In this document: positions 1-64,000 of the stretch, piece by piece
How the letters are laid out: each line of letters opens with the position of its first letter
Numbering within the stretch: the first letter of the stretch is position 1
Origin: Roseofilum acuticapitatum BLCC-M154
Lineage (GTDB): Bacteria > Cyanobacteriota > Cyanobacteriia > Cyanobacteriales > Desertifilaceae
Assembly (NCBI RefSeq): GCF_030068475.1
Contig: NZ_JAQOSP010000087.1
Span: 1-64,000, forward strand
Reading direction: 5' to 3'
DNA length: 64,000 bases
Translations under genes and position numbers: made by a program
The notes under the pieces: generated by a model
The model's input: the letters and a program-made list of their open reading frames with translations, nothing else
What the model was told of the DNA's origin: nothing
The model's database searches: none

Positions 1-90
1 AGCAGTTTCCTCTGCTATGAGGTACATTAATGATGGTTTTTAACGATATCTAGAACAGCTCAGAGCTTCTACCAAGTCTATTGTTTGCTC

Positions 91-120
91 CCCCCATTCC
101 CCCATTCCCCCATTCCCCCA
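91..120. repeat. CCCCCATT microsatellite downstream of uvrB
   Basis: Tandem copies of the octamer CCCCCATT lie just past the uvrB stop codon. Similar arrays occur before feoB and feoC, and a related GGGGAAT run lies near 20.8 kb. These are slippage-prone intergenic repeats; no function is evident. The remaining bases 1-90 show no gene. Confidence 0.8.
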
Positions 121-2103
121 CTACAGCGCAAAGCGCTGTAAGGATTTTATGCGATCGCGCAATTGAGCTGCTTTTTCAAACTCTAAGTTCTCAGCAGCGC
201 GTTTCATCTCGGTTTCGAGTTGCTCAATTAACTCCGGAATCTCTTCTAAAGGAACATCTTCTGGGGTGGGGTCTACCCCCTGGGCATTTAGGCGACGAGA
301 GAGGTCTAGGAATGCCAGGATACTGTTGTCGGCGGATTTTTTGATCGGTTTGGGGGTAATGCCATGGAGTCGATTGTGGGCTATTTGAATGCCGCGCCGA
401 CGTTCAGTTTCGGCGATCGCCTTTTCTATACTGTCCGTCAGGCGATCGGCGTATAAAATCGCTTGTCCGTTTACGTGACGTGCTGCCCGACCAATGGTTT
501 GAATCAAGGAACGATAGGCACGTAAAAAGCCTTCTTTATCCGCATCTAAAATCGCCACCAGGGATACTTCCGGTAAATCTAACCCTTCCCGCAACAAATT
601 CACCCCAATCAAAACATCAAATTTCCCCTCGCGCAAGTCCTGTAAAATCTCAATCCGCTCAATGGATTGAATCTCCGAATGCAGATAGCGTACCTGAATC
701 TCGCGCTCCTCTAAATAGGTGGTTAAATCCTCCGCCATCCGTTTGGTTAAGGTAGTGACTAAAACCCGTTCCTTGCGCTTGACTCGCTGCTTAATTTCAC
801 CCAGTAAATCATCAATTTGTCCCTCGGTGGGACGCACCAAAACTTCTGGGTCGATTACTCCCGTAGGTCGGATAATCTGCTCAATGATGCGGTCTTCCGA
901 GCGTTCTAATTCCCAATCTCCGGGAGTGGCCGAAACAAACACGCATTGATTGACTTTTTGCCAAAATTCTTCCGCTTTCAGGGGACGATTATCAGCAGCA
1001 CTCGGTAGGCGAAAACCATGGTCAATTAATACCATTTTCCGAGCGCGATCGCCATTATACATCGCCCGAATTTGGGGAACTGTCACATGGGATTCATCAA
1101 TAACTAAGAGCCAATCTTCTGGGAAATAATCCACCAAACATTCTGGGGGTTCTCCCGGTTGGCGATTGGCTAAATAGCGGGAATAATTTTCCACTCCATT
1201 ACAATAGCCCACTTCTTGCAATAACTCTATGTCGTAGCGGGTACGCTGGTCTAAGCGTTGCGCTTCTACTAATTTTCCGTCTTTTTCGAGTTCTTCCACT
1301 CGCTCTTTTAATTCTAGTCTAATGTGTTCGCAAGCCATTTCTACTTGCTCTTTAGGGGTTACAAAGTGACGAGCCGGATAAACATTCAGATTATTGCAAG
1401 ATTTTAAAGCATTTCCGCTAGTCGGATTGATATAATAGATGCGATCGATTTCATCACCAAAAAACTCAACTCGAATAATTCGGTCTTCATAGGCTGGAGC
1501 AATTTCTAGGATATCCCCTTTTACTCGAAAGTTTCCGCGACTGAGTTGGGTATCATTGCGGGTATATTGAATTGTTGCTAATTCCCGCAGCAGTTGCCGT
1601 TGATCGATTTCTTGTCCTCTTTCTAGCCGAATAGCCGCATTCAGATATTCAGTCGGCATTCCCAACCCATAAATACAGCTAATAGAAGCGACAACAATTA
1701 CATATCGATGCTCAAATAATGACCGAGTTGCCGAATGGCGCAGCATATCGATTTCTTCATTGATGGCAGCGCTTTTTTCAATGTAGGTATCGCTGAGGGG
1801 AAGATAAGCTTCGGGTTGATAATAGTCGTAATAACTGATAAAATACTCTACAGGATTTTTTGGGAAAAACTGGCGCAATTCATGGCAAAGTTGGGCCGCT
1901 AGGGTTTTGTTGTGGGCCAAAACCAAAGTGGATTTACCCATTTTGGCGATCGCCTGGGCAATGGTATAGGTTTTTCCCGTTCCCGTAGCGCCCAAAAGGG
2001 TTTGATAGGGATATCCGCCCTTGAGGGTTTGGGTTAATTGGGCGATCGCCTCTGGCTGATCTCCCGTTGGCTCAAAAGGCGCATCTAGCTCAAATCCGTC
2101 CAT
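121..2103 (-). CDS. uvrB: Excinuclease ABC subunit UvrB
   Basis: UvrB is the damage-verifying helicase-like subunit of the UvrABC nucleotide excision repair complex: it takes over lesions from UvrA and recruits UvrC. The 660-residue product has the usual family length. Visible are a Walker A loop (GATGTGKT) near residue 40, the [10 protein letters not shown] beta-hairpin element near residue 90, the Walker B-like DESH, the helicase motif VSATPGDWE, the QTIGRAARH motif, and a C-terminal UVR domain ([19 protein letters not shown]) that binds UvrC. ATG at 2103 is chosen; one TTG codon upstream extends the frame by a single residue. The gene stands alone, transcribed away from the repeat-rich gap at 2.1-2.6 kb. 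Confidence 0.98.
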
Positions 2104-2282
2104 CAACGATACCGATTAAGAAACCAAAACAACCCGCTTAATCTATAATTACATTTATTTACAGATTTTTGTGTTTTTGCACAATTTTTCGTACACTAGA
2201 GACAGTTTAAGCTTTTTTTAAAGTTTGTTAGGTCTATTATTTGCCCCTATATAGCAAACCTAAATGAGTTATGTAATGGCTG

Positions 2283-2388
2283 CCCCTCATCCCCCAGCCC
2301 CTTCTCCCGCAGGAGAAGGGGAGCATAAGTCCCTCTCCCGTGGGAGAGGGATTTTCCGCAAAGCGGACATGAAAGGGAGAGGGCATTT
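2283..2388. repeat. Dispersed repeat, copy 1 (CCTTCTCCC hairpin family)
   Basis: About 105 bp that recur almost unchanged at 2459-2564. The unit holds two imperfect inverted repeats (CTTCTCCC...GGAGAAGGGG and CCTCTCCC...GGGAGAGGG), followed by a CCGC-AAAGCGG palindrome next to ACATGAAAG. The 526-bp gap between uvrB and the next gene holds these two copies and nothing I recognise as coding. Confidence 0.85.
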
Positions 2389-2458
2389 CCAGTTGCACAA
2401 TTCATTGAGACTAGCTATATATAGCGTTTTCAGTTGATTGGTGAAGCGACAAGATCTT

Positions 2459-2564
2459 GCCCTCATCCCCCGACCCCTTCTCCCACGGGAGAAGGGGAGC
2501 AGAAGTCCCTCTCCCGTGGGAGAGGGATTTTCCGCCAAGCGGACATGAAAGGGAGAGGGCATTT
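2459..2564. repeat. Dispersed repeat, copy 2 (CCTTCTCCC hairpin family)
   Basis: Second copy of the unit at 2283-2388 in the same orientation. Its palindrome reads CCGCCAAGCGG instead of CCGCAAAGCGG. The shorter CCGCAAGCGGACATGAA element also occurs alone at 12942-12962 and 45771-45790, so the palindrome seems to be the mobile core. REP-like and of unknown function. Confidence 0.85.
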
Positions 2565-2632
2565 GTCAAGGAGCGCATCTCATTTGAAAATGCTATAAGC
2601 AAACTCTCTGAGCGGTAAAAAGGCAATGGGTT

Positions 2633-3148
2633 ATGAGTGACAAAACAAATAACGGTACAACCACCAGCAGCAGTGCAACCCCAGACCAATCCCCCGATCC
2701 GGCCTCATCCAGTGCCATTGAGACCCCAAAACCTGTGACATCTCAAGATAAGGAAGAAACTCCCATGACTCAACCTCTGAAACTTGGCTCCAAGCCAGAA
2801 TCAACAGCAGCAATTAGCGAGCAACCCACCCGTTTTTCCCCCTTACCGGGTAACCGTCCGGTAGGCACAACGGATCTGAAAATCAGTAATACCCTCAAAA
2901 CCGGGCCTCTTCCAGGGAATCGTCCCATTGAAGCCAGCCACCTGCAAGTCAACAGTACCCTATCTTCTTCAGGCGCTCGTCCAGTGGCCTCTAGCGGCAT
3001 TAAAATTAAGGAAACCTTTGCCACCTCTGGGAATCGTCCCGTATCTACCACCGACTTAAAAATCAGCCAAAGCATAACAGTAATGGGCAATCGCCCCGTA
3101 GCTGACAATAATATTGATGGGCCCGATTTAATGGGATATCTTGACTAA
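2633..3148 (+). CDS. GNRPV-repeat protein, unknown function
   Basis: A 171-residue, low-complexity, probably soluble protein that I do not recognise. The first 60 residues are rich in Ser, Thr, Pro and Gln. From about residue 65 there are five imperfect units of about 20-24 residues built on G-N/A-R-P-V/I followed by TTDLKIS-like strands (GNRPVGTTDLKIS, GNRPIEASHLQVN, ARPVASSGIKIK, NRPVSTTDLKIS, NRPVADNNID). There is no signal peptide or membrane segment. Regular Arg-Pro motifs joined to short strand-like segments suggest a linear binding scaffold, but that is inference. A hairpin terminator follows at 3187. ATG at 2633 is the only plausible start. Confidence 0.75.
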   Translation: MSDKTNNGTTTSSSATPDQSPDPASSSAIETPKPVTSQDKEETPMTQPLKLGSKPESTAAISEQPTRFSPLPGNRPVGTTDLKISNTLKTGPLPGNRPIEASHLQVNSTLSSSGARPVASSGIKIKETFATSGNRPVSTTDLKISQSITVMGNRPVADNNIDGPDLMGYLD

Positions 3149-3186
3149 AGAGTTCCCCATAACCAGCCATCTCTGAGTCCATGAGC

Positions 3187-3220
3187 AAAAACCTGAGTCA
3201 GTTGTACTGCCCAGGTTTTT
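3187..3220 (+). terminator. Hairpin terminator after the GNRPV-repeat gene
   Basis: AAAAACCTG at 3187-3195 pairs with CAGGTTTTT at 3212-3220 across a 16-base loop, with the descending arm ending in T residues. The position, about 40 bp past the stop, fits an intrinsic terminator. Confidence 0.7.
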
Positions 3221-3459
3221 CTGTATCTCTAGGACTTTGCTAAGGGCTAATGACGCGGCCAGCAGGATTCTCCGTAAAAATACCCCAGTAGTTACCGAAG
3301 GCCAAAACGGGTTTTCTTCCTCAAACGGGTAAAATTGGCTCTCAACTGGGTAAAGGTCAAGAGAGAATCGTCAAAACTGCTGATACAGTCAGAGGTGTAA
3401 TCATTCAAAACCCCCAGCAACCGCAGAAAATTTCTTGAAACCTCACACAAAAGTTCCCC

Positions 3460-3598
3460 AGTATGAAGAGTTGGTAAAGTGTGGTTTTTTCTGTAGACGT
3501 TCCTCTACAAGTTCCCTATGATAGAGACATAAGGAAGTGCAAAGGAAAGCCAACAACCTTTTTCCGATGCTCGTTCATCAGCTCTAGGAGTATATATA
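3460..3598 (+). promoter_or_regulatory. Conserved leader/promoter of the PEP-CTERM gene, copy 1
   Basis: About 140 bp before the first PEP-CTERM gene match 4700-4835 before its paralogue, including a block TTTTTTCTGTAGACGTTCCT. A -10-like TATGAT lies at 3517-3522 in both copies, and a CTAGGAGTA ribosome-binding site precedes both ATG codons. The duplication therefore took the promoter and 5' leader with the gene. The rest of 3221-3460 shows no gene. Confidence 0.6.
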
Positions 3599-4294
3599 AT
3601 GAAATCTGCTATCTCTACCCTAATTGGTTCTACACTACTGGCTACCACCTTCGTTGGCTTCTCTGCCGTTGATGCTCAAGCTAGACCCAACCAGAACACA
3701 GAACCAGCAGAACCTTTACTCTGTAGTGCCTCGACCATTACCCTGGCTGGCATCAGCTACAGTGCTTGTGGGGGGCAGTTTGAAGGCAATGATACTGGAA
3801 ATCAAGGGACTCTAGAAGGTTTTCTCAACGATGGAACTGTATTTGGTTCCTACGGCTTCAGCAATGACTGGTCACTCGATGGTAAGTCCGATGGTGATGG
3901 TGGAAGCTACGGGTTTACCGCAGACAATGGCTCAACTGACAGTACCTGGTCTTTAACGAAGAATCTAGACCAACTGTTTGGAAATGATTTAACGGCAACA
4001 TTCGCGGTTAGCTTCAAATCTTCTACAGGATACAGTGTTTACTTGTTTGAAGATTTCCAAATCAGTCAAGCCCAACTGGACTCTGGTAGGGTTGACGGTA
4101 CATTCACCACTGATGGTGTTTCTGTGAATAATAAAGGTAAGGCTCAAGGTTTATCTCATGGTAGCTTCTGGGCTTACAGTGGCGAAGAAGACACCTACGA
4201 ACCTCCCAATGAAATCCCTGAACCCAGTGCGGCTGCTGCTTTAGGTCTGCTGGCTGCGGGTATGTTCGGCATGAAGAAGAAAGCCAGCAAGTAA
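3599..4294 (+). CDS. PEP-CTERM sorting-domain exported protein
   Basis: A 231-residue exported protein. Residues 1-28 form a signal peptide (hydrophobic stretch ending in VDAQA). The C-terminus carries a PEP-CTERM sorting signal: PEPSAAAALGLLAAGMFGMKKK, that is a PEP motif, a hydrophobic helix and a basic tail. In bacteria with exosortase this signal leads to cleavage and surface or exopolysaccharide delivery. The mature part is rich in Gly, Ser, Asp and aromatic residues, with two early cysteines (CSAS and SACGG), and looks like a beta-rich domain that I cannot name. TAGGAG lies about 10 bp before the ATG. It is duplicated in tandem (4836-5531). Confidence 0.88.
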   Translation: MKSAISTLIGSTLLATTFVGFSAVDAQARPNQNTEPAEPLLCSASTITLAGISYSACGGQFEGNDTGNQGTLEGFLNDGTVFGSYGFSNDWSLDGKSDGDGGSYGFTADNGSTDSTWSLTKNLDQLFGNDLTATFAVSFKSSTGYSVYLFEDFQISQAQLDSGRVDGTFTTDGVSVNNKGKAQGLSHGSFWAYSGEEDTYEPPNEIPEPSAAAALGLLAAGMFGMKKKASK

Positions 4295-4371
4295 GCGGCT
4301 AGGAAACTCCTAGCTCATGGACTCCTCAAATATATGCGTTGAGTGCTTTCAGTAAAACTTGTAGATCGGTT

Positions 4372-4398
4372 TAGGGGGTGAGAGTTTGCCCCCTATTT
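4372..4398 (+). terminator. Hairpin terminator after the first PEP-CTERM gene
   Basis: TAGGGGG at 4372-4378 pairs with CCCCCTA at 4389-4395, followed by TTT. It separates the two tandem PEP-CTERM genes into independent transcription units. The rest of 4295-4700 shows no gene. Confidence 0.7.
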
Positions 4399-4699
4399 CC
4401 TTTTCGGTCTGTAGCCCTATCTATTATAAGTTAATTTGCGTAATTTTGGTTGTGAATCCCCTCAACTGCTTAAATTATTAAGTGTAAATACGAATATTAG
4501 TTTTTTCTTTATCCGTAGAAAACCGTAGATTATTCCTTGGTATACAGGGAGGTATGAGGTTCAATCCCAAGATGTGGGGAATTGACTCAGTAAAAACCAC
4601 GAGGGTTTGACCTAGATTTCCTAGATGACAGGGGTTTCAGCCCGGAAAGATGTCCAGAAACCACCGAAAATTAACCCCAAAATCAGAAAAAAGCCTTCT

Positions 4700-4835
4700 A
4701 GGATGAAGAGTTCGTAAAATGCGGTTTTTTCTGTAGACGTTCCTCTATCAGTTGCCTATGATAGAAACATAAGGAAACGCCAAGGCAAGCACAAAAAGCT
4801 GTTCACGCCTGTTCTAAGTTCTAGGAGTACATATA
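4700..4835 (+). promoter_or_regulatory. Conserved leader/promoter of the PEP-CTERM gene, copy 2
   Basis: Homologous to 3460-3598: the same GTAGACGTTCCTCTA block, the same TATGAT at 4757-4762 and the same TCTAGGAGTA ribosome-binding site before the ATG at 4836. The leader is conserved although the gene it drives carries a premature stop. Confidence 0.6.
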
Positions 4836-5531
4836 ATGAAATCTGCTATCTCTACCCTAATCGGTTCTACACTACTAGCTACCACCCTCGTTGGCTTCTC
4901 TGCTATTGACGCACAAGCTAAACCTCAAGCTCAAGAAACAGAACCTCTACTCTGTAGCGCCTCGAATATCACCCTGGCGGGCATCAGCTACAGTGCTTGC
5001 GAAGGGCAATTTGCTGGTAATGATACAGGAAATACCGGAACCTTACTGAGCGACCTGAATGGAGGTTTGTTCGATGGTTGAAGCAGTGACTGGTCTTTAA
5101 GCGGTAAGTCTGATGGAGAAGCTGGACAGTTTGACTTTTCAGCAGATAATGATTTTGCCAGTGGTACTTGGTCTATTAATAACAATCTCGCGGCTTTATT
5201 CGGAGATGATTTAACTGCCACATTTGCTGTAAGCTTCAAAGCGGGCGCTGACGCTTCTGGAGGGGGTTACAGTGTGTACCTGTTTGAAGACTTCACCATC
5301 ACCCAAGCACAGTTAGACAGTGGTAAAATTGAAGGAGAATTTGACACCCTTGGTGTAGCGGTGAACCCAAATAATGGTCAGGGTAGAGGCTTATCCCACG
5401 CTAGTTTGTGGACATTTAATGGCGAAGAAGAGTACGAACCTCCCAATGAAGTTCCTGAACCCAGTGCTGCTGCTGCTTTAGGTCTGTTGGCTGCGGGTAT
5501 GTTGGGGATGAAGAAGAAAGGTAAGAGGTAA
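4836..5531 (+). pseudogene. PEP-CTERM protein paralogue with an in-frame TGA
   Basis: Tandem paralogue of the 3599-4294 gene and exactly the same length (696 bp). It keeps the signal peptide (ends IDAQA), the CSASNITLAGISYSAC segment, the YSVYLFEDF segment, and the PEP-CTERM tail (PEPSAAAALGLLAAGMLGMKKK). A single TGA at 5079-5081 interrupts the frame after residue 81; on both sides the frame is otherwise open and matches the paralogue. The rest of the gene shows no further damage, so the nonsense change looks recent, or some read-through occurs. A truncated product would lose the sorting signal. A sequencing error is the main alternative. Confidence 0.85.
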
Positions 5532-5549
5532 AATAACCGACACAAAAAT

Positions 5550-5592
5550 CTGCCCGATAGGCTTGCTGCAAGCCCTGCTGAAGTTCGGGCAG
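5550..5592 (+). terminator. Strong nested stem-loop after the second PEP-CTERM gene
   Basis: CTGCCCGA at 5550-5557 pairs with TCGGGCAG at 5585-5592, and the loop holds the near-perfect palindrome GGCTTGC-T-GCAAGCC. No T-run follows, so it may be a transcript-end structure or a dispersed palindrome rather than a classical intrinsic terminator. Confidence 0.5.
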
Positions 5593-5744
5593 TAAGCGAA
5601 AATCACAATTATCAGAAGAATATAGCCACCGGTCTGTAACGGTATACTAAAGTTATCCGTTACACTTCTAAAAGATTGGGGGCGATCGGGCTACCTATCC
5701 CTGGAGCGATCGCCAAATCGCTCCAACAACTCCTCACGGGATAA

Positions 5745-6713
5745 TTGATACTTTATTTGACGATCGTTGGTGCAATGTCCAGCGCGATCGCCCTGAGTCA
5801 AACTCAGGTTAAGATAAGTGTGGCTCAAAAGTATTCAATTATGACTGAACAGCAAACGGTTCCTTACGGCTATTATGCGGCCAAAGAAGCCTATAGCACC
5901 TCAGACTGGCGACTGGGAAATATTCTCGAAGATGTTTCGGTTGCTCCTTCGACTTTTTGGGATCGGCAAATTCAATATAATCAACTCGAACTCCATCCCA
6001 TGTCCTGTACCCTATTTGCGGCGGCTGGGGCAATTTCCGATTTAACCGGGTATCGATTTAGTCTAGCTGAATTTGGGCAACTGATTCAAGAAGCCCGGCG
6101 TTACGGCTTTTCCGATAGTCAAGGCTGGTATATTAATCAGGCGGTAGACTTGTTGCGCCGATGGTGGAATAACCGTGGGGAACAGCTCGTTTCTTATCGG
6201 GTGGATATGGCTGGTGTACAGCTCAGTTCAGTTTTGGGTAAAGGCTATAGTGTGGTCACCGGTTACCGGGGGAGTGCCCAATATAATGCAGATTTTAATG
6301 CTGATGGGTTCTTAGATCAAACTTCCTTTGGCGATCGCACCTACGGCCATGCAGTCCGCATGACCCAAGACCGGCAAAATCCCAGCTATGCCAGGGTGAT
6401 GATCGATAATTATTATGGAGTGCAACGGTTTAATAGCTATCGTATCAGAGTGGGCGATATTGGCCGTCTCGTAGAGAATGGCGTGTTTTATTATTCTGGC
6501 TATATGTTTGCAACGGAGAAGAAGCGCATGTTTAGAGATGTATATCCCGATGGCAGAAGTCAATGGTATTATGACGCTCTGGAATGGGCGGTACAAGAAA
6601 ACCTGATTAGTGGTTACCAAGATGGAACCTTCCGACCCAACCAACTGGTCACCCGTGCCGAAATGGTGGTGATGCTCAAGCGACTCTATGACAAAATTTC
6701 TAGAGAGCAATAG
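5745..6713 (+). CDS. Secreted C39-like cysteine peptidase domain plus SLH domain
   Basis: A 322-residue protein. From the TTG at 5745 the first 30 residues read as a signal peptide (ILYLTIVGAMSSAIALS); ATGs at 5775 and 5841 are alternatives, but only the TTG start gives a full hydrophobic stretch. Residues about 80-255 look like a papain/C39-like fold: Cys in MSCTLFAAAGAISD, His in YGHAVRMT and an Asn/Asp in MIDNYYG could form the triad. The last 60 residues form one S-layer homology domain (FRDVYPDGRSQWYYDALEWA through TFRPNQLVTRAEM), which anchors proteins to the cell wall. The role could be peptidoglycan or surface protein processing. The family call for the N-terminal half is tentative; the SLH domain is firm. 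Confidence 0.75.
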   Translation: MILYLTIVGAMSSAIALSQTQVKISVAQKYSIMTEQQTVPYGYYAAKEAYSTSDWRLGNILEDVSVAPSTFWDRQIQYNQLELHPMSCTLFAAAGAISDLTGYRFSLAEFGQLIQEARRYGFSDSQGWYINQAVDLLRRWWNNRGEQLVSYRVDMAGVQLSSVLGKGYSVVTGYRGSAQYNADFNADGFLDQTSFGDRTYGHAVRMTQDRQNPSYARVMIDNYYGVQRFNSYRIRVGDIGRLVENGVFYYSGYMFATEKKRMFRDVYPDGRSQWYYDALEWAVQENLISGYQDGTFRPNQLVTRAEMVVMLKRLYDKISREQ

Positions 6714-6805
6714 ACAGAAAATGACTTGAAAACACGGGTTAATAAACTGACTGAGTGCTTGCGGTGAGTAAACCCAGACCATAAATCCTTAAAATAAGCT
6801 GAAGT

Positions 6806-6832
6806 AAGGGTTTGAAAATCAAACCCTTTTTT
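6806..6832 (+). terminator. Rho-independent terminator
   Basis: Perfect 10-bp stem AAGGGTTTGA (6806-6815) with TCAAACCCTT (6819-6828), a three-base loop and a following T-run. It lies 92 bp after the SLH gene stop. The gap 6833-7042 shows no gene. Confidence 0.9.
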
Positions 6833-7042
6833 GTGTCCACAATCAACCGTATTATTGCCAACGGAGATCGCGAAAATCTTACGGATCGGAGCGCTAAAAA
6901 AGCCGGGGATCATTACCAGTATAGGATTTGCAGTTCTGGGAAAAATCGGTTATGGTGTCAATAATGGAACTCAATTTAGTCAAAGTATCTGGGACTTAGA
7001 CCGATTAGGGCATAAGTTTCAACTGAAATCAAAGGATGTAAT

Positions 7043-7897
7043 ATGTATATTTCTTTTAAATCTCCCAAGGTTATTGCTGTCGGTTTGGTCGGTTTGTTGG
7101 CCAGTTTAAATGTAGAAACTTTAGACCGGTGGGGAGCGCCGCCTGCGGAGCGGACTGATGTATCTATTGATCGCTCACAAGCCTCCGATCCGACTCCCCC
7201 CAATCTAGCTGTCTCTCAGCAAACGGCTCATTGGGTAACCCCTAACATCGATCCAGAAAAGGGATCGTTGCTTCCTCCCCATTTAAATAAAAATTGGACT
7301 CCTGTAGAGTTAATGGCTTCTCAAGAGACTCTAGTCAGAGATTTGCAATACTGTGTGATTAGCATGGCACAACTGTCTACAACAAAGTCTCCCTTATATG
7401 TGCGAGCCACGCCGAAAAATAATGGGGCGATCGTGGGAGAATTAGAAAGCGGCCGGTGGATTGGCATCCTGAATGGCACTGACCAATGGTTTGAAATTAT
7501 TGACCCTACTAAAGGCTGGGTCAAACGCTCGGAAGTCGATAGTGCTTGCAATGAAAAAGTAGAACGATTAAATTTAGGGCCTCGCCAATCCTCAATCCCC
7601 ATTAAAGACCGCATGGTGGGTGTAGGAGTCCACCGCTATTTAATTCATGTGCCACCGGGAAAAGCCTTAACCCTGAAAAATGTAGAAGGGACTATACCCA
7701 GAATCGTCGATCCTCATGGGGAGCTATTAACCCAAGATTGGCAGACTACTGATGAGAGTCTCCCCGAATGGACAGGGGAATTGATGGAGTCGGGAGACTA
7801 CAGGCTAGAAGTGGTCTCCCATGATTCTCAGTTAGAATATTCGTTCTTGGTGGAAGTTACCCCCCTTCAGGAATATGCTCAGATGCTCAACCGTTGA
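7043..7897 (+). CDS. SH3-domain exported protein
   Basis: A 284-residue protein with a hydrophobic N-terminus (VIAVGLVGLLASL) that is either a signal peptide or an anchor. Residues about 112-180 form a bacterial SH3 domain (SPLYVRATPKNNGAIVGELE, then WFEIIDPTKGWVKRSEV), of the kind that binds cell-wall peptides. The C-terminal 95 residues (VGVHRYLIHVPPGKALTLKN through YRLEVVSHDS) look like a beta-sandwich domain similar to those in cyanobacterial periplasmic SH3 proteins. The 3' end overlaps the convergent purB by 19 bp. The exact substrate is unknown. Confidence 0.8.
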   Translation: MYISFKSPKVIAVGLVGLLASLNVETLDRWGAPPAERTDVSIDRSQASDPTPPNLAVSQQTAHWVTPNIDPEKGSLLPPHLNKNWTPVELMASQETLVRDLQYCVISMAQLSTTKSPLYVRATPKNNGAIVGELESGRWIGILNGTDQWFEIIDPTKGWVKRSEVDSACNEKVERLNLGPRQSSIPIKDRMVGVGVHRYLIHVPPGKALTLKNVEGTIPRIVDPHGELLTQDWQTTDESLPEWTGELMESGDYRLEVVSHDSQLEYSFLVEVTPLQEYAQMLNR

Positions 7898-9174
7898 TAC
7901 ACCCGATCTAGATGTCTCAGATGTTGATGGGGATCGAAGCAAGCGTTAATCTCTTCTGGAGAAAGGGATTGGGTAACCTGGGGATGTTGACTAATCAGGT
8001 TGCGAAAATCCCCATCGGGGTTGTTCCAGGCTTGGTGGGCGCTTTCTTGAACGATTTTATAGGCTTCTTCGCGCTGTAGTCCTTTGGCGACTAGGGCTAG
8101 GAGAACCCGTTGGGAGAAGATGACCCCGCCATAAACGTTCATGTTGCGCTTCATGTTTTCGGGGTAGACCAAGAGGTTTTTCACCAGGTTAGTGATTTCA
8201 TGGAGCATGAAGTGCAGCAGGATACAAGCATCCGGTAGAATGACTCGCTCTACGGAGCTGTGGGAAATATCCCGCTCGTGCCAGAGGGCTACATTTTCTA
8301 AGGCGGCGATCGCATGACCTCGGATAATGCGAGCTAAACCGGTGAGTCGTTCGGAGCGAATGGGGTTGCGTTTGTGGGGCATAGCAGACGAGCCTTTTTG
8401 CCCCTTAGCAAAGTATTCTTCCACTTCTAGAACGTCGGTGCGCTGGAGGTTGCGAATCTCGACTGCAAACCGTTCAATGGAAGCCGCAAGTAGGGCGAAG
8501 GTTTGCAGATATTCGGCGTGGCGATCGCGGGAAATCACTTGAGTTGAGGCACAATCGGGTTGTAATTCCAAGTATTGACAAGCTAACTCTTCTACCTTGG
8601 GGTCAATATTGGCATAGGTTCCCACTGCACCCGAAATTTTACCGACGGCAATTTGGGACTGGAGATGACAAAGGCGATCGCGATGACGCAGAACTTCCGC
8701 CAACCATCCCGCTAACTTAAAACCAAATGTCATCGGTTCCGCATGAATTCCATGGGATCGTCCCACCATCACCGTATTCCGATGTTGGCCCGCTTGATAG
8801 CGAATCGCTTGCACCAGTTCTTCAACCTGATGTTGGATTAAATCTAAACTGGCGACCATTTGCAGCGCCAACGCCGTATCTAGGACATCTGAACTGGTTA
8901 ATCCCAAATGGATATAGCGTCCAGCATCTCCTACATACTCGTTAACATTAGTCAAAAAAGCAATCACATCATGACGGACTTCGGCTTCAATTTCTAAAAC
9001 TCTCTTGAGATCAAACTTAGCTTTTGCTTTGATCTCCTCCACGGCCTCAGTCGGAATATAACCCAGTTCAGCCTGGGCTTGGCAGACCGCAATTTCAACT
9101 TGTAACCAAGTCTTTAGCTTAAAGTCATCCGTCCAAATTTCGCCCATTTCGGGCAGAGTATAACGCTCAATCAC
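7879..9174 (-). CDS. purB: Adenylosuccinate lyase
   Basis: PurB catalyses two beta-elimination steps: SAICAR to AICAR, and adenylosuccinate to AMP, each releasing fumarate. The 431-residue product starts VIERYTLPEMGEIWTD, the typical PurB N-terminus, read from a GTG at 9174. The frame stays open further upstream to 9420, but that part is not PurB-like and would overlap the divergent cyclase gene. The fumarase-superfamily signature SSAMPHKRNP is present (with KGQKG before it), and the TSSDVLDTALALQ and GRSHGIHAEP motifs carry catalytic residues. Length and motifs match cyanobacterial PurB. Confidence 0.97.
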   Translation of the reverse strand: MIERYTLPEMGEIWTDDFKLKTWLQVEIAVCQAQAELGYIPTEAVEEIKAKAKFDLKRVLEIEAEVRHDVIAFLTNVNEYVGDAGRYIHLGLTSSDVLDTALALQMVASLDLIQHQVEELVQAIRYQAGQHRNTVMVGRSHGIHAEPMTFGFKLAGWLAEVLRHRDRLCHLQSQIAVGKISGAVGTYANIDPKVEELACQYLELQPDCASTQVISRDRHAEYLQTFALLAASIERFAVEIRNLQRTDVLEVEEYFAKGQKGSSAMPHKRNPIRSERLTGLARIIRGHAIAALENVALWHERDISHSSVERVILPDACILLHFMLHEITNLVKNLLVYPENMKRNMNVYGGVIFSQRVLLALVAKGLQREEAYKIVQESAHQAWNNPDGDFRNLISQHPQVTQSLSPEEINACFDPHQHLRHLDRVYQRLSI

Positions 9175-9331
9175 AGCTTGTGTCGCAGAAGTACCACGGA
9201 CATATTTTACCCTTGAAGGGCCCTTTCTGATGCTCTCCTTCAATCCATGTGCTAACTTTGAGTACAAGATTGCTCCATCTGTCAACCTTGTGGTCTTCTT
9301 CCTCTTTCTCCCCTTCTCCCCAATCCCCTGA

Positions 9332-12070
9332 ATGGTTTGGCAAGCAACGTCCCAATACCTAAAACGTCTTCCTTTACGGCTGGTTTTAGTCGTTCCTTTT
9401 GTCGTGCAAATCTGTGCCACAGTAGGATTAGTCGGTTATTTGTCCTACCGCACTGGACAAAGGGCCGTGCAAGATCTAGCGGATCAATTAATGACGGAAA
9501 TTGGCGATCGCGTCGATGGTCATTTGCGATCGCATCTCCAAGAACCCCATCGGCTCAATCAAACCAATGCCGAATCCATTCGCTTAAACCTTCTCGATCT
9601 CCAATTTCCCCAACTCCTAGAAAAACAATTTTGGCTACAAAGTCAAGTCAATGATTTTTTAACCTTCATCTATTTTGGCACTCCCGAAGGAGGAATTATC
9701 TTGTCGGGGAAAGGGGATAATGGCCAGTCCATTATCCGTGTAACCGAAAACTTCGTCAGTGGCCCGTATTATAAATACTCAGTCGATAGCGCAGGCAACC
9801 GCCAAGACCTTTTAGAAACCGGAACCTATGATGCCAGAGTTCGCCCTTGGTTTAAAGCGGCACAACAAGCCAAAAAGCCCATCTGGAGTGATATCTATCT
9901 CTTTGTCTCGACCCAAAGTTTAGGACTAACTGCCAGTCAACCCATTTATGATAATCAAGGCAACTTCCAAGGGGTTTTGGGCGTTGACTTATCTTTAGGC
10001 AGTATTACTGATTTTTTACAAGAACTGACCATTGGGCGATCGGGGCAAATTTTTATTATGGAGCGTAATGGAGAATTAGTCGCTTCATCTAATCCTAATC
10101 AAGCCCTTTTCACCGATCAATCTAAGACTCAAATCAAAGCCGACCAAAGTGAAAATTTTATCATCAAAAATACTGCGATTTTTCTTGAAAAAGAATTTGG
10201 CGATTTTCACAATATAGACCGACCTCAAAAACTAGAGTTTGAATTAGAAAACAATCCCCATTTTCTACAAATTTTACCCCTAAAAGATGCCTATGGATTA
10301 GATTGGTTGATTGTTATTGCCGTCCCAGAATCTGATTTTATGTCTCAGATTCATGATAATACCAAAAATACCATTATATTATGTGTGCTTGCCTTAATTG
10401 TAGCCGTCATTAGTGGCATCTTCACGGCTCGCTGGGTGACCTATCCCATTTTAACCTTAAATCGTTCTGCTCAAGCCCTAGCTGCGGGCAGTTGGAAAGC
10501 GCCTGAATTACCCAACCGCTCTGATGAATTGGGACAACTGGCTCTCTCTTTTCATAGCATGGCAGAGCAGCTTACTAAAACTTTTTCAATTCTCGATCAA
10601 AGCAATAAAGATTTAGAACAGCGTGTAGAAGAAAGGACTGCATCTCTGGCGGCGGCTGAAGCAGAGTTGCGAGGCTTATTTGAAGCCATGACTGAATTGA
10701 TTTTAGTCTTGAATAAACAGGGAAAGTATGAAAAAATTATTTCTGGAAGTGATGATTTCTTAAGTCACAGGCGAGAGGTCTTACTCCATCAGAATATCCG
10801 AGAGTTTCTAGATGTACAATTAGCCAATTGGCATTTAAAAACCATTGCTCATGTACTAGAAACGGGTCAAACTCAGAGAGTTGAGTATCAGATGGATATT
10901 CGCGGTATAAAACATTGGTTTTCAGCCAATGTTTCTCCCATTTCAGAACAGTCCGTGATCTGGGTTGTCCGGGATATTACCCCTCAAAAAGAAGCTCAAG
11001 TTGCCTTAGAAAATGCCCTGGCCTTGCAGAAAGCTGTCTTAGAATCGATTGCAGATGGCATTATTGCGGTCGATCAATCTGAACATATCATCGCCTATAA
11101 TAACCAATTTATCAAAATGTGGAAAGTCCCTCCAGAAATTGTAGCCTCTCAAGATGTGCAACAACAGCGTCATTTTCTGGCACAACAAGTGGAAGATCCC
11201 GTAGCTTTCCTACACCGTCAGCAAGAAATGGTGAATAACCCAGAAGCAGAAGGAACGGGTATTATTCCCTTTAAGGATGGTCGAGTCTTTGAACAATTTT
11301 CTCGTCCCCAGAAAGTTGGCGATCAGATCATGGGAAGGGTGTGGGGATTTCGCGATATTACCGAGCGCAAGCAAGCAGAGGAAGCTCTGAGACAAGAAAA
11401 AGAGCGGTCAGAAAAGTTACTCTTGAATATTCTACCAGAGGCGATCGCCGATCAGTTAAAGCAGGATCAAACCTCTTTAGCTGAAGATTTTGAATCCGTA
11501 ACCATTCTATTTGCCGATATTGTCGGATTTACTCCCCTAGCGGCTCAAGTTCAACCGATTCAACTGGTGGACATGCTCAACCAAATCTTTTCCACGTTTG
11601 ACCAACTGACGGAAACCTATGGACTCGAAAAAATTAAGACGATTGGTGATGCCTATATGGTAGCAGGAGGACTCCCCGATCCGATGCCCAATCATCTCGA
11701 TATTATGGCGCGGATGGCCTTAGCCATGCAAGCTTATATGGGTCAATTTCATACGCCTATGGGGGATAATTTTCAGATTCGGATTGGGATGCACATGGGT
11801 TCTGTGATTGCAGGCGTGATTGGTAAAAAGAAATTTATTTATGATTTGTGGGGAGATACGGTAAATGTGGCTTCTCGGATGGAATCGTCGGGAGAACCAG
11901 GTAGAATTCAAGTGACTGAACTGGTGTATGAAGCCTTAAAAGAGCAATATATTTTGGAAAAACGGGGTAAAATTTTTGTGAAAGGCAAAGGAGAAATGGA
12001 TACTTACTGGCTGGTTGCGCGTAAACCGACTTTAAGAGGATCGTCTGATTCCTTTCGTGAAATAAGCTAA
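9332..12070 (+). CDS. cyaG: Receptor-type adenylate cyclase: Cache, HAMP, PAS, PAS, class III cyclase
   Basis: A 912-residue membrane receptor predicted to make cAMP. Order: TM helix about 14-36; a periplasmic double-Cache-like sensor about 50-330; a second TM about 345-367; HAMP to about 420; a coiled coil; two PAS domains (about 445-555 and 565-690); and a class III cyclase domain from about 710. Metal-binding aspartates are D729 (LFADIVGFT) and D773 (TIGDAYMV). The base-specifying residues are K769 and D838, the adenylate cyclase pair rather than the Glu/Cys of guanylate cyclases. The transition-state residues N845 and R849 (VNVASRMES) are present. The layout resembles CyaG of Spirulina, so the symbol is by analogy. 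It is divergent from purB. Confidence 0.9.
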   Translation: MVWQATSQYLKRLPLRLVLVVPFVVQICATVGLVGYLSYRTGQRAVQDLADQLMTEIGDRVDGHLRSHLQEPHRLNQTNAESIRLNLLDLQFPQLLEKQFWLQSQVNDFLTFIYFGTPEGGIILSGKGDNGQSIIRVTENFVSGPYYKYSVDSAGNRQDLLETGTYDARVRPWFKAAQQAKKPIWSDIYLFVSTQSLGLTASQPIYDNQGNFQGVLGVDLSLGSITDFLQELTIGRSGQIFIMERNGELVASSNPNQALFTDQSKTQIKADQSENFIIKNTAIFLEKEFGDFHNIDRPQKLEFELENNPHFLQILPLKDAYGLDWLIVIAVPESDFMSQIHDNTKNTIILCVLALIVAVISGIFTARWVTYPILTLNRSAQALAAGSWKAPELPNRSDELGQLALSFHSMAEQLTKTFSILDQSNKDLEQRVEERTASLAAAEAELRGLFEAMTELILVLNKQGKYEKIISGSDDFLSHRREVLLHQNIREFLDVQLANWHLKTIAHVLETGQTQRVEYQMDIRGIKHWFSANVSPISEQSVIWVVRDITPQKEAQVALENALALQKAVLESIADGIIAVDQSEHIIAYNNQFIKMWKVPPEIVASQDVQQQRHFLAQQVEDPVAFLHRQQEMVNNPEAEGTGIIPFKDGRVFEQFSRPQKVGDQIMGRVWGFRDITERKQAEEALRQEKERSEKLLLNILPEAIADQLKQDQTSLAEDFESVTILFADIVGFTPLAAQVQPIQLVDMLNQIFSTFDQLTETYGLEKIKTIGDAYMVAGGLPDPMPNHLDIMARMALAMQAYMGQFHTPMGDNFQIRIGMHMGSVIAGVIGKKKFIYDLWGDTVNVASRMESSGEPGRIQVTELVYEALKEQYILEKRGKIFVKGKGEMDTYWLVARKPTLRGSSDSFREIS

Positions 12071-12184
12071 ACAAAAAGTAGTGAGTCCAGCCATCCCCAC
12101 AACGTTGAAAGGTCGATTCAATAAGAGCGCGATGGTGGCTAACAGTAGAATGCTACTGAATACATATCGACTTTTGAGGGACAT
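12032..12184 (-). CDS. Possible small membrane protein (50 aa)
   Basis: A short reading frame from ATG 12184 to TAA 12032, overlapping the 3' end of the cyclase gene by 39 bp in convergent orientation. The 50 residues hold two hydrophobic segments (SSILLLATIALLL and VVGMAGLTTFCLAYF) split by NRPFN, and end in a basic tail (TKGIRRSS). That is a plausible topology for a small two-helix membrane protein. No Shine-Dalgarno sequence is visible. It could still be a chance frame. Confidence 0.4.
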   Translation of the reverse strand: MSLKSRYVFSSILLLATIALLLNRPFNVVGMAGLTTFCLAYFTKGIRRSS

Positions 12185-12185
12185 G

Positions 12186-12213
12186 GTATCAATTAAAAAT
12201 TAAAAATTAAAAA
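12186..12213. repeat. ATTAAAAATTAAAAATTAAA-type heptamer repeat
   Basis: About three copies of the heptamer AATTAAA/TTAAAAA. The same low-complexity element, in either orientation, occurs at 53031-53050, 57871-57920 and 58790-58817. Common intergenic filler of filamentous cyanobacteria. Confidence 0.7.
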
Positions 12214-12281
12214 TGGGTCTGGCTTGGGGGGATCTTTGCCTATTGCCTATCCCCCTCTTGCCTATTGCCGAGGACAAGGCG

Positions 12282-12623
12282 CTAACCGAGTAAGGAATCA
12301 AATTCAGCTTTTAAGGCTTTGACATCGGCGAGTCTAGCCACCAATAGGTTATCATTTCCTGCCCGATCTAAGCGCTCTTTCCAATGCTGAATTCCTTCTG
12401 CATTGTTCATCCAGTAATGGATGACGGTATCGACGACTCGATCTAATTCCCAACCCCTGGAGGGGGGAACGGGTTCAACGGATTGTAGAAATGCGTCTAG
12501 GGTGCATTCATAGGTGGCAACGTACTCAGCGCCTTTGCGAGGATCTTCTATGGCTCTCTCTTGTTGATGGTTGAAAAAATGTAAAATGGGTGAAACCCCC
12601 AAAATGTCAAAGGTGTAATTCAT
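12282..12623 (-). CDS. Conserved-looking hypothetical protein
   Basis: A 113-residue acidic, helical, probably soluble protein that I cannot name. AGGAGG lies about 6 bp before the ATG, which strongly supports translation from 12623. Sequence features: a Trp-rich centre (RGWELDRVVDTVIHYWMNN), a helical C-terminus (ADVKALKAEFDSLLG), no Cys pairs and no membrane segment. It stands alone between the cyclase and tRNA-Ser. Confidence 0.7.
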   Translation of the reverse strand: MNYTFDILGVSPILHFFNHQQERAIEDPRKGAEYVATYECTLDAFLQSVEPVPPSRGWELDRVVDTVIHYWMNNAEGIQHWKERLDRAGNDNLLVARLADVKALKAEFDSLLG

Positions 12624-12774
12624 GGATTGTCCTCCTGAATCTTAGGGTGCGATCGCTCTTCAATAGCAGATAAATTTGACTATAGTGGGCGATCGCCTGG
12701 CTTTAAGTAACTGATTGTACGGATTTTGCATAAATCTTGCCACTTTATGTTAAGATCCATAAAACCTAATATTC

Positions 12775-12862
12775 GGAGAGGTGGCAGAGCGGTTGAATGC
12801 GGCACACTCGAAATGTGTTAACAGTTAATAGCTGTTCGGGGGTTCGAATCCCCCCCTCTCCG
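12775..12862 (+). tRNA. tRNA-Ser (anticodon CGA)
   Basis: An 88-base class II tRNA. The acceptor stem GGAGAGG (12775-12781) pairs with CCTCTCC (12855-12861), with discriminator G at 12862. The anticodon stem GCACA/TGTGT closes a CTCGAAA loop, giving anticodon CGA, which reads UCG serine codons. A long variable arm (AACAGTTAATAGCTGTT) and the T loop GTTCGAATC are present. CCA is not encoded. Confidence 0.97.
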
Positions 12863-12941
12863 TTCCCTCTAATCCTTATGAGAGTCTCACCCCCGGACAG
12901 CTTCCTGTGTACTGTAGAGACCTGGGTGCGATTCGTGCGGG

Positions 12942-13007
12942 TTTCCGCAAGCGGACATGAATACAAAAATAGTTGTCAGTCTACAAGATTTGGGTATAAC
13001 CCGCCCC
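12942..13007. repeat. REP-like palindrome and associated dispersed sequence
   Basis: TTTCCGCAAGCGGACATGAA at 12942-12962 is identical to 45771-45790 and close to the cores at 2353 and 2533; a variant with CCGCTTCGCGG is at 45889. A second shared stretch of 22 bases (AGATTTGGGTATAAC followed by CCGCCCC) at 12986-13007 is repeated exactly at 57831-57852. These mark an abundant family of short intergenic repeats. Confidence 0.8.
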
Positions 13008-13014
13008 TTGTATC

Positions 13015-13896
13015 TTAAGAGAGTCGCCGATAAGCCAGGGCGAAGCGCTCGATCCCAGCTAAGTCGGTGTGGATTTCAATCCGGTGATAATTGCTATTAT
13101 CCAGGAGTAATTGTTGCACTTGCTCGGCTTGTCCAGCCATCATTTCCACCAGCCATAACCCTCCCGGTTGCAAATAGTCGGGAGCAACGTTAACTAGGGT
13201 ACGAATGCAGTCTAAGCCGTCTAAGCCGCCATCAAGGGCAAGATGGGGTTCATGGTGGGTGACTTCCGGTTGTAGCTCGTTAATTAAGCGGGTGGGAATG
13301 TAGGGAGGGTTAGATACCATGGCTATCAGTTTCCCTTGGAGATGCTCTAGGGGAGTGAACCAGTAGCCCTGATAAAACTGAATGCGATCGCTAAAAGAAC
13401 AGTTAGCAGCATTTCTGCGGGCGATCGCCAAGGCTTCTAAACTGCGATCCACTGCATGAACGGTAACTTCAGGTAAACTTTGAGCTAAACCGATCGCGAT
13501 CGCCCCGCTTCCCGTACCCAAATCCGCCCAATCTCCAGTCCGGTGAGCCACATCAGAAGCCAGAGCTAAATCAATTAACAGTTCCGTTTCTGGACGGGGA
13601 ATTAACACCCCAGGAGCCACCTGAAGATTCAAATCTCGCCAACTTAATTCCCCAATCAGATATTGGAGGGGAACCCTAGCCTCAATTCGCTGTTGCCAAA
13701 GGTGCTGAATTTCCCCCCAAGGACGAGACAAGGGGATCTCTGGCTCAGACTTAAACAACTCCAGACGCAAACTCAGAGCATCGAGACTAGAGAGCGATCG
13801 CAGCAACCAATCCACCTCAGACGGCGGAATATTCGCGGCGATCGCCTCTTGCTGTGCCTGTTTTCGCCACACCAGCAACTCTAATCCCGAAACCAT
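13015..13896 (-). CDS. prmC: Peptide chain release factor N5-glutamine methyltransferase
   Basis: PrmC (HemK) methylates the glutamine of the GGQ motif in RF1 and RF2, using S-adenosylmethionine, and so tunes translation termination. The 293-residue product has the expected length. It shows the N-terminal helical recognition domain, a SAM-binding loop (ADLGTGSGAIAIGLA) near residue 125 and the diagnostic catalytic SNPPYIP motif near residue 190. The ATG at 13896 sits 15 bp beyond the end of the upstream Tic22-like gene, so the two are likely co-transcribed. Confidence 0.96.
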   Translation of the reverse strand: MVSGLELLVWRKQAQQEAIAANIPPSEVDWLLRSLSSLDALSLRLELFKSEPEIPLSRPWGEIQHLWQQRIEARVPLQYLIGELSWRDLNLQVAPGVLIPRPETELLIDLALASDVAHRTGDWADLGTGSGAIAIGLAQSLPEVTVHAVDRSLEALAIARRNAANCSFSDRIQFYQGYWFTPLEHLQGKLIAMVSNPPYIPTRLINELQPEVTHHEPHLALDGGLDGLDCIRTLVNVAPDYLQPGGLWLVEMMAGQAEQVQQLLLDNSNYHRIEIHTDLAGIERFALAYRRLS

Positions 13897-13911
13897 CGCT
13901 GAGGAGTTTCC

Positions 13912-14706
13912 TTAATTTCCAGATTGACGGCGACGTTCCATTTCCTGTCTCAGAAAACCGCGAGCTTCTGGTGTCGGAATCAACTCCACTTTTTGCAGAA
14001 ACGGATCGTCCTCCGTAATCAATAAATCCATCAACCGCTCTAGAGTCGTCACTTGCACCACAACTTGGGAACTAGCATCACTGTTCTGCTTTTTATACTC
14101 TGCTAGAGCTTGCTCCAGGTCTCCATGGTCAAAGAAAGCCAAAACCGCTTGGCGATCGCCATTTTGAATCGTCAAATAGCCCTGATCTTCCCCCGCTTTC
14201 GCCATAAACAGAGGCACACCCCGAAACTGATTCGCCAACTCAGTCTCTCCCGCCTCTTGTAACACCGTGCGAGCTTGGGCCACCTGTTCATCCTTGGGCT
14301 GAAACTCAAAAATTAACGGCTCTTCAGTATCCTTATATTGTTGGTGTAACTTATACACCTCACTTAAGGGAATCGCCCGTGCATCCATCCCTTGAGGAAT
14401 CTCAGGATTGTTTTGTCGAACCTCAGCTAAAAAGCTTTCAGCATCCCCCGCACTGATAAACACACGAGTTAGTGAGATTCTACCGCTATCTGGATTCTCG
14501 CGATCGCGAGGAACTGAAACCGTCAGCAACACCCCATTTTCATCACTAATCGCATAAACCGGAATACCCGATAACTTTTGCTGTATTTGCGCTTCAGGAA
14601 TCGCAACAGCCACTGAGGGGATCAAGCTCACTCCCACTACAGGACTCAACAGCAGAGTTCCCATTAAACTGACGCGACTTCCCCATTGAACCAATGATTT
14701 AATCAA
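13912..14706 (-). CDS. Tic22-like periplasmic protein
   Basis: A 264-residue protein with an N-terminal signal sequence (MGTLLLSPVVGVSLIPSVAVA) and two related halves, each starting with a signature: KLSGIPVYAISDENG near residue 45 and FRGVPLFMAKAGED near residue 160. This is the pattern of the Tic22 family, which in plastids is an intermembrane-space import chaperone and in cyanobacteria a periplasmic protein linked to outer-membrane biogenesis. The start is a TTG at 14706 with GAGG about 9 bp upstream; an internal ATG 14 codons in would lose the charged N-region. It lies upstream of prmC with a 15-bp gap. Confidence 0.8.
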   Translation of the reverse strand: MIKSLVQWGSRVSLMGTLLLSPVVGVSLIPSVAVAIPEAQIQQKLSGIPVYAISDENGVLLTVSVPRDRENPDSGRISLTRVFISAGDAESFLAEVRQNNPEIPQGMDARAIPLSEVYKLHQQYKDTEEPLIFEFQPKDEQVAQARTVLQEAGETELANQFRGVPLFMAKAGEDQGYLTIQNGDRQAVLAFFDHGDLEQALAEYKKQNSDASSQVVVQVTTLERLMDLLITEDDPFLQKVELIPTPEARGFLRQEMERRRQSGN

Positions 14707-14837
14707 TCTTCTTTACCTCAACATTTATTGATTTACATAGATATTCCTACCTAGATTCTAGGTGGAATCGTGATTCTGTGCCAAGTCACCGAATCTATTA
14801 TCCTGACTAGAACGACCCCAAGGGAGTTCCAAAACCT

Positions 14838-15818
<981 letters not shown>

Positions 15819-15907
15819 TTACCCAAATTAGGATAAGCTTAAGTACCCTTATCCTAACTCATGATTGTCAGGAATTGGGAATTGGGAATGGCCAATCTCT
15901 GCATGTC

Positions 15908-17749
15908 CTAATCCGTGCGCCATCGGGGGACGGTGGGTGTACTTTGCAACTGCCAAAGGCGATCGCCGTTTGCATAGTCTAAACTGCCTTCGTTTAAGAA
16001 TTGTTGGATTAATGGAGAGTCCAGGACTGGCCAGTTATTAAAGTTTTGCACCCTATCGTTAATTGTACCTTGTCCTTTACCCCTTTTGGGTAGATAAGTT
16101 AAAGATAATTGGGCCGAGTCTAAAACCTGTTCGCTGGGTTTAAGTAAGCTCTGGTAGCTTAAACGGGTTTGGCTTAACTGCGGCTGGGTTTGGTCTAAGG
16201 CTTGTGTCAATTGCCTGAAGTCGGGATAATCCCTAGTAGACACCACTTCAGTAATCCAAGCCGTATGGATACCATGGGCCGCCAGCACTTGATAGTCTGA
16301 TGCTTCCCTCTTCTCGGAGACAGATGAGTGCCATTCAATACGTTCTCCCCAGGGATGAGCTAATAACCAAGTCTTTTCAACTTGCCAAATATACCAGCCT
16401 TGATACCGTTGGGGTTGCCCATAACGCGAGGGTAAAACCAGATGAGATAAGGGCGGAACTCCAGCCGCTAGATCTTCGGGAGAGAGTTTCAGTTGATAGA
16501 GAACGGTTCCTTGATGTTGCCAATATTGATCGCCGGGCGAACTACCGGTAGCCATGGGACTGTGGTAAGTGCCCCCTAGAGAGATAACAGCATTGTTTTG
16601 GCCCTTGGGGTCTCGAACCACTAATTTATAGGTGGCATACTGGGCATTAATTGTCCCTTGAACTTGATAGGATCGACGAGGATTAATGAGTGTGCCTAAA
16701 CTGTAATCTGGGGTGATATAAAAGGTTTCCCAAAACTGATTATCTTGGTGATAGGAATAGTAGGCGGGATGGCTGGCTTTGAGTTCAAAGGGTAGGGTAA
16801 TCTTTTTCTGGGCAATGTTCCTTAAATGTTCGGGAGGGCGATAGGTACTCAAGGCGGCCGGAAGTCCTACTCTCGCAGCGCTGGATTTCATCCGTTTAGC
16901 TGTTTCTGGGCTGTCTCCCCACCACACCCAAGCTACAGCCGCTAATCCGCTCTGATCCCAGGTTCCTCGGTCAAAGCCGCGACTTTCTGCACCGCCTGCG
17001 GTTCCCCAACTTAACCTCAGAGCCATGTTGGTGGCTAACCAGTCTAGGGCAGCTTTAGCTAAGGCTTTGCGCTCTGGGGTTTGGGCAAAGTCGTAGAGAT
17101 TGAGTAATCCGGCGATCGCATAGCCATAATAGGTAGAGGAGTGAAATTCCCCTTGGCCAATGGTGAGAAACTTGTTAATTTCCGATCGCAACCAAGCCTC
17201 ATTCGTCGCCTCAGTTGCCGGATAAGCCATCGGCCAACCGCTACCATCCATCAAGGCTAACCCGGAAACACGCTGCATAAACATATGATTCTCGGTTCCT
17301 CCCTCACTCCACTGTTCTACCCGCTTGCTGTCAAGTTGGCTGCGATAGTCCGCTTCTAAGGCTGGGGGTAAATTTGCGCCAAACTGAAACAAAATACGAA
17401 TGTCAAAAATACTGCGGAAGTGATAGAGGTCGGTTTTGGCTTCATTGAGCCGTTGTAGGGCTTGCCAGGTCGTTTCGGCATTATATTCATTGGGAAGCGA
17501 CAGACGGGCAAGAATGACCGGCAAAAGGTATTTATGGGGGTCACCTATACCCCGCTTTTGCCACCAGATTTCTAGGTCTTCTAAATCTTGGGAAGCAATC
17601 TGTTGCCGCAGGGCAAGACTTCTGGCTGAAAAGTTAGAGGCTTCTTCTTCTGAAACGGGGGATTGGTGTTCAACAGAGGGGGTAGGATGAGTCCCGGTTA
17701 GCAAACCGAGGAAGAGGAGGGCGAGGGTAGAGAATTTAAGGAATTTCAT
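15908..17749 (-). CDS. Secreted protein resembling toroid-fold polysaccharide lyases
   Basis: A 613-residue secreted protein: signal peptide in residues 1-22 (FSTLALLFLGLLTGTH). Residues about 60-310 are helical with conserved aromatic residues and a TENHMFMQR motif, like the Asn-His catalytic region of heparinase/alginate-lyase-type alpha-alpha toroids, and YYGYAIAGLLNL further on. Residues about 330-560 are beta-rich (SWGTAGGAESRGFDRGTWDQ marks the join). It may act on extracellular or sheath polysaccharide. I infer the fold class, not the substrate; a non-enzymatic member cannot be excluded. It stands alone. Confidence 0.6.
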   Translation of the reverse strand: MKFLKFSTLALLFLGLLTGTHPTPSVEHQSPVSEEEASNFSARSLALRQQIASQDLEDLEIWWQKRGIGDPHKYLLPVILARLSLPNEYNAETTWQALQRLNEAKTDLYHFRSIFDIRILFQFGANLPPALEADYRSQLDSKRVEQWSEGGTENHMFMQRVSGLALMDGSGWPMAYPATEATNEAWLRSEINKFLTIGQGEFHSSTYYGYAIAGLLNLYDFAQTPERKALAKAALDWLATNMALRLSWGTAGGAESRGFDRGTWDQSGLAAVAWVWWGDSPETAKRMKSSAARVGLPAALSTYRPPEHLRNIAQKKITLPFELKASHPAYYSYHQDNQFWETFYITPDYSLGTLINPRRSYQVQGTINAQYATYKLVVRDPKGQNNAVISLGGTYHSPMATGSSPGDQYWQHQGTVLYQLKLSPEDLAAGVPPLSHLVLPSRYGQPQRYQGWYIWQVEKTWLLAHPWGERIEWHSSVSEKREASDYQVLAAHGIHTAWITEVVSTRDYPDFRQLTQALDQTQPQLSQTRLSYQSLLKPSEQVLDSAQLSLTYLPKRGKGQGTINDRVQNFNNWPVLDSPLIQQFLNEGSLDYANGDRLWQLQSTPTVPRWRTD

Positions 17750-17871
17750 GCACTTTAGCTAATTTAATACAAAAAAGATCTAAGTAGAGTTGTCCCTGAA
17801 TATCTTAAATGCTTTACTAGATTTGTTTCCTAGTTTAAGATTCAAGTGATCAAAGAATATACCCAACCTTT

Positions 17872-18597
17872 ATGATGCCCAATGACCTATATAAAGGCAT
17901 GTCCACTTTTTATAATGCCTTTGTGCAACGGAATCGAGATTATAAAGCAATTGCAACCGATCTCATTGACCTTTTCGGTAATGCCAAAACTATTTTAGAT
18001 GTGGGAATTGGAACTGGCTTACTTGTAGAGCAAATTCTTCAGTTACGACCGGATCTTGACATAGTTGGCATAGATACAAGCTCATCTTTACTGACTCAAG
18101 CCAAACAATGCTTAGGTTCTAAAGTTACTCTTTACTGCGAAGATATCAGCAATCTTCATCTTAACCAAATGTTTGATCTTGCTTATTCCCGTGGTGGAGC
18201 TTGGGCTTTTGTTAATGATGGTGATACCCTGTGGCTGGCGAGCCACATTTTGGATCTCAAGACGATTGAGCAAAGTTTTGCACGAGTGGCAGCACACTTA
18301 TGCGATCAAGGACGCTTAATCATTATTTCCTCTAATGCCAATCATACCAAATCTGAGCAGGCAGACAACGAGATGTTATTTGAGAGAACAGTCACTAAAG
18401 AGTTGATAGAGGATCGGCAATATTTAATCTTAAATTATCAAGGGTATCATTTGGGTAACTTAGTAGGAGAACAACAGATCAGAATGCGGTTAATTGATTT
18501 GGAGTATGTAGAAAAAATTCTAGACTCTGTTGGACTAAGATCGATTTCCGATCACAATGGTGAATACCATATCTACCAAAAAAGGAGTTTTCAATGA
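17872..18597 (+). CDS. Class I SAM-dependent methyltransferase
   Basis: A 241-residue methyltransferase. SAM-binding motif I is ILDVGIGTGLL near residue 42, with the acidic end of motif II in DIVGIDTSSSLL near residue 64 and an EDIS motif near residue 88. The middle has LAYSRGGAWAFVN, which could shape a hydrophobic or small-molecule pocket. The stop overlaps the next gene's start by four bases (ATGA), so the two are translationally coupled. The partner is a polyprenyl-synthase-like protein, which points to methylation of an isoprenoid product or precursor. Neither gene has an obvious GCGATCGC site, unlike most neighbours, which hints at transfer. Confidence 0.85.
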   Translation: MMPNDLYKGMSTFYNAFVQRNRDYKAIATDLIDLFGNAKTILDVGIGTGLLVEQILQLRPDLDIVGIDTSSSLLTQAKQCLGSKVTLYCEDISNLHLNQMFDLAYSRGGAWAFVNDGDTLWLASHILDLKTIEQSFARVAAHLCDQGRLIIISSNANHTKSEQADNEMLFERTVTKELIEDRQYLILNYQGYHLGNLVGEQQIRMRLIDLEYVEKILDSVGLRSISDHNGEYHIYQKRSFQ

Positions 18598-19652
18598 ATC
18601 AGTATTTCGAGGTAATGACTCAAACCTCCCAAGCAACTGACGTATTGATTAAGAAGTATACAGAAAATTTACCGGAAGAAGCGCAACAATTGCCTTTAAA
18701 GCGGTACGGTCACCCAAGATTACGGGATCTACAAATCCGCATGGGGTATGAAATTAATGGCGGGGAAAACTGGCAAGAGATTATTCCGGTTTGCGCTAGT
18801 TTTGAGATTCTCAACTGTTCAACTTATGTCATCAACTGGTTTCTGGATGAGAAGCATGGCTATGAGACGATTGATAGTAAGCGAAAATTGGTCATTGCTG
18901 GATTTCAATTGAGAGAAATTGCACAGCAGATTCTAGATGATTATGGGATGGCAGTTTTGATCCCACTGTTGAGCAAAATAAACCACCAAGTTTATCTGGG
19001 TCAGAGAATGGATATTCATGATCTACAAGTATCTAAAATAGGGGAATATCCAGACTACGCGCAATTCCTAACTGCTTATCAGGAGCGATGCCGATTGCTC
19101 TCTGGCGTGTTCTACGGTAGTTGTTTTTTCGCCGGATCAATCATTGCAGGACAACCCGATGATTTGCTCTATGAAATGGGAGCTATTTATGGAGCTGCAA
19201 CTCAGGCAGCGAATGATTTTGGTGATTTTGCTCTCCCGGTACAGCGCCTGTCAAAATTGGAAAAACCCTATCAGGATCAATTTTCTGATTTTATTAATGG
19301 AAAGTTGACACTCGCTGTTTATTTAATGACTCAAAGGGCAAATTCTCAAGAACGCAATCGACTGGAGGAATTGAGGTATAAAGGGATCGAGGAAAATGAG
19401 TACCGCGAAATTTTAGGCATACTGGTGAATAAGGGAGTGTATGGAGATTGTTTAGCTTACCTGAAGCAAGAACACAAGCGATGTAAGCAGATGCTCTACA
19501 CTAAAGAGAAGACAATCCACCGAGACTTGATTGCTTCAATTTTGGTCAGAATTACGTCTAACAAATTTCTCTCACAGCTTAGAAAAAATATTGAGTTGTT
19601 CCAAGTGGGTCAAGTTGACATTAACCACAAGTGTCTAGGGGTTCAAACGTGA
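18594..19652 (+). CDS. Polyprenyl-synthase-like (class I isoprenoid synthase fold) protein
   Basis: A 352-residue protein. Family-like features: GHPRLRD near residue 40 (compare GKRxRP in prenyl synthases), a degenerate first Asp-rich region (NWFLDEKHGYETID), a second Asp-rich motif reduced to NDFGD near residue 205, and DFINGKLTLAVYLM (compare GKxTLP). The fold is likely, but the weak first motif leaves activity uncertain; it may resemble ComQ-type or other divergent prenyltransferases. AGGAG lies before the ATG, and the start overlaps the methyltransferase stop by 4 bp. The 3' end overlaps the convergent TonB-like gene by 32 bp. Confidence 0.7.
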   Translation: MNQYFEVMTQTSQATDVLIKKYTENLPEEAQQLPLKRYGHPRLRDLQIRMGYEINGGENWQEIIPVCASFEILNCSTYVINWFLDEKHGYETIDSKRKLVIAGFQLREIAQQILDDYGMAVLIPLLSKINHQVYLGQRMDIHDLQVSKIGEYPDYAQFLTAYQERCRLLSGVFYGSCFFAGSIIAGQPDDLLYEMGAIYGAATQAANDFGDFALPVQRLSKLEKPYQDQFSDFINGKLTLAVYLMTQRANSQERNRLEELRYKGIEENEYREILGILVNKGVYGDCLAYLKQEHKRCKQMLYTKEKTIHRDLIASILVRITSNKFLSQLRKNIELFQVGQVDINHKCLGVQT

Positions 19653-20802
19653 CGTTGAGTAGGTAGAGTTGATGCTGCTCTGTGGCTTCAAAAACTTGGG
19701 CTTCGACAGCTTCTAATGCAGCCTGATTTAAAAGGGCATATCCTGTGCTTTGGATTAAGTTGGCTTCTCGTATAATTTCGCCTTCAGGATTCACTAATAC
19801 GCCAATGGTGGCTCGTCCTTGCAATTGGCTTCGACAAGCCAGTTCGGGTAGGGGCAAGTTTAACTCTTTCTGTTTCCAACCGGAAGTATTGTCTTCATTT
19901 TTATACCGATCGGGAATGTTTTTAAACCAGGATTCTAGGGCGGCGGTGGCTTCTTGATCGCTGGTTCCTTCTGGATTATAGGCGATCGCCTCCTGCAAGG
20001 CTTGAATTTCTGCTAACAGGGGATCGTCAGGTTCTGGGGTTGCCTCTTCTGGGGGAACGGCAGCAACAGGAGAAGATTCTGGTTCTGGGGTTTCCTCTGC
20101 TTCCGGATTCTCTGATGCTTCGGCTTGCTGGCGATATTGTTCTTGCCGACGACGCAAATCGGCGATCGCCGCCTCTGGTATTCTATCGGGTAATACGCCC
20201 GGCTCCGTCTCTTCTAACGGCTCCTGTTCTTCTCCCGTAGGTTCTGGAGGTGCAGGAGTTTCAGTTTCTTCTTCTGGGTTCCGTGCTAACCGATTAATCT
20301 CTAAATCCAGATCTTGTGGAGGCAAAACGGGCAAAGGATTTGCATCATCATACACCGGAGGACTCGAAGGCGGCGGCGGAGGTAAAGTCGGTATAATTAA
20401 CGGCTCTCGATAAGGAGAAGTCGAAGAGATTGGCGGCAGTTGCAACACGGGAGGCGGCGGTAACTCTAGGGTGGCACGGGGTGGGGGTAAGACAAAGGAA
20501 GACGGATTTTGGGCACTCGAACCATCAGCCGGAAGGTTGGGAAGCGGGGGCTGTTGCCAAGCTTCAGGATTAATGGGGGGTAAAGTCAGTGGGGAAGGGC
20601 TATTCAGATTGGGTAGGCGCTGTAATTGTTCGGGAGTGAGTTCGACTAAATCAACGGTATCCAGGGAATTACTCGGACTGCCACTTCTGATGGGGATCTT
20701 AATCCACAATAGACCATGAAAGGCAACCGAGGCGATCGTGGCAATCCAAAAGGGTTGAAGAAGGGGTTGGCGTTGCTGGGGAAATAGGGGAGAGTAGGTC
20801 AT
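19621..20802 (-). CDS. TonB-like protein with proline-rich spacer
   Basis: A 393-residue protein with TonB architecture: one N-terminal membrane anchor (LLQPFWIATIASVAFHGLLW, residues 15-34), a long Pro/Glu-rich periplasmic spacer (about 60-250), and a C-terminal domain about 315-393 (GRATIGVLVNPEGEIIREAN through LNQAALEAVEAQVFE) of the TonB C-terminal fold. TonB couples the inner-membrane proton gradient to outer-membrane receptors. No exbBD or receptor gene is adjacent, so the partner is unknown. It is followed by 80 bp of GGGGAAT-type repeats up to cobI. Confidence 0.8.
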   Translation of the reverse strand: MTYSPLFPQQRQPLLQPFWIATIASVAFHGLLWIKIPIRSGSPSNSLDTVDLVELTPEQLQRLPNLNSPSPLTLPPINPEAWQQPPLPNLPADGSSAQNPSSFVLPPPRATLELPPPPVLQLPPISSTSPYREPLIIPTLPPPPPSSPPVYDDANPLPVLPPQDLDLEINRLARNPEEETETPAPPEPTGEEQEPLEETEPGVLPDRIPEAAIADLRRRQEQYRQQAEASENPEAEETPEPESSPVAAVPPEEATPEPDDPLLAEIQALQEAIAYNPEGTSDQEATAALESWFKNIPDRYKNEDNTSGWKQKELNLPLPELACRSQLQGRATIGVLVNPEGEIIREANLIQSTGYALLNQAALEAVEAQVFEATEQHQLYLLNVTFEPLDTCG

Positions 20803-20890
20803 AGTAGGGGAATAGGGAATGGGGAATGGGGAATAGGGGATTGGGGGATCTCCAATTATTCATTATTCATTATTCATTGTTCATTGTTCA

Positions 20891-21601
20891 TTACTCATTA
20901 CCCATGATAATCAGCAGAGAAAAGTAGGAGAGGGAGAGTTGGGGAAACTGTTCTAGATGAGTATAGATTTTTTGGTTGGGTTGGGTGGCTCGTTCGACAA
21001 TATAGGCTTGTTTAAATAGATTTCGTTCTTTGAGCAATTGCCACACCTGCTCATAAACCGAACTCACTTTCATTAACACCACCACCTCTGAAGAGTTTAA
21101 CGCTTCTTCTAGGCGATCGATATGATAGAGCGCCGGTAAAATCGTCAGCCGTTGATCCCGGATAGTCAGAGGAAGCCCCAAAACGGCTGCTGCTGCCATC
21201 GGTGAGGCAATACCGGGAATCACTTCTATCAGAGCTTGAGGATGATTTTGGCTCAGAGTTTGGGCCAGATAGTTAAAGGTACTATAAAAACTGATATCCC
21301 CTTCACAGGCAAAGGCCACATTTTGCCCTTGATTAAGGTAGTCCCAAACCTTTTCAGCCGCTTGTATCCACGCTTGCTGGAGAAGGCTTTCATCTTGTAA
21401 ATAGGGAAACTTGAGGGGAAGTTGAATCTGTTCCGGTTTGAGCCAGGGTTGGATGATGGTTTCGGCTACACCCGGTTGGTTATTGAGTCCGGAGGGAAAG
21501 GCAACCACGGGCGCGTCTTGCAGTTGCCGCAAGCCTTTGAGGGTAATCAATTCTGGATCGCCTGTACCGATACCAATGCCGTAAAGAGTTCCGAGTTGCA
21601 C
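20891..21601 (-). CDS. cobI: Precorrin-2 C20-methyltransferase
   Basis: CobI/CbiL adds a methyl group from SAM to C-20 of precorrin-2 (or cobalt-factor II) in cobalamin synthesis. The 236-residue product has the family start LYGIGIGTGDPELITLKGLR with the SAM-binding GxGxGDP, and the later EVIPGIASPMAAAAVLGLPL motif. GTG at 21601 is preferred because the conserved region begins a few residues later; a TTG nine bases upstream is the alternative. It is an isolated cobalamin gene here. No clear cobalamin riboswitch is visible upstream, but see the stem-loop at 21691. Confidence 0.92.
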   Translation of the reverse strand: MQLGTLYGIGIGTGDPELITLKGLRQLQDAPVVAFPSGLNNQPGVAETIIQPWLKPEQIQLPLKFPYLQDESLLQQAWIQAAEKVWDYLNQGQNVAFACEGDISFYSTFNYLAQTLSQNHPQALIEVIPGIASPMAAAAVLGLPLTIRDQRLTILPALYHIDRLEEALNSSEVVVLMKVSSVYEQVWQLLKERNLFKQAYIVERATQPNQKIYTHLEQFPQLSLSYFSLLIIMGNE

Positions 21602-21690
21602 AACTATCAAAAAATAATAGACAAATACTTATCCTAAATCATTTGTTGAATATTCAAGCAATTTCGGGTAGGGGGATGAGGGGGGTACAT

Positions 21691-21736
21691 GGCTGAGACG
21701 GATGCTAAACCGCGATATACGGATGTCTCGGTAGCC
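21691..21736. other. Intergenic stem-loop between cobI and a hypothetical gene
   Basis: GGCT-GAGAC at 21691-21699 pairs with GTCTC (21725-21729) and AGCC (21733-21736), leaving a three-base bulge. The loop contains a repeated CGGAT. It precedes AGGAGG but no start codon at the right spacing. It could be a small structured RNA or the leader of a gene in either direction; I do not recognise the family. Confidence 0.35.
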
Positions 21737-21864
21737 ACTCAGGAGGAAAAATAGAAAAAATCATCCACTTAGTTCACCCGATAAGATGAGGTCAATTGAC
21801 TTTTTTTCAGCAAGACTATATAAAAAGACTGTTGATTTTATGACCTATGTGTATTCATCCGGCA

Positions 21865-22155
21865 ATGCTTCTGGAAGAAAGACAGTTAACCTATAAAAGG
21901 CTCAGTGAGATTTTGTATTTGCTTGATGATATTAAGCGAACTACAGATCCAGCACAACTCAAAGAGCTGACAGAACAGGCGAGTCAATTGTGTATTGAAT
22001 TAAGATATCATTATTCCCAGTTAGTCCCCGATCCAAATCTTAATGGTGGTATCACGGCTTGCGGTCGCCATGAGGGAACGAATAGGATTCATGACGATCG
22101 CATTGATGTCTTTGATATGTTCTCTCAAGGTTTGTCTGATCTTCAAGGGACTTAA
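21865..22155 (+). CDS. Hypothetical protein, 3' part overlapping a WD40 relic
   Basis: A 96-residue frame from ATG 21865 (a second ATG lies at 21847). The first 60 residues (MLLEERQLTYKRLSEILYLL onward, helical and acidic) look like a genuine small protein. The last 40 residues are read antisense to the WD40 fossil at 22021-22242, so the natural 3' end may have been replaced. Function unknown; expression uncertain. Confidence 0.4.
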   Translation: MLLEERQLTYKRLSEILYLLDDIKRTTDPAQLKELTEQASQLCIELRYHYSQLVPDPNLNGGITACGRHEGTNRIHDDRIDVFDMFSQGLSDLQGT

Positions 22156-22242
22156 ATCCCAAACCCTTAAGCTCCCATCAGCACGGGCAGCAATCTGGGG
22201 ATTTTGGGGAAATCTGCAATGGGGGTTTAAGCAGTAAGACAT
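22021..22242 (-). pseudogene. Fossil of a Ser/Thr kinase-WD40 gene, internal deletion
   Basis: An open frame of 73 codons joining two parts of a much longer gene. The first 15 residues (MSYCLNPHCRFPQNP) match the Cys-rich N-terminus typical of cyanobacterial Ser/Thr kinases; the rest (DGSLRVWDL through ATASRDTTIKIWIGD) is the end of a WD40 beta-propeller, with two blade ends ending in VWD and IWI. The kinase domain and most blades are missing, and the join is in frame near 22195. This is most simply read as an internal deletion of a kinase-WD40 gene that kept both ends. A tiny expressed protein is possible but unlikely. Confidence 0.75.
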
Positions 22243-22330
22243 AAATTGATATAAATATTAAAAATTAAAGGGTTGACTGCGGATTTTGGGTTATTGTAGA
22301 CTGAATTTTAATCAAAAGGAAATGATACAA

Positions 22331-22621
22331 ATGACTTCAGAAGAACAGAAAACAACGGGTGCAGATGCAGTAGATGCGGCGATCGCCCAAGGCATTGATT
22401 TAGATGGTAGCCCCATACCCCCAGCCAAGTTAGAGTTGTATCATAAAGTGATGGGTTTGGAAGGCGATCGCCAACGCAGTGGAGTCAGTAATACCATGCG
22501 ATCGCGCATTGTTCGCATCGGAGCCAAGCACTTACCCCAGGATGACCTCAACCAAATGTTACTCGATGCGGATTTTGCTCCCTTGAAGGAAAAGGAAATT
22601 CGCTTCTATTACGGCGGGTGA
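22331..22621 (+). CDS. Conserved-looking small hypothetical protein
   Basis: A 96-residue soluble protein that I cannot name. ATG at 22331 is chosen because AAGGA lies 10 bp upstream; an ATG at 22322 is too close to it. The sequence has a polar N-terminus (TSEEQKTTGADAVDAAIAQG), GSPIPPAKLELYHKVMGLEG in the middle, and a compact C-terminus (APLKEKEIRFYYGG). It contains two HIP1-type sites, consistent with long residence in this genome. Confidence 0.65.
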   Translation: MTSEEQKTTGADAVDAAIAQGIDLDGSPIPPAKLELYHKVMGLEGDRQRSGVSNTMRSRIVRIGAKHLPQDDLNQMLLDADFAPLKEKEIRFYYGG

Positions 22622-22639
22622 AGTAGTAATAGATTACGC

Positions 22640-23428
22640 TTATTGAATCGAAGATGTGCCCATACCTTGGAACATGATCCAAGAAAGGACAAAATCAGTC
22701 ATAAAAATAGAGAGCAGAGAAATAACGACGGCGGTGGTAGTCGATTTACCCACACCTTTTGCCCCTCCTGTAGTTGTCAGTCCCCAACTACAGCCAATGA
22801 CCGCAATTAGAGCGCCAAAAATAAAGGCTTTAATCACAGAGCTACACACATCCCAGGGAGTCATAAAGCTTTGCACCGAGGAGAGAAAGACGGAGTAGGG
22901 TATCTGGTACTGAGCTTCGGCAATGAATAAGCCGGAGCCAATACCCGCCACCAGCGCAATCAAGTTCAGAAGGGGCAGCATTAAGCAGCAGGAAACTAAT
23001 CGGGGAATCACTAGGTAATCGATGGGGTCAGTTTTGAGCATGTAGAGGGCATCGATTTGTTCGGTCACTTGCATGGTTCCAATTTCAGCAGCAAAGGCGG
23101 AACTAACGCGCCCAGCCACAACGACAGCAGTGAGGACGGGGGAGAGTTCCCTAGCCAGAGCAAGGGAAAGAACGCCACCAACAGCAGCAGTGGCTCCAAA
23201 GTTGATAAATTCGCGGGCAACTTGGATGGTGAACACAAAACCAACGCTAATGGCGGTCATAACGGCGATCGCCAAAGATGCTGGCCCCACGTTCACCATC
23301 TGCTCTAGGGTATTGCGGCGATGAATCTTTCCCGCCAGAATATGGGCGATCGCCTGCCCCCCTAAAAGAATAGCGGCTAGGGGGCGATAGAAAGGTGTGC
23401 CGCTCTGCAAGAGTTTGGGTTGACTCAA
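22640..23428 (-). CDS. MlaE/YrbE-family ABC transporter permease
   Basis: A 262-residue inner-membrane permease with the MlaE signatures: LEQMVNVGPASLAIAV, then the conserved core around REFINFGA, LALARELSPVLTAVVVAGRV and AAEIGTMQVTEQIDAL, and the late GGAKGVGKSTTTAVV segment. MlaE permeases move phospholipids (or lipids in chloroplast TGD1) between membranes with an ATPase and an MCE protein. Neither partner is adjacent. The start is a TTG at 23428 with GGAAG five bases upstream. In cyanobacteria the system may serve lipid exchange with the outer membrane; that is inference. Confidence 0.93.
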   Translation of the reverse strand: MSQPKLLQSGTPFYRPLAAILLGGQAIAHILAGKIHRRNTLEQMVNVGPASLAIAVMTAISVGFVFTIQVAREFINFGATAAVGGVLSLALARELSPVLTAVVVAGRVSSAFAAEIGTMQVTEQIDALYMLKTDPIDYLVIPRLVSCCLMLPLLNLIALVAGIGSGLFIAEAQYQIPYSVFLSSVQSFMTPWDVCSSVIKAFIFGALIAVIGCSWGLTTTGGAKGVGKSTTTAVVISLLSIFMTDFVLSWIMFQGMGTSSIQ

Positions 23429-23445
23429 AGCTACTTCCGGGTTAA

Positions 23446-23467
23446 GACTACAACACTTATAGGATAC
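23446..23467 (+). repeat. 22-bp direct repeat, left side of the HepT/MntA cassette
   Basis: GACTACAACACTTATAGGAT plus AC. It is repeated exactly at 24238-24259, 792 bp away, on the other side of the toxin-antitoxin pair. Confidence 0.9.
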
Positions 23468-23497
23468 AGCGCTCTCATCAGTTATGAGTAATGCCCC

Positions 23498-23836
23498 TCA
23501 ACTCGTCTCTGACAAGAGAAGTTGGATTTTTTCGATCAGATTGGGAATATCCGTTTGGGTTACCTCCCAAATAATATCAATATCTACTTGTCGATAATCA
23601 TGCACTAATTTATCCCTCATACCTGCGATTTGCTTCCAGGGGATAGTGGCATGTTGAGTCCGGAATTCTGGAGAGAGTTTCTTCGTGGCTTCTCCAATAA
23701 TCGAAAGAGCATAAAGTATCGCTAACTGAGTTTTATCGTCTGCGGCAAAACTCAATTCATCCAAGGGTTCAACAAATTGGACGATTTGATTAGCAAAGCG
23801 ATAAATATCATGAAGATATGAGCGATCGCGCTCCAT
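23498..23836 (-). CDS. hepT: HepT-like ribonuclease toxin (DUF86)
   Basis: A 112-residue helical protein of the HEPN/DUF86 type. The RX4HXY active-site motif is present (RDKLVHDY near residue 75), along with IIGEATKKLSPEFR typical of the family. HepT cleaves RNA (or tRNA ends) until it is modified by its cognate nucleotidyltransferase, which adds AMP to the conserved Tyr. The start overlaps the mntA end by 29 bp, the usual arrangement. The whole cassette lies between 22-bp direct repeats. Confidence 0.88.
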   Translation of the reverse strand: MERDRSYLHDIYRFANQIVQFVEPLDELSFAADDKTQLAILYALSIIGEATKKLSPEFRTQHATIPWKQIAGMRDKLVHDYRQVDIDIIWEVTQTDIPNLIEKIQLLLSETS

Positions 23837-24155
23837 ATAGCACCTGATAACTCTCTAAAATAGCACGACGACGAATGCAGTTATAATCTTTCTCAACAGC
23901 AGACTTTTGTACTAAGTCAACTTTTCGGTGAAGTAGGTCTTCTAGGTCTTGTTCCATACCAATAAACTGTAAAAGGCTAACTTTAGCTTCTGGTGCAAAA
24001 GTAACCAGTACATCAACATCACTATCAGATTGAAAATCATCTCGTAAGATCGATCCAAACAAAGCCAACTCAATAATATGGCTCTTTTGGCAAAACTCTA
24101 GGAGTTGAGCGGGCGTGATGTCTAATCGCTGATACAGAAGATCGGTATTGATCAT
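23808..24155 (-). CDS. mntA: MntA-like nucleotidyltransferase antitoxin
   Basis: A 115-residue minimal nucleotidyltransferase. The GSX10DXD motif is complete (GSILRDDFQSDSDVDVLV, residues about 34-51), with a third acidic residue in RKVDLVQ. In type VII toxin-antitoxin modules MntA neutralises HepT by adding AMP to the toxin. The gene lies immediately upstream of hepT and overlaps it. ATG at 24155 is the clear start. Confidence 0.88.
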   Translation of the reverse strand: MINTDLLYQRLDITPAQLLEFCQKSHIIELALFGSILRDDFQSDSDVDVLVTFAPEAKVSLLQFIGMEQDLEDLLHRKVDLVQKSAVEKDYNCIRRRAILESYQVLYGARSLISS

Positions 24156-24237
24156 ACAATCCAGGAGTGATAGTAGATAGGGTAACGGGTGAGTAATTGC
24201 TGAATAGTCTTATCGTCATTGTACCCATCCAGGATGG

Positions 24238-24259
24238 GACTACAACACTTATAGGATAC
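24238..24259 (+). repeat. 22-bp direct repeat, right side of the HepT/MntA cassette
   Basis: Exact copy of 23446-23467. Together they bracket the TA module and its upstream region, a configuration expected from duplication at insertion or from homologous exchange of a cassette. Confidence 0.9.
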
Positions 24260-24325
24260 CCCCACCATCCCCAGTAAAATAGGACATGGGTTTAGTCTGA
24301 GATTAAGGTTATAGGAAAAAGAGCC

Positions 24326-24880
24326 ATGTCAGTCCTATTGAAGCGGTTATTTACGGTAGACGAGTACCACCGGATGGGTACAACTGGGATTTTGCCTGAG
24401 AGCGATCGCACTGAATTAATCCGAGGAGAAATTATCCAAAAGTCCCGTATTACCCCAATTCATGCCTCTTACGTCGATCGCCTGACTCGGTTATTTTTAT
24501 TGCAATTAGGCGAACGGGTATGGGTAAGAGGACAAAATACAATTGTGTTAGATAATACCTCTGAGCCAGAGCCAGATTTATGCCTGTTGCGTCCCCGTGC
24601 CGATTTTTACCGGGATGGACATCCGCAGCCGGAGGATATATTTTTACTGGTAGAAGTGGCAGATACAACGCTTCGGGGCGATCGCGACATCAAAATTCCC
24701 CTGTATGCACAAGCTCAAATTCCTGAAGTTTGGCTGCTCAATATTCCTGAACAGTGTTTAGAAATCTATCGACAACCGGCTCCAGAAGGCTATCAGCAGG
24801 TGCAACGCTTACAAAAAGGAGAAATTTCGGTACAATTATTTCCCGATATCCAGTTTGCCGTTGCAGAAATTTTGGCCTAA
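24326..24880 (+). CDS. Uma2-family (DUF820) putative endonuclease
   Basis: A 184-residue protein of the Uma2/DUF820 family, a PD-(D/E)XK-fold group highly expanded in cyanobacteria. Visible: RTELIRGEIIQKSRITPIHA, the SEPEPDLCLLRP strand carrying the acidic active-site residue, and FLLVEVADTTLRGDRDIKIPLYAQAQIPEVWL, with the E-x-D..K-like core. The biological role of the family is not settled. A second member is at 35344. The ATG at 24326 follows GAGCC. Confidence 0.85.
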   Translation: MSVLLKRLFTVDEYHRMGTTGILPESDRTELIRGEIIQKSRITPIHASYVDRLTRLFLLQLGERVWVRGQNTIVLDNTSEPEPDLCLLRPRADFYRDGHPQPEDIFLLVEVADTTLRGDRDIKIPLYAQAQIPEVWLLNIPEQCLEIYRQPAPEGYQQVQRLQKGEISVQLFPDIQFAVAEILA

Positions 24881-25046
24881 TTTCCCATGGCAAGCGACTG
24901 GCGACTCATAATCGAGCAACTACCGGTAACATGGTCGCGATTTCACTGCTATTTTCCAACCCTTGTCCTAATTGAGAATTTTCTTGCTTATGAATAGATA
25001 TAAGGGTAAACTAATCCTGCAAGCTAAATGAGAATTATTAGCAACT

Positions 25047-25706
25047 ATGATGAACCACAGTCAAGTTTTAGGTTGGATCAAAGGATGGGGTGGGAAGAAG
25101 CGCCCCGATCGCCCCCCAGGGCGAGGACAACATCACCACGGTCATTATGACTCTCTCGGAGTCAATGCCAGCCCAGAAGCACCAGCAGAATTAGAAATCT
25201 CCGAAAATAGCGGGTTCCTGCTGAGTGAAGGACGACCAGGACAACAGGTATGGGTGAGGGGGTTTCGGGAAAAAGGAGGAATCAGTCGCCTACTCGCCAT
25301 GGGAATTACCCCAGGATCTCAGCTCCAAATTCTGAGTCGTCAGGGTAGTGGCTCCGTGGTAGTGGCGATCGCCGATAACCGCTTAGGCTTAGGGGCAGGT
25401 CTAGCCTCACGAGTCATCGTCACCGAAACCAACCTATCCTTACACCCCAATCTAGATATGGAAAACCCAACCTCCACACTCCATTTAGGAGACCTGAGTG
25501 TAGGCGAAAAAGGGCGCATCATCGGCTACGAAAACACCCATCGCGCCTACAAAAGCAAACTCCTCTCCATGGGACTCACCCCAGGAACAGAATTCACCAT
25601 CACTCGCGTTGCCCCCCTCGGCGATCCCGTAGCCATTCTCGTGCGAGGTTTTCATTTAAGTGTACGCAAACAAGAAGCCGAAGCCCTAAAAGTGGAAAGC
25701 CTGTAG
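25047..25706 (+). CDS. feoA: Tandem FeoA-domain protein
   Basis: A 219-residue protein with two FeoA (SH3-like) domains, at about 60-128 (RPGQQVWVRGFREKGGISRL) and 143-216 (LSVGEKGRIIGYENTHRAY), preceded by a His/Gly-rich tail (RGQHHHGHYDS) that might bind metal. FeoA is the small cytosolic partner of the FeoB ferrous-iron transporter. It lies 131 bp upstream of feoB and forms the feoA-feoB-feoC operon. Two fused FeoA domains is a known variant. Confidence 0.9.
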   Translation: MMNHSQVLGWIKGWGGKKRPDRPPGRGQHHHGHYDSLGVNASPEAPAELEISENSGFLLSEGRPGQQVWVRGFREKGGISRLLAMGITPGSQLQILSRQGSGSVVVAIADNRLGLGAGLASRVIVTETNLSLHPNLDMENPTSTLHLGDLSVGEKGRIIGYENTHRAYKSKLLSMGLTPGTEFTITRVAPLGDPVAILVRGFHLSVRKQEAEALKVESL

Positions 25707-25755
25707 CCCTTTGCGTGAGGACTGAGTAATGAGTAATGAGTAATGAGTAATGGGC

Positions 25756-25832
25756 AATCCCCCATTCCCCCATTCCCCCATTCCCCCATTCCCCCATCCC
25801 CCCATTCCCCTATTCCCCCATCCCCCCATATT
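25756..25832. repeat. CCCCCATT microsatellite before feoB
   Basis: About nine CCCCCATT-type units fill the feoA-feoB gap, following a run of GAGTAAT repeats. Length variation here could alter spacing between the two genes; no direct evidence. Confidence 0.8.
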
Positions 25833-25837
25833 GAACA

Positions 25838-28162
25838 ATGCTCAAACCCATTGTTGCCTTAATTGGCAATCCCAACTGCGGAAAAACCACCCTCTTTAAC
25901 GCCCTCACTGGAGCCAACCAACGGACAGGAAACTGGCCGGGGGTTACAGTCGATCGCAAAGAAGGGCAGTTTAAAGTCCATGAATCCACCATTACCCTCG
26001 TAGATTTACCAGGGGTGTATTCCTTGGATGCCGAAGAAAGTGCTACTGGGATGGATGAGCTAGTAGCCAGAGATTACCTACTCTCTGGAGAAGCGCAACT
26101 GGTCATTAATATCATTGATGCTTCTAATCTAGAGCGCAATCTGTATCTCACTACCCAGTTAATGGAAATGCGCCTCCCCATGATTATTGCTCTCAATATG
26201 ATGGATGTTGCCCAGAAGCGAGGTATAGAGATTAACGGTCAACAATTGGCTCAGAAGTTGGGGGTTCCCATCATTCCCATTGTAGCCAGCGATCGCCAAG
26301 GAATCCAACCCTTAGTCAACTTAGTCGCTCAAATCCTAGAAAACTTAACCCATTCTCCCAGTTACGTCGGCTACCCAGCCGTCATCGAAGATGCCTTAGC
26401 GGAAATCGTCCCCTATCTCACTGAAGTAACCACCAATCGCATCGTCGAACCGCGCTGGACTGCCCTCAGCTTACTGCAATACGATCAACGGGGAGCAGGC
26501 GAAATCGTCACTCCAGAACTCACAGAAATGATCGCCAAACATCGGCGCACCATTCATCAAGTTTTAGGAGAAGACATAGATATTCTAATCGCCGATAGTC
26601 GCTATAGCTTTATTCAAAATGTGGCGCAAGAAGCCAGTCAGCACACCGGAGAAGTCAGTCAGTCCATGAGCGATAAGCTCGATGCCATCGTCCTTAACCG
26701 TTGGCTCGGCATCCCCATTTTCTTGGGCATCATGTATCTGATGTTCCTATTTACGATTAACATCGGCAGTGCCTTTATTGACTTCTTTGACATCGCTGCC
26801 GGTACACTCTTTGTCGATGGCTTTGGACAACTGCTAGAAAACCTCAACTTCCCCGGATGGGCGATCGCCCTCTTAGCCGATGGTGCAGGCGGTGGGGTGC
26901 AAACCGTCGCCACCTTTATCCCCGTAATTGCCTTCATGTTCCTCTTCTTATCCATACTCGAAGACTCAGGATATATGGCAAGAGCCGCCTTTGTCATGGA
27001 TCGGATGATGCGGTTTGTGGGCTTACCCGGAAAATCTTTTGTACCCATGTTAGTCGGCTTTGGCTGTAACGTACCCGCAATTATGGCCACCCGCACCCTA
27101 GAAAATTCCCGCGATCGCCTCATGACCATCCTCATGAACCCCTTCATGTCTTGTGGCGCAAGGCTTCCCGTTTACGCCCTCTTTGCCGCCGCCTTCTTTC
27201 CTATCGGCGGACAAAACATCGTCTTTAGCCTCTATCTGCTCGGCATTGCCTTCGCCATCCTCACCGGGCTAGTCATGAAAAACACCATCCTCAAAGGCGA
27301 CATTTCCCCCTTTGTTATGGAGCTGCCTCCCTACCACATCCCCCGGTTCAAGGGCGTAATGATTCGCACCTGGGATCGGCTGCGAGCGTTCCTGTGGAAA
27401 GCCGGAAAAGTCATTGTAATCATGGTGACGATTCTGGGATTACTCAACTCTTTAGGCACTGATGGTTCATTTGGCAACCAAGATAGCGATCGCTCTGTCC
27501 TCAGTGCTGCCAGTCAATCTGTTACCCCCGTTTTTGCTCCTATGGGCGTTACCCAGGAGAATTGGCCCGCTACCGTGGGTCTCTTTACCGGTGTATTTGC
27601 CAAAGAAGCCATGGTAGGCACACTTGATTCTATTTACGGACAACTGGCGATCGCCGATAATCCCGAATTAGCCGAAGCAGAAGGCGGCTTTGAGTTCTGG
27701 GGAGGTCTTCAAGAAGCCTTCGCCACCATTCCCGCCAACTTAGCCGAACTTCCCAGTACCTTACTCGATCCCCTAGGATTAAACATTGGCGATACCACAG
27801 ACCTAGAAACTGCCTCATCAGAACAAGAAGTCACTGTAGGCACATTTGGAGCCATGGTGCAACGCTTTGATGGTCAAGCCGGAGCCTATGCTTATCTGCT
27901 CTTCGTGCTGCTCTATTTTCCCTGTGTCTCCGCCACCGCAGCCGTTTACCGGGAAACCAATTTAAGATGGACAATTTTCGTGGGTTCCTGGACAACCGGT
28001 TTAGCCTACATCGTCGCCACCAGTTTCTATCAAATGACGCAATTGAATGTCCAACCCCTCTTTGCCAGTCTATGGCTGGTGGGAATGGCAGCAATTAGTG
28101 TCGGTGTCTTCTTCGCTCTAAAAATGCTCCATCCCCTGCGTCAATCCCAAAATCCCGTTTAG
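25838..28162 (+). CDS. feoB: Ferrous iron transporter FeoB
   Basis: FeoB is the inner-membrane Fe2+ transporter with an N-terminal GTPase. The 774-residue protein shows G1 GNPNCGKTTL (residue about 9), G3 VDLPGVYS, G4 NMMD and the G5 region in the first 170 residues, then a helical linker and a core of about eight or more membrane helices. Gate motifs GCNVPAIMATR and the later FAKEAMVGTL and YFPCVSATAAVYRE, with the conserved cysteines of the permeation path, are all visible. The ATG at 25838 is unambiguous. It lies between feoA and feoC. Confidence 0.97.
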   Translation: MLKPIVALIGNPNCGKTTLFNALTGANQRTGNWPGVTVDRKEGQFKVHESTITLVDLPGVYSLDAEESATGMDELVARDYLLSGEAQLVINIIDASNLERNLYLTTQLMEMRLPMIIALNMMDVAQKRGIEINGQQLAQKLGVPIIPIVASDRQGIQPLVNLVAQILENLTHSPSYVGYPAVIEDALAEIVPYLTEVTTNRIVEPRWTALSLLQYDQRGAGEIVTPELTEMIAKHRRTIHQVLGEDIDILIADSRYSFIQNVAQEASQHTGEVSQSMSDKLDAIVLNRWLGIPIFLGIMYLMFLFTINIGSAFIDFFDIAAGTLFVDGFGQLLENLNFPGWAIALLADGAGGGVQTVATFIPVIAFMFLFLSILEDSGYMARAAFVMDRMMRFVGLPGKSFVPMLVGFGCNVPAIMATRTLENSRDRLMTILMNPFMSCGARLPVYALFAAAFFPIGGQNIVFSLYLLGIAFAILTGLVMKNTILKGDISPFVMELPPYHIPRFKGVMIRTWDRLRAFLWKAGKVIVIMVTILGLLNSLGTDGSFGNQDSDRSVLSAASQSVTPVFAPMGVTQENWPATVGLFTGVFAKEAMVGTLDSIYGQLAIADNPELAEAEGGFEFWGGLQEAFATIPANLAELPSTLLDPLGLNIGDTTDLETASSEQEVTVGTFGAMVQRFDGQAGAYAYLLFVLLYFPCVSATAAVYRETNLRWTIFVGSWTTGLAYIVATSFYQMTQLNVQPLFASLWLVGMAAISVGVFFALKMLHPLRQSQNPV

Positions 28163-28187
28163 AAGATAGCCAAATAGGGAGATTCCC

Positions 28188-28219
28188 CATTCCCTCATTC
28201 CCCCATTCCCCCATTCCCC
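28188..28219. repeat. CCCCCATT microsatellite before feoC
   Basis: Short array of CCCCATT units filling the feoB-feoC gap, related to those at 91 and 25756. Confidence 0.75.
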
Positions 28220-28227
28220 TTAAAATC

Positions 28228-28452
28228 ATGATTTTAGAACTGCAAAACTATCTCGCTCAAAAACAGAAAGTCTCTATAGCTGAACTCGAAAGCCACTTTC
28301 GCAGCCATCCAGATGCTTTGCGAGGAATGCTGAACAAATTAGTCCATAAAGGCAGAGTCAAACCTGTAATACCAGAAAGCACAAAATGTGGCGGTTGTAC
28401 CCATTGCGATACCAAAGCCTTTGAGTTTTACGAATGGTTAGGTAAACCATAG
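28228..28452 (+). CDS. feoC: FeoC-like winged-helix regulator
   Basis: A 74-residue protein: a winged-helix domain (VSIAELESHFRSHPDALRGM LNKLVHKGRVKP) followed by a Cys cluster KCGGCTHCDT that could bind an Fe-S cluster or iron. FeoC proteins regulate or protect FeoB. Position directly after feoB supports the call. ATG at 28228. Confidence 0.88.
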   Translation: MILELQNYLAQKQKVSIAELESHFRSHPDALRGMLNKLVHKGRVKPVIPESTKCGGCTHCDTKAFEFYEWLGKP

Positions 28453-28517
28453 GGAATAGGCAAAAAGTGATAACATAGCTCTACGAATGAGGTTTAGCTG
28501 AAGTTATTAAACACTAT

Positions 28518-29636
28518 ATGTTGGAATATTGGCATAGTATACCGAGATCTGTACGTTTAGGTCTATTATTTCCCCTGGGATTTCTGAATGCTTGGTTGCT
28601 CTCCCATGTCATTAATAACCTTCAGCCTTTAGTCAGCTTGTTTGTTACCGCAACGCTGTTCTCATTTTTGCTGAATTTTCCCATTCAATTTTTACATCGT
28701 CGAGGACTGAAACGATCTTGGGCAATTGCTGTTGTCCTTCTGGTTGCAGTCTTATTTATCTTCTTTTTAGCTGGATTACTGATCCCACTGATTCTGACCC
28801 AATTAGCTCAACTACTCAAGAGCTTACCGGAGATCATCGAATCGGGCGATCGCCAAATCCAAGCACTCGAACAATGGGCGATCGCTCAAAATCTCCCCTT
28901 TGACTTAAGTGATATTACTTTACATCTAGCTCGAAATTTATCTACCCAACTCCAATCCATCGGCTCCCAAGCCTTAGATTTACTCGTAGGAACCATTAAC
29001 AACATTTTTAATGGCTCAATTATTCTCGTCTTTACCCTCTTTCTCGTCTTCGGTGGCGAATCCTTTTGGCAGGGAATTTTTAGTTGGATACCCGATCCTT
29101 GGAGAAGCAAATTACAAGACACTTCACAGCAAGTTTTTGCCAACTACTTTGTTAGTCAAACCATTTTAGCCGCAATTCTCAGCGTTGCTCAGACGATCGT
29201 TTTTGTCCTGTTACAAGTTCCCTATGGTGTGTTGTTTGGCGTAGCCATTGGCATGACTACCCTAGTCCCCTATGCCAGTGCCCTAACCGTCATTTTAGCC
29301 AGTCTCATTGTTGGATTACAAGATTTTGGATTAGGCATTCAGGTATTAGGTGCAGCTTTGATTGTTGGGCAAATTAATGACAACATTGTTGCCCCCCGTC
29401 TTTTAGGCGATATGATCGGACTCAATCCCCTTTGGTTAATGATTTCTCTGATTATTGGCGGGAAATTCGCTGGACTTTTGGGTTTATTACTTGCTGTCCC
29501 TGTGGCTAGTGTGATCAAAACTATGGTAGACTTTGCCCGTTATCCGGAACAGACTTCCCCAAAAATTTTAGAGGATCGCCCCAGTCCTGAAGATCCTTTA
29601 GCACCATCAGAACATGAGGAAACAACAGAAGATTAA
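28518..29636 (+). CDS. AI-2E/PerM-family membrane transporter
   Basis: A 372-residue polytopic membrane protein of the UPF0118/AI-2E family. Early helices (LLFPLGFLNAWLLSHVI, LVSLFVTATLFSFLLNFPI) are followed by RGLKRSWAIAVVLLVAVLF, a soluble helical region (about 95-150), and a late helix set with GVLFGVAIGMTTLVPYASAL and INDNIVAPRLLGDMIGLNPL, which are family signatures. Members export diverse solutes, including ions and autoinducer-2; the substrate here is unknown. The C-terminal 35 residues are acidic and polar. Confidence 0.9.
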   Translation: MLEYWHSIPRSVRLGLLFPLGFLNAWLLSHVINNLQPLVSLFVTATLFSFLLNFPIQFLHRRGLKRSWAIAVVLLVAVLFIFFLAGLLIPLILTQLAQLLKSLPEIIESGDRQIQALEQWAIAQNLPFDLSDITLHLARNLSTQLQSIGSQALDLLVGTINNIFNGSIILVFTLFLVFGGESFWQGIFSWIPDPWRSKLQDTSQQVFANYFVSQTILAAILSVAQTIVFVLLQVPYGVLFGVAIGMTTLVPYASALTVILASLIVGLQDFGLGIQVLGAALIVGQINDNIVAPRLLGDMIGLNPLWLMISLIIGGKFAGLLGLLLAVPVASVIKTMVDFARYPEQTSPKILEDRPSPEDPLAPSEHEETTED

Positions 29637-29687
29637 AAGCACCGATCTAAATCAATCGGGATGCGTTAAAAACGCACCCCACCAGAG

Positions 29688-31646
29688 TTAATGAATCGAT
29701 TGCTGTACCCGCTCCTCTTCTGTGGGAGTAATCCCCAAATTTTGTTGGATTTGCAAGGCTTGACTAAAACAGGAAATGGCCTCTTGATAGCGCTGTAATT
29801 CTGCTAAAGCCGTCCCTTTTCCCCGCCAAGCTTCATAATCATTAGACTCTAACTGAATGGCCCGATCGTAGGAAGAAATTGCTTCTTCAAAACGGCGTAA
29901 TTTTTCTAATAAAATACCCCGATGTCGCCAAGCTTGATGGTGATTTGGCTCTAGGGTTAATACCTGATCGTAGGCATCAACCGCTTCTTCATAGCGTTGA
30001 ATGCGCTCTAGGATTTCTGCTCGTGCTGTCCAAATTTGAGGATCGTCGGCATTGAGCTGCAACGCCCGATCGTAAGATTCTAAACCTGGCTCATACTGTT
30101 TTAAGTGGGCTAAGGTTGTGCCTCGATTAAACCAAATGGCACTTAAGAGCCTCTTTTCTGGTGGATCTTCTCGCTCTTCAGAAAGGGTAATTGCGCGATC
30201 GTAGGCGGCGATCGCCTCTGCATACTGTTCTCCTTTCTCCAGAGCATTGCCGCGATGGAACCAAGCTTCGATTTTATCTGCATCTAAGGCAATTACTCGA
30301 TCGTAACAGGCGATCGCCTCCTCAAACTGTCCCAACTTTTCCCGCGCTACTCCCTGGTTATGCCAAGCTTCCGTATCTTCTGGTTGTAAGGAAATCGCCC
30401 GCTCATAGGCTTCTACCGCTTCCTGATGGCGCTCTAACTTCAGCAGCATATTGCCGCGACAATACCAAATTTCTGCCCCTTCAGGGTTCAATTCTAGAGC
30501 GCGATCGAATGCCTGTAAAGCCTCCAGAGGGCGATCAAACAACATTAAGCCTAGACCCTTATAATACCAAACTTCACCATTCTCCGGCTCTAAAAACAAC
30601 GCCTGCTCATAGGAATGCAATGCATCCTCATAGCGATGCAACTTCACTAGCGTCTTTCCTCGCTCATACCACGCTTCAAAAGACTGGGGTTGGCTTTCCA
30701 GAACCTGATCGTAAAGAGCCACAGCTTCCTCATACAACCCCTCATCTGCCAATAAATTTCCCTGATCCACACACTCTTGAGCCGTCACAAAAAGCTGGTT
30801 TTCATCTAACTTGTCTAAATCGAAAGACAAAGGATTCTCTTCTTCCTCATCCAACTCCACTAAGTCCTCTAAAAAATCTTTTTCTGAAACTCCAGACACT
30901 CCTTTAGATACAGGAGTAGATACAGGAGCAGGTTTCACCACCTGACGAATTTTACTCAACTCAGTTTGTAGATCTTCTCCCAACCCTTGCAGTTGTTTCA
31001 CCAACTGTTGGCGCACTTCCTGAATCGCCCCAGCAGAGTCTTTTAACTCCAAAACCTCTTGATTGACATGCTGGTATCCCCGTTGACGCTCAGTTTTCGC
31101 GGCTTCAATTTGAGCCGTCAAATCCTCAACCAACTGGCGAGCCATATCTGCATACTGTTGCAAATGGCCTTCTGACTGATTCAGATCCTCAAACCGGCGA
31201 TTCACCTCAATCACAATTTGCTTAACCATACTGCTTCGCATAAAGCGCAATAACACCACGGTTCCACCAATAAAGATTACCATGAGCAGCATCAACTGAT
31301 TGAGACGCGATCGAATATCATCCACCTCTGACAATCTTGCTTGCAACTCTATTTCCTGTCTGGCTCGCTCTTGAGCAAACTTCTCATTCACCGTCTGCTC
31401 CACTGTCTGCTCAATCACTTCCTTCAGGGTGTTTAAATCCTGCTCCGATAACCCACTATTGCCCTGGGGAGCAGCAGGAGCAGGTTTCGGTTGTGCTGGT
31501 GCTTGTGCTTGAGGTTTGGCTTGGGCAACTTTCACTTCTGAAGCATTTGCCCCATAAGCAACTGCTATGACATTAAATGAGGCTAAACTTGCTAATAGCC
31601 AGAGATAAAAGGGTGTAACACGCATAGATTTTGAAGGAATCCCCAT
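29688..31646 (-). CDS. TPR-repeat protein with signal/anchor and coiled coil
   Basis: A 652-residue protein. A hydrophobic N-terminal signal sequence (LWLLASLASFNVIAVAYGA) is followed by a Gln/Pro/Ala-rich stretch, a second hydrophobic helix (LMLLMVIFIGGTVVLLRFM, about 115-133), a coiled coil to about 240, and then ten or more 34-residue tetratricopeptide repeats from about 285 to the end (each with the W/Y..G..L..L..Y..A...Y..A..L.P pattern). TPRs are protein-binding scaffolds. The likely site is the inner or thylakoid membrane; the partner is unknown. Starts at ATG 31646; a later ATG seven codons in is possible. Confidence 0.85.
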   Translation of the reverse strand: MGIPSKSMRVTPFYLWLLASLASFNVIAVAYGANASEVKVAQAKPQAQAPAQPKPAPAAPQGNSGLSEQDLNTLKEVIEQTVEQTVNEKFAQERARQEIELQARLSEVDDIRSRLNQLMLLMVIFIGGTVVLLRFMRSSMVKQIVIEVNRRFEDLNQSEGHLQQYADMARQLVEDLTAQIEAAKTERQRGYQHVNQEVLELKDSAGAIQEVRQQLVKQLQGLGEDLQTELSKIRQVVKPAPVSTPVSKGVSGVSEKDFLEDLVELDEEEENPLSFDLDKLDENQLFVTAQECVDQGNLLADEGLYEEAVALYDQVLESQPQSFEAWYERGKTLVKLHRYEDALHSYEQALFLEPENGEVWYYKGLGLMLFDRPLEALQAFDRALELNPEGAEIWYCRGNMLLKLERHQEAVEAYERAISLQPEDTEAWHNQGVAREKLGQFEEAIACYDRVIALDADKIEAWFHRGNALEKGEQYAEAIAAYDRAITLSEEREDPPEKRLLSAIWFNRGTTLAHLKQYEPGLESYDRALQLNADDPQIWTARAEILERIQRYEEAVDAYDQVLTLEPNHHQAWRHRGILLEKLRRFEEAISSYDRAIQLESNDYEAWRGKGTALAELQRYQEAISCFSQALQIQQNLGITPTEEERVQQSIH

Positions 31647-31812
31647 ACAATTAAGCCTGAAATCACTACCGGCTCTCCACTATTCACTCATCAGCAGTTA
31701 AACTCATAACAGTGCTATAGGAATAGCAGATCAACTCGCCTAAATCGTAATACCAGATTAAGATAGTTAATCCGGGTAAAGATTAGGATTGAAGTTAGGG
31801 TGCGATAAACCA

Positions 31813-34026
31813 ATGCAGGAACTGACCCATATGACTCCAGTCGATCAACCTTTCCAGGATTCGATATCTTCCGTTTCCTTAGAAGATCGTTTCTCTCACT
31901 ATGAAACCCTCTCTAAACGGGTGATGTTAGCAGTGCTACGCTGCGACGGACATCAATCTGCCCATTTACAGAATTGGATACTCGATGGATTTAATCTTGC
32001 ATTTGCCAATAGTTTGGGTTTGAATGCCTCAGAAAATCCTACGGAATATTCTGGTCGTCCGTTTTTTGATGGGTTACCCCCTTCTGAATATGCCACCCTC
32101 CAACATCATTATTCCTGTCACTTGCTGGCGCTGCTGCTCTCTCAGTTACTTAAGCAACTGCCGAGTACCCTCAGTAATACCGGAGAACTCGATCGCCTTC
32201 AGGAGCAGATTCGAGAGCTAGAACAGATCGTCAATACCCCTATTGTTGTTCAATTCAACCGACCTTCTCAACCTCCCGGTTGGTTGCAATTGTGGTTCAA
32301 TTCTGAAGGTCTGAAAATTAGCGGTATGCATCCGAAATTGGATGAATGGACTGTATTTAGTCGGCGATTGATGGGAGATGATACATTCAAGGATCTGCAA
32401 TGGCTGGAAAATTATAGTGTTAGTGGGGAGTTGATTCTTGAGGCTATTGACGTTACTCAAACGGAACAAAAACACCGCCTGATTCAACTGTTGACTAGCC
32501 CGGATTCTCTTTTAGAAGGCAATAAGCTGCAATTGATTAATTATCAACTCCAGGTGTTATTCCGCGCCAGCCATTTCATGATCTTAAATGCGGATATGAA
32601 TCAAGTACGCTTTTTGGTGGGTAAAGCTTGTGGAACGGTAGAAAGTTATGTATTTCCTAGGGAAGAGCTGGATAATCCCCATTTTCTAACGGCTCTAGAA
32701 CAGAATCAAGTGTTGCGGGCGGGAGAAATTAATGCTCAAAGTCACAGTCAATGCGAGCGCACCCTATGGGAGGAAGGGGTACGTTCTTTGTTGTTGATTC
32801 CCCTCAGATGGGATTATGAACAACAGGGCCATCATCCGGAAATGTTGAGATTAATTGGGTTAATTAGCGATCGCCCCCATAATTTTACCGCCCAAGATTG
32901 CCGTTACGCCCAAGAGTTAATCCCTGCCTTTGCTTGCGCCATGCGGCAAACCAACCACAATCAGCTCAACCCCATCCATCCAGCAGTGGCTTGGCGCTTT
33001 ACCCAGGAAGCAGAACGGCGCAGTTGGGGCTTTGAAGCTGCTCCCATTGTCTGTGAAAAGGTTTATCCCCTGTTTGGGATTTCTGATATTCGCAGTTCTT
33101 CTCATGAGCGAAATCGAGCCATTCAAGCCGATCTGATCGAACAATTTAAATTAGCATTAGCTATTTTAGAGGCAGTAGAAGAGTATCAAGAAAATCGCTT
33201 TGTTCGACAGATTAAAATTGACTTAGAAATCTACCAAAAACGCATTGAAGACAAGGTAACTGTTGATTCGGAAGTAACAGCAGTTCAGTATCTACAAGAT
33301 CATTTTGAGATTTATTTTGACTACTTTTGTCAATGTGGAGAACTCGCGCAAAAAGCGGTTCAATACTATCGCCAATGTTCGGATAACGATCGCCACTCGG
33401 TAGACACTGCCCGCAAAGCCTACGATCGCACGATCGATCGCATTAATGAGCATCTACTGGAGACTTGGGAGCATTGGCAAAAGCGAATGCAAGCCATTAT
33501 TCCCCACTATTGCGATCTCGAATCGACCGATGGCATCGATCATATGATTTATGTGGGCAAATCGATTCATCATAGCTTTACGCCCTTTCATTTACACAGC
33601 CTGCGCTATGAGCAACTTTGCGCCCTGTGCGATGCCGCTCGGACGGGGATTAAACTCCATGAAGTGGATAAAATTCCTTTACTCTTAACCCATCTGGTGT
33701 TAGTACAAGATGTGACCATCGATATTTTCCATGATGAAAATACGGAAAAAATCTTTGATGTCCAAGGCAGTCGAGATACCCGCTATGAAATTGTCAAAAA
33801 ACGGATTGATAAGGGGGTAGATTTGGAAACCGGCGATCGCATTACTGCCCCCGGAATGCTCACCCTAGTCTATTCTACGGATGATGAGTGGAAAGAATAC
33901 GAGCATTATCTCGATTATCTTCAGCGCGAAGGCTGGATTGCTCCAGAAATTCTATCGGGTTCTGTGGCTCCCCTACAAGGGGTCGATGGGCTGCGGTATG
34001 CTAGAGTCCAGGTTTTACCGGAATAG
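31813..34026 (+). CDS. Large GAF-domain-like cyanobacterial protein, unknown function
   Basis: A 737-residue soluble protein. Residues about 230-385 look like a GAF domain (LQVLFRASHFMILNADMNQV followed by ERTLWEEGVRSLLLIPLRWD), possibly binding a small ligand or a bilin, though no clear chromophore-lysing Cys-His motif is visible. The C-terminal half is largely helical with acidic patches and carries a DIFHDENTEKIFDVQG segment near residue 640. I cannot assign a reaction. The ATG at 31813 is preferred; the frame's first codon, a TTG at 31789, is unlikely, and ATG 31831 is an alternative. It starts about 165 bp from the divergent TPR gene. Confidence 0.7.
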   Translation: MQELTHMTPVDQPFQDSISSVSLEDRFSHYETLSKRVMLAVLRCDGHQSAHLQNWILDGFNLAFANSLGLNASENPTEYSGRPFFDGLPPSEYATLQHHYSCHLLALLLSQLLKQLPSTLSNTGELDRLQEQIRELEQIVNTPIVVQFNRPSQPPGWLQLWFNSEGLKISGMHPKLDEWTVFSRRLMGDDTFKDLQWLENYSVSGELILEAIDVTQTEQKHRLIQLLTSPDSLLEGNKLQLINYQLQVLFRASHFMILNADMNQVRFLVGKACGTVESYVFPREELDNPHFLTALEQNQVLRAGEINAQSHSQCERTLWEEGVRSLLLIPLRWDYEQQGHHPEMLRLIGLISDRPHNFTAQDCRYAQELIPAFACAMRQTNHNQLNPIHPAVAWRFTQEAERRSWGFEAAPIVCEKVYPLFGISDIRSSSHERNRAIQADLIEQFKLALAILEAVEEYQENRFVRQIKIDLEIYQKRIEDKVTVDSEVTAVQYLQDHFEIYFDYFCQCGELAQKAVQYYRQCSDNDRHSVDTARKAYDRTIDRINEHLLETWEHWQKRMQAIIPHYCDLESTDGIDHMIYVGKSIHHSFTPFHLHSLRYEQLCALCDAARTGIKLHEVDKIPLLLTHLVLVQDVTIDIFHDENTEKIFDVQGSRDTRYEIVKKRIDKGVDLETGDRITAPGMLTLVYSTDDEWKEYEHYLDYLQREGWIAPEILSGSVAPLQGVDGLRYARVQVLPE

Positions 34027-34135
34027 TGATGCTTTGGGTCTGTAGGGTGGATTTTAGTAGTTAACTGTACAAATCGGCGATCGCCCATAGAGGACAATCA
34101 AAGATACAAACCCGTTTAAGAATTGACCCTTGGTA

Positions 34136-35260
34136 ATGTCCGCTCAACACCCCCTACCTACCCTGGTCGTTATGCATGGCGATCAAACCGGAGAAGAACT
34201 TCTAGCCGAAGCTCTACGAGTTTTGCACCCTTCAGTTATTCGCCAACCCCTGGAATTTATCGATTACGACTTGAGTTTAGAAAATCGGCGAGCAACCCAT
34301 AATCAGGTGGTTTGGGATGCTGCTCAGATGGCCTGTAAAACCGGACTGGCTTTGAAAGCAGCTACCATTACCCCGGAAATTCCGGGGGATGTGGGTAGCC
34401 CTAATGCTATCTTGCGAGAAGCCTTGGGAGCTTCAGTGATTTTACGAACGGGGCGACGTATTCCCCAGATTCGACCCGTAGGTGGAGTTCATGCGCCCAT
34501 TACTATCGTTCGCATGGCTGTAGATGATGCCTATGGTGCGAAGGAATGGCGAGAAACTACGGAAAGTGGCGATGAAATTGCCTGGCGCACCTCCAAGATT
34601 AGCCGCTCCATTTGCCGAACAGTAGCTGAATTTACGTTTGTCCATGCCAAACGGATGGGGGCGAAAGTCTTTGGCGGGCCAAAATTTACGGTTAGTGCTA
34701 CCTATGAAGGGATGTTTAAGGAAGAACTGGATGCAGCCAGCGATCGCTATCCGGAGGTCACCTATCAACCCCTGCTGATTGATGCTACCTTTGCCTTACT
34801 GCTGCAAAATAGCGGCGAAGCCTTGGTGATCCCTGCTCTCAATCGGGATGGGGATTTACTCTCGGATATGGTGTTACAAATGTATGGCAGTATTGCAGGC
34901 TCGGAGAGTTTGGTCATGGGTTTTGATGCCAATACCTTGCAGGTGAAAACCGTGATGGCAGAAGCGCCCCATGGCACAGCCCCCGCCCTCTATGGTAAAA
35001 ATATTGCTAATCCTATGGCTATGATTTTGGCCGGTGCTGCCCTCCTCACCTATGTGAAAACTCCGGCAGGCGATCGCGTCAGAGAAATGGAGTTTTATCG
35101 CGCTTCTCGCTCAATTTATGAGTCCGTATTTGAAGCCATTTATGAAGGTAAAGCCACCCCAGATTTAGGAGGACAAATGATGACTTCTGAGTTTACCGAT
35201 GAGGTGATTCGCAAAGTTAAAACTAAGCTTGAGGTCTGGTCTACTTTAGAGTCTACTTGA
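34136..35260 (+). CDS. Isocitrate/isopropylmalate dehydrogenase family protein
   Basis: A 374-residue beta-decarboxylating dehydrogenase homologue. The family features are GDQTGEELLAEALRVL at the N-terminus (compare GDGIGPE), LRTGRRIPQIRPVGG, NRDGDLLSDMVLQMYGSIAG around residue 235 (the metal-binding DxxxD region) and EAPHGTAPALYGKNIANPMA near 282, which is the nucleotide-binding part. It is shorter than bacterial isocitrate dehydrogenase and departs from standard LeuB, so the substrate is not assigned. ATG 34136 is chosen over a TTG six bases upstream. No leucine genes are adjacent. Confidence 0.88.
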   Translation: MSAQHPLPTLVVMHGDQTGEELLAEALRVLHPSVIRQPLEFIDYDLSLENRRATHNQVVWDAAQMACKTGLALKAATITPEIPGDVGSPNAILREALGASVILRTGRRIPQIRPVGGVHAPITIVRMAVDDAYGAKEWRETTESGDEIAWRTSKISRSICRTVAEFTFVHAKRMGAKVFGGPKFTVSATYEGMFKEELDAASDRYPEVTYQPLLIDATFALLLQNSGEALVIPALNRDGDLLSDMVLQMYGSIAGSESLVMGFDANTLQVKTVMAEAPHGTAPALYGKNIANPMAMILAGAALLTYVKTPAGDRVREMEFYRASRSIYESVFEAIYEGKATPDLGGQMMTSEFTDEVIRKVKTKLEVWSTLEST

Positions 35261-35343
35261 TGCCGATCAATTAACAATAAAAGAATGCCTACATATTTTA
35301 ATCGGAAAAACGTTCTCAAGGATTCATACGTGACGGGGGAGCC

Positions 35344-35904
35344 ATGACGATTACTCTTTTACCAGTCAATACCTTATCTGAATTTCTCAAGTGCCCAGAA
35401 ACCAAGCCTGCGAGCGAATATATCAATGGCGAGATTATTCAAAAGTCGATGCCAAAAGGAAAACATAGTCAATTACAACTGAGGTTGTGCAACGCGATTA
35501 ATGAACGAGCAGAACCGGAGAAAATCGCTTATGCTTTTCCTGAATTGCGGTGTTCGTTTGGAGATCGCTCTCTTGTCCCCGATATTGCGGTGTTTCTCTG
35601 GTCAAACATTCCTTTTGAGGAGGATGGAGAAGTGCCCAATGATTTTCTCTTACCTCCAGATTGGATCGTTGAAATCTTGTCCCCAGAACAAAGCGCGAAT
35701 CAGGTGATGGGAAAGATTCTCTATAGTTTGCGATCGGGGAGTCAACTGGGTTGGTTGGTCGATCCCCAAGATCGTTCTATTGTTGTCTTTGAGCCGAATA
35801 AACAACCGGAATGGCTAACGGGTAGCGATCGCCCCCAAACCCTAGCCGGACTTGAGCTAGACTTAACCATAGAGCAGATCTTTGGCTGGTTGAAACTGAA
35901 TTAA
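35344..35904 (+). CDS. Uma2-family (DUF820) putative endonuclease
   Basis: A 186-residue Uma2/DUF820 protein: SEYINGEIIQKSMPKGKHSQ, the SLVPDIAVFLWSNIP strand with the conserved acidic residue, WIVEILSPEQSANQVMGKIL and SGSQLGWLVDPQDRSIVVFEP. The last 80 bp, including the stop, are duplicated at 37018-37095, which identifies it as the left end of a duplicated segment. Function unsettled for this family. Confidence 0.88.
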   Translation: MTITLLPVNTLSEFLKCPETKPASEYINGEIIQKSMPKGKHSQLQLRLCNAINERAEPEKIAYAFPELRCSFGDRSLVPDIAVFLWSNIPFEEDGEVPNDFLLPPDWIVEILSPEQSANQVMGKILYSLRSGSQLGWLVDPQDRSIVVFEPNKQPEWLTGSDRPQTLAGLELDLTIEQIFGWLKLN

Positions 35905-35960
35905 GCAGGCGATCCCTAAACTCAACCTCAAAGGCTGCGTTTAGCCTTTTGCCCAGAGCT

Positions 35961-36287
35961 ATGAAGATACCAGAAGATGCAGTCATTCCCGATCCTAAAT
36001 TAACTCAATATCTCTTGATCTTGAAACAGAGAAATGACAAATCCAAATATTTAGCCCAAGGAGGATTTTACTTAGAAAACTGGCAAGACTTAAAAACGGC
36101 TATTCAAAAATTAATTCAAGCCAATGAAGCCAAGCAAGATATTACCGATGAATACGGTACATATTATCAAGTGATTGGCGAACTTGAAGGAGTAAACGAT
36201 TGTAAATTACTTGTGGCTACTATTTGGTTACAACGATCCATCGATAGCCAATTTTATTTTGTCACTCTAAAACCTTATCGAGAGTAA
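35961..36287 (+). CDS. DUF6883-like small protein
   Basis: A 108-residue protein. The pattern KLTQYLLILKQRNDKSKYLA followed by GGFYLENWQDLKTAIQKLI and ending in VTLKPYRE fits the DUF6883 family, found with toxin-type domains and in small operons. ATG at 35961 starts it; the frame also opens at a TTG at 35949. It ends 4 bp before the DUF4926 gene, which suggests coupled translation. The pairing resembles a toxin-antitoxin or immunity module, but no activity is known to me. Confidence 0.7.
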   Translation: MKIPEDAVIPDPKLTQYLLILKQRNDKSKYLAQGGFYLENWQDLKTAIQKLIQANEAKQDITDEYGTYYQVIGELEGVNDCKLLVATIWLQRSIDSQFYFVTLKPYRE

Positions 36288-36291
36288 ACCC

Positions 36292-36540
36292 ATGAGTCTA
36301 GAACTTTATCAAGAAATTGCCTTAATCCAAGACATTTCAGAATACGGAATGTATCAAGGAGATATCGCCACCCTCATCGATTTTATTCCCCACCCCGACG
36401 GCGGCGAAACCGGTTGCACTCTGGAAGTTTTCAATGCAGTTGGTGAATCAATCAAAGTGGTCACAGTTCCCATCTCTGCTGTAAAAACCTTAACCAGGAA
36501 CGATATTTTAACCACTCGTTCATTGCTCACAGCATCATGA
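36292..36540 (+). CDS. DUF4926 small protein
   Basis: An 82-residue protein with the DUF4926 pattern: ALIQDISEYGMYQGDIATLI, then the hydrophobic-acidic strand TGCTLEVFNAVGES, and a helical end. Such proteins are often found next to DUF6883 in cyanobacteria. The start is four bases from the end of the upstream partner. Short, probably soluble. Confidence 0.75.
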   Translation: MSLELYQEIALIQDISEYGMYQGDIATLIDFIPHPDGGETGCTLEVFNAVGESIKVVTVPISAVKTLTRNDILTTRSLLTAS

Positions 36541-36618
36541 TTCAGTATTATGATTCAGTATAGCGATCGCCTATCGATCTATCATCTTCTCAATACCTTT
36601 AATCTTTGGGGTAAAATC

Positions 36619-36999
36619 ATGCCTATAGTGAGCTTAAACCATATAGAAATCACCCCTGGTGTTTGTGGGGGTAGACCTCGCATTACCGGACATAGAATTA
36701 CGGTTGCTGATATCAGCATTTTGTATACAAAAATGGGATATTCCCTCGAAGAAATTGCCAGTAAATATGAACTCTCTTTAGCTTCAGTTTATGCAGCTAT
36801 GGCCTACTATTTTGACCATCGCTCTGAAATTGAAGCCCGTCTGCAAGAGGATCGGGAGCTGGTAGAGCGTCTTAAGTCCAATCATTCTTCCAAATTGCAG
36901 CTCAAGTTACAGCAACTAAGAAATGATTTACTGATGTCTGACATTAAGCAGCCAATTTCCCAAACGATTTTTGTCAAGAATAAGACTATCCTAAGCTAA
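36619..36999 (+). CDS. DUF433 antitoxin-like protein with fused relic tail
   Basis: A 126-residue protein starting at ATG 36619 (the frame opens earlier at 36550 but lacks family sequence). Residues 1-75 form a DUF433 helix-turn-helix domain: HIEITPGVCGGRPRITGHRI then TKMGYSLEEIASKYELSLAS. DUF433 proteins normally pair with a DUF5615 PIN-like toxin; none follows. The last 25 residues (MSDIKQPISQTIF onward) resemble the start of the DUF2283 protein at 37160, so the C-terminus is a fused remnant. An orphaned antitoxin is my reading. Confidence 0.8.
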   Translation: MPIVSLNHIEITPGVCGGRPRITGHRITVADISILYTKMGYSLEEIASKYELSLASVYAAMAYYFDHRSEIEARLQEDRELVERLKSNHSSKLQLKLQQLRNDLLMSDIKQPISQTIFVKNKTILS

Positions 37000-37017
37000 T
37001 TGTTGATTGCCTAGCGC

Positions 37018-37095
37018 GATCGCCCCCAAACCCTAGCCGGACTTGAGCTAGAGTTAACCATAGAACAGATCTTTGGCTGGTTGAAACTGAATTAA
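37018..37095 (+). repeat. Duplicate of the 3' end of the Uma2 gene
   Basis: This 78-bp stretch matches 35827-35904, the last codons and stop of the Uma2 gene at 35344, with few differences. It has no reading frame of its own and marks the left edge of a second, degraded copy of the Uma2-DUF segment. Confidence 0.9.
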
Positions 37096-37159
37096 GAGCG
37101 ATCGCGCTCTTAGATCTGGTTTATAAAATGTATGAAATTATCTGGACGGTTTATTACTG

Positions 37160-37393
37160 ATGTCTAATATTAAGCAACCAATTCCCCAGATGCACTACTT
37201 CAAAGAAGAAGATATTCTCCACCTGCTGATCTCAGAGGGATTAGAAGCTGGAAGCATTGAGATCAGTCCCAATGTCACGGCTGAGTTGAATGCGGAGGGG
37301 GAGGTGATCGGAGTGGAAATTCTGAATGCTAGTACCTATATGCGAGATTTCATCCTGGAATCCGTTCAAGGCAGGCTGGCTAATTTATTGTAA
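37160..37393 (+). CDS. DUF2283 small protein
   Basis: A 77-residue protein with the DUF2283 pattern: MHYFKEEDILHLLISEG, AGSIEISPNVTAELNAEGEV then GVEILNASTYMRDFI. DUF2283 proteins are small and mostly of unknown role, some linked to toxin-antitoxin loci. The N-terminal 10 codons are nearly duplicated as a tail on the DUF433 gene at 36619-36999. It appears intact. Confidence 0.8.
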   Translation: MSNIKQPIPQMHYFKEEDILHLLISEGLEAGSIEISPNVTAELNAEGEVIGVEILNASTYMRDFILESVQGRLANLL

Positions 37394-37492
37394 ATTACTT
37401 GTGGCTACCAAATTTTAACCACTCGTTCACTGCTCACAGCGTAAGGATTGGACTGGCAAGGTTAAAATTATGCCTATAGCTTAAATCATATA
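37394..37492 (+). pseudogene. Eroded copies of DUF6883, DUF4926 and DUF433 gene pieces
   Basis: Three short stretches follow the DUF2283 stop in the same order as in the intact set: 37393-37409 (TAAATTACTTGTGGCTAC) matches 36204-36221 inside the DUF6883 gene, 37411-37440 matches the 3' end of the DUF4926 gene near 36508, and 37469-37491 (TATGCCTATAG...) matches the DUF433 start near 36617. This looks like the remains of a tandem duplication after deletions. Confidence 0.7.
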
Positions 37493-37644
37493 TAGGACTT
37501 ATGCAACGACTCCATATATAGCGAATTGGTGCGTTACGCTCCGCTAACACACCCTACCGAATTCAATACTCTCTAACGTCCATTTGGGTCGATCCTACGC
37601 TACTCTTATTTAAATAACCTAACTCCGTCTAAACACTCGATCCT

Positions 37645-40600
37645 ATGGTTCACGTTAAAAGCGTGCAACTGACCAACTTCAAATCCTTTGGGGGAACAAC
37701 CACCGTGCCGTTGTTACCAGGGTTTACCGTGATTTCTGGGCCCAATGGATCGGGTAAGTCTAATATTCTAGATGCGCTGCTGTTTTGTTTGGGCTTATCG
37801 AGTTCTAAGGGAATGCGAGCTGAACGGCTGCCGGATCTGGTGAACCATGCCAAGGGAGAGAAACGGAAAGCCACAGTAGAAGCGAGTGTGACGGTTACCC
37901 TGGATGTTTCGGATGTGGAGCGCAGTATCTGGGAAGAGGAGGAAGATCCAGAGGGTGAAATAGAGTTAGACCCGGAATGGCATATTACGCGCCGTTTGCG
38001 GGTGACTCCGGCGGGAACCTATACATCAACCTACTATATGAATGGGGAGGCTTGTACCTTAACCCAGTTGCATGAGAACTTGAACCGGCTGCGGATCTAT
38101 CCGGAAGGCTATAATGTGGTGCTTCAAGGGGATGTGACCAATATTATCTCGATGAATGCCAAAGCGAGACGGGAAATTATTGATGAGTTGGCAGGGGTGG
38201 CTCAGTTTGACCGGAAGATTGATTTGGCTAGAGAGAAGTTAACCGAGGTTAAGGAGAAGGAGGAGAATTCCCGGATTATAGAACAGGAATTGATTTCTCA
38301 GCGCGATCGCCTGGCGAAAGATCGCGCTAAAGCAGAAAAATACCAAACCCTACGGACGGAACTGTTGCAGAAACAGGAGTGGGAAGCGGTGTTGCGTTGG
38401 CGCTCGTTGCGAGCAGAAGAAGGAAAACTCAGAGAAGCCATTGAAGCGGGCGATCGCACTCAAGGAGAATTTCAGGATAACTTAGAGGCGCTCAATACTC
38501 AAATTTCCCAAGTCAGTGAAGAACTCGATAGCCTCAATGCGCGGGTGAAGTCTTTGGGAGAAGAGCAATTATTGGCGCTCCAGTCTACGTTAGCGACGCA
38601 ACAAGCCCAACTGACTCAACTGGAAACGCGGCAACAGGAACTCGACAGCACCGAACAACACTTAAAACATCAACGGGAAAAAACGGAACAGGAAATTCAT
38701 CAAGACCGGCAAACCCTGGAAACCTTGCAACATCAGTATAATCTAGAAACTCAGGCCTTATCAGGATTGCAAGATAGTCGGGATCAGGCCCAGGCTAGTT
38801 TAACCGAAACGCGGGAACAGGCCCAGGCGATCGCCAGCGCATCCCAAGAATGGGTTGATCGCCAAACCAGCTTAAACCATAATATCGAAGAGATCCTCAA
38901 AACCCTTGAACCCCAACGCAGCGAACACGCGCAACTCACCGAGCGCCAAACCCAATTAACCCGCACCCTAGAAGAAAAAACGGAGCGCATCGCCACCCTA
39001 GAACCGAATATCAGCAGCCAGCATGAAAGCGCCACCGGGTTAGAACTAGAGGTGATTGAGTTATCCCAGCGCATCCAGGTCGTTGCTCAAACTGTCTCCA
39101 CCGCAGAATATGACCTGCAAACCCAGCAGCAAACCCAGAAAAGATTGCTGAATGAACAACGGGATAAACAACGGCAACTGGATAAACTGGAAGCTCAAGC
39201 GCAAGCTCAACAAGAAGCGGCCGGAACCTATGCCAGTAAACTGATTATGCAAACCCAAATTCCTGGAGTCCATGGATTAGTGGCCAGTTTAGGCCAGGTG
39301 GAGCCTCGCTATCAGTTGGCGCTGGAAATTGCGGCTGGATCGCGGTTGGGGAATATTGTTGTAGATGATGATAACGTGGCAGCACAGGCGATCGCTCTCC
39401 TGAAACAAAAACGAGCCGGCCGCGCTACCTTCCTACCCCTGAACAAGATCCGCCCCGGTCGCCCTCCTGATAAAGGTTTCAACAGTCCCGGCTTTATCGA
39501 TTATGCCGTAAACCTGATCGACTTTGACCCCCGCTATCAAGAGATTTTTGCCTATGTTTTTGGCAACACCGCCGTTTTTGCCACCCTCAATGCGGCTCAA
39601 CCCCAGATCGGCAAACTCCGCATGGTCACCCTGGAAGGGGAACTTCTGGAAGCCTCTGGAGCCATGACTGGGGGCAGTCAGTCCCAACGCTCTAGTCTTC
39701 GCTTTGGCATGGGTGCAGCCAGTGCCGAATCAGCCCAGCAGAAGGCGCTAGAAGACCGAATTAGCGAGATTGACGGACTTTTGGCTCAAATTGAGGTGGA
39801 ACAGGGACGCTTGTCTAATGCCACAAAACAAGCTTCTGCGGAGTTGATGGAGGTTAGGGGGCAGCATCGAGAAAAGCAATTACAACTGGAGCAATGCCGC
39901 AAACAGATCCAAAATGACCAACAACAGTGCGATCGCGCTCGCGAACTCTTGGCCCAAACCCAGCAAGACCTCAATCAAACCCGATCGCGCTTAGAGCAAC
40001 TGAACCAGGAGATTCCTAAGCAACAGGTTCAACTCGATGAGTATCGCCAGTCTCTGGCTCAGTTGGAAGAAAACCAAGCACCGAAGGAATGGCAAGCCAT
40101 TCAAGCACAACTGCGGGAAAAAGAAAGTGTGTTAGATCGGCGGGAACTGGCTCTGAGAGGATGCGAGCAGCAGTTACAGGAATTGGATAAAAAACGCGAT
40201 CGCACCCATGAGAAAATTCGCCAAAACTTAGAGCGCGTCAACGAACTCAAGCACAGCGAAGCCACCACCATGAGCCAAAACACCCGCATCCGTCGCCAAC
40301 AGGCGGATATTAAGGGTCAGATGGCGCAAACTACCGGGCAACTCTCTATCTTGGAAGAAACCCTAGGAGCGGAAAAACAACAACGGGATGCGGTGGAGGA
40401 AAACTTGCGCCAACTGCACCTCAACCGTCAACAACTGCAATGGCAACAACAGAAACTAGCCGAAAATCAAAATACCCGTCGCCAAAATCTGATTACTCTG
40501 CAAACTCAGATCCAGGAAGTGAAAGCGGAGTTACCCGATCCCTTGCCCGAAGTTCCCGAAAATCTGAAGATCAAGGAACTTGAACAAACCCTGCGCCAAC

Positions 40601-41229
40601 TGCAAAAACAACTGCAAGCTTTGGAACCGGTGAATATGTTGGCGATCGAAGAATACGAACAGACCACGGAACGCCTAGAAGCTCTGAGTGAAAAATTAGC
40701 CATTCTGGAAAAAGAGCGCACGGAACTCTTGCTTCGGGTAGAAAACTTTACGACTCTGCGCTATCGAGCCTTCATGGAATCTTTTGATGCAGTGAATGAA
40801 AACTTCCAACAGATCTTTGCCGAACTCTCGGAAGGGGATGGCCATTTGCAACTCGATAATGCTGAAGATCCCTTTAGTGGCGGGTTAAATTTAGTTGCCC
40901 ATCCCAAAGGGAAACCCGTGCAACGTCTGGCTTCCATGTCTGGGGGGGAGAAGTCTTTAACGGCTCTGAGCTTTATTTTTGCCCTTCAACGCTACCGTCC
41001 ATCCCCCTTCTATGCCTTCGATGAGGTGGATATGTTCCTGGATGGGGCAAATGTGGAACGACTCTCGAAGATGATTAAGAAACAGAGTTTGGGTAGTGCC
41101 CAATTTATCGTCGTCAGCCTCCGTCGTCCCATGATTGAAGCCTCGGAGCGTGCGATCGGGGTGACGCAAGCGAGGGGTGGATTTACTCAAGTGTTGGGTA
41201 TTACCAATACCAGTGAGGTGGCATCGTAA
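37645..41229 (+). CDS. smc: Chromosome segregation ATPase SMC
   Basis: SMC is the ring-forming ATPase that organises and separates chromosomes with ScpA and ScpB. The 1194-residue product has typical length: Walker A GPNGSGKSN near residue 33, a coiled coil about 170-500, a hinge domain about 520-680 (PGVHGLVASLGQVEPRYQLA), a second coiled coil, and the C-terminal signature SMSGGEKSLTALSFIFALQ with Walker B FYAFDEVDMFLDG. The gene is intact. Its last 32 codons are repeated at 45452-45547 with mainly synonymous differences. ATG at 37645 is unambiguous. Confidence 0.97.
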   Translation: MVHVKSVQLTNFKSFGGTTTVPLLPGFTVISGPNGSGKSNILDALLFCLGLSSSKGMRAERLPDLVNHAKGEKRKATVEASVTVTLDVSDVERSIWEEEEDPEGEIELDPEWHITRRLRVTPAGTYTSTYYMNGEACTLTQLHENLNRLRIYPEGYNVVLQGDVTNIISMNAKARREIIDELAGVAQFDRKIDLAREKLTEVKEKEENSRIIEQELISQRDRLAKDRAKAEKYQTLRTELLQKQEWEAVLRWRSLRAEEGKLREAIEAGDRTQGEFQDNLEALNTQISQVSEELDSLNARVKSLGEEQLLALQSTLATQQAQLTQLETRQQELDSTEQHLKHQREKTEQEIHQDRQTLETLQHQYNLETQALSGLQDSRDQAQASLTETREQAQAIASASQEWVDRQTSLNHNIEEILKTLEPQRSEHAQLTERQTQLTRTLEEKTERIATLEPNISSQHESATGLELEVIELSQRIQVVAQTVSTAEYDLQTQQQTQKRLLNEQRDKQRQLDKLEAQAQAQQEAAGTYASKLIMQTQIPGVHGLVASLGQVEPRYQLALEIAAGSRLGNIVVDDDNVAAQAIALLKQKRAGRATFLPLNKIRPGRPPDKGFNSPGFIDYAVNLIDFDPRYQEIFAYVFGNTAVFATLNAAQPQIGKLRMVTLEGELLEASGAMTGGSQSQRSSLRFGMGAASAESAQQKALEDRISEIDGLLAQIEVEQGRLSNATKQASAELMEVRGQHREKQLQLEQCRKQIQNDQQQCDRARELLAQTQQDLNQTRSRLEQLNQEIPKQQVQLDEYRQSLAQLEENQAPKEWQAIQAQLREKESVLDRRELALRGCEQQLQELDKKRDRTHEKIRQNLERVNELKHSEATTMSQNTRIRRQQADIKGQMAQTTGQLSILEETLGAEKQQRDAVEENLRQLHLNRQQLQWQQQKLAENQNTRRQNLITLQTQIQEVKAELPDPLPEVPENLKIKELEQTLRQLQKQLQALEPVNMLAIEEYEQTTERLEALSEKLAILEKERTELLLRVENFTTLRYRAFMESFDAVNENFQQIFAELSEGDGHLQLDNAEDPFSGGLNLVAHPKGKPVQRLASMSGGEKSLTALSFIFALQRYRPSPFYAFDEVDMFLDGANVERLSKMIKKQSLGSAQFIVVSLRRPMIEASERAIGVTQARGGFTQVLGITNTSEVAS

Positions 41230-42228
41230 GTTGAGGTAGAAACCGGGGTTCTTGCCCAATTCGGCATCCCACCAAGAAACTCCTGAGAAACCCGGTTTCT
41301 TTTGCCCTCTCCATACCGATAGTGTCCACCAAGCTAGATGGGTAAATTGAGCGACTTCAAACCAGGTGAGAGTGAAAACCAAATAGGCGATCGCCACTGC
41401 CAACAGTTTCCCGTTTGGCGATCGGAAAACCAGGAAAATACCATTTATCAGTAGAACAACTAGAACAATGGGGATTACTCGTCGATAGTATTTCCTTCCT
41501 GATAAGTATAAAATGCTAACAAAGAACGCAACAAGAGCCATGCGAGTATTGGCCAAAAATAGGGCGATCGCGATCGGAATGATTATCGTCACGGTCGTTA
41601 GCAATGATACCCATCTAAGCTGTCTGCAAGCAACCGCCATCACGCCAATAGCTGCCAACACAAATGCTGCATGACCCCGATGGGAGTACAAACCGATAGG
41701 TTGATGATCCTGAAAAATAGTGCTGACGAGGATATTATCTCGCAGTAATTGTCCGGTGGTTGCCGTGTAGTCAATGCGCCAGTCAATCAATTGGGGAAAC
41801 ATACTCAAAGCCAGAATAAGACCACCGATGAGAAAGCCGTAGAGTTGAGCAAGCAATAGTTGTGGATATCGCCTTAAAACGAGGGTATTACTGAGAGTGA
41901 AAGCTGCGACAAGCAACCAGTAGAGCCAACCATCTCCCATCTGATCTTGACCGAATAGAGAGCGAATGGGAAAGGGACTCAGGAGTGTAGAAATGAATCC
42001 GATCAGCAGAAATATTTCCCACAGAAGTTTACAGGTAAACCAACTCTTGGGAATCTGTAGAGTATCCCAATTTTTCCACAGTAAGTAGAGATTGCAGATG
42101 ACAATCAGACCCAGTACAGCACATTTGGGTTGAGTCCAGATCTCTCCCCGACTGCTTCCCCAAGGATTAATGATAACGATACTGAGCGTAAATAATAGAG
42201 TGTAAATTATTTTTGTTAATTGAATCAC
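40957..42228 (-). pseudogene. 3'-truncated O-antigen ligase/polymerase-like gene
   Basis: From GTG 42228 the first about 310 residues are a polytopic membrane protein with O-antigen ligase features (QDQMGDGWLYWLLVAAFTLS, GLYSHRGHAAFVLAAIGVMA, LFLANTRMALVAFFVSILYL). The frame then continues through the inverted repeat and 273 bp antisense to the 3' end of smc, which no natural ligase would do. The normal C-terminal part (often TPR-containing in cyanobacteria) is missing. The gene seems cut at the smc boundary and is probably inactive. Transcription would run against smc. Confidence 0.75.
41240..41306 (+). terminator. AGAAACCGGGTTTCT-type inverted repeat after smc
   Basis: GAAACCGGGGTTCTT at about 41241 and GAAACCCGGTTTCTT at about 41292 form an imperfect inverted repeat, with a T-run at the right end. 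The motif is a common dispersed element in Oscillatoriales and may act as the smc transcript end. It lies at the left end of the island. Confidence 0.55.
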
Positions 42229-42268
42229 GGTAATATCAATTTTTCAAATGTTTGCTACATTATCTGGT

Positions 42269-42490
42269 CTACCTCAAACCCATAAATTTCCAGACTCCAA
42301 AAGCACCCAACCCGATTAAACCCCACACCGAATTCGATTCTGGTACTTTCTGCTTTTTCGTCTCTTCTTCAGTCACTATCGGACGCATAAATGCACGAAC
42401 AGGCTGGCTTGCGATACTAATCAAAAAGCTAGTTGCTAGCCAAAATAGTGAATGTGTTTTCAAGAGAACGTTTTTAGTTACTATAGACAT
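42269..42490 (-). CDS. Minute PEP-CTERM protein (73 aa)
   Basis: A 73-residue protein consisting almost only of export signals: an N-terminal signal peptide (SLFWLATSFLISIASQPVRA), a mature segment of about 15 residues (FMRPIVTEEETKKQK) and a PEP-CTERM sorting signal (VPESNSVWGLIGLGAFGVWK with a basic end). ATG 42490 is chosen; a TTG at 42499 extends it by three codons. The mature peptide after sorting would be under 20 residues, so a signalling or structural peptide is conceivable. A relic of the same C-terminus lies near 45421-45452. Confidence 0.7.
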   Translation of the reverse strand: MSIVTKNVLLKTHSLFWLATSFLISIASQPVRAFMRPIVTEEETKKQKVPESNSVWGLIGLGAFGVWKFMGLR

Positions 42491-42541
42491 AATTGACAAG
42501 TTGAAAAATACAAAAATCAGTGAAATTTAAAATGACTATAT

Positions 42542-43798
42542 TTATAAATCCAGTGCTACAAGAGACCCTAACACCATTCCTCTCCAAACCTTTTTGAATA
42601 AGATAATCTTTTTTGTATTTCTATCCTCTACTCTTGTTTCTACAGATTTATTTTTATATGTTAATCGAAGCCAATATCTACCTGTTTTAAGATTGTCAAA
42701 AATCCAATAACCTCCATCTCCAGCAGCTATTTTTAGTTTTAATTGTCTATTTTTTTTACACAATAGTTTAGCATTAGGAAAGAAATCAATACTTTTTCCT
42801 GGTACAGCTAAAAGTATGTCGGATAATAACATTCTTTTTAAGAAATTGCTGGTGTAATATTTCTTGATTATTTCCCCATTTGAAGTAATAATTTCAGGAA
42901 TTAGTGTGTTATAAAAATTAAAATAAAAGTCAGTTTTACTATTATTTGTAATACGAATACCAATTGGTACAGATGTTTCTATACCATTGTCCTTCTCTGG
43001 TAAGCTGATTACTGTTTCTGGCAATGTAGTTTCAAAGCGAATACCATCTACTTCTATTGCTTTATCATTTGGTTTAGTTTTAACCAAGCGTAGGTTGACA
43101 AAAGGAGTGGTTAAGCGATCGCCTTTTGTTTGTTTGGTATTTCTCAACTGTAAATTTTCTTGTCTAGGCTTATTTTTTGTTCGATCTTTACTGGATTCGT
43201 ATATGAATCTGAGTTGATAACTTCCCACGTTGAGGGCATCAAAACACGAGCTATTTAAAGCTTGACATCTATTGGTTAACAACTGTAACTGTAGTAAATC
43301 ATTTTCCCAACAAACTTTAGCAGAAATGGAGATGAATATTGCTGTTTTGGGACTCACCCACGAAATCCCTCTTCTGGCGAGATCGTCAATTAAACTTGAA
43401 ATAGAATAGACGACTGTATCGACTAATTTATCGCCTTTATAAGGTGTATTGGCTTTATTTTCCTCATGGTCAGTATTTAATCCTCTTTCTAAGATTGTAC
43501 CATCAGATGTTATCAGCTCTGGAATGATTATTTTATCGGAATCAATTTTCCAAGGTTTTACTGTCTGATTAGTCAACTTCAGCCCTAATCGAAAAGAAAT
43601 ACTTGCCGGTAGTGTTCTTTCTGGGATAGGTAATACTATCAAATCTGGTTCCCATATCTCTAGATAGATTCCATTGGCTCGATCAAGACTATTGCTAAAA
43701 GGTTCATGTGATTTCATTTTTTTATTTATTGGGTCTTGTTTGGGTACAAGGGTCTCAAAGCGAATCTTATTAACTTCGATAAAATTGTTTTCATTCAT
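42542..43798 (-). CDS. Unknown protein with two copies of a repeated domain
   Basis: A 418-residue protein with no recognised family. Two related domains, about 1-200 and about 235-418, share a motif: I-R-F-E-T-x-x-P near the start (KIRFETLVPKQD and GIRFETTLPETV), NQT/NNS and PELIT/PEIITS-type strands, and a final W-x-G-x-x-x-S-L-V-A-L-x-L end. The same domain occurs once in the 204-residue gene at 44534. Beta-rich, no signal peptide or membrane helix visible. AT-rich with low HIP1 content, unlike the neighbouring core genes. Probably part of a recent local amplification. Confidence 0.7.
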   Translation of the reverse strand: MNENNFIEVNKIRFETLVPKQDPINKKMKSHEPFSNSLDRANGIYLEIWEPDLIVLPIPERTLPASISFRLGLKLTNQTVKPWKIDSDKIIIPELITSDGTILERGLNTDHEENKANTPYKGDKLVDTVVYSISSLIDDLARRGISWVSPKTAIFISISAKVCWENDLLQLQLLTNRCQALNSSCFDALNVGSYQLRFIYESSKDRTKNKPRQENLQLRNTKQTKGDRLTTPFVNLRLVKTKPNDKAIEVDGIRFETTLPETVISLPEKDNGIETSVPIGIRITNNSKTDFYFNFYNTLIPEIITSNGEIIKKYYTSNFLKRMLLSDILLAVPGKSIDFFPNAKLLCKKNRQLKLKIAAGDGGYWIFDNLKTGRYWLRLTYKNKSVETRVEDRNTKKIILFKKVWRGMVLGSLVALDL

Positions 43799-43863
43799 GC
43801 TTGCTAAATACTACCTGTATTGGAGTATAAAAACCACAGCGATATTACTGAATTTAAGATAGT

Positions 43864-44499
43864 TTATCTCTCCCTGAAAAAACCGTATTTTCTATGTTTT
43901 GTCCTCAAACAAAGTGTAGTTGCATTACGAGCAATATCAAGAGCATCTTCAATAGTCCCATGGGGATAGTCAAATTTATAGTCGTCGTTATTGGAACTTC
44001 TATGGTTATTCTTAATTCTCTGAATCCATTGGACTGCCCTGGGATTGTTAGAAATGTCGCCCGGTATTGGGTCAGTGGCTCCGGCGGGATGATATTCTAC
44101 ATCAAAGTGAGCTCCTACACCGTTTATCTTAGGAACCAAGAGGTCTTCTACCCCACATTGAGCTTGAGGGCCGCAAGCGTAATAAGATTGTATATCAAAA
44201 CTACCTTGTAAGTCGTTTTCTGCGGGAACAAACGTCCATTTCCCCCCTTGATGCCTAGAAAAATTATTGAGCAGTTTTAGCAGCTCATTTGTTCCTCCTT
44301 TTTCTAGCGCTGTTGGAACTACCAACCATGTCACGCCCTCGTAATCTCCTAACTGGTAAGGAACATAAGGATCGGACGAATCAGGGGGTGGATACTTGAT
44401 CGTAAATGCTACCGCAGATTTACAAGTAAGAATAACAAATAAGGTCGCTGTCAAGAAGTTTGAAAAATACGCTCGTAATTTCATTTTTTTGTTCCTCAT
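43864..44499 (-). CDS. Secreted protein of unknown function, altered C-terminus
   Basis: A 211-residue protein starting at ATG 44499, with a signal peptide (FSNFLTATLFVILTCKSAVA). The mature part is soluble with two cysteines (ACGPQAQC) and a segment GAHFDVEYHPAGATDPIPGD; the family is unknown. The last about 20 residues (TTLCLRTKHRKYGFFRER) are read in a different frame from the homologous stretch near 45310-45360, where the alternative frame gives VILFEDKTEKLRVFQGEANY. A frameshift near the 3' end of this gene would explain that. Embedded in the duplicated island. Confidence 0.6.
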   Translation of the reverse strand: MRNKKMKLRAYFSNFLTATLFVILTCKSAVAFTIKYPPPDSSDPYVPYQLGDYEGVTWLVVPTALEKGGTNELLKLLNNFSRHQGGKWTFVPAENDLQGSFDIQSYYACGPQAQCGVEDLLVPKINGVGAHFDVEYHPAGATDPIPGDISNNPRAVQWIQRIKNNHRSSNNDDYKFDYPHGTIEDALDIARNATTLCLRTKHRKYGFFRER

Positions 44500-44533
44500 T
44501 GTAAACAAATGTTGGCTTTTTCACTCCTTATCC

Positions 44534-45148
44534 TTAATCCGGAGGATATTCTAAGTAGAACTGTTCGTAAGGTGAAGATGCTATACCCGTCCAAAGCTCT
44601 TCTGAAAACGGCCAAGGTGTACGGGAGCAATTGATTTTTGGATTTGGGGATATTGGGAAGACATTTCTGTAAGTAAAACGCACCCAATATTTAATCGGTT
44701 TTAGACCTATAAAAACACAAAATCCATTGGAGAGGTCTCGATAGCGGAGTCCAAGTCTATACCCACTCCAGACAAATTTAGCTTTGATTGAGAAAGTTAA
44801 GGTTTCCCCAGGTTTAGCTAATAGAAAATCTGACTCCTGTGGGGTATTTGTTTGATTTCTGGTATAATCACATTGAATTTTTTCTCTCTCTAATCCTATC
44901 ATTTCCATTTCTAAGTTAAAGAAGATAAAGCGATAGGGAGTTGAGGTTTGGTTCGTTACTTTAATACCAAATTCAGCCCAGGTTTTGATATTATCCTGGT
45001 TGGGGATAATCAAAACCCTTTCTGGTACGAGGGTTTCAAACCTGATACCACCGGTAATGGTGTAATTACTCTCTACAGATGCCATAGGTTTCAGAATTGA
45101 TCGATGGATATTTGCTTTTTTTCGATCCTTTGGCCGAAAGTTTTTCAA
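44534..45148 (-). CDS. Single-domain relative of the 418-aa island protein
   Basis: A 204-residue protein with one copy of the repeated domain: GIRFETLVPERVLIIP, a TNQTSTPYRFIFFNLE strand, LLAKPGETLTFSI and WVRFTYRNV, ending in ELWTGIASSPYEQ. The first 21 residues do not fit the domain, and ATG 45085 (MASVESNYTI) may be the true start. Immediately upstream lies a broken remnant of another copy (45150-45239). The function is not known. AT-rich and low in HIP1, like the rest of the island. Confidence 0.6.
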   Translation of the reverse strand: MKNFRPKDRKKANIHRSILKPMASVESNYTITGGIRFETLVPERVLIIPNQDNIKTWAEFGIKVTNQTSTPYRFIFFNLEMEMIGLEREKIQCDYTRNQTNTPQESDFLLAKPGETLTFSIKAKFVWSGYRLGLRYRDLSNGFCVFIGLKPIKYWVRFTYRNVFPISPNPKINCSRTPWPFSEELWTGIASSPYEQFYLEYPPD

Positions 45149-45149
45149 T

Positions 45150-45239
45150 TCAGTCTTTTTTCAGCACAGTTAATACTCCCTTGAGTACAAGGGTTTCAAA
45201 ACGAATCCCATCAACTTCGATAAAATTATTTTCATTCAT
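45150..45239 (-). pseudogene. Relic start of a repeated-domain gene
   Basis: ATG 45239 opens MNENNFIEVDGIRFETLVLK and meets a TGA at 45150 after 29 codons. It is homologous to the start of the 418-residue gene (MNENNFIEVNKIRFETLVPK), and the 115 bp upstream (45240-45355) match 43799-43920. It is the leftover of a tandem duplicate of the island unit. Confidence 0.8.
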
Positions 45240-45355
45240 GTTTGCTAAATATTACTTATATTGGAGCATAAAAACCACAGTGATCTTACTGGATTTAAGA
45301 TAGTTTGCCTCTCCCTGAAAAACCCGTAGTTTCTCTGTTTTGTCCTCAAACAAAA
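45165..45355. repeat. Duplicate of 43735-43920
   Basis: About 190 bp are shared with 43735-43920 with scattered differences: both include the gene start, the TTGGAG-ATAAAAACCACAG stretch upstream, and the 3' end of the neighbouring gene (CTCTCCCTGAAAAA... GTCCTCAAACAAA). This shows that the unit 'secreted protein gene plus repeated-domain gene' was duplicated in tandem and then partly deleted. Confidence 0.85.
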
Positions 45356-45420
45356 TAACGTCGGGACTTAAATCAGAAAAAGGGTCAAATTAAGTTATCA
45401 TACTTGTCTAACTACTTCCG

Positions 45421-45452
45421 ATTCCTCAAAACCATAAATTTCCAGACTCCAA
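45421..45452 (-). pseudogene. Relic of the PEP-CTERM gene 3' end
   Basis: CATAAATTTCCAGACTCCAA occurs here and at 42279-42300. Read on the minus strand it gives GVWKFMVLRNRK, matching the GVWKFMGLR end of the minute PEP-CTERM protein. It abuts the smc-tail copy directly. Confidence 0.75.
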
Positions 45453-45547
45453 TTGAAGCCTCGGAGCGCACCATTGGCGTGACGCAAGCGAGGGGTGGAT
45501 TTACCCAAGTGTTGGGTATTACCAATACCCGTGATGTGGCTTCTTAG
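45452..45547 (+). pseudogene. Second copy of the smc 3' end
   Basis: 32 codons including the stop, aligning to smc 41134-41229 with 11 base differences of 96 by my count. The encoded peptides differ at only 3 of 31 residues (A to T, S to R, E to D) and the stop is kept (TAG for TAA). The mostly third-position differences show that both copies evolved under coding selection before ending up in one genome. Left and right copies bound an island of about 4.2 kb. Confidence 0.92.
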
Positions 45548-46039
45548 GTTACTGTATCCCCCTTGACTAAAGTGAAAAGAGTGGGTATAATATAAGTAAC
45601 AAAGAGAGTATTCCGAGTCCCTGAGTTTTCAAAGGTAAGCTATCGGCAATTTTCTCCAAATAGGGTTTAGGTTCGGGTTGGTTTATTTTTTCTTCCGGAA
45701 TCAAACATTTATCCTGCTCTAAAAAATCTTGGGAGCTTGACCAATTAACCAACCGTCATATCAAGTCCGGTTTCCGCAAGCGGACATGAAAATTTGTTAA
45801 GAAGCGGGCAAGATGCCCGCACTCCTCGAATTTTTTGATATGACTGGAGTGGGAGCATCTTGCTCCCTGGATTTTTAATTAGGGTATTTCCGCTTCGCGG
45901 ACATGAATAAGCAAACTTGATATCACTGAGCATTCACAAAAATTTCACAAAGGATTGTAGACTCAAATCACAATCCATATTCGGGTTTGGCCCGATACTA
46001 AATCAAGAACGAGTCAAGAGTATCAAGAGTATAGGTCTC
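45548..46039. other. Gene-poor, palindrome-rich stretch right of the island
   Basis: No convincing gene. A frame at 45567-45752 (minus) lacks an ATG and ends in a hydrophobic run. Short palindromes follow: TTTCCGCAAGCGGACATGAA at 45771-45790, GCGGGCAAGATGCCCGC near 45806, GGGAGCATCTTGCTCCC near 45850, and CCGCTTCGCGG near 45890. They belong to dispersed cyanobacterial repeat families. Confidence 0.7.
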
Positions 46040-46243
46040 ATGAGCATCATTTCCCAAGTTGTCCAGCAAGCCTTAACCACCGGTTATTTATCCATCGAAT
46101 CGGAAAATAAACTGCGATCGCTCCTACAAAACCCTTACGGTCAAGAAGATTTCCATGCCTTCCGCCAATTACAACAGGCGGCAATGATCGGCAATGTCAA
46201 ACAAGAGTCTCGCCAGTTACCCTTTACCAGTCAGCGCCCATAA
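46040..46243 (+). CDS. Small conserved-looking hypothetical protein
   Basis: A 67-residue soluble protein from ATG 46040 (MSIISQVVQQALTTGYLSIE onward). The frame is open further upstream but without an ATG of quality. It contains YLSIESENKLRSLLQNPYGQ, a pattern I associate with small cyanobacterial proteins without being able to name the family. No signal or membrane segment. Confidence 0.6.
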   Translation: MSIISQVVQQALTTGYLSIESENKLRSLLQNPYGQEDFHAFRQLQQAAMIGNVKQESRQLPFTSQRP

Positions 46244-46259
46244 GTCAACATCAAGAAGC

Positions 46260-46745
46260 TTAAGAATCTGCTTCTGCCCCTTCTTCTAGCTGTTGAAGCT
46301 TGGCTTTTAGCCCTTGCTTTTCCTCTTCAAGCTGTACTTTTTCCTTATTCAGTTTCTCTTCCACAATCTGTAGTTGGGCATGTCGTGCTTCAACTTCCAG
46401 TCGTCCACGGGCGACTTCCTGACTTTGCAAAGTCAGATCTTGCCGCCATTGCTCTGCTCTCTCCATCTCAGCTTGCAAGAACTCCGGCGTAATTCCAGCA
46501 CACAAATACTGTTCAATCAACTGAAGAACCCAATCTTTAGCATCCGTAATACTGAGAATTTGCTGGTTTTCCGTCAGTTCTACCAACACAAGCTGATTCC
46601 CCGTCCAATTCTCGCTGTCGGTACAAGGAATGATTTCTTCTGGATTAGCCAATTTCCAGCTCGTTTCGGACTCTTGAGAGGCTAAAACCCTAAGATAAGC
46701 TTGGCCTAAAAATTGCTCTTTTTGTACCTGGGCGAGATATAACAT
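46260..46745 (-). CDS. Hypothetical coiled-coil protein
   Basis: A 161-residue protein. Residues 1-95 are globular (MLYLAQVQKEQFLGQAYLRV, LVLVELTENQQILSITDAKD, FLQAEMERAEQWRQDL) and residues about 100-155 form a strong heptad-rich coiled coil (QEVARGRLEVEARHAQLQIV through LKAKLQQLEE). I do not recognise the family. Start ATG 46745. It ends 16 bp from the small gene on the other strand and lies 60 bp downstream of valS; the two may be co-transcribed. Confidence 0.7.
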   Translation of the reverse strand: MLYLAQVQKEQFLGQAYLRVLASQESETSWKLANPEEIIPCTDSENWTGNQLVLVELTENQQILSITDAKDWVLQLIEQYLCAGITPEFLQAEMERAEQWRQDLTLQSQEVARGRLEVEARHAQLQIVEEKLNKEKVQLEEEKQGLKAKLQQLEEGAEADS

Positions 46746-46804
46746 GGCCGTTGATTTTTCACTCTGAAGTCATGATCGGATGGATAAAAAGGCGATAATT
46801 GCCT

Positions 46805-49543
46805 TTAATCTGAAAGATACTTGAGGCGATCGCGCAGGATCTGAGCCTGGATCTGGAGTTGTTCTAATGCATCTCTAGCACCTTGAACCACTTCTTGAGG
46901 GGCTTTGTTGACAAATCCAGGATTCCCCAAACGGGCTTGGAGAACTTGGCTTTCTTTCTCAATCTTACCCAAATCTTTCTCAACTTTAGCTCGTAGGGCC
47001 TCAATATCCACAACGCCAGCCAGAGGAAGTAAGACTTGCACGGTTCCCGTGACTCCGACGATGGTTTGTTTCATCGGCTCCTCTAATGATGCACAGATTT
47101 TGGGGGCTTCAGTTTTAGCCATCATCTGCACAATCGATGAGCCTTGGGTTAAGATTTGCTGCTCGCTCGGATTTTCCGTTTGCAGAACTATGGGGACTTT
47201 CACACCCGGTTTAATTTCGGCGATCGCCCGCAAGTTCCGAATGGTGCGAATGATGTCAATCAGTTGGGCAAATTGGGCTTCTAATTGGGGGTCAATTAGC
47301 GCCTCATCCGGTTCGGGATAGGTTTGCCGCGCTAGGGATGTCCCCTCACTTTCCGTCAGAGTTTGCCAAATCTCTTCAGTAATATGAGGCATGAAAGGAT
47401 GCAGCAGCCTTAAGATCCCATCTAAAACTAAAGCTAAGACCTGTTGAGCAACTAACCCCGAAGAAGCCTCTTCTCCATCCTTTTGCCATAATCTGGGTTT
47501 AACCAATTCAATATACCAGTCGCAAAAGTCGTTCCAAATCAATTCATAAATGCCTTTGGCCGCTTCTCCAAGGCCATATTGATTCAGATCTTTGCGCGTT
47601 TGAGCCGCCACTTGATAGTAGCGGGAGAGTATCCAGCGATCGCTCTCTTCTAAATCCTCAACGACCGGCATTCCCAACTCAGCAGGGGTTTTGCCCTCCA
47701 AATTCATCATCACAAACCGCGCTGCATTCCACAACTTATTGGCAAAATTTCGAGACGCTTGCACAGATGACGACTCATCCGTTTCGCGATCGTACTCTAG
47801 GCGAATGTCTTGCCCAGCACCAGCCACTTCCCGAATCAGAGCATAACGCAGAGCATCCGTCCCATATTTTTCAATCAATATCAGAGGATCGATACCATTA
47901 TTGGCCGATTTTGACATTTTCTTGCCATTTTCATCCCTGACTAAACCATGGATATACACCGTTTCAAACGGCATTTTACCCGTAAAATGACCCGCCATCA
48001 TCGTCATCCGCGCTACCCAGAAAAAGATGATATCAAAACCGGTAACTAGGGTACTGGTGGGATAATATCGCTCCAGATCGGCGGTTTCTTCCGGCCATCC
48101 CATGGTGGAAAAGGGCCAGAGTCCAGAGGAAAACCAGGTATCGAGAACATCAGGATCTTGCTCCAGTTGCACGTTTTCCCCATATTGGGCTTTGGCCCGC
48201 TCTAAGGCTTCTCCTTCATTCGCCGCTACAATGAAAGGCGTAGAATCGGTAATTTCTCCCCCCGTTTCACTCACCACATACCAAGCCGGAATTTGATGAC
48301 CCCACCACAACTGCCGGGAAATACACCAATCCTTGAGTTTCACTAACCAATCCCGATAGACTTTACTCCAGCGATCGGGCACAAACACTGGCTCCTTCTG
48401 GTTATCCAGGAACTCTAGGGCGCGATCGGCTAAAGGACGAATTTTGACAAACCATTGCGTAGAAATCAGGGGTTCAACGGGGACTTTTCCGCGATCGCTA
48501 TAAGGCACACTCGTCTTATAATCCTCCACCTTCACCAAACACCCCTCTTCCTCCAGACGCTTCACCACCGCCTTCCGCGCCTCAAACCGGTCTAACCCCT
48601 CAAACTCCCCAGCATTCTCATTCAAACTGCCATTCTTATTCATGATATTAATCATCGGCAAGTTATGGCGTTTGCCCATTTCAAAATCATTCGGGTCATG
48701 GGCAGGTGTGATTTTCACACAACCCGTTCCAAACTCCGCATCCACATACTCATCCCCAATAATCGGAATTTCCCGACCCATTATCGGCAACCGTAGCGTC
48801 TTGCCAATTAAATTTTTATACCGCTCATCTTCAGGATTTACTGCTACCGCCGTATCCCCCAACATCGTTTCCGGCCGAGTCGTTGCCACTTCCACAAATC
48901 CCCCACCCTCCGTCAACGGATACCGGAAATACCACAAATGACCATCAACCTCTTTATTCTCAACCTCTAAATCCGACACCGCCGACTCAGAAGCAGGGCA
49001 CCAATTCACCATATAGTTGCCCCGATAAATCAAACCTTCCTCATAAAGGCGCATGAAAGCCGTAATCACTGCCTTCGACAAACCTTCATCCATCGTAAAC
49101 CGCTCCCGCGACCAATCCACGGAAACCCCCAACCGACGCAACTGATTAACAATTGTGCCGCCCGACTCCTCTTTCCACTGCCAAGCCCGTTCCAGAAACG
49201 CCTCCCGGCCCACATCATAGCGGCTTCTTCCTTCACTTCTCAGTTGCCGCTCTAAAATTGTTTGTACCGCAATACTGGCATGATCCGTTCCCGGCAACCA
49301 CAACGTATTTTCTCCCAACATACGATGATAGCGAACCAACGTATCAATCAGGGCACTCTCAAAAGCATGGCCCATATGCAAACTACCCGTCACATTGGGC
49401 GGCGGAATCACCACACAGTAAGGGTCTCCCCCCTCACTCGGATCGGCCTTAAACGTTTCGTTTTCTTCCCAATACCGTTGCCATTTGGCCTCAGCACTCA
49501 AGGGATCGTATTGACTCGGCAAGCTAGAAGAATGTGCAGTCAT
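46805..49543 (-). CDS. valS: Valine-tRNA ligase
   Basis: ValS charges tRNA-Val with valine and edits threonine. The 912-residue product begins [20 protein letters not shown] at ATG 49543; an extra 20 residues in the open frame upstream do not fit. Class I signatures are present: [15 protein letters not shown] (HIGH type) near residue 46, the editing domain in the middle, KMSKSANNG (KMSKS) near residue 540, the anticodon-binding domain ([17 protein letters not shown]), and the C-terminal coiled coil ([20 protein letters not shown]) that contacts the tRNA. No frameshift is seen. Confidence 0.97.
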
Positions 49544-49676
49544 GGGTAACGGAATCAATTGGAAATTAGCCAGAGGTAAATCAGAATTGCGAGAGTCAGA
49601 CAAAATGACTCTCGCACCCCGGTTCTATATCTAGTTTACAGGAGAAAGACCCGCCCAGGTTTTCTCTCAGGCAGAC

Positions 49677-50681
49677 CTAAACACTCGCAGGCACTTTTTC
49701 CACCTCTTGGGTTAACTGCTCATATATGGCTCGCATTTTTAACCCAGTCAGCACTTGGAATAGTCCTGTACCATTGGTTGAACCCGGATAATCGGGATGT
49801 TGCCGCAGCAAGTGAGTTAATTCCCCATATTCTTTTGTCGAGGTGTTGCTCAAATGCCCTTCGATATAGATCAATTCCTCTAGATTATCAAACTGCCCAT
49901 CAACTTCCAGGATAGAAACTTCATGGCCATAGTAAGCATCTGGCCCATAGTGCATTTTAATGCCAGGATAGGAACAGGTTAATTTCCGTCCACAAGGAAT
50001 CCAATCAATCGTTGAACCTTCGTCAAACAGATAAACAGGGTCGCGACCCGCAACTCCATAGCGTTGAATCATTCGTACCCGTAAGATTTTCCGATCTTTA
50101 TCATCTGGAATCAGTTGGGTCGGCAACACCTGAATCACTACATCTGCATGGGCTTTTTGGGGATCGATATAAGCCATGAAGTCAGGACGGCGAGCATTAA
50201 TGGCAAATAAGACATCTTCATAGCGATGTCCTCTCTCTGCCATGTCTCGCTGGATTTTCCAAGCAATTTTGACTTCATCACTGATGTCAAGATAAACACT
50301 AAAATCCAATAGACCCCTTACTCGCTCGTCATACATCGGGTGTAGACCTTCGAGGACAACAATGGATTTGGGATGAATCGTTTCGGGGGGATCGATTTCC
50401 CCGGTTGTATGGTTGTAAATGGGTTTTTCTATGGATTCACCGTTTTTAAGAGCTTTGGCTTGCTCATACATCAAGTCAAAGTTGTTGGCTTTGGGGTTAA
50501 GCGCGGTAATCCCGGTTTCTTTACGTTGCTTACGGTCTAACGAATGGTAGTCATCTAGACAAATCACGGTTATGAGATCTTCTCCGAATAAGTCGGTTAA
50601 GCGACGCAAGAAAGTTGATTTCCCACAACCGGAATCTCCGGCAACACCAACTAAAACCACGCGATCCGGTTTACTGGTCAT
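49677..50681 (-). CDS. prk: Phosphoribulokinase
   Basis: Prk phosphorylates ribulose 5-phosphate to ribulose 1,5-bisphosphate, the substrate of Rubisco, in the Calvin-Benson cycle. The 334-residue product has the P-loop GVAGDSGCGKSTF and, like plant-type enzymes, a regulatory pair of cysteines in the N-terminal part (Cys in GDSGCGKS and in TVICLDDYHS), which form the thioredoxin-controlled disulfide. The ATP/substrate motifs LDDYHSLDRKQRKETGITAL and VVLEGLHPMYDERV are intact. GAGGAAA precedes the ATG at 50681. Confidence 0.97.
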   Translation of the reverse strand: MTSKPDRVVLVGVAGDSGCGKSTFLRRLTDLFGEDLITVICLDDYHSLDRKQRKETGITALNPKANNFDLMYEQAKALKNGESIEKPIYNHTTGEIDPPETIHPKSIVVLEGLHPMYDERVRGLLDFSVYLDISDEVKIAWKIQRDMAERGHRYEDVLFAINARRPDFMAYIDPQKAHADVVIQVLPTQLIPDDKDRKILRVRMIQRYGVAGRDPVYLFDEGSTIDWIPCGRKLTCSYPGIKMHYGPDAYYGHEVSILEVDGQFDNLEELIYIEGHLSNTSTKEYGELTHLLRQHPDYPGSTNGTGLFQVLTGLKMRAIYEQLTQEVEKVPASV

Positions 50682-51329
50682 AGATTTCCTCTGTCAATCA
50701 ATGGGTTCACTAAGTTAGTTTTGGTTTATCAGTAAATGGAGTTAAACTAGCGTTGAGGGCAACACATTAAAACTGCCCTTCGAGATTTTTAAACACCGAA
50801 GGGGCTTGCTCTTTCCGTGGAAATAGCATGGCTCTGTCTCCGGCTGGGGACGACTCAAGCTTGAGTTCAGCCCAGTTTTCCATCTTCAATATTCTGGAGC
50901 AAATTCTACCAGAATGGGATCATCCCCACAAGGCGAGTTTAGAGATTTAGGATTGTCCTCAATACCTATGCTACGGTGAATGGGGTCTTTAAGAAAACCT
51001 AATCTTAATTATTCCTCTGAAAGGGGGCGCTTTTCGATAAAATGGTGGCATTGTCCCTCGCTGGCCAGCAGATGGTAGAGAGGGAAGGTGAGACTCCTGA
51101 AGAGTGTTTTGGCTAACCAGGGCGATCGCCTCCCCAATCCTAAAGTTTGTCTGGCTCTTTGACTCTGGCTAACCCCACTTGATGGGGATCTCTCTGAGAC
51201 ACTGATTTACAGTTGCGATTTACAGTTGCTCGGAAGAGTTGGGAGATTCCTTTAACCCTAAGTCTCAGTCGCAAGAGGATAATGTTTTAGCAATAGTTCA
51301 TCAATCTTAAAAGAGAAAAGGAGAAAGCT
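50682..51329. other. Long prk to CpcD-like intergenic region
   Basis: 648 bp without a gene. Features: stem CCCTTCG (50776-50782) with CGAAGGG (50797-50803); a palindrome ACTCAAGCTTGAGT near 50850; a direct repeat GATTTACAGTTGC twice near 51204-51231; and a GGAGAAAGCT ribosome-binding region just before 51330. It probably holds divergent promoters for prk and for the linker/petH genes. I recognise no known small RNA. Confidence 0.6.
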
Positions 51330-51581
51330 ATGCCTACATCCAGTTTAGCGGGCACAAACAGTGGTGTATCGTCCAATCGTCTGTTTCAGTTTGAGGTGGT
51401 TGGTCTTAACCCCAGCAGCATGGCGAATATGAATTGCTCGATTCGTCGCAGTGGTAGTGTCTTGGTTACTGTGCCTTATAACCGCATGAATCAGGAAATG
51501 AAGCGTATTGCTCGTCTAGGTGGCACAATTACTAACATTGTGCCCGTGAATTTTGCTGCGCCCTCTCAGGACGAAGCCTAA
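51330..51581 (+). CDS. CpcD-like linker protein, close paralogue of the PetH N-terminus
   Basis: An 83-residue CpcD-domain protein: [40 protein letters not shown] and IARLGGTITNIVPVN. CpcD caps the ends of phycocyanin rods. This one is much closer to the N-terminal domain of the next gene (petH) than expected for an ordinary CpcD: it shares [31 protein letters not shown] and RMNQE. It probably arose by duplication of the PetH linker domain. AGGAG lies before the ATG. It is not next to a cpc operon. Confidence 0.88.
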   Translation: MPTSSLAGTNSGVSSNRLFQFEVVGLNPSSMANMNCSIRRSGSVLVTVPYNRMNQEMKRIARLGGTITNIVPVNFAAPSQDEA

Positions 51582-51665
51582 ATTTGGGTCTAGCTCTTCA
51601 CGATTCAGGGAGAGCTAGATTGACCAATGAGATGGGGTCACTTACAGTAACTCTAGTCACTTTAA

Positions 51666-52961
<1,296 letters not shown>

Positions 52962-52995
52962 ACTTGATTAAGTTCTGCACACAATCTCTAAATTT

Positions 52996-53027
52996 AGGGG
53001 AGTTCTCTAGGGGACTCCCCTATTTAT
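52996..53027 (+). terminator. Hairpin terminator after petH
   Basis: AGGGGAGT at 52996-53003 pairs with ACTCCCCT at 53014-53021, followed by a T-rich tail (ATTTATTTC). It lies 34 bp past the petH stop. The rest of the gap to 53273 has a short AATTAAA repeat and the leader of the DGR target gene. Confidence 0.8.
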
Positions 53028-53273
53028 TTCAATTAAAAATTAAAAATTTTCATGTCGGCGACAGTCGAAAAAATTAAAATTTTTCCCAAGCTCTATACCT
53101 TACAGTGTAAGCATTTGACGGGAATTTGGGCAAAATGAGTCACCCCACCTTTCCCAAGGAACTAAGATCGGGGTATACAGCATTTTGCGCTGTAATGAGG
53201 TGCGCCCATGTGGAGAGACACGCTTCACATTATTATTAACGCACCCCTACACAATCTTAAATGGAGGACAATT

Positions 53274-55961
53274 ATGATGGGATTAATTGGCTTTGTTAGT
53301 GCAGCCGTTCACACGGTGACTAAAGCCGCACAATCCATAGTTCCTGGGATCATGGCTTGGAATCAAACCCGGATCATGAATAATCAGCAAAAAAATTTGC
53401 AACTGGTTGAAAAACGGGATAGTAAAAGCCAAGAAATAGCCTTAAAACGGATGGAATTTGATGCCAAAATGGAGATGGCACGACAAGCGGCGCGGGCGAA
53501 AGAACGAGAAGAAGACCGGGAATTTAGCCTCGCTCTGGAAACCATGCGGGCGGAAAGTTTGCTGAAAACGGAGCAAATGCGGCAGGCATTTCAAGCCCTG
53601 GAAGCGGAAAAACAGCGCCAGTTTACGGAAGCAATTGAGAAATTTAAAGCTGAAGTACAAATTAGCATTAATCAAGATAATCTTGCCTTTGCCCGGTGGA
53701 AGGAAGAAACGGGGCGGGAATTTGCCCTAGAGATGAAATTACTCGATTTGCAAATTAACCGGATGTTAGCAAAAGAGACGCGAGAAGATGTGCGTCGAGA
53801 CCGGAATAATCCGATTTATGCCGTTACTGAAGATATTCTCAATATTATTATGAGTCAAGACCGTCCACCCCTTTCGGTCTTTATCTCGCCGCCTGTGTTA
53901 AAATTCGACCCTTCGCCGAAAGGGGGAACTGACCCCCAATTTCCGATGATGGAATCTACTCTGAAAGCGGCTTTAAGGCAGTTGTTTAAGCAATATAACT
54001 TGAACCAGCGTCCCATTCTACTTCATGCGGGGGAGTGGATTACGAAAGCTCGCAGTGGAGAAGCGGCGGCGCGAGATTTGTTTCGGGATTTGAAAACGGC
54101 TCCAGTTGCGATTCTGGAAACGGAAATTGAAGAGTCTTTTCTGAATATCAATGTGGGATTTTGGCATACAGATTTTCCGGATATTCGGTTTGATAGTGTG
54201 GCTAGAAAGCTGCGTTGGCGCGATGGACTGGATGAGATTCGTCAGGCGCAGGGACAAGTCTTTGAAATGCAGGGGAAATCTTTGGATCAAGCGACTCCCT
54301 ATGATTTGGAAAAGCTCAATCGCAGGAGTCGAGAGGAGTTGACTCATTATCTGGAGGTGTTGCACTGCGTCCACGCGGGGATGATTGCGGATGAGTATTT
54401 TCTGCTCTATGCCCAACCGCAGCAGATTCCCCTATTGCCTCGGTTGCTTCCTGGGTTGTTTGCGGAGGGAGAATTGCCTCCACAGGTGCAACTGGAGTTG
54501 ATACATAAGGTAATTGATTACTGCGATGCTTTGTTTAATGCCCTGGAACAGATGGACTCTCTGGTGGTGGCTCAGTTGCGTTTAGACTGGGCAGAAACTC
54601 TGGGTGCTGTTTCGGAGCGCTACGGGTTTGAGGGACAGATTGGTGGGGCTATCCGAGCATGGCTGAAACAACGGGGAACGGTTGCTCAGGGGGGAAATCT
54701 GGAGGAGTTGACGAGGGAAGTTGCCCGCTACCTGCTGCCAGAGGATGCGCCTTTTGTAGCTCAACTGAATGGCTGTCTGGAAGTGTTGGGCGTTTCTGGA
54801 GGATTGAATATTGCCCAAGCCTGTTATCAACGGGGTTTGGAGCATCTGGGAGGGAAACGCTGGCAGTTGGCGGTGACTGATTTTAGCCATGCCCTGAGTT
54901 TGTCGCCCCATGTCATTGCCTATTATCAGCGCGGTTTAGCCTATCAGGGGTTGGGAGAACTTCAGAAGGCAATTACGGATTTGGATAAGGCGGTGAAATT
55001 GCAACCGAATCACGCTAAGTTTCATGAGGCGCGGGGGGATGTTTATCGGCAGTTGGAGGATGTGGAGACAGCCCTGGCGAATTATGCGGAAGCGATAGAG
55101 TTGGGTTCTGAGAGTGCGGTGCGGAAGCATGAGGAGTTGCAGCGCTGGTGGACGGATGAGCGCCGGAAGGCGAAGGAGGCAGAGGAAGCTAGGAAACGGG
55201 CAAAAGCGGAGCAAAGGAGACGGGAGGAGGAGCGACGGAAGGCGCTGAGTATTCCAATTCCGGGGAGCGAGCTGACGTTGGAGTTGGTGTATGTGGAGGG
55301 GGGGACTTTCCAGATGGGAAGTACGAAATACAATAATGAAAAGCCGGTTCACGCGGTGACAGTGCCAGAGTTTCGCATGGGTAAGTATCCCATCACTCAA
55401 ACTCAGTATGAGGCGGTGATGGGGACTAATCCATCTGATTTTAAGGGGGAAAATCGTCCTGTGGAGTGTGTGAGTTGGCATGATGCTCAGGAGTTTTGTC
55501 AGAAGCTCTCAGAACTGATTGAGCAACCGGTGCGGCTGCCGAGCGAGGCTGAATGGGAGTTTGCGGCGCGTGGGGGCAACCGGAGCCAGGGTTATGAGTA
55601 TGCGGGCAGTAATAACCTGGATGAGGTGGCTTGGCATTATGGTAATTCTGGCAGCCAAACCCATGATGTGGGGGATAAAAAGAAAAAGGCGAATGAGTTG
55701 GGGATTTGTGATATGAGTGGCAATGTTTGGGAGTGGTGCGCGGATGAGTGGCATGGCAACTATACAAACGCACCTAACGATGGAAGTATATGGTCAAATA
55801 GTGATGAAAGAAATAGCAATAAAAATCGGCTGCTTCGTGGGGGTTCTTGGGGCTACCATTCTGCTTATTGTCGCTCTCGGTCTCGCACCTCGAATGCGGC
55901 GGACAATAGGTACAGGGTCTACGGTTTTCGCGTGGTGTGTCCCTTGGCGATGACGACCTAG
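53274..55961 (+). CDS. DGR target protein: coiled coil, unknown domain, TPR and FGE/C-type-lectin-like variable domain
   Basis: An 895-residue protein whose last domain is diversified by the downstream retroelement. Order: a short N-terminal hydrophobic stretch; a long charged coiled coil about 25-190 (ERDSKSQEIALKRMEFDAK and onward); an uncharacterised domain about 190-480; TPR repeats about 505-625 (QRGLEHLGGKRWQLAVTDFS); a basic helical linker; and an FGE-sulfatase-type domain about 660-895 (YVEGGTFQMGSTKYNNEKPV, MSGNVWEWCAD, LLRGGSWGYHS). This is the usual C-type-lectin-fold DGR acceptor. The variable repeat covers residues 852-893. ATG 53274 has a strong GGAGG; the frame's earlier ATG at 53208 lacks one. 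The location suggests an intracellular or membrane-linked ligand-binding receptor or scaffold. Confidence 0.92.
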   Translation: MMGLIGFVSAAVHTVTKAAQSIVPGIMAWNQTRIMNNQQKNLQLVEKRDSKSQEIALKRMEFDAKMEMARQAARAKEREEDREFSLALETMRAESLLKTEQMRQAFQALEAEKQRQFTEAIEKFKAEVQISINQDNLAFARWKEETGREFALEMKLLDLQINRMLAKETREDVRRDRNNPIYAVTEDILNIIMSQDRPPLSVFISPPVLKFDPSPKGGTDPQFPMMESTLKAALRQLFKQYNLNQRPILLHAGEWITKARSGEAAARDLFRDLKTAPVAILETEIEESFLNINVGFWHTDFPDIRFDSVARKLRWRDGLDEIRQAQGQVFEMQGKSLDQATPYDLEKLNRRSREELTHYLEVLHCVHAGMIADEYFLLYAQPQQIPLLPRLLPGLFAEGELPPQVQLELIHKVIDYCDALFNALEQMDSLVVAQLRLDWAETLGAVSERYGFEGQIGGAIRAWLKQRGTVAQGGNLEELTREVARYLLPEDAPFVAQLNGCLEVLGVSGGLNIAQACYQRGLEHLGGKRWQLAVTDFSHALSLSPHVIAYYQRGLAYQGLGELQKAITDLDKAVKLQPNHAKFHEARGDVYRQLEDVETALANYAEAIELGSESAVRKHEELQRWWTDERRKAKEAEEARKRAKAEQRRREEERRKALSIPIPGSELTLELVYVEGGTFQMGSTKYNNEKPVHAVTVPEFRMGKYPITQTQYEAVMGTNPSDFKGENRPVECVSWHDAQEFCQKLSELIEQPVRLPSEAEWEFAARGGNRSQGYEYAGSNNLDEVAWHYGNSGSQTHDVGDKKKKANELGICDMSGNVWEWCADEWHGNYTNAPNDGSIWSNSDERNSNKNRLLRGGSWGYHSAYCRSRSRTSNAADNRYRVYGFRVVCPLAMTT
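55827..55951 (+). repeat. DGR variable repeat (VR)
   Basis: 125 bp at the 3' end of the target gene, aligned without gaps to the template repeat at 57480-57604. I count 14 mismatches; 11 are at template adenines (A to G three times, A to T four times, A to C four times) and 3 are not (C to G, G to C, T to C). The last 31 bases (from GGTTTTCGCGTGG) are identical, as expected for the initiation-of-mutagenic-homing region. Encoded residues vary between the invariant LLRGG, W, CRS, SNAADNR and [10 protein letters not shown]. Confidence 0.95.
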
Positions 55962-56014
55962 CCCTTTTCTCTTTATTCCTTTTTTCCTTTACCCTTCTTT
56001 ACTTTTTTCTTTTC

Positions 56015-56042
56015 TTCCGCCGAAGGCGGAAATTTTTTTTTT
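56015..56042 (+). terminator. Hairpin with T-run after the DGR target gene
   Basis: TTCCGCC (56015-56021), loop GAA, GGCGGAA (56025-56031), followed by ten T residues. It acts as an intrinsic terminator and, lying 64 bp downstream of VR, could also serve as the stem-loop often found beside the homing region of DGRs. It would limit read-through from the target gene into avd and the RT. Confidence 0.8.
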
Positions 56043-56055
56043 CAAAAATCACCCT

Positions 56056-56406
56056 ATGAACGAACTGTCGATTATCCAGAAAACCTACGATCTGATTAAA
56101 TGGTATGTACCCATTCTCAATCGCCTGCCCCGCACTCACAAGTTTCTCCTCGGAGACCGCATGATTGCAGGACTGTACGATTTACTGGAGACCCTAATTA
56201 TAGCACAATATGAATCGGAGAAACTAAAACTTCTCATTCCCCTAAACAGTAGGCTGCAAATTTTGCGCTATCAAACCCGTCTGCTGCGAGATTTTGACTT
56301 AATTTCGGTTGAGCGCTATGAGTATGTGGGAGGGCTGATGAATGACATTGGCAAAGAATTGGGGGGTTGGATTAAACAACAGCAACGACGAGAGAAAGAT
56401 TCATGA
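56056..56406 (+). CDS. avd: DGR accessory variability determinant (Avd-like)
   Basis: A 116-residue, basic, all-helical protein ([80 protein letters not shown]), fitting the four-helix-bundle Avd family that binds the reverse transcriptase and TR RNA in DGRs and is essential for mutagenic cDNA synthesis. It ends with ATGA overlapping the RT start by 4 bp. No alternative function is likely in this context. Confidence 0.9.
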
Positions 56407-57461
56407 AACGCCACGGCAATCTTTGGTCAGATATGGTGGAGTTCAGCAACCTCCTGCAAGCGTCCCGACAAGCCCAACGAGGCAAGCGATTTAGGGACTC
56501 GATACTGGAATTCAATTATCACTTAGAAGAGAACCTACAGCAACTGAAACAGGAGTTAGAAAACCACACCTACCAACCAGGAGAGTACAATACCTTTTAC
56601 ATCATGGAACCGAAGAAGCGGATGATTTCTGCGGCTCCCTATCGAGACCGGGTGGTTCACCATGCCTTGTGTAATGTTATTGTACCGCTATGCGATCGCA
56701 CGTTTATTTCTGACTCCTATGCCAATCGTTTGGGCTTCGGCACTCACCGCGCCCTGAAGCGCTTTACCCAATTTTCCCGGTCTCATGATTATGTTTTACA
56801 ATGCGATATTCAAAAATACTTTCCTAGTATTGACCACGAAATCCTCAAGTCCTTAATCCGCAAAAAAATCAAATGCCCAGGAACGCTCTGGCTCATCGAT
56901 ACGATTATTGACTATAGCAACGAACAACCCGTTGCCATTCATCATTTTCCAGGAGATGATTTACTTTCTCCTCTGGCACGGAGGCGAGGATTACCAATTG
57001 GCAATTTAACCAGCCAGTTTTTTGCCAATATCTATCTCAATGGATTTGACCATTTCATTAAAGAGGAACTTAGGGCTAAGTCCTATGTTCGCTATGTGGA
57101 TGATTTTGCTCTGTTCTCCAATGACCGCGAATTTCTCAGGGAAGCCAGGGAGAAAATTGAACAATATTTAGTGCAATTGCGGTTAAAAATTCACCCGATT
57201 AAAAGTCAGACGTTTTTGACTCGCCATGGAGCAAACTTTTTAGGGTTTCGTATTTTCCCCGACTGTATTCGGGTTCGCAATGAAAACCTCAGACGAGCAA
57301 GGCGGCGATGGCGAACGTTACAAAATGATTACGCTCAAGGTAAAATAACAATAGACCAAATTCAACAGTCTTGGCAAAGCTGGTGCGCCCATCTGGAGTA
57401 TGGCGACACCTGGCGATTGCGTCAACAGATATTTACTTCGCTGGTCTTTTCCAGGGAGTAA
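56403..57461 (+). CDS. DGR reverse transcriptase
   Basis: A 352-residue reverse transcriptase. Palm motif A is [11 protein letters not shown] with D135; motif C is YVDD with D233 and D234 ([12 protein letters not shown]). [20 protein letters not shown] matches the motif 4 region, with the (I/L)GNLTSQ sequence typical of group II-like and DGR enzymes. [20 protein letters not shown] and [20 protein letters not shown] match the earlier and later palm/thumb regions. It copies TR RNA with high error at adenines and delivers cDNA to VR. It lies between avd and TR. No integrase or maturase domain is fused. Confidence 0.96.
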
Positions 57462-57479
57462 AGAAGGGGTAGGCAACTC

Positions 57480-57604
57480 CGGCTGCTTCGTGGCGGTTGT
57501 TGGAACAACAATTCTGATAATTGTCGCTCTCGGTATCGTAACTCGAATGCGGCGGACAATAGGAACAGGAACTACGGTTTTCGCGTGGTGTGTCCCTTGG
57601 CGAT
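57480..57604 (+). repeat. DGR template repeat (TR)
   Basis: 125 bp starting 18 bp after the RT stop. Read in the target frame it would encode [20 protein letters not shown] and onward, rich in AAC/AAT codons at positions that are variable in VR. I count about 25 adenines, of which 11 differ in VR. The order target-avd-RT-TR differs from the Bordetella phage order (VR-avd-TR-RT). No reading frame of its own. Confidence 0.95.
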
Positions 57605-58122
57605 TACTCTTCGCACTCAGAACTTATTCATGGGAATGAATGGGGCGTATTTCTGAAGAGTCAAGACCTATTCCTGCGATGTTCGCGAGAGCATCCGAAA
57701 ATAAACCGGCGTTGGGCAGCTGAGTAGGTGATGTTCGCGAGCATGAGTCGAAAGGTTGTCCAATTCCACTTTATTGGTGATTTCCCGGTGGGGTGGGGGC
57801 GGGTTTAGGGAATTGATGGGTGAGTGTTCTAGATTTGGGTATAACCCGCCCCTACGGGGATCTGGGTGGTTTTCAATTTTTAATTTTTAATTTTTAATTT
57901 TTAATTTTTAATTTTTAATTGAGAAGGTGGGGTGGGGGCTGGTTTTGGGGATTGATTTGTCGCCCCTACGGGGAATGGTTGATGGGTTTTGTCCATTGGG
58001 TTGAAGGACGTGCCGGTGCTGAGAGTATTAGGCTATACAATTCTGGACAGGGAGGGAAGGCGATCGCCGAAAACCCAACTGCTGTGTTACGTTAGGACAG
58101 TAATATTCTCATCAACGAACAT
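57605..58122. other. Repeat-rich stretch between the DGR and the VapBC module
   Basis: 518 bp without a gene. It holds GATGTTCGCGAG twice (about 57675 and 57729), the 22-base dispersed sequence at 57831-57852 also found at 12986, a CCCCTACGGGG palindrome twice (near 57850 and 57970), and a long TTTTTAA heptamer array (57871-57920). Nothing suggests a further TR or VR. Confidence 0.7.
57792..57923. repeat. Repeat unit left of the VapBC module
   Basis: GTGGGGGCGGGTTT..TTGATGGG followed at 57864-57923 by GGGTGGTTTTCAATTTTTAA, a TTTTTAA array and TTGAG. The same string, with a shorter array, lies at 58757-58820 on the other side of the module. Confidence 0.75.
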
Positions 58123-58341
58123 ATGGCGTGCAAAATACTGACAGCAACGTATAACAACGGTAGCCTAATTCTCGATCGCCATCTGGAATCGATCATGGAA
58201 GGCAAGACGTTTAAAATCGTACTTATCGACATGGATGAAGGCGATCGTAAAAAGCAGCAGTTTTTGCAATTAGTAGACAAACATTCTTTTTCATTGTCTC
58301 CAGATTATCAGTTCAATCGAGATGAACTCCATGAGCGGTAA
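58123..58341 (+). CDS. VapB-type antitoxin
   Basis: A 72-residue protein: a short N-terminal strand (ILTATYNNGSLILDRHLESI) of the kind seen in DUF104-like antitoxins, then a helical C-terminus ending in FNRDELHER, which would wrap the toxin. It overlaps the following PIN-domain gene by about 20 bp. The context, not the sequence alone, supports the antitoxin call. Confidence 0.75.
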   Translation: MACKILTATYNNGSLILDRHLESIMEGKTFKIVLIDMDEGDRKKQQFLQLVDKHSFSLSPDYQFNRDELHER

Positions 58342-58744
58342 AGTCTTTTTAGATACAAATCTTTGGGTCTATCTCTATGCCAAAGAACCAGAAATAAAAT
58401 ATCTCAAAGTACGGCAAATTATTGCCGATGAGTTGGACTCGATAAGTCTCAGCACTCAAACCCTAGGAGAATTGTTCAATGTTTTGACCAGAAAGAAGCT
58501 TGTCGCCGATAATGAAGCTCAAGAAATCATCTTAGAGTTAGTTAGCACTTTCACTATTGCGGAAATAGATACCCTTAAAGTGATTCAAGCGTTAGAGATC
58601 AAATCTCGATACCAATACTCTTATTGGGATAGTTTAATTATTGCTACTGCTTTAACTTTAGATTGTACAATCTTGTACTCTGAAGATTTACATCACGATC
58701 AATTGATTGCACAGAAAATGAGAATTGTCAATCCATTTGCGTAA
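58331..58744 (+). CDS. vapC: PIN-domain toxin (VapC-like)
   Basis: A 137-residue PIN-domain ribonuclease starting at ATG 58331 (MSGKVFLDTNLWVYLY); an ATG at 58322 adds three codons. Acidic active-site residues: D in FLDTN, E in TLGELFNVL, D in YWDSLIIATAL and the late D in SEDLHHDQ. VapC toxins cleave tRNA or other RNA. It overlaps its antitoxin. Flanked by repeat units at 57792-57923 and 58757-58820. Confidence 0.88.
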   Translation: MSGKVFLDTNLWVYLYAKEPEIKYLKVRQIIADELDSISLSTQTLGELFNVLTRKKLVADNEAQEIILELVSTFTIAEIDTLKVIQALEIKSRYQYSYWDSLIIATALTLDCTILYSEDLHHDQLIAQKMRIVNPFA

Positions 58745-58756
58745 AATCAACAGGCA

Positions 58757-58820
58757 GTGGGGGCGGGTTTTGGGGGTTGATGGGTGGTTTTCAATTTTTA
58801 ATTTTTAATTTTTAATTGAG
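58757..58820. repeat. Repeat unit right of the VapBC module
   Basis: Second copy of the unit at 57792-57923: GTGGGGGCGGGTTTT..TTGATGGG, then GGGTGGTTTTCAATTTTTAA and TTGAG. The intervening about 840 bp contain the VapBC pair. Confidence 0.75.
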
Positions 58821-58842
58821 CTAATTTATCTTGCAGATTCGA

Positions 58843-59295
58843 CTACGGGGCAGGGTTGATGGGTTTGGAGGTGAGAATTAAGCGGATTTTGGCATGGATC
58901 AGGTTCAGTTGGGCTAAACCGAGGTCTACGTCGCCTTGAATGACAATACCGGTGTGCAAGAGGCGGTCTAGGAGTTCTAAAATGGAGGGGCGATCGCTCT
59001 TTTCCCCTGGATAATAGCCTTGTTTGGGCAAGAGGGAGCCGATTTCCCCTAAGTCAATGTTTAAGTCGGCTGGATCGATGTCGAAGATTTCACACAGGTT
59101 GATAATCTGTTCTTCGAGACGCTGTAGGCTTTCGGCTGCTCGGTCTAGTTCTTCTTCGCTTAGGCTACCCGCATCCATGCGCCGAATGACTTGAGCTTCC
59201 ATCAGTTGGCGAATGAGTTCGACAACGGTGAGCAGTAAGGGGGCTAGTCCTGCATCAGGAGAGCGATCGGAAGAGGGAACCAGGGAAGAAGTCAT
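58843..59295 (-). CDS. gvpK: Gas vesicle protein GvpK
   Basis: A 150-residue acidic protein matching GvpK: LAPLLLTVVELIRQLMEAQV, RRMDAGSLSEEELDRAAESL, LCEIFDIDPADLNIDLGEIG and LLDRLLHTGIVIQGDVDLGL. GvpK is a conserved accessory protein for gas vesicle formation, which gives buoyancy. No other gvp gene is visible here; the rest of the cluster may lie elsewhere. ATG 59295. Confidence 0.93.
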   Translation of the reverse strand: MTSSLVPSSDRSPDAGLAPLLLTVVELIRQLMEAQVIRRMDAGSLSEEELDRAAESLQRLEEQIINLCEIFDIDPADLNIDLGEIGSLLPKQGYYPGEKSDRPSILELLDRLLHTGIVIQGDVDLGLAQLNLIHAKIRLILTSKPINPAP

Positions 59296-59306
59296 GGGGT
59301 CAGAGA

Positions 59307-59459
59307 TTAGACTTCTTTCACCTTACGATCTTTGAGAATTTGATGCAAATACTGCTTCTGATAGTTTAAATATTGACTATGCCACTCCTGGAAGCGGCGA
59401 TCGCCATCCCGAACCAGCATTTTGCGATAGTCTTCGGATGAGATATACTGCTTAGTCAT
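59307..59459 (-). CDS. Small unknown protein upstream of gvpK (50 aa)
   Basis: A short frame from ATG 59459 to TAA 59307, ending 12 bp before gvpK and in the same direction. The 50 residues (MTKQYISSEDYRKMLVRDGD, then FQEWHSQYLNYQKQYLHQIL, ending KVKEV) are polar and helical, with a HIP1 site inside. The tight spacing suggests co-translation with gvpK. It may be a truncated gas vesicle gene or an unrelated small protein; I do not recognise it. No strong ribosome-binding site. Confidence 0.5.
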   Translation of the reverse strand: MTKQYISSEDYRKMLVRDGDRRFQEWHSQYLNYQKQYLHQILKDRKVKEV

Positions 59460-59588
59460 AATCTCGATTTTGTAAAATGGCTGCTTCTGTCATCAGATTA
59501 CCTAGATAAGGATTGAGATCAGTTCAGGAACTTATTACTATTTTAACACTTTCAAGAGTCAAGTTACCTGACTTCTCTTGACTATCCC

Positions 59589-60281
59589 TTAAACCGTTGT
59601 TAATAAACCTTGATAGGTTTCCATGAGCTGGTTCAACACATAGGGATCGGCATTGGAATGGTCTAAAGTAACACTCAACGGCACAGTCTGTTTTTGATAC
59701 AAAGTATGGCGTTGTCCAAAGTAAAATAGAGGCCGGCCGCTTTTCTGGGTTCCACGGTGAATCTGAAGTGAGGTAAAATTCAGATAAGGGATGTTGCCAA
59801 TAAAATAAGAAATATCCCATATCAATTCAGAAACAAAACCACCATCATTCTTTGAGTTTTCAATAGACTCTCGATAAACCCTACAAAATGTTGGCCAATC
59901 CATCAAAATAACATCATTAATAATCACATTTTTAAACCGATTCTCTCCACCCACCGCAATCGAAAAAAAAACCGGAATATTTTTAAACCGATACCATTCT
60001 CCCTGAATTTTTCGGGTACTAAAAGTCCATTCTATAGATAAAGCTTTAACTAAATTCCAAACCAGATAACCTTGAAAACAGGCTGCTGGAGTAGTTTGAA
60101 AACTCCTTTCATAAACCTCACGAGGCTTTTCTAAATCTAGCTGTATCGTCACTGAAATCTGCGGATTAGCAACAAACTCTTCATTGTGAAAAAAATTGAA
60201 AGCCCACTGTTGATATTGGCTCAATTCATTAAGGTTGAGTTTAGTTCCCTGATATCGTTCTAAAGCTTCTTGTAAATCCAT
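59589..60281 (-). CDS. CAT-fold O-acetyltransferase-like protein
   Basis: A 230-residue protein with the chloramphenicol acetyltransferase fold. The C-terminal half aligns by eye: FIGNIPYLNFTSLQIHRGTQ, RPLFYFGQRHTLYQKQTVPL and VTLDHSNADPYVLNQLMET. The catalytic HxxxD of CAT is kept as H208 and D212 (DHSNADP for HHAVCDG), but the second His and Gly are changed. Activity on chloramphenicol is uncertain; many CatA-like proteins have other acyl substrates. It lies 135 bp from the methyltransferase gene, same strand. Confidence 0.78.
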   Translation of the reverse strand: MDLQEALERYQGTKLNLNELSQYQQWAFNFFHNEEFVANPQISVTIQLDLEKPREVYERSFQTTPAACFQGYLVWNLVKALSIEWTFSTRKIQGEWYRFKNIPVFFSIAVGGENRFKNVIINDVILMDWPTFCRVYRESIENSKNDGGFVSELIWDISYFIGNIPYLNFTSLQIHRGTQKSGRPLFYFGQRHTLYQKQTVPLSVTLDHSNADPYVLNQLMETYQGLLTTV

Positions 60282-60416
60282 TTTAATTTTGTTTCCCCTA
60301 AAGATTTTATAACAGGAGTTTATCAGATCCCTATCGGCTGGGTATCATAAGTGTTGAACATCGACAAAAAACTTTACAGCATTGTGTGAATGAGATATCT
60401 TCCCTAGCGCATCCTG

Positions 60417-61373
60417 CTATCCTAGCGTCTTAGGATTTCTGTGTTGATCTTTTAAGGTATTTCTATCCCAAAAAACCCCATCTGTATATCCTTGAATTGA
60501 TGGATCATTTTCGGCCAGTTGAAGCCGTTTTAATGCCCAACAACAATAGTCTGGATTTAACTCAATCCCCACAAAGTTGCGTTTGAGCTTTTTAGCAACC
60601 ACGGCTGAAGTACCACTTCCCAGAAAGGGATCGAAGACCAAATCATCGGCATTTGAACTCGCTAGAATCAGTTTCGCAATCAATTTTTCTGGTTTCTGAG
60701 TGGGATGATCCGTATTTTCAGGCATTGACCAAAAGGGAATACTAATATCTGTCCATAGGTTAGAAGGATGGGTTAATCTGAAGTTTCCATCCTCTTCTTC
60801 ACTCCAGTCTTTAGGTTGACCATTTTTCTGCCGATAGGGAGCAATCACTTTTCGCTTTTGCTTCACGGAGTCCAGGTTAAACGTATATTGATCGGAAACG
60901 GTGCAAAACCAAATATCTTCGGTATTATTCTTCCAATTCGTTTTTGCACCTCGCCCTTTTTCTCGCTCCCAGGTAATGCGATTGCGAAGATAGAACTCTT
61001 GCTCTAGAATGGGGGCGATAAGTATAGAAGTTTTCCAGTCCGAGCAGACATAGAGTGTTGCTGTTGGCTTGAGGAGAGGTTTGAGGATCTTCAGGACAGA
61101 AGAGAACCAGTCTTGATATTCTCCTCTGTGTTTCTCTCTAAATAAGTTTCCATGATAGTTTTTAGAAAGATTATAAGGGGGGTCTAGAACTAAAAGATCA
61201 ACAGAGTTTTTCGGGAGATATTTGACAGCGCTAAAGAGATCTTGGTTAATAATTTTCCCTTTTATATCATCAATAGCTATTGGATCGTGCAAACAGAGTA
61301 AAGACTGACTGAGTATAGATAGCTCTTCCTCCGAGCAGGTTAGCGTTTGATTGCGGGGGGCACGTTTTTTCAT
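60417..61373 (-). CDS. Site-specific DNA methyltransferase (DPPY, beta class)
   Basis: A 318-residue DNA methyltransferase: catalytic motif IV VDLLVLDPPYNLSKNYHGN near residue 60 and, later, the SAM motif I FDPFLGSGTSAVVAKKLKRN followed by GIELNPDYCCWALKR. Motif IV before motif I defines the beta class, N6-adenine or N4-cytosine specificity. Also present: HPTQKPEKLIAKLILASSN and TWEREKGRGAKTNWKN. No restriction endonuclease is adjacent, so it appears solitary and may be a housekeeping methylase. It could resemble the N4-cytosine GGCC methylase of Synechocystis (sll0729), but I cannot confirm this. ATG 61373 is preferred over 61403. Confidence 0.92.
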   Translation of the reverse strand: MKKRAPRNQTLTCSEEELSILSQSLLCLHDPIAIDDIKGKIINQDLFSAVKYLPKNSVDLLVLDPPYNLSKNYHGNLFREKHRGEYQDWFSSVLKILKPLLKPTATLYVCSDWKTSILIAPILEQEFYLRNRITWEREKGRGAKTNWKNNTEDIWFCTVSDQYTFNLDSVKQKRKVIAPYRQKNGQPKDWSEEEDGNFRLTHPSNLWTDISIPFWSMPENTDHPTQKPEKLIAKLILASSNADDLVFDPFLGSGTSAVVAKKLKRNFVGIELNPDYCCWALKRLQLAENDPSIQGYTDGVFWDRNTLKDQHRNPKTLG

Positions 61374-61480
61374 GCTCAAAGTCTCAAAAACGAGTACAGG
61401 CAAGAATCTATTATATCTAGGGGCTGTCAGAAAGAAATTGGGTAAACTAGGAAATAAGGTTTATACATGGCCAGAAGTTT

Positions 61481-62041
61481 ATGAGTAAACGACTATGGGA
61501 TAAGGGTTTGAGGGTAGCGGTTGCCCTTTGCATGGGTTTGATGGTGGGTGGAGCAGAGAGTAGTATTGCTCAGGAGGTGCAAGGGTGTTTTATGGTCGAT
61601 TCTTCTGGACGCTCGATTCCCTTGAGTGGAGTCTGTGAGGGTACTTCGGCTCCCCGTTCTCGTCCGGTGACTCCAGGGGTGTTTCAAGCGCAGATTAAGC
61701 GCCGTTTGGGGGGAATTCCGGTGATTGAGGTAATGTTTAATAGCCAGCACTCCTTTGAGATGATTTTGGATACGGGAGCGAGTGGGACTCTGATTACTCA
61801 GGAGATGGCGCAGAAGTTGCAAGTGGAGACGGTTGATTTTGTGACTATGATGATTGCTGATGGGTCTAAGGTGACGTTTCCCTTGGGTTATGTGAAGTCG
61901 ATCGCCGTTAATGGTGCAGTCGTCAGAGATATTCCGGTGGCGATCGCCCCTAGAATGGCGATCGGCTTGCTCGGCCATGACTTCTTTGGCAACTATGATG
62001 TGCAAATCAAGCAAGATGTCGTCGAGTTTCGACCCCGTTAA
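61481..62041 (+). CDS. Retropepsin-like clan AA aspartic protease
   Basis: A 186-residue protein with a signal peptide or anchor (LRVAVALCMGLMVGGAESSI, residues 10-29) and one aspartic protease domain about 70-186: active-site FEMILDTGASGTLITQEMA, then VKSIAVNGAVVRDIPVAIAP and GLLGHDFFGNYDVQIKQDVV. This is the TIGR02281-like group of bacterial single-domain enzymes that would dimerise. It is probably exported and works on other envelope proteins. ATG 61481. Confidence 0.9.
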   Translation: MSKRLWDKGLRVAVALCMGLMVGGAESSIAQEVQGCFMVDSSGRSIPLSGVCEGTSAPRSRPVTPGVFQAQIKRRLGGIPVIEVMFNSQHSFEMILDTGASGTLITQEMAQKLQVETVDFVTMMIADGSKVTFPLGYVKSIAVNGAVVRDIPVAIAPRMAIGLLGHDFFGNYDVQIKQDVVEFRPR

Positions 62042-62172
62042 TGGGATAGGGAGATGGGGAGATAGGGAGATGGGGAGATTCCCTATTACCCAATGGTAAC
62101 AAGTTAAGACAATGTACATTTTGTCAAGTCCTAAATATAGATTTGAACTAATTAGCTCACCCTATTTATGGA

Positions 62173-62248
62173 CTCTTGCCTTTTGCCTTTTGCCTTTTGC
62201 CTTTTGCCTTTTGCCTCCCTCCCCTCTTGCCTTTTGCCTTTTGCCTCC
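62173..62248. repeat. CCTTTTG heptamer tandem array
   Basis: About six copies of TGCCTTT followed, after a CTCCCTCCCC interruption, by two to three more. Low-complexity tandem DNA, not a CRISPR array (no spacers). The region 62042-62290 holds also GATAGGGAGATGGGGA repeats and no gene. Confidence 0.85.
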
Positions 62249-62290
62249 CCCTCACCTACAACCTTAACTTGTGACCAATGCCCTACCCAT

Positions 62291-62794
62291 CTATTCGTGT
62301 TCCATCCAGCGCAGATCCAGATCGTCCTCATGCAGATGCTGCATCGGGAACCAAGGGGTATCGATTTGTTCTAAGAGCCAACCTTCCCAGTCAGAGAGCC
62401 GATACTTAAGAACTGTGGGATCGGGACGCACTTCTAGTTTCTGTTTCCAGCCTTCATGAATTTCCGTATGCCAATCCACCGTTAACAGTCTAATTTTAAG
62501 CTGCTTAATGGTGGTCATAATTTCCGAAAATCCGTAGGTTTCGGCAGTATTTTCTGCTCCCTCTCCCTGTCCGCTCGCAGTTCCCCATTCGTGGATAAAG
62601 GCCACCAGTTGTCCGATAGAGCCAGGTTCGCGGAAAACGGCAATGAAAGTATAACGAGTGATAGAGTAGTCTTGTTTCTTGATTCTAAAAAGCTTGATTA
62701 AATGAGGGCGGTAGTCAAACAAGAGCCGGATAATGACATTAATCCCCATGGTTGAACCGGCGGCACTCGCTGGAATCACTTTAATTGCGGTCAC
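62291..62794 (-). CDS. Hypothetical protein with GTG start
   Basis: A 167-residue soluble protein that I cannot name. It starts at GTG 62794 with AGGAGG five bases upstream, one of the clearest ribosome-binding sites in the window. The centre (YSITRYTFIAVFREPGSIGQ LVAFIHEWG) and C-terminus (WHTEIHEGWKQKLEVRPDPT, WLLEQIDTPWFPMQHLHED) are acidic and aromatic-rich. No signal peptide or membrane helix. Confidence 0.72.
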   Translation of the reverse strand: MTAIKVIPASAAGSTMGINVIIRLLFDYRPHLIKLFRIKKQDYSITRYTFIAVFREPGSIGQLVAFIHEWGTASGQGEGAENTAETYGFSEIMTTIKQLKIRLLTVDWHTEIHEGWKQKLEVRPDPTVLKYRLSDWEGWLLEQIDTPWFPMQHLHEDDLDLRWMEHE

Positions 62795-63156
62795 GTTTCC
62801 CTCCTACAGATCGGTTTATAAGTTGAGTTGTGTTAAGTTGACTTGGCTATCAATGGGTCTAATATGAGGTTTGGGGAACCTCTCTAATGAGTCTGTATCC
62901 GGTTTCTGGACAAGGAGTGAATCCTGCCAGAGCTGAATGCACACATGATTCTAACTTTAGCTGCACCAACTTGCAATTAATCGTTGTTGGCTTGAGAAGG
63001 CAATCTACACTGATGATTTTGCCTTAATTGTAAATTTTTGTAAAGTTTGCATAAAATGGCCCCTCTAAATCTGAGAACCCTATAGGGGGGATCTCCATAC
63101 TCCCCTGTCATGGACGACAAGCAAAGGTGAGATCGGGTACTCAGGAGGTTAAAGAG
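62795..63156. other. Intergenic region before the CHAT gene
   Basis: 362 bp without a recognisable gene. It contains AGGAGG at 63143-63148, the ribosome-binding site for the next gene, and AACCCTATAGGGGGG, a short palindrome near 63080. Presumably divergent promoters. Confidence 0.6.
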
Positions 63157-64000
63157 GTGGGAAAACTGGTAGTTTTGGAGCTTGAAGGCAGTTTAAGCAC
63201 AGAGGGCTTTCGGGTACGGTTGCAAATTGGAGAGGACGGACAGCGCCCCGATCTGGATATATCCGGATACTTACCCTCAGAACCCGATCTCGCCCAATTA
63301 CTAGAAAGTCATTGGGTAGATAAGTATCGTCCTTTGGGACTGCCTAATCGGGGAATCAAGCCAAAAGGGATTAAATATGATGGAGTTCTGAATCGGATCA
63401 AAGAGTGCAAAGAATCGGGCGATCGCCTGTGCGATCGCCTCAATCAATGGCTCAGTTCTCCCGATTTTCGGGCGATCGACACTCAGATCCGCGAAAGACT
63501 CGATTATCGCGATCGCATCCGCTTCATTGTCCGTACCGACTGCAATGACTTGCACAAACTCCCCTGGCACAATTGGCAACTCCTATCCCGATACACCCAT
63601 GCCGAAATCTCCTTCAGCGATACCAACTTTAGGCGCTCCGATCCCCTCAGCACCACCCCACCCGGAAAAGTCAAAATTCTCGCCATCCTAGGACATAAAG
63701 AAGGCATCGACACCGACAAAGACCAGGAAATCCTCGACTCACTACCCAATGCAGAAGTCACCTTTCTCATCGAACCCAAACAAGCAGACATCAACGCCCA
63801 ACTCTGGGAACAACCCTGGGATATCCTCTTCTTTGCCGGCCACAGCGAAACCGACGGCGACACCGGTAAAATTTACATCAATCCCGACCAATACTTAACC
63901 GTCGATCAAATCTGGTATGGTTTGCGAAAAGCCGTCGCCCAAGGACTAAAACTCGCCATCTTCAACTCCTGTGACGGACTAGGACTCGCCCGCAAACTCG
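63157..64000 (+). CDS. CHAT-domain protease, 3' end beyond the window
   Basis: An open frame without a stop to the window end, so it is partial. From GTG 63157 (VGKLVVLELEGSLSTEGFRV) with AGGAGG eight bases upstream. Residues about 1-160 are an N-terminal domain typical of cyanobacterial CHAT proteins; from about 175 there is a caspase-like CHAT core: PGKVKILAILGHKEG, then the His motif in ILFFAGHSETDGDTGKIYIN and the Cys motif in LAIFNSCDGLGLARKL. CHAT proteases are used in defence and programmed-death pathways, usually with a separate or fused effector. What follows is not seen. Confidence 0.85.
   Translation, partial: MGKLVVLELEGSLSTEGFRVRLQIGEDGQRPDLDISGYLPSEPDLAQLLESHWVDKYRPLGLPNRGIKPKGIKYDGVLNRIKECKESGDRLCDRLNQWLSSPDFRAIDTQIRERLDYRDRIRFIVRTDCNDLHKLPWHNWQLLSRYTHAEISFSDTNFRRSDPLSTTPPGKVKILAILGHKEGIDTDKDQEILDSLPNAEVTFLIEPKQADINAQLWEQPWDILFFAGHSETDGDTGKIYINPDQYLTVDQIWYGLRKAVAQGLKLAIFNSCDGLGLARKL

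Follow-up and report, generated by a model that had tools for sequence, protein, structure and literature searches.

Diversity-generating retroelements (DGRs) have been described in cyanobacteria, where their reverse transcriptases (RTs) form a clade with a mean identity of 67% and a minimum of 55% (PMC7517822) and where multidomain targets ending in a C-type-lectin (CLec) domain are the published norm (PMC7517822, PMC10907252). DGR mutagenesis has been observed in a culture of Nostoc punctiforme (PMC12691664), and the cDNA of the BPP-1 element is primed at an internal adenine (PMC12875486). A layout in which MoxR and vWA genes are neighbours has been assigned to DGR-linked ternary conflict systems (PMC7159879, PMC10907252).

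Analysis of the window, that is, the whole stretch of 64,000 nucleotides from the filamentous cyanobacterium Roseofilum acuticapitatum BLCC-M154, revealed a complete DGR composed of a target gene with its VR, avd, RT and TR, all carried on the plus strand (Table 1). A previous sequence-only reading had proposed a complete DGR with a multi-domain target, and all parts were found at the place it gave, with the TR ending exactly at 57604.

Table 1. Features of the DGR locus and its surroundings (coordinates are those of the window)
Feature	Coordinates	Strand	Basis or remark
Lineage-specific island with DGR and PIN toxin-antitoxin pair	53026..58854	.	blastn of flanks, junction alignments
Upstream segment with copy at the putative old DGR locus	53069..53176	+	C76:16871-16978, 90%
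Target gene (variable protein, 895 aa)	53274..55961	+	ATG 53274, stop 55961; Pfam, AlphaFold model
N-terminal module of other lineage	53274..54910	+	binned identities
TPR-CLec-VR-avd-RT-TR block, sharp 5' breakpoint	54911..57773	+	88-90% DNA identity to G003/G001 DGR loci
VR	55827..55951	+	TR/VR alignment
Pyrimidine tract, 7-8-nt rhythm	55962..56014	+	3' of stop codon; conserved clade-wide after VRs, not TRs
Hairpin TTCCGCC-GAA-GGCGGAA	56015..56031	+	after tract
avd, accessory variability determinant	56056..56406	+	NCBIfam DivGenRetAVD NF033474, E=1.2e-38
DGR reverse transcriptase	56403..57461	+	domain match, PDB match, BPP-1 comparison
TR	57480..57604	+	TR/VR alignment
Conserved structured RNA	57606..57695	+	covariation in 38 loci; model R1, 112.6 bits
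P1	57606-57612/57655-57661	+	consensus fold
GGGA-loop hairpin	57623-57631/57636-57644	+	consensus fold
Invariant A, proposed priming adenine	57664	+	invariant column directly 3' of P1; analogy with BPP-1 spacer
Further hairpin	57678-57684/57689-57695	+	consensus fold
72-aa ORF and PIN-domain toxin, island cargo	58123..58744	+	PIN E=7.8e-17

The ATG of the target gene is preceded by GGAGG at 53263-53267, and the reading frames of avd and RT overlap by 4 bp. The deduced Avd reached 131.6 bits against NF033474 (cutoff 80), as is required of the accessory protein of a DGR, and showed 23% identity to the Avd of BPP-1. Both Avd and RT are full length and the catalytic motifs of the RT are intact, with the YVDD reported previously and with PIGNLTSQ matching the IGxxxSQ of DGR-type RTs; mutated catalytic residues, which would have spoken against the element, were not found. 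The best PDB match of the RT was 8ub7 (E=2.6e-50), which we take to be the DGR RT of BPP-1, and identity to the RT of the BPP-1 record was 33%. The nearest named relative is the RT of Roseofilum halophilum BLCC-M91 (92% identity), and pairwise identities to most fetched cyanobacterial DGR RTs ranged from 61 to 72%, Thiotrichales RTs being equally close. Other RT matches (C39, C116 and C6) were rejected as a second DGR RT, as they were only 26-35% identical and C39 carries QGxxxSP; by eye, the C39 copy adjoins a Cas1-like ORF. The order target-avd-RT-TR had been put forward as differing from that of the Bordetella phage. The TR does follow the RT, but the order is no peculiarity, since exactly this arrangement was found in 31 of 42 relatives with a resolvable TR/VR pair, among which it is the commonest, and the TR lies after the RT in 38.

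Ungapped alignment of TR and VR over 125 bp gave 14 mismatches, 11 of them at the 25 TR-adenine sites (hypergeometric P=6e-7), so that both the repeat length and the counts of the earlier hand alignment were reproduced exactly. The TR adenines are replaced in the VR by T, C and G four, four and three times, with no transition bias, and the reverse assignment gave no mismatch at a VR adenine over the 126-bp core. The base just 3' of the repeat is T on the TR side (57605) and G on the VR side (55952), a difference that holds between the three Roseofilum TRs and the VRs and fits an IMH*/IMH junction; the repeat ends are constant in the genus, GATGACG in VRs (IMH) and GATTACT in TRs (IMH*), as in a DGR.

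The window genome (G000) was compared with five congeners (G001-G005). Complete DGRs are present in G003 and G001, in which 9 of 9 and 13 of 14 TR/VR mismatches, respectively, lie at adenines, and G003 possesses in addition a remote VR on contig C63 (10 of 12 mismatches at A) that ends an FGE gene whose start resembles those of kinase-FGE genes. The target VR of G002 differs at 15 adenines among 18 mismatches in a genome without RT, and G005 has the target and no RT; because two congeners retain targets without RT, avd or TR, loss of the retroelement appears common in the genus. Repeat position 113 is T in the TR, the cis VR and the remote VR of G003 and G in G000 and G001, in TR and cis VR alike. 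The TR of G001 differs from the window TR at 15 sites, most of which show the same state in its own VR. Changes in the TR are thus passed on to VRs both in cis and in trans, and this is comparative evidence for TR-to-VR transfer (homing) in the sister species.

A search for other VRs in the window genome, which the sequence-only reading had suggested, located one remote VR (C91, 61579-61689) that differs from the TR at 26 sites, 15 of them TR adenines (P=2.9e-6). It ends a vWA-FGE (vWA-CLec) gene, whose vWA match is weak (E=8e-4), next to a gene for a MoxR-like ATPase; no VMAP gene was identified at this locus. Since its IMH end has diverged and the pyrimidine tract is absent, C91 may be a retired target. 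Genes for MoxR, vWA and VMAP were absent around the window target, which does not qualify as a ternary conflict system. Three FGE paralogues were rejected as current targets: C3 and C76 gave no convincing TR match, and C71 gave a 55-bp alignment only (8 of 20 mismatches at A, P=0.003), being at best an old target. FGE paralogues are common in the genome, and in some of them a Ser/Thr kinase is fused to this CLec domain.

The target protein consists of a coiled coil, an unannotated alpha/beta and helical module, TPRs and a C-terminal FGE/C-type-lectin domain (Pfam, AlphaFold). The claim that it is neither a phage tail fibre nor a simple lipoprotein is correct in that it is a multidomain host gene, but this is not special in view of the cyanobacterial norm. 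The FGE-sulfatase domain occupies residues 670-888 of 895, the VR lies within the last 45 codons, and the PDB entry closest to the domain is that of TvpA, the Treponema variable protein (2y3c, 1.2e-29). Residues 1-545 received no Pfam name except for the start of the TPRs, and the AlphaFold model (pLDDT 77) folds residues 30-174 into a long coiled coil and 180-314 into a small alpha/beta part, besides a helical part; Foldseek gave no confident structural match for the N-terminal model (best E=0.016) and PADLOC matched the target to no defence family. Of 293 genomes from the order, 94 encode homologues of residues 1-542, some of the matches covering the TPR-near half only, and among DGR loci fetched by RT similarity (L042-L100) the module is found in Roseofilum and Okeania (L075) only. 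In a scan of 27 family members, FGE formed the C-terminus in 15 and WD40 repeats were present in 8, which would suit a signalling module with exchangeable sensors. The target is most likely a sensor whose N-terminal module would signal on binding, possibly in immunity.

The flanks of the locus, left of ~53,026 (petH side) and right of ~58,855, are contiguous in all five congeners, which carry the empty site; the ~5.8 kb were therefore inserted in the window genome. The N-terminal module is mostly 40-73% identical to other-family proteins and 15-42% identical to Roseofilum DGR targets. At residue ~541 identity to the latter rises to mostly 75-90%, while that to other-family proteins is mostly 40-60% thereafter, and upstream of 54,911 the gene has nothing comparable in the sister DGR loci at the DNA level. 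The target is thus a chimera, with TPR-CLec-avd-RT-TR following, from ~54,911 on, an N-terminus that comes from another lineage; that it arose by misassembly is formally still conceivable. The locus at C76 has the same neighbours as the G003 DGR target, a broken FGE part and no RT, and seems to be the old DGR locus; the only strong full-length second copy of the 108-bp upstream segment in the genome precedes the gene found there. In the simplest history, a transfer or duplication of the TPR-CLec-avd-RT-TR block out of the old locus would have placed it behind a different N-terminus. The six congeneric genomes together record TR-to-VR transfer in cis and in trans, targets kept after the retroelement was lost, a probably retired remote target and an apparent relocation with exchange of the N-terminus.

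The chimeric target, the lineage-specific island and the conserved elements 3' of VR and TR had been overlooked in the sequence-only reading. About 120 bases 3' of the TR are conserved in 38 loci from cyanobacteria and Gammaproteobacteria. The consensus fold has 27 pairs, 21 of them with two-sided changes, and P1 pairs the bases directly after the TR with the spacer. Pairing cells amounted to 97.0% as compared with 82.0% (sd 0.7) in shuffled and 36-50% in slid alignments, and two-sided changes to 157 as compared with 38 in the control; folding of the single sequence was not significant (z=-0.33), so the case for the fold rests on covariation. The covariance model R1, in whose training set the window was included, scored it at 112.6 bits and also matched unseen DGR loci (e.g. 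L065 and L094); BPP-1 gave no match to R1 and resembles it in layout only. Matches to R1 occur in 36 of 386 cyanobacterial genomes. Most of 20 R1 loci inspected adjoin an RT, and several orphans (e.g. L165 and L167) follow an FGE gene without RT in the stretch examined; such copies may be leftovers of VR x TR recombination. Rfam 15 contained no such family, with one chance match only. The invariant A at 57664, compared by eye with A56, presumably the priming adenine of BPP-1, is by this analogy probably the priming adenine.

On the coding strand, pyrimidines make up 71.6% of the region 10-70 bases after the VR in 43 loci; the corresponding values are 42.7% behind the TR (P=6e-16) and 47.5% behind other genes. 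The tract is periodic (lag 8, z=14). It also occurs in planctomycete, nitrospiral and other loci, and is weak or absent in Roseofilum FGE genes without TR match. We propose that the homing site is recognised or resolved with its help; common descent of the gene ends could account for part of the signal. The hairpin that follows is perfect at two sister DGRs and has one mismatch at a sister's remote VR, but its signal is weaker than that of the tract, because a hairpin follows the VR in only 23 of 46 loci against 17% of control gene ends; it may be a stem-loop beside the IMH or a terminator. The RNA fold 3' of the TR and the tract 3' of the VR are two conserved elements for which we found no published description in the open literature, our coverage of recent work being incomplete. 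They provide concrete cis sequences for testing how non-phage DGRs choose their targets, and merit follow-up more than the DGR itself.

We consider it very probable that the element is a bona fide DGR belonging to the cyanobacterial branch (probably clade 5/5E in the published nomenclature) that works as follows. The TR RNA would be copied by Avd-RT, with random bases placed opposite adenines and with priming likely at the conserved adenine, beside the helix holding the TR 3' end; the mutated cDNA would then be exchanged for the VR that ends the target gene, at a site marked by the IMH sequence and the pyrimidine tract, and perhaps also by the hairpin. The residues rewritten would mostly be Asn-codon positions on the ligand-binding face of the C-type lectin of a coiled-coil/TPR protein. 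More tentatively, with somewhat less than an even chance of being right, the conserved cis elements (an RNA fold positioning the priming adenine; a tract and hairpin able to mark any gene end) would make cellular DGRs portable, so that the 2.9-kb TPR-CLec-avd-RT-TR block is mobile and graftable to new N-termini, and targets losing the tract, such as C91, retire.

That VR and TR are a duplicated gene fragment shaped by ordinary drift might be entertained in a genome where paralogous FGE genes are common, but the concentration at A sites in three species (P=6e-7 to 9e-9), the lack of reverse bias, the near constancy of non-A sites and the adjacent RT and Avd refute plain duplication and leave it a vanishingly small probability. 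The possibility that the cassette is intact but silent in this strain, its A-site differences being old and no homing having occurred since the TR changed, deserves more weight, although we judge it rather unlikely. The three non-A mismatches (TR positions 57494, 57499 and 57539) bear on this point: at each, the two sister-species TRs and the window VR have one and the same base and the window TR another, with the caveat that the VR of G002 also has T at the third site. The change thus lies in the TR, and no later rewriting has reached the VR at these sites, so that the element may have little activity in this strain or have lost it recently; the targets left without RT, avd and TR in two congeners point the same way. 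Against silence, RT and Avd are full length with intact catalytic motifs, the 3' RNA is conserved, as its R1 score indicates, and VRs mutate slowly in a cyanobacterium even when active (PMC12691664). We regard the cassette as probably functional in this strain, where it may still be active.

A weightier alternative, which we hold to be improbable by a smaller margin than silence, accepts the DGR and takes its target for a regulator, a kinase-like signalling protein or a surface-binding protein instead of an immune sensor. Tuning of signalling has been argued for cyanobacteria (PMC7517822), and paralogues in the genome fuse the same CLec domain to Ser/Thr kinases; on the other hand, the remote VR lies in a MoxR/vWA locus of the ternary conflict type, and an association of such systems with the clade has been reported (PMC10907252, PMC7159879).

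With the DGR so understood, its kind is one already known in cyanobacteria; this copy occupies a fused gene and a new place in the genome, and with it Roseofilum joins the known hosts of cellular mutagenic retroelements. It agrees with the cyanobacterial DGRs of clade 5E (Vallota-Eastman 2020, PMC7517822; Dore 2024, PMC10907252) in an RT 61-72% identical to those of many of them, the C-terminal CLec target with N-terminal domains, the remote targets and the TR after the RT, and differs from them in the unannotated N-terminus of its target and in that a chimeric origin and an empty site are documented. With the BPP-1 DGR it shares Avd, RT, A-mutagenesis, IMH/IMH* and a structured spacer 3' of the TR; unlike in BPP-1, however, the TR follows the RT, the target is a host gene and not a phage tail gene, and a pyrimidine tract lies between VR and hairpin. 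The MoxR-vWA (VMAP) ternary conflict systems (PMC7159879) are resembled by the remote C91 locus and not by the window target. The best solved relative of the window CLec domain is the FGE-type C-type-lectin DGR target TvpA of Treponema denticola, which belongs to a different DGR, while the window domain is fused to a coiled coil and TPRs.

Analysis of alignment A3, comprising the window and 37 other loci, revealed that the RNA directly 3' of the template region (TR) is structured with strong covariation; Rfam 15 does not contain it. Orphan copies follow genes with the C-type-lectin-type FGE domain and no nearby reverse transcriptase (RT) in loci L165, L167, L184, L193, L196 and L198, and are possibly scars of recombination between variable region (VR) and TR that removed avd-RT. 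A periodic pyrimidine tract was found 3' of the VRs of the window and the relatives' loci L045-L096, spanning several phyla, and was absent 3' of TRs.

The short dispersed repeats have many genome copies, a good number near the apparent old DGR locus on contig C76, and are possible recombination sites. The island also carries a PIN-domain toxin and a 72-aa ORF, probably a VapBC-like pair. Elsewhere, an 83-aa stand-alone ORF duplicates the N-terminal domain of the adjoining petH-like gene (83% over 238 nt). The ORF continuing past the window end showed a very weak CHAT-domain match.

Positions of the features in the window and other loci
Feature	Sequence	Positions
83-aa ORF	window	51330-51581
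Dispersed repeat	window	53028-53082
Pyrimidine tract	window	55962-56014
Structured RNA	window	57606-57695
Dispersed repeat	window	57787-57860
Toxin and 72-aa ORF	window	58123-58744
ORF at window end	window	63127-63999
Orphan RNA	L165	6099-6212
Orphan RNA	L167	5881-5994
Remote VR locus	L011 (contig C91)	3323-7736

A remote VR lies on contig C91 of the same genome (G000), in a vWA-FGE gene accompanied by a MoxR-like ATPase. This gene is probably a retired DGR target, and the two genes are arranged as in a ternary-type system.
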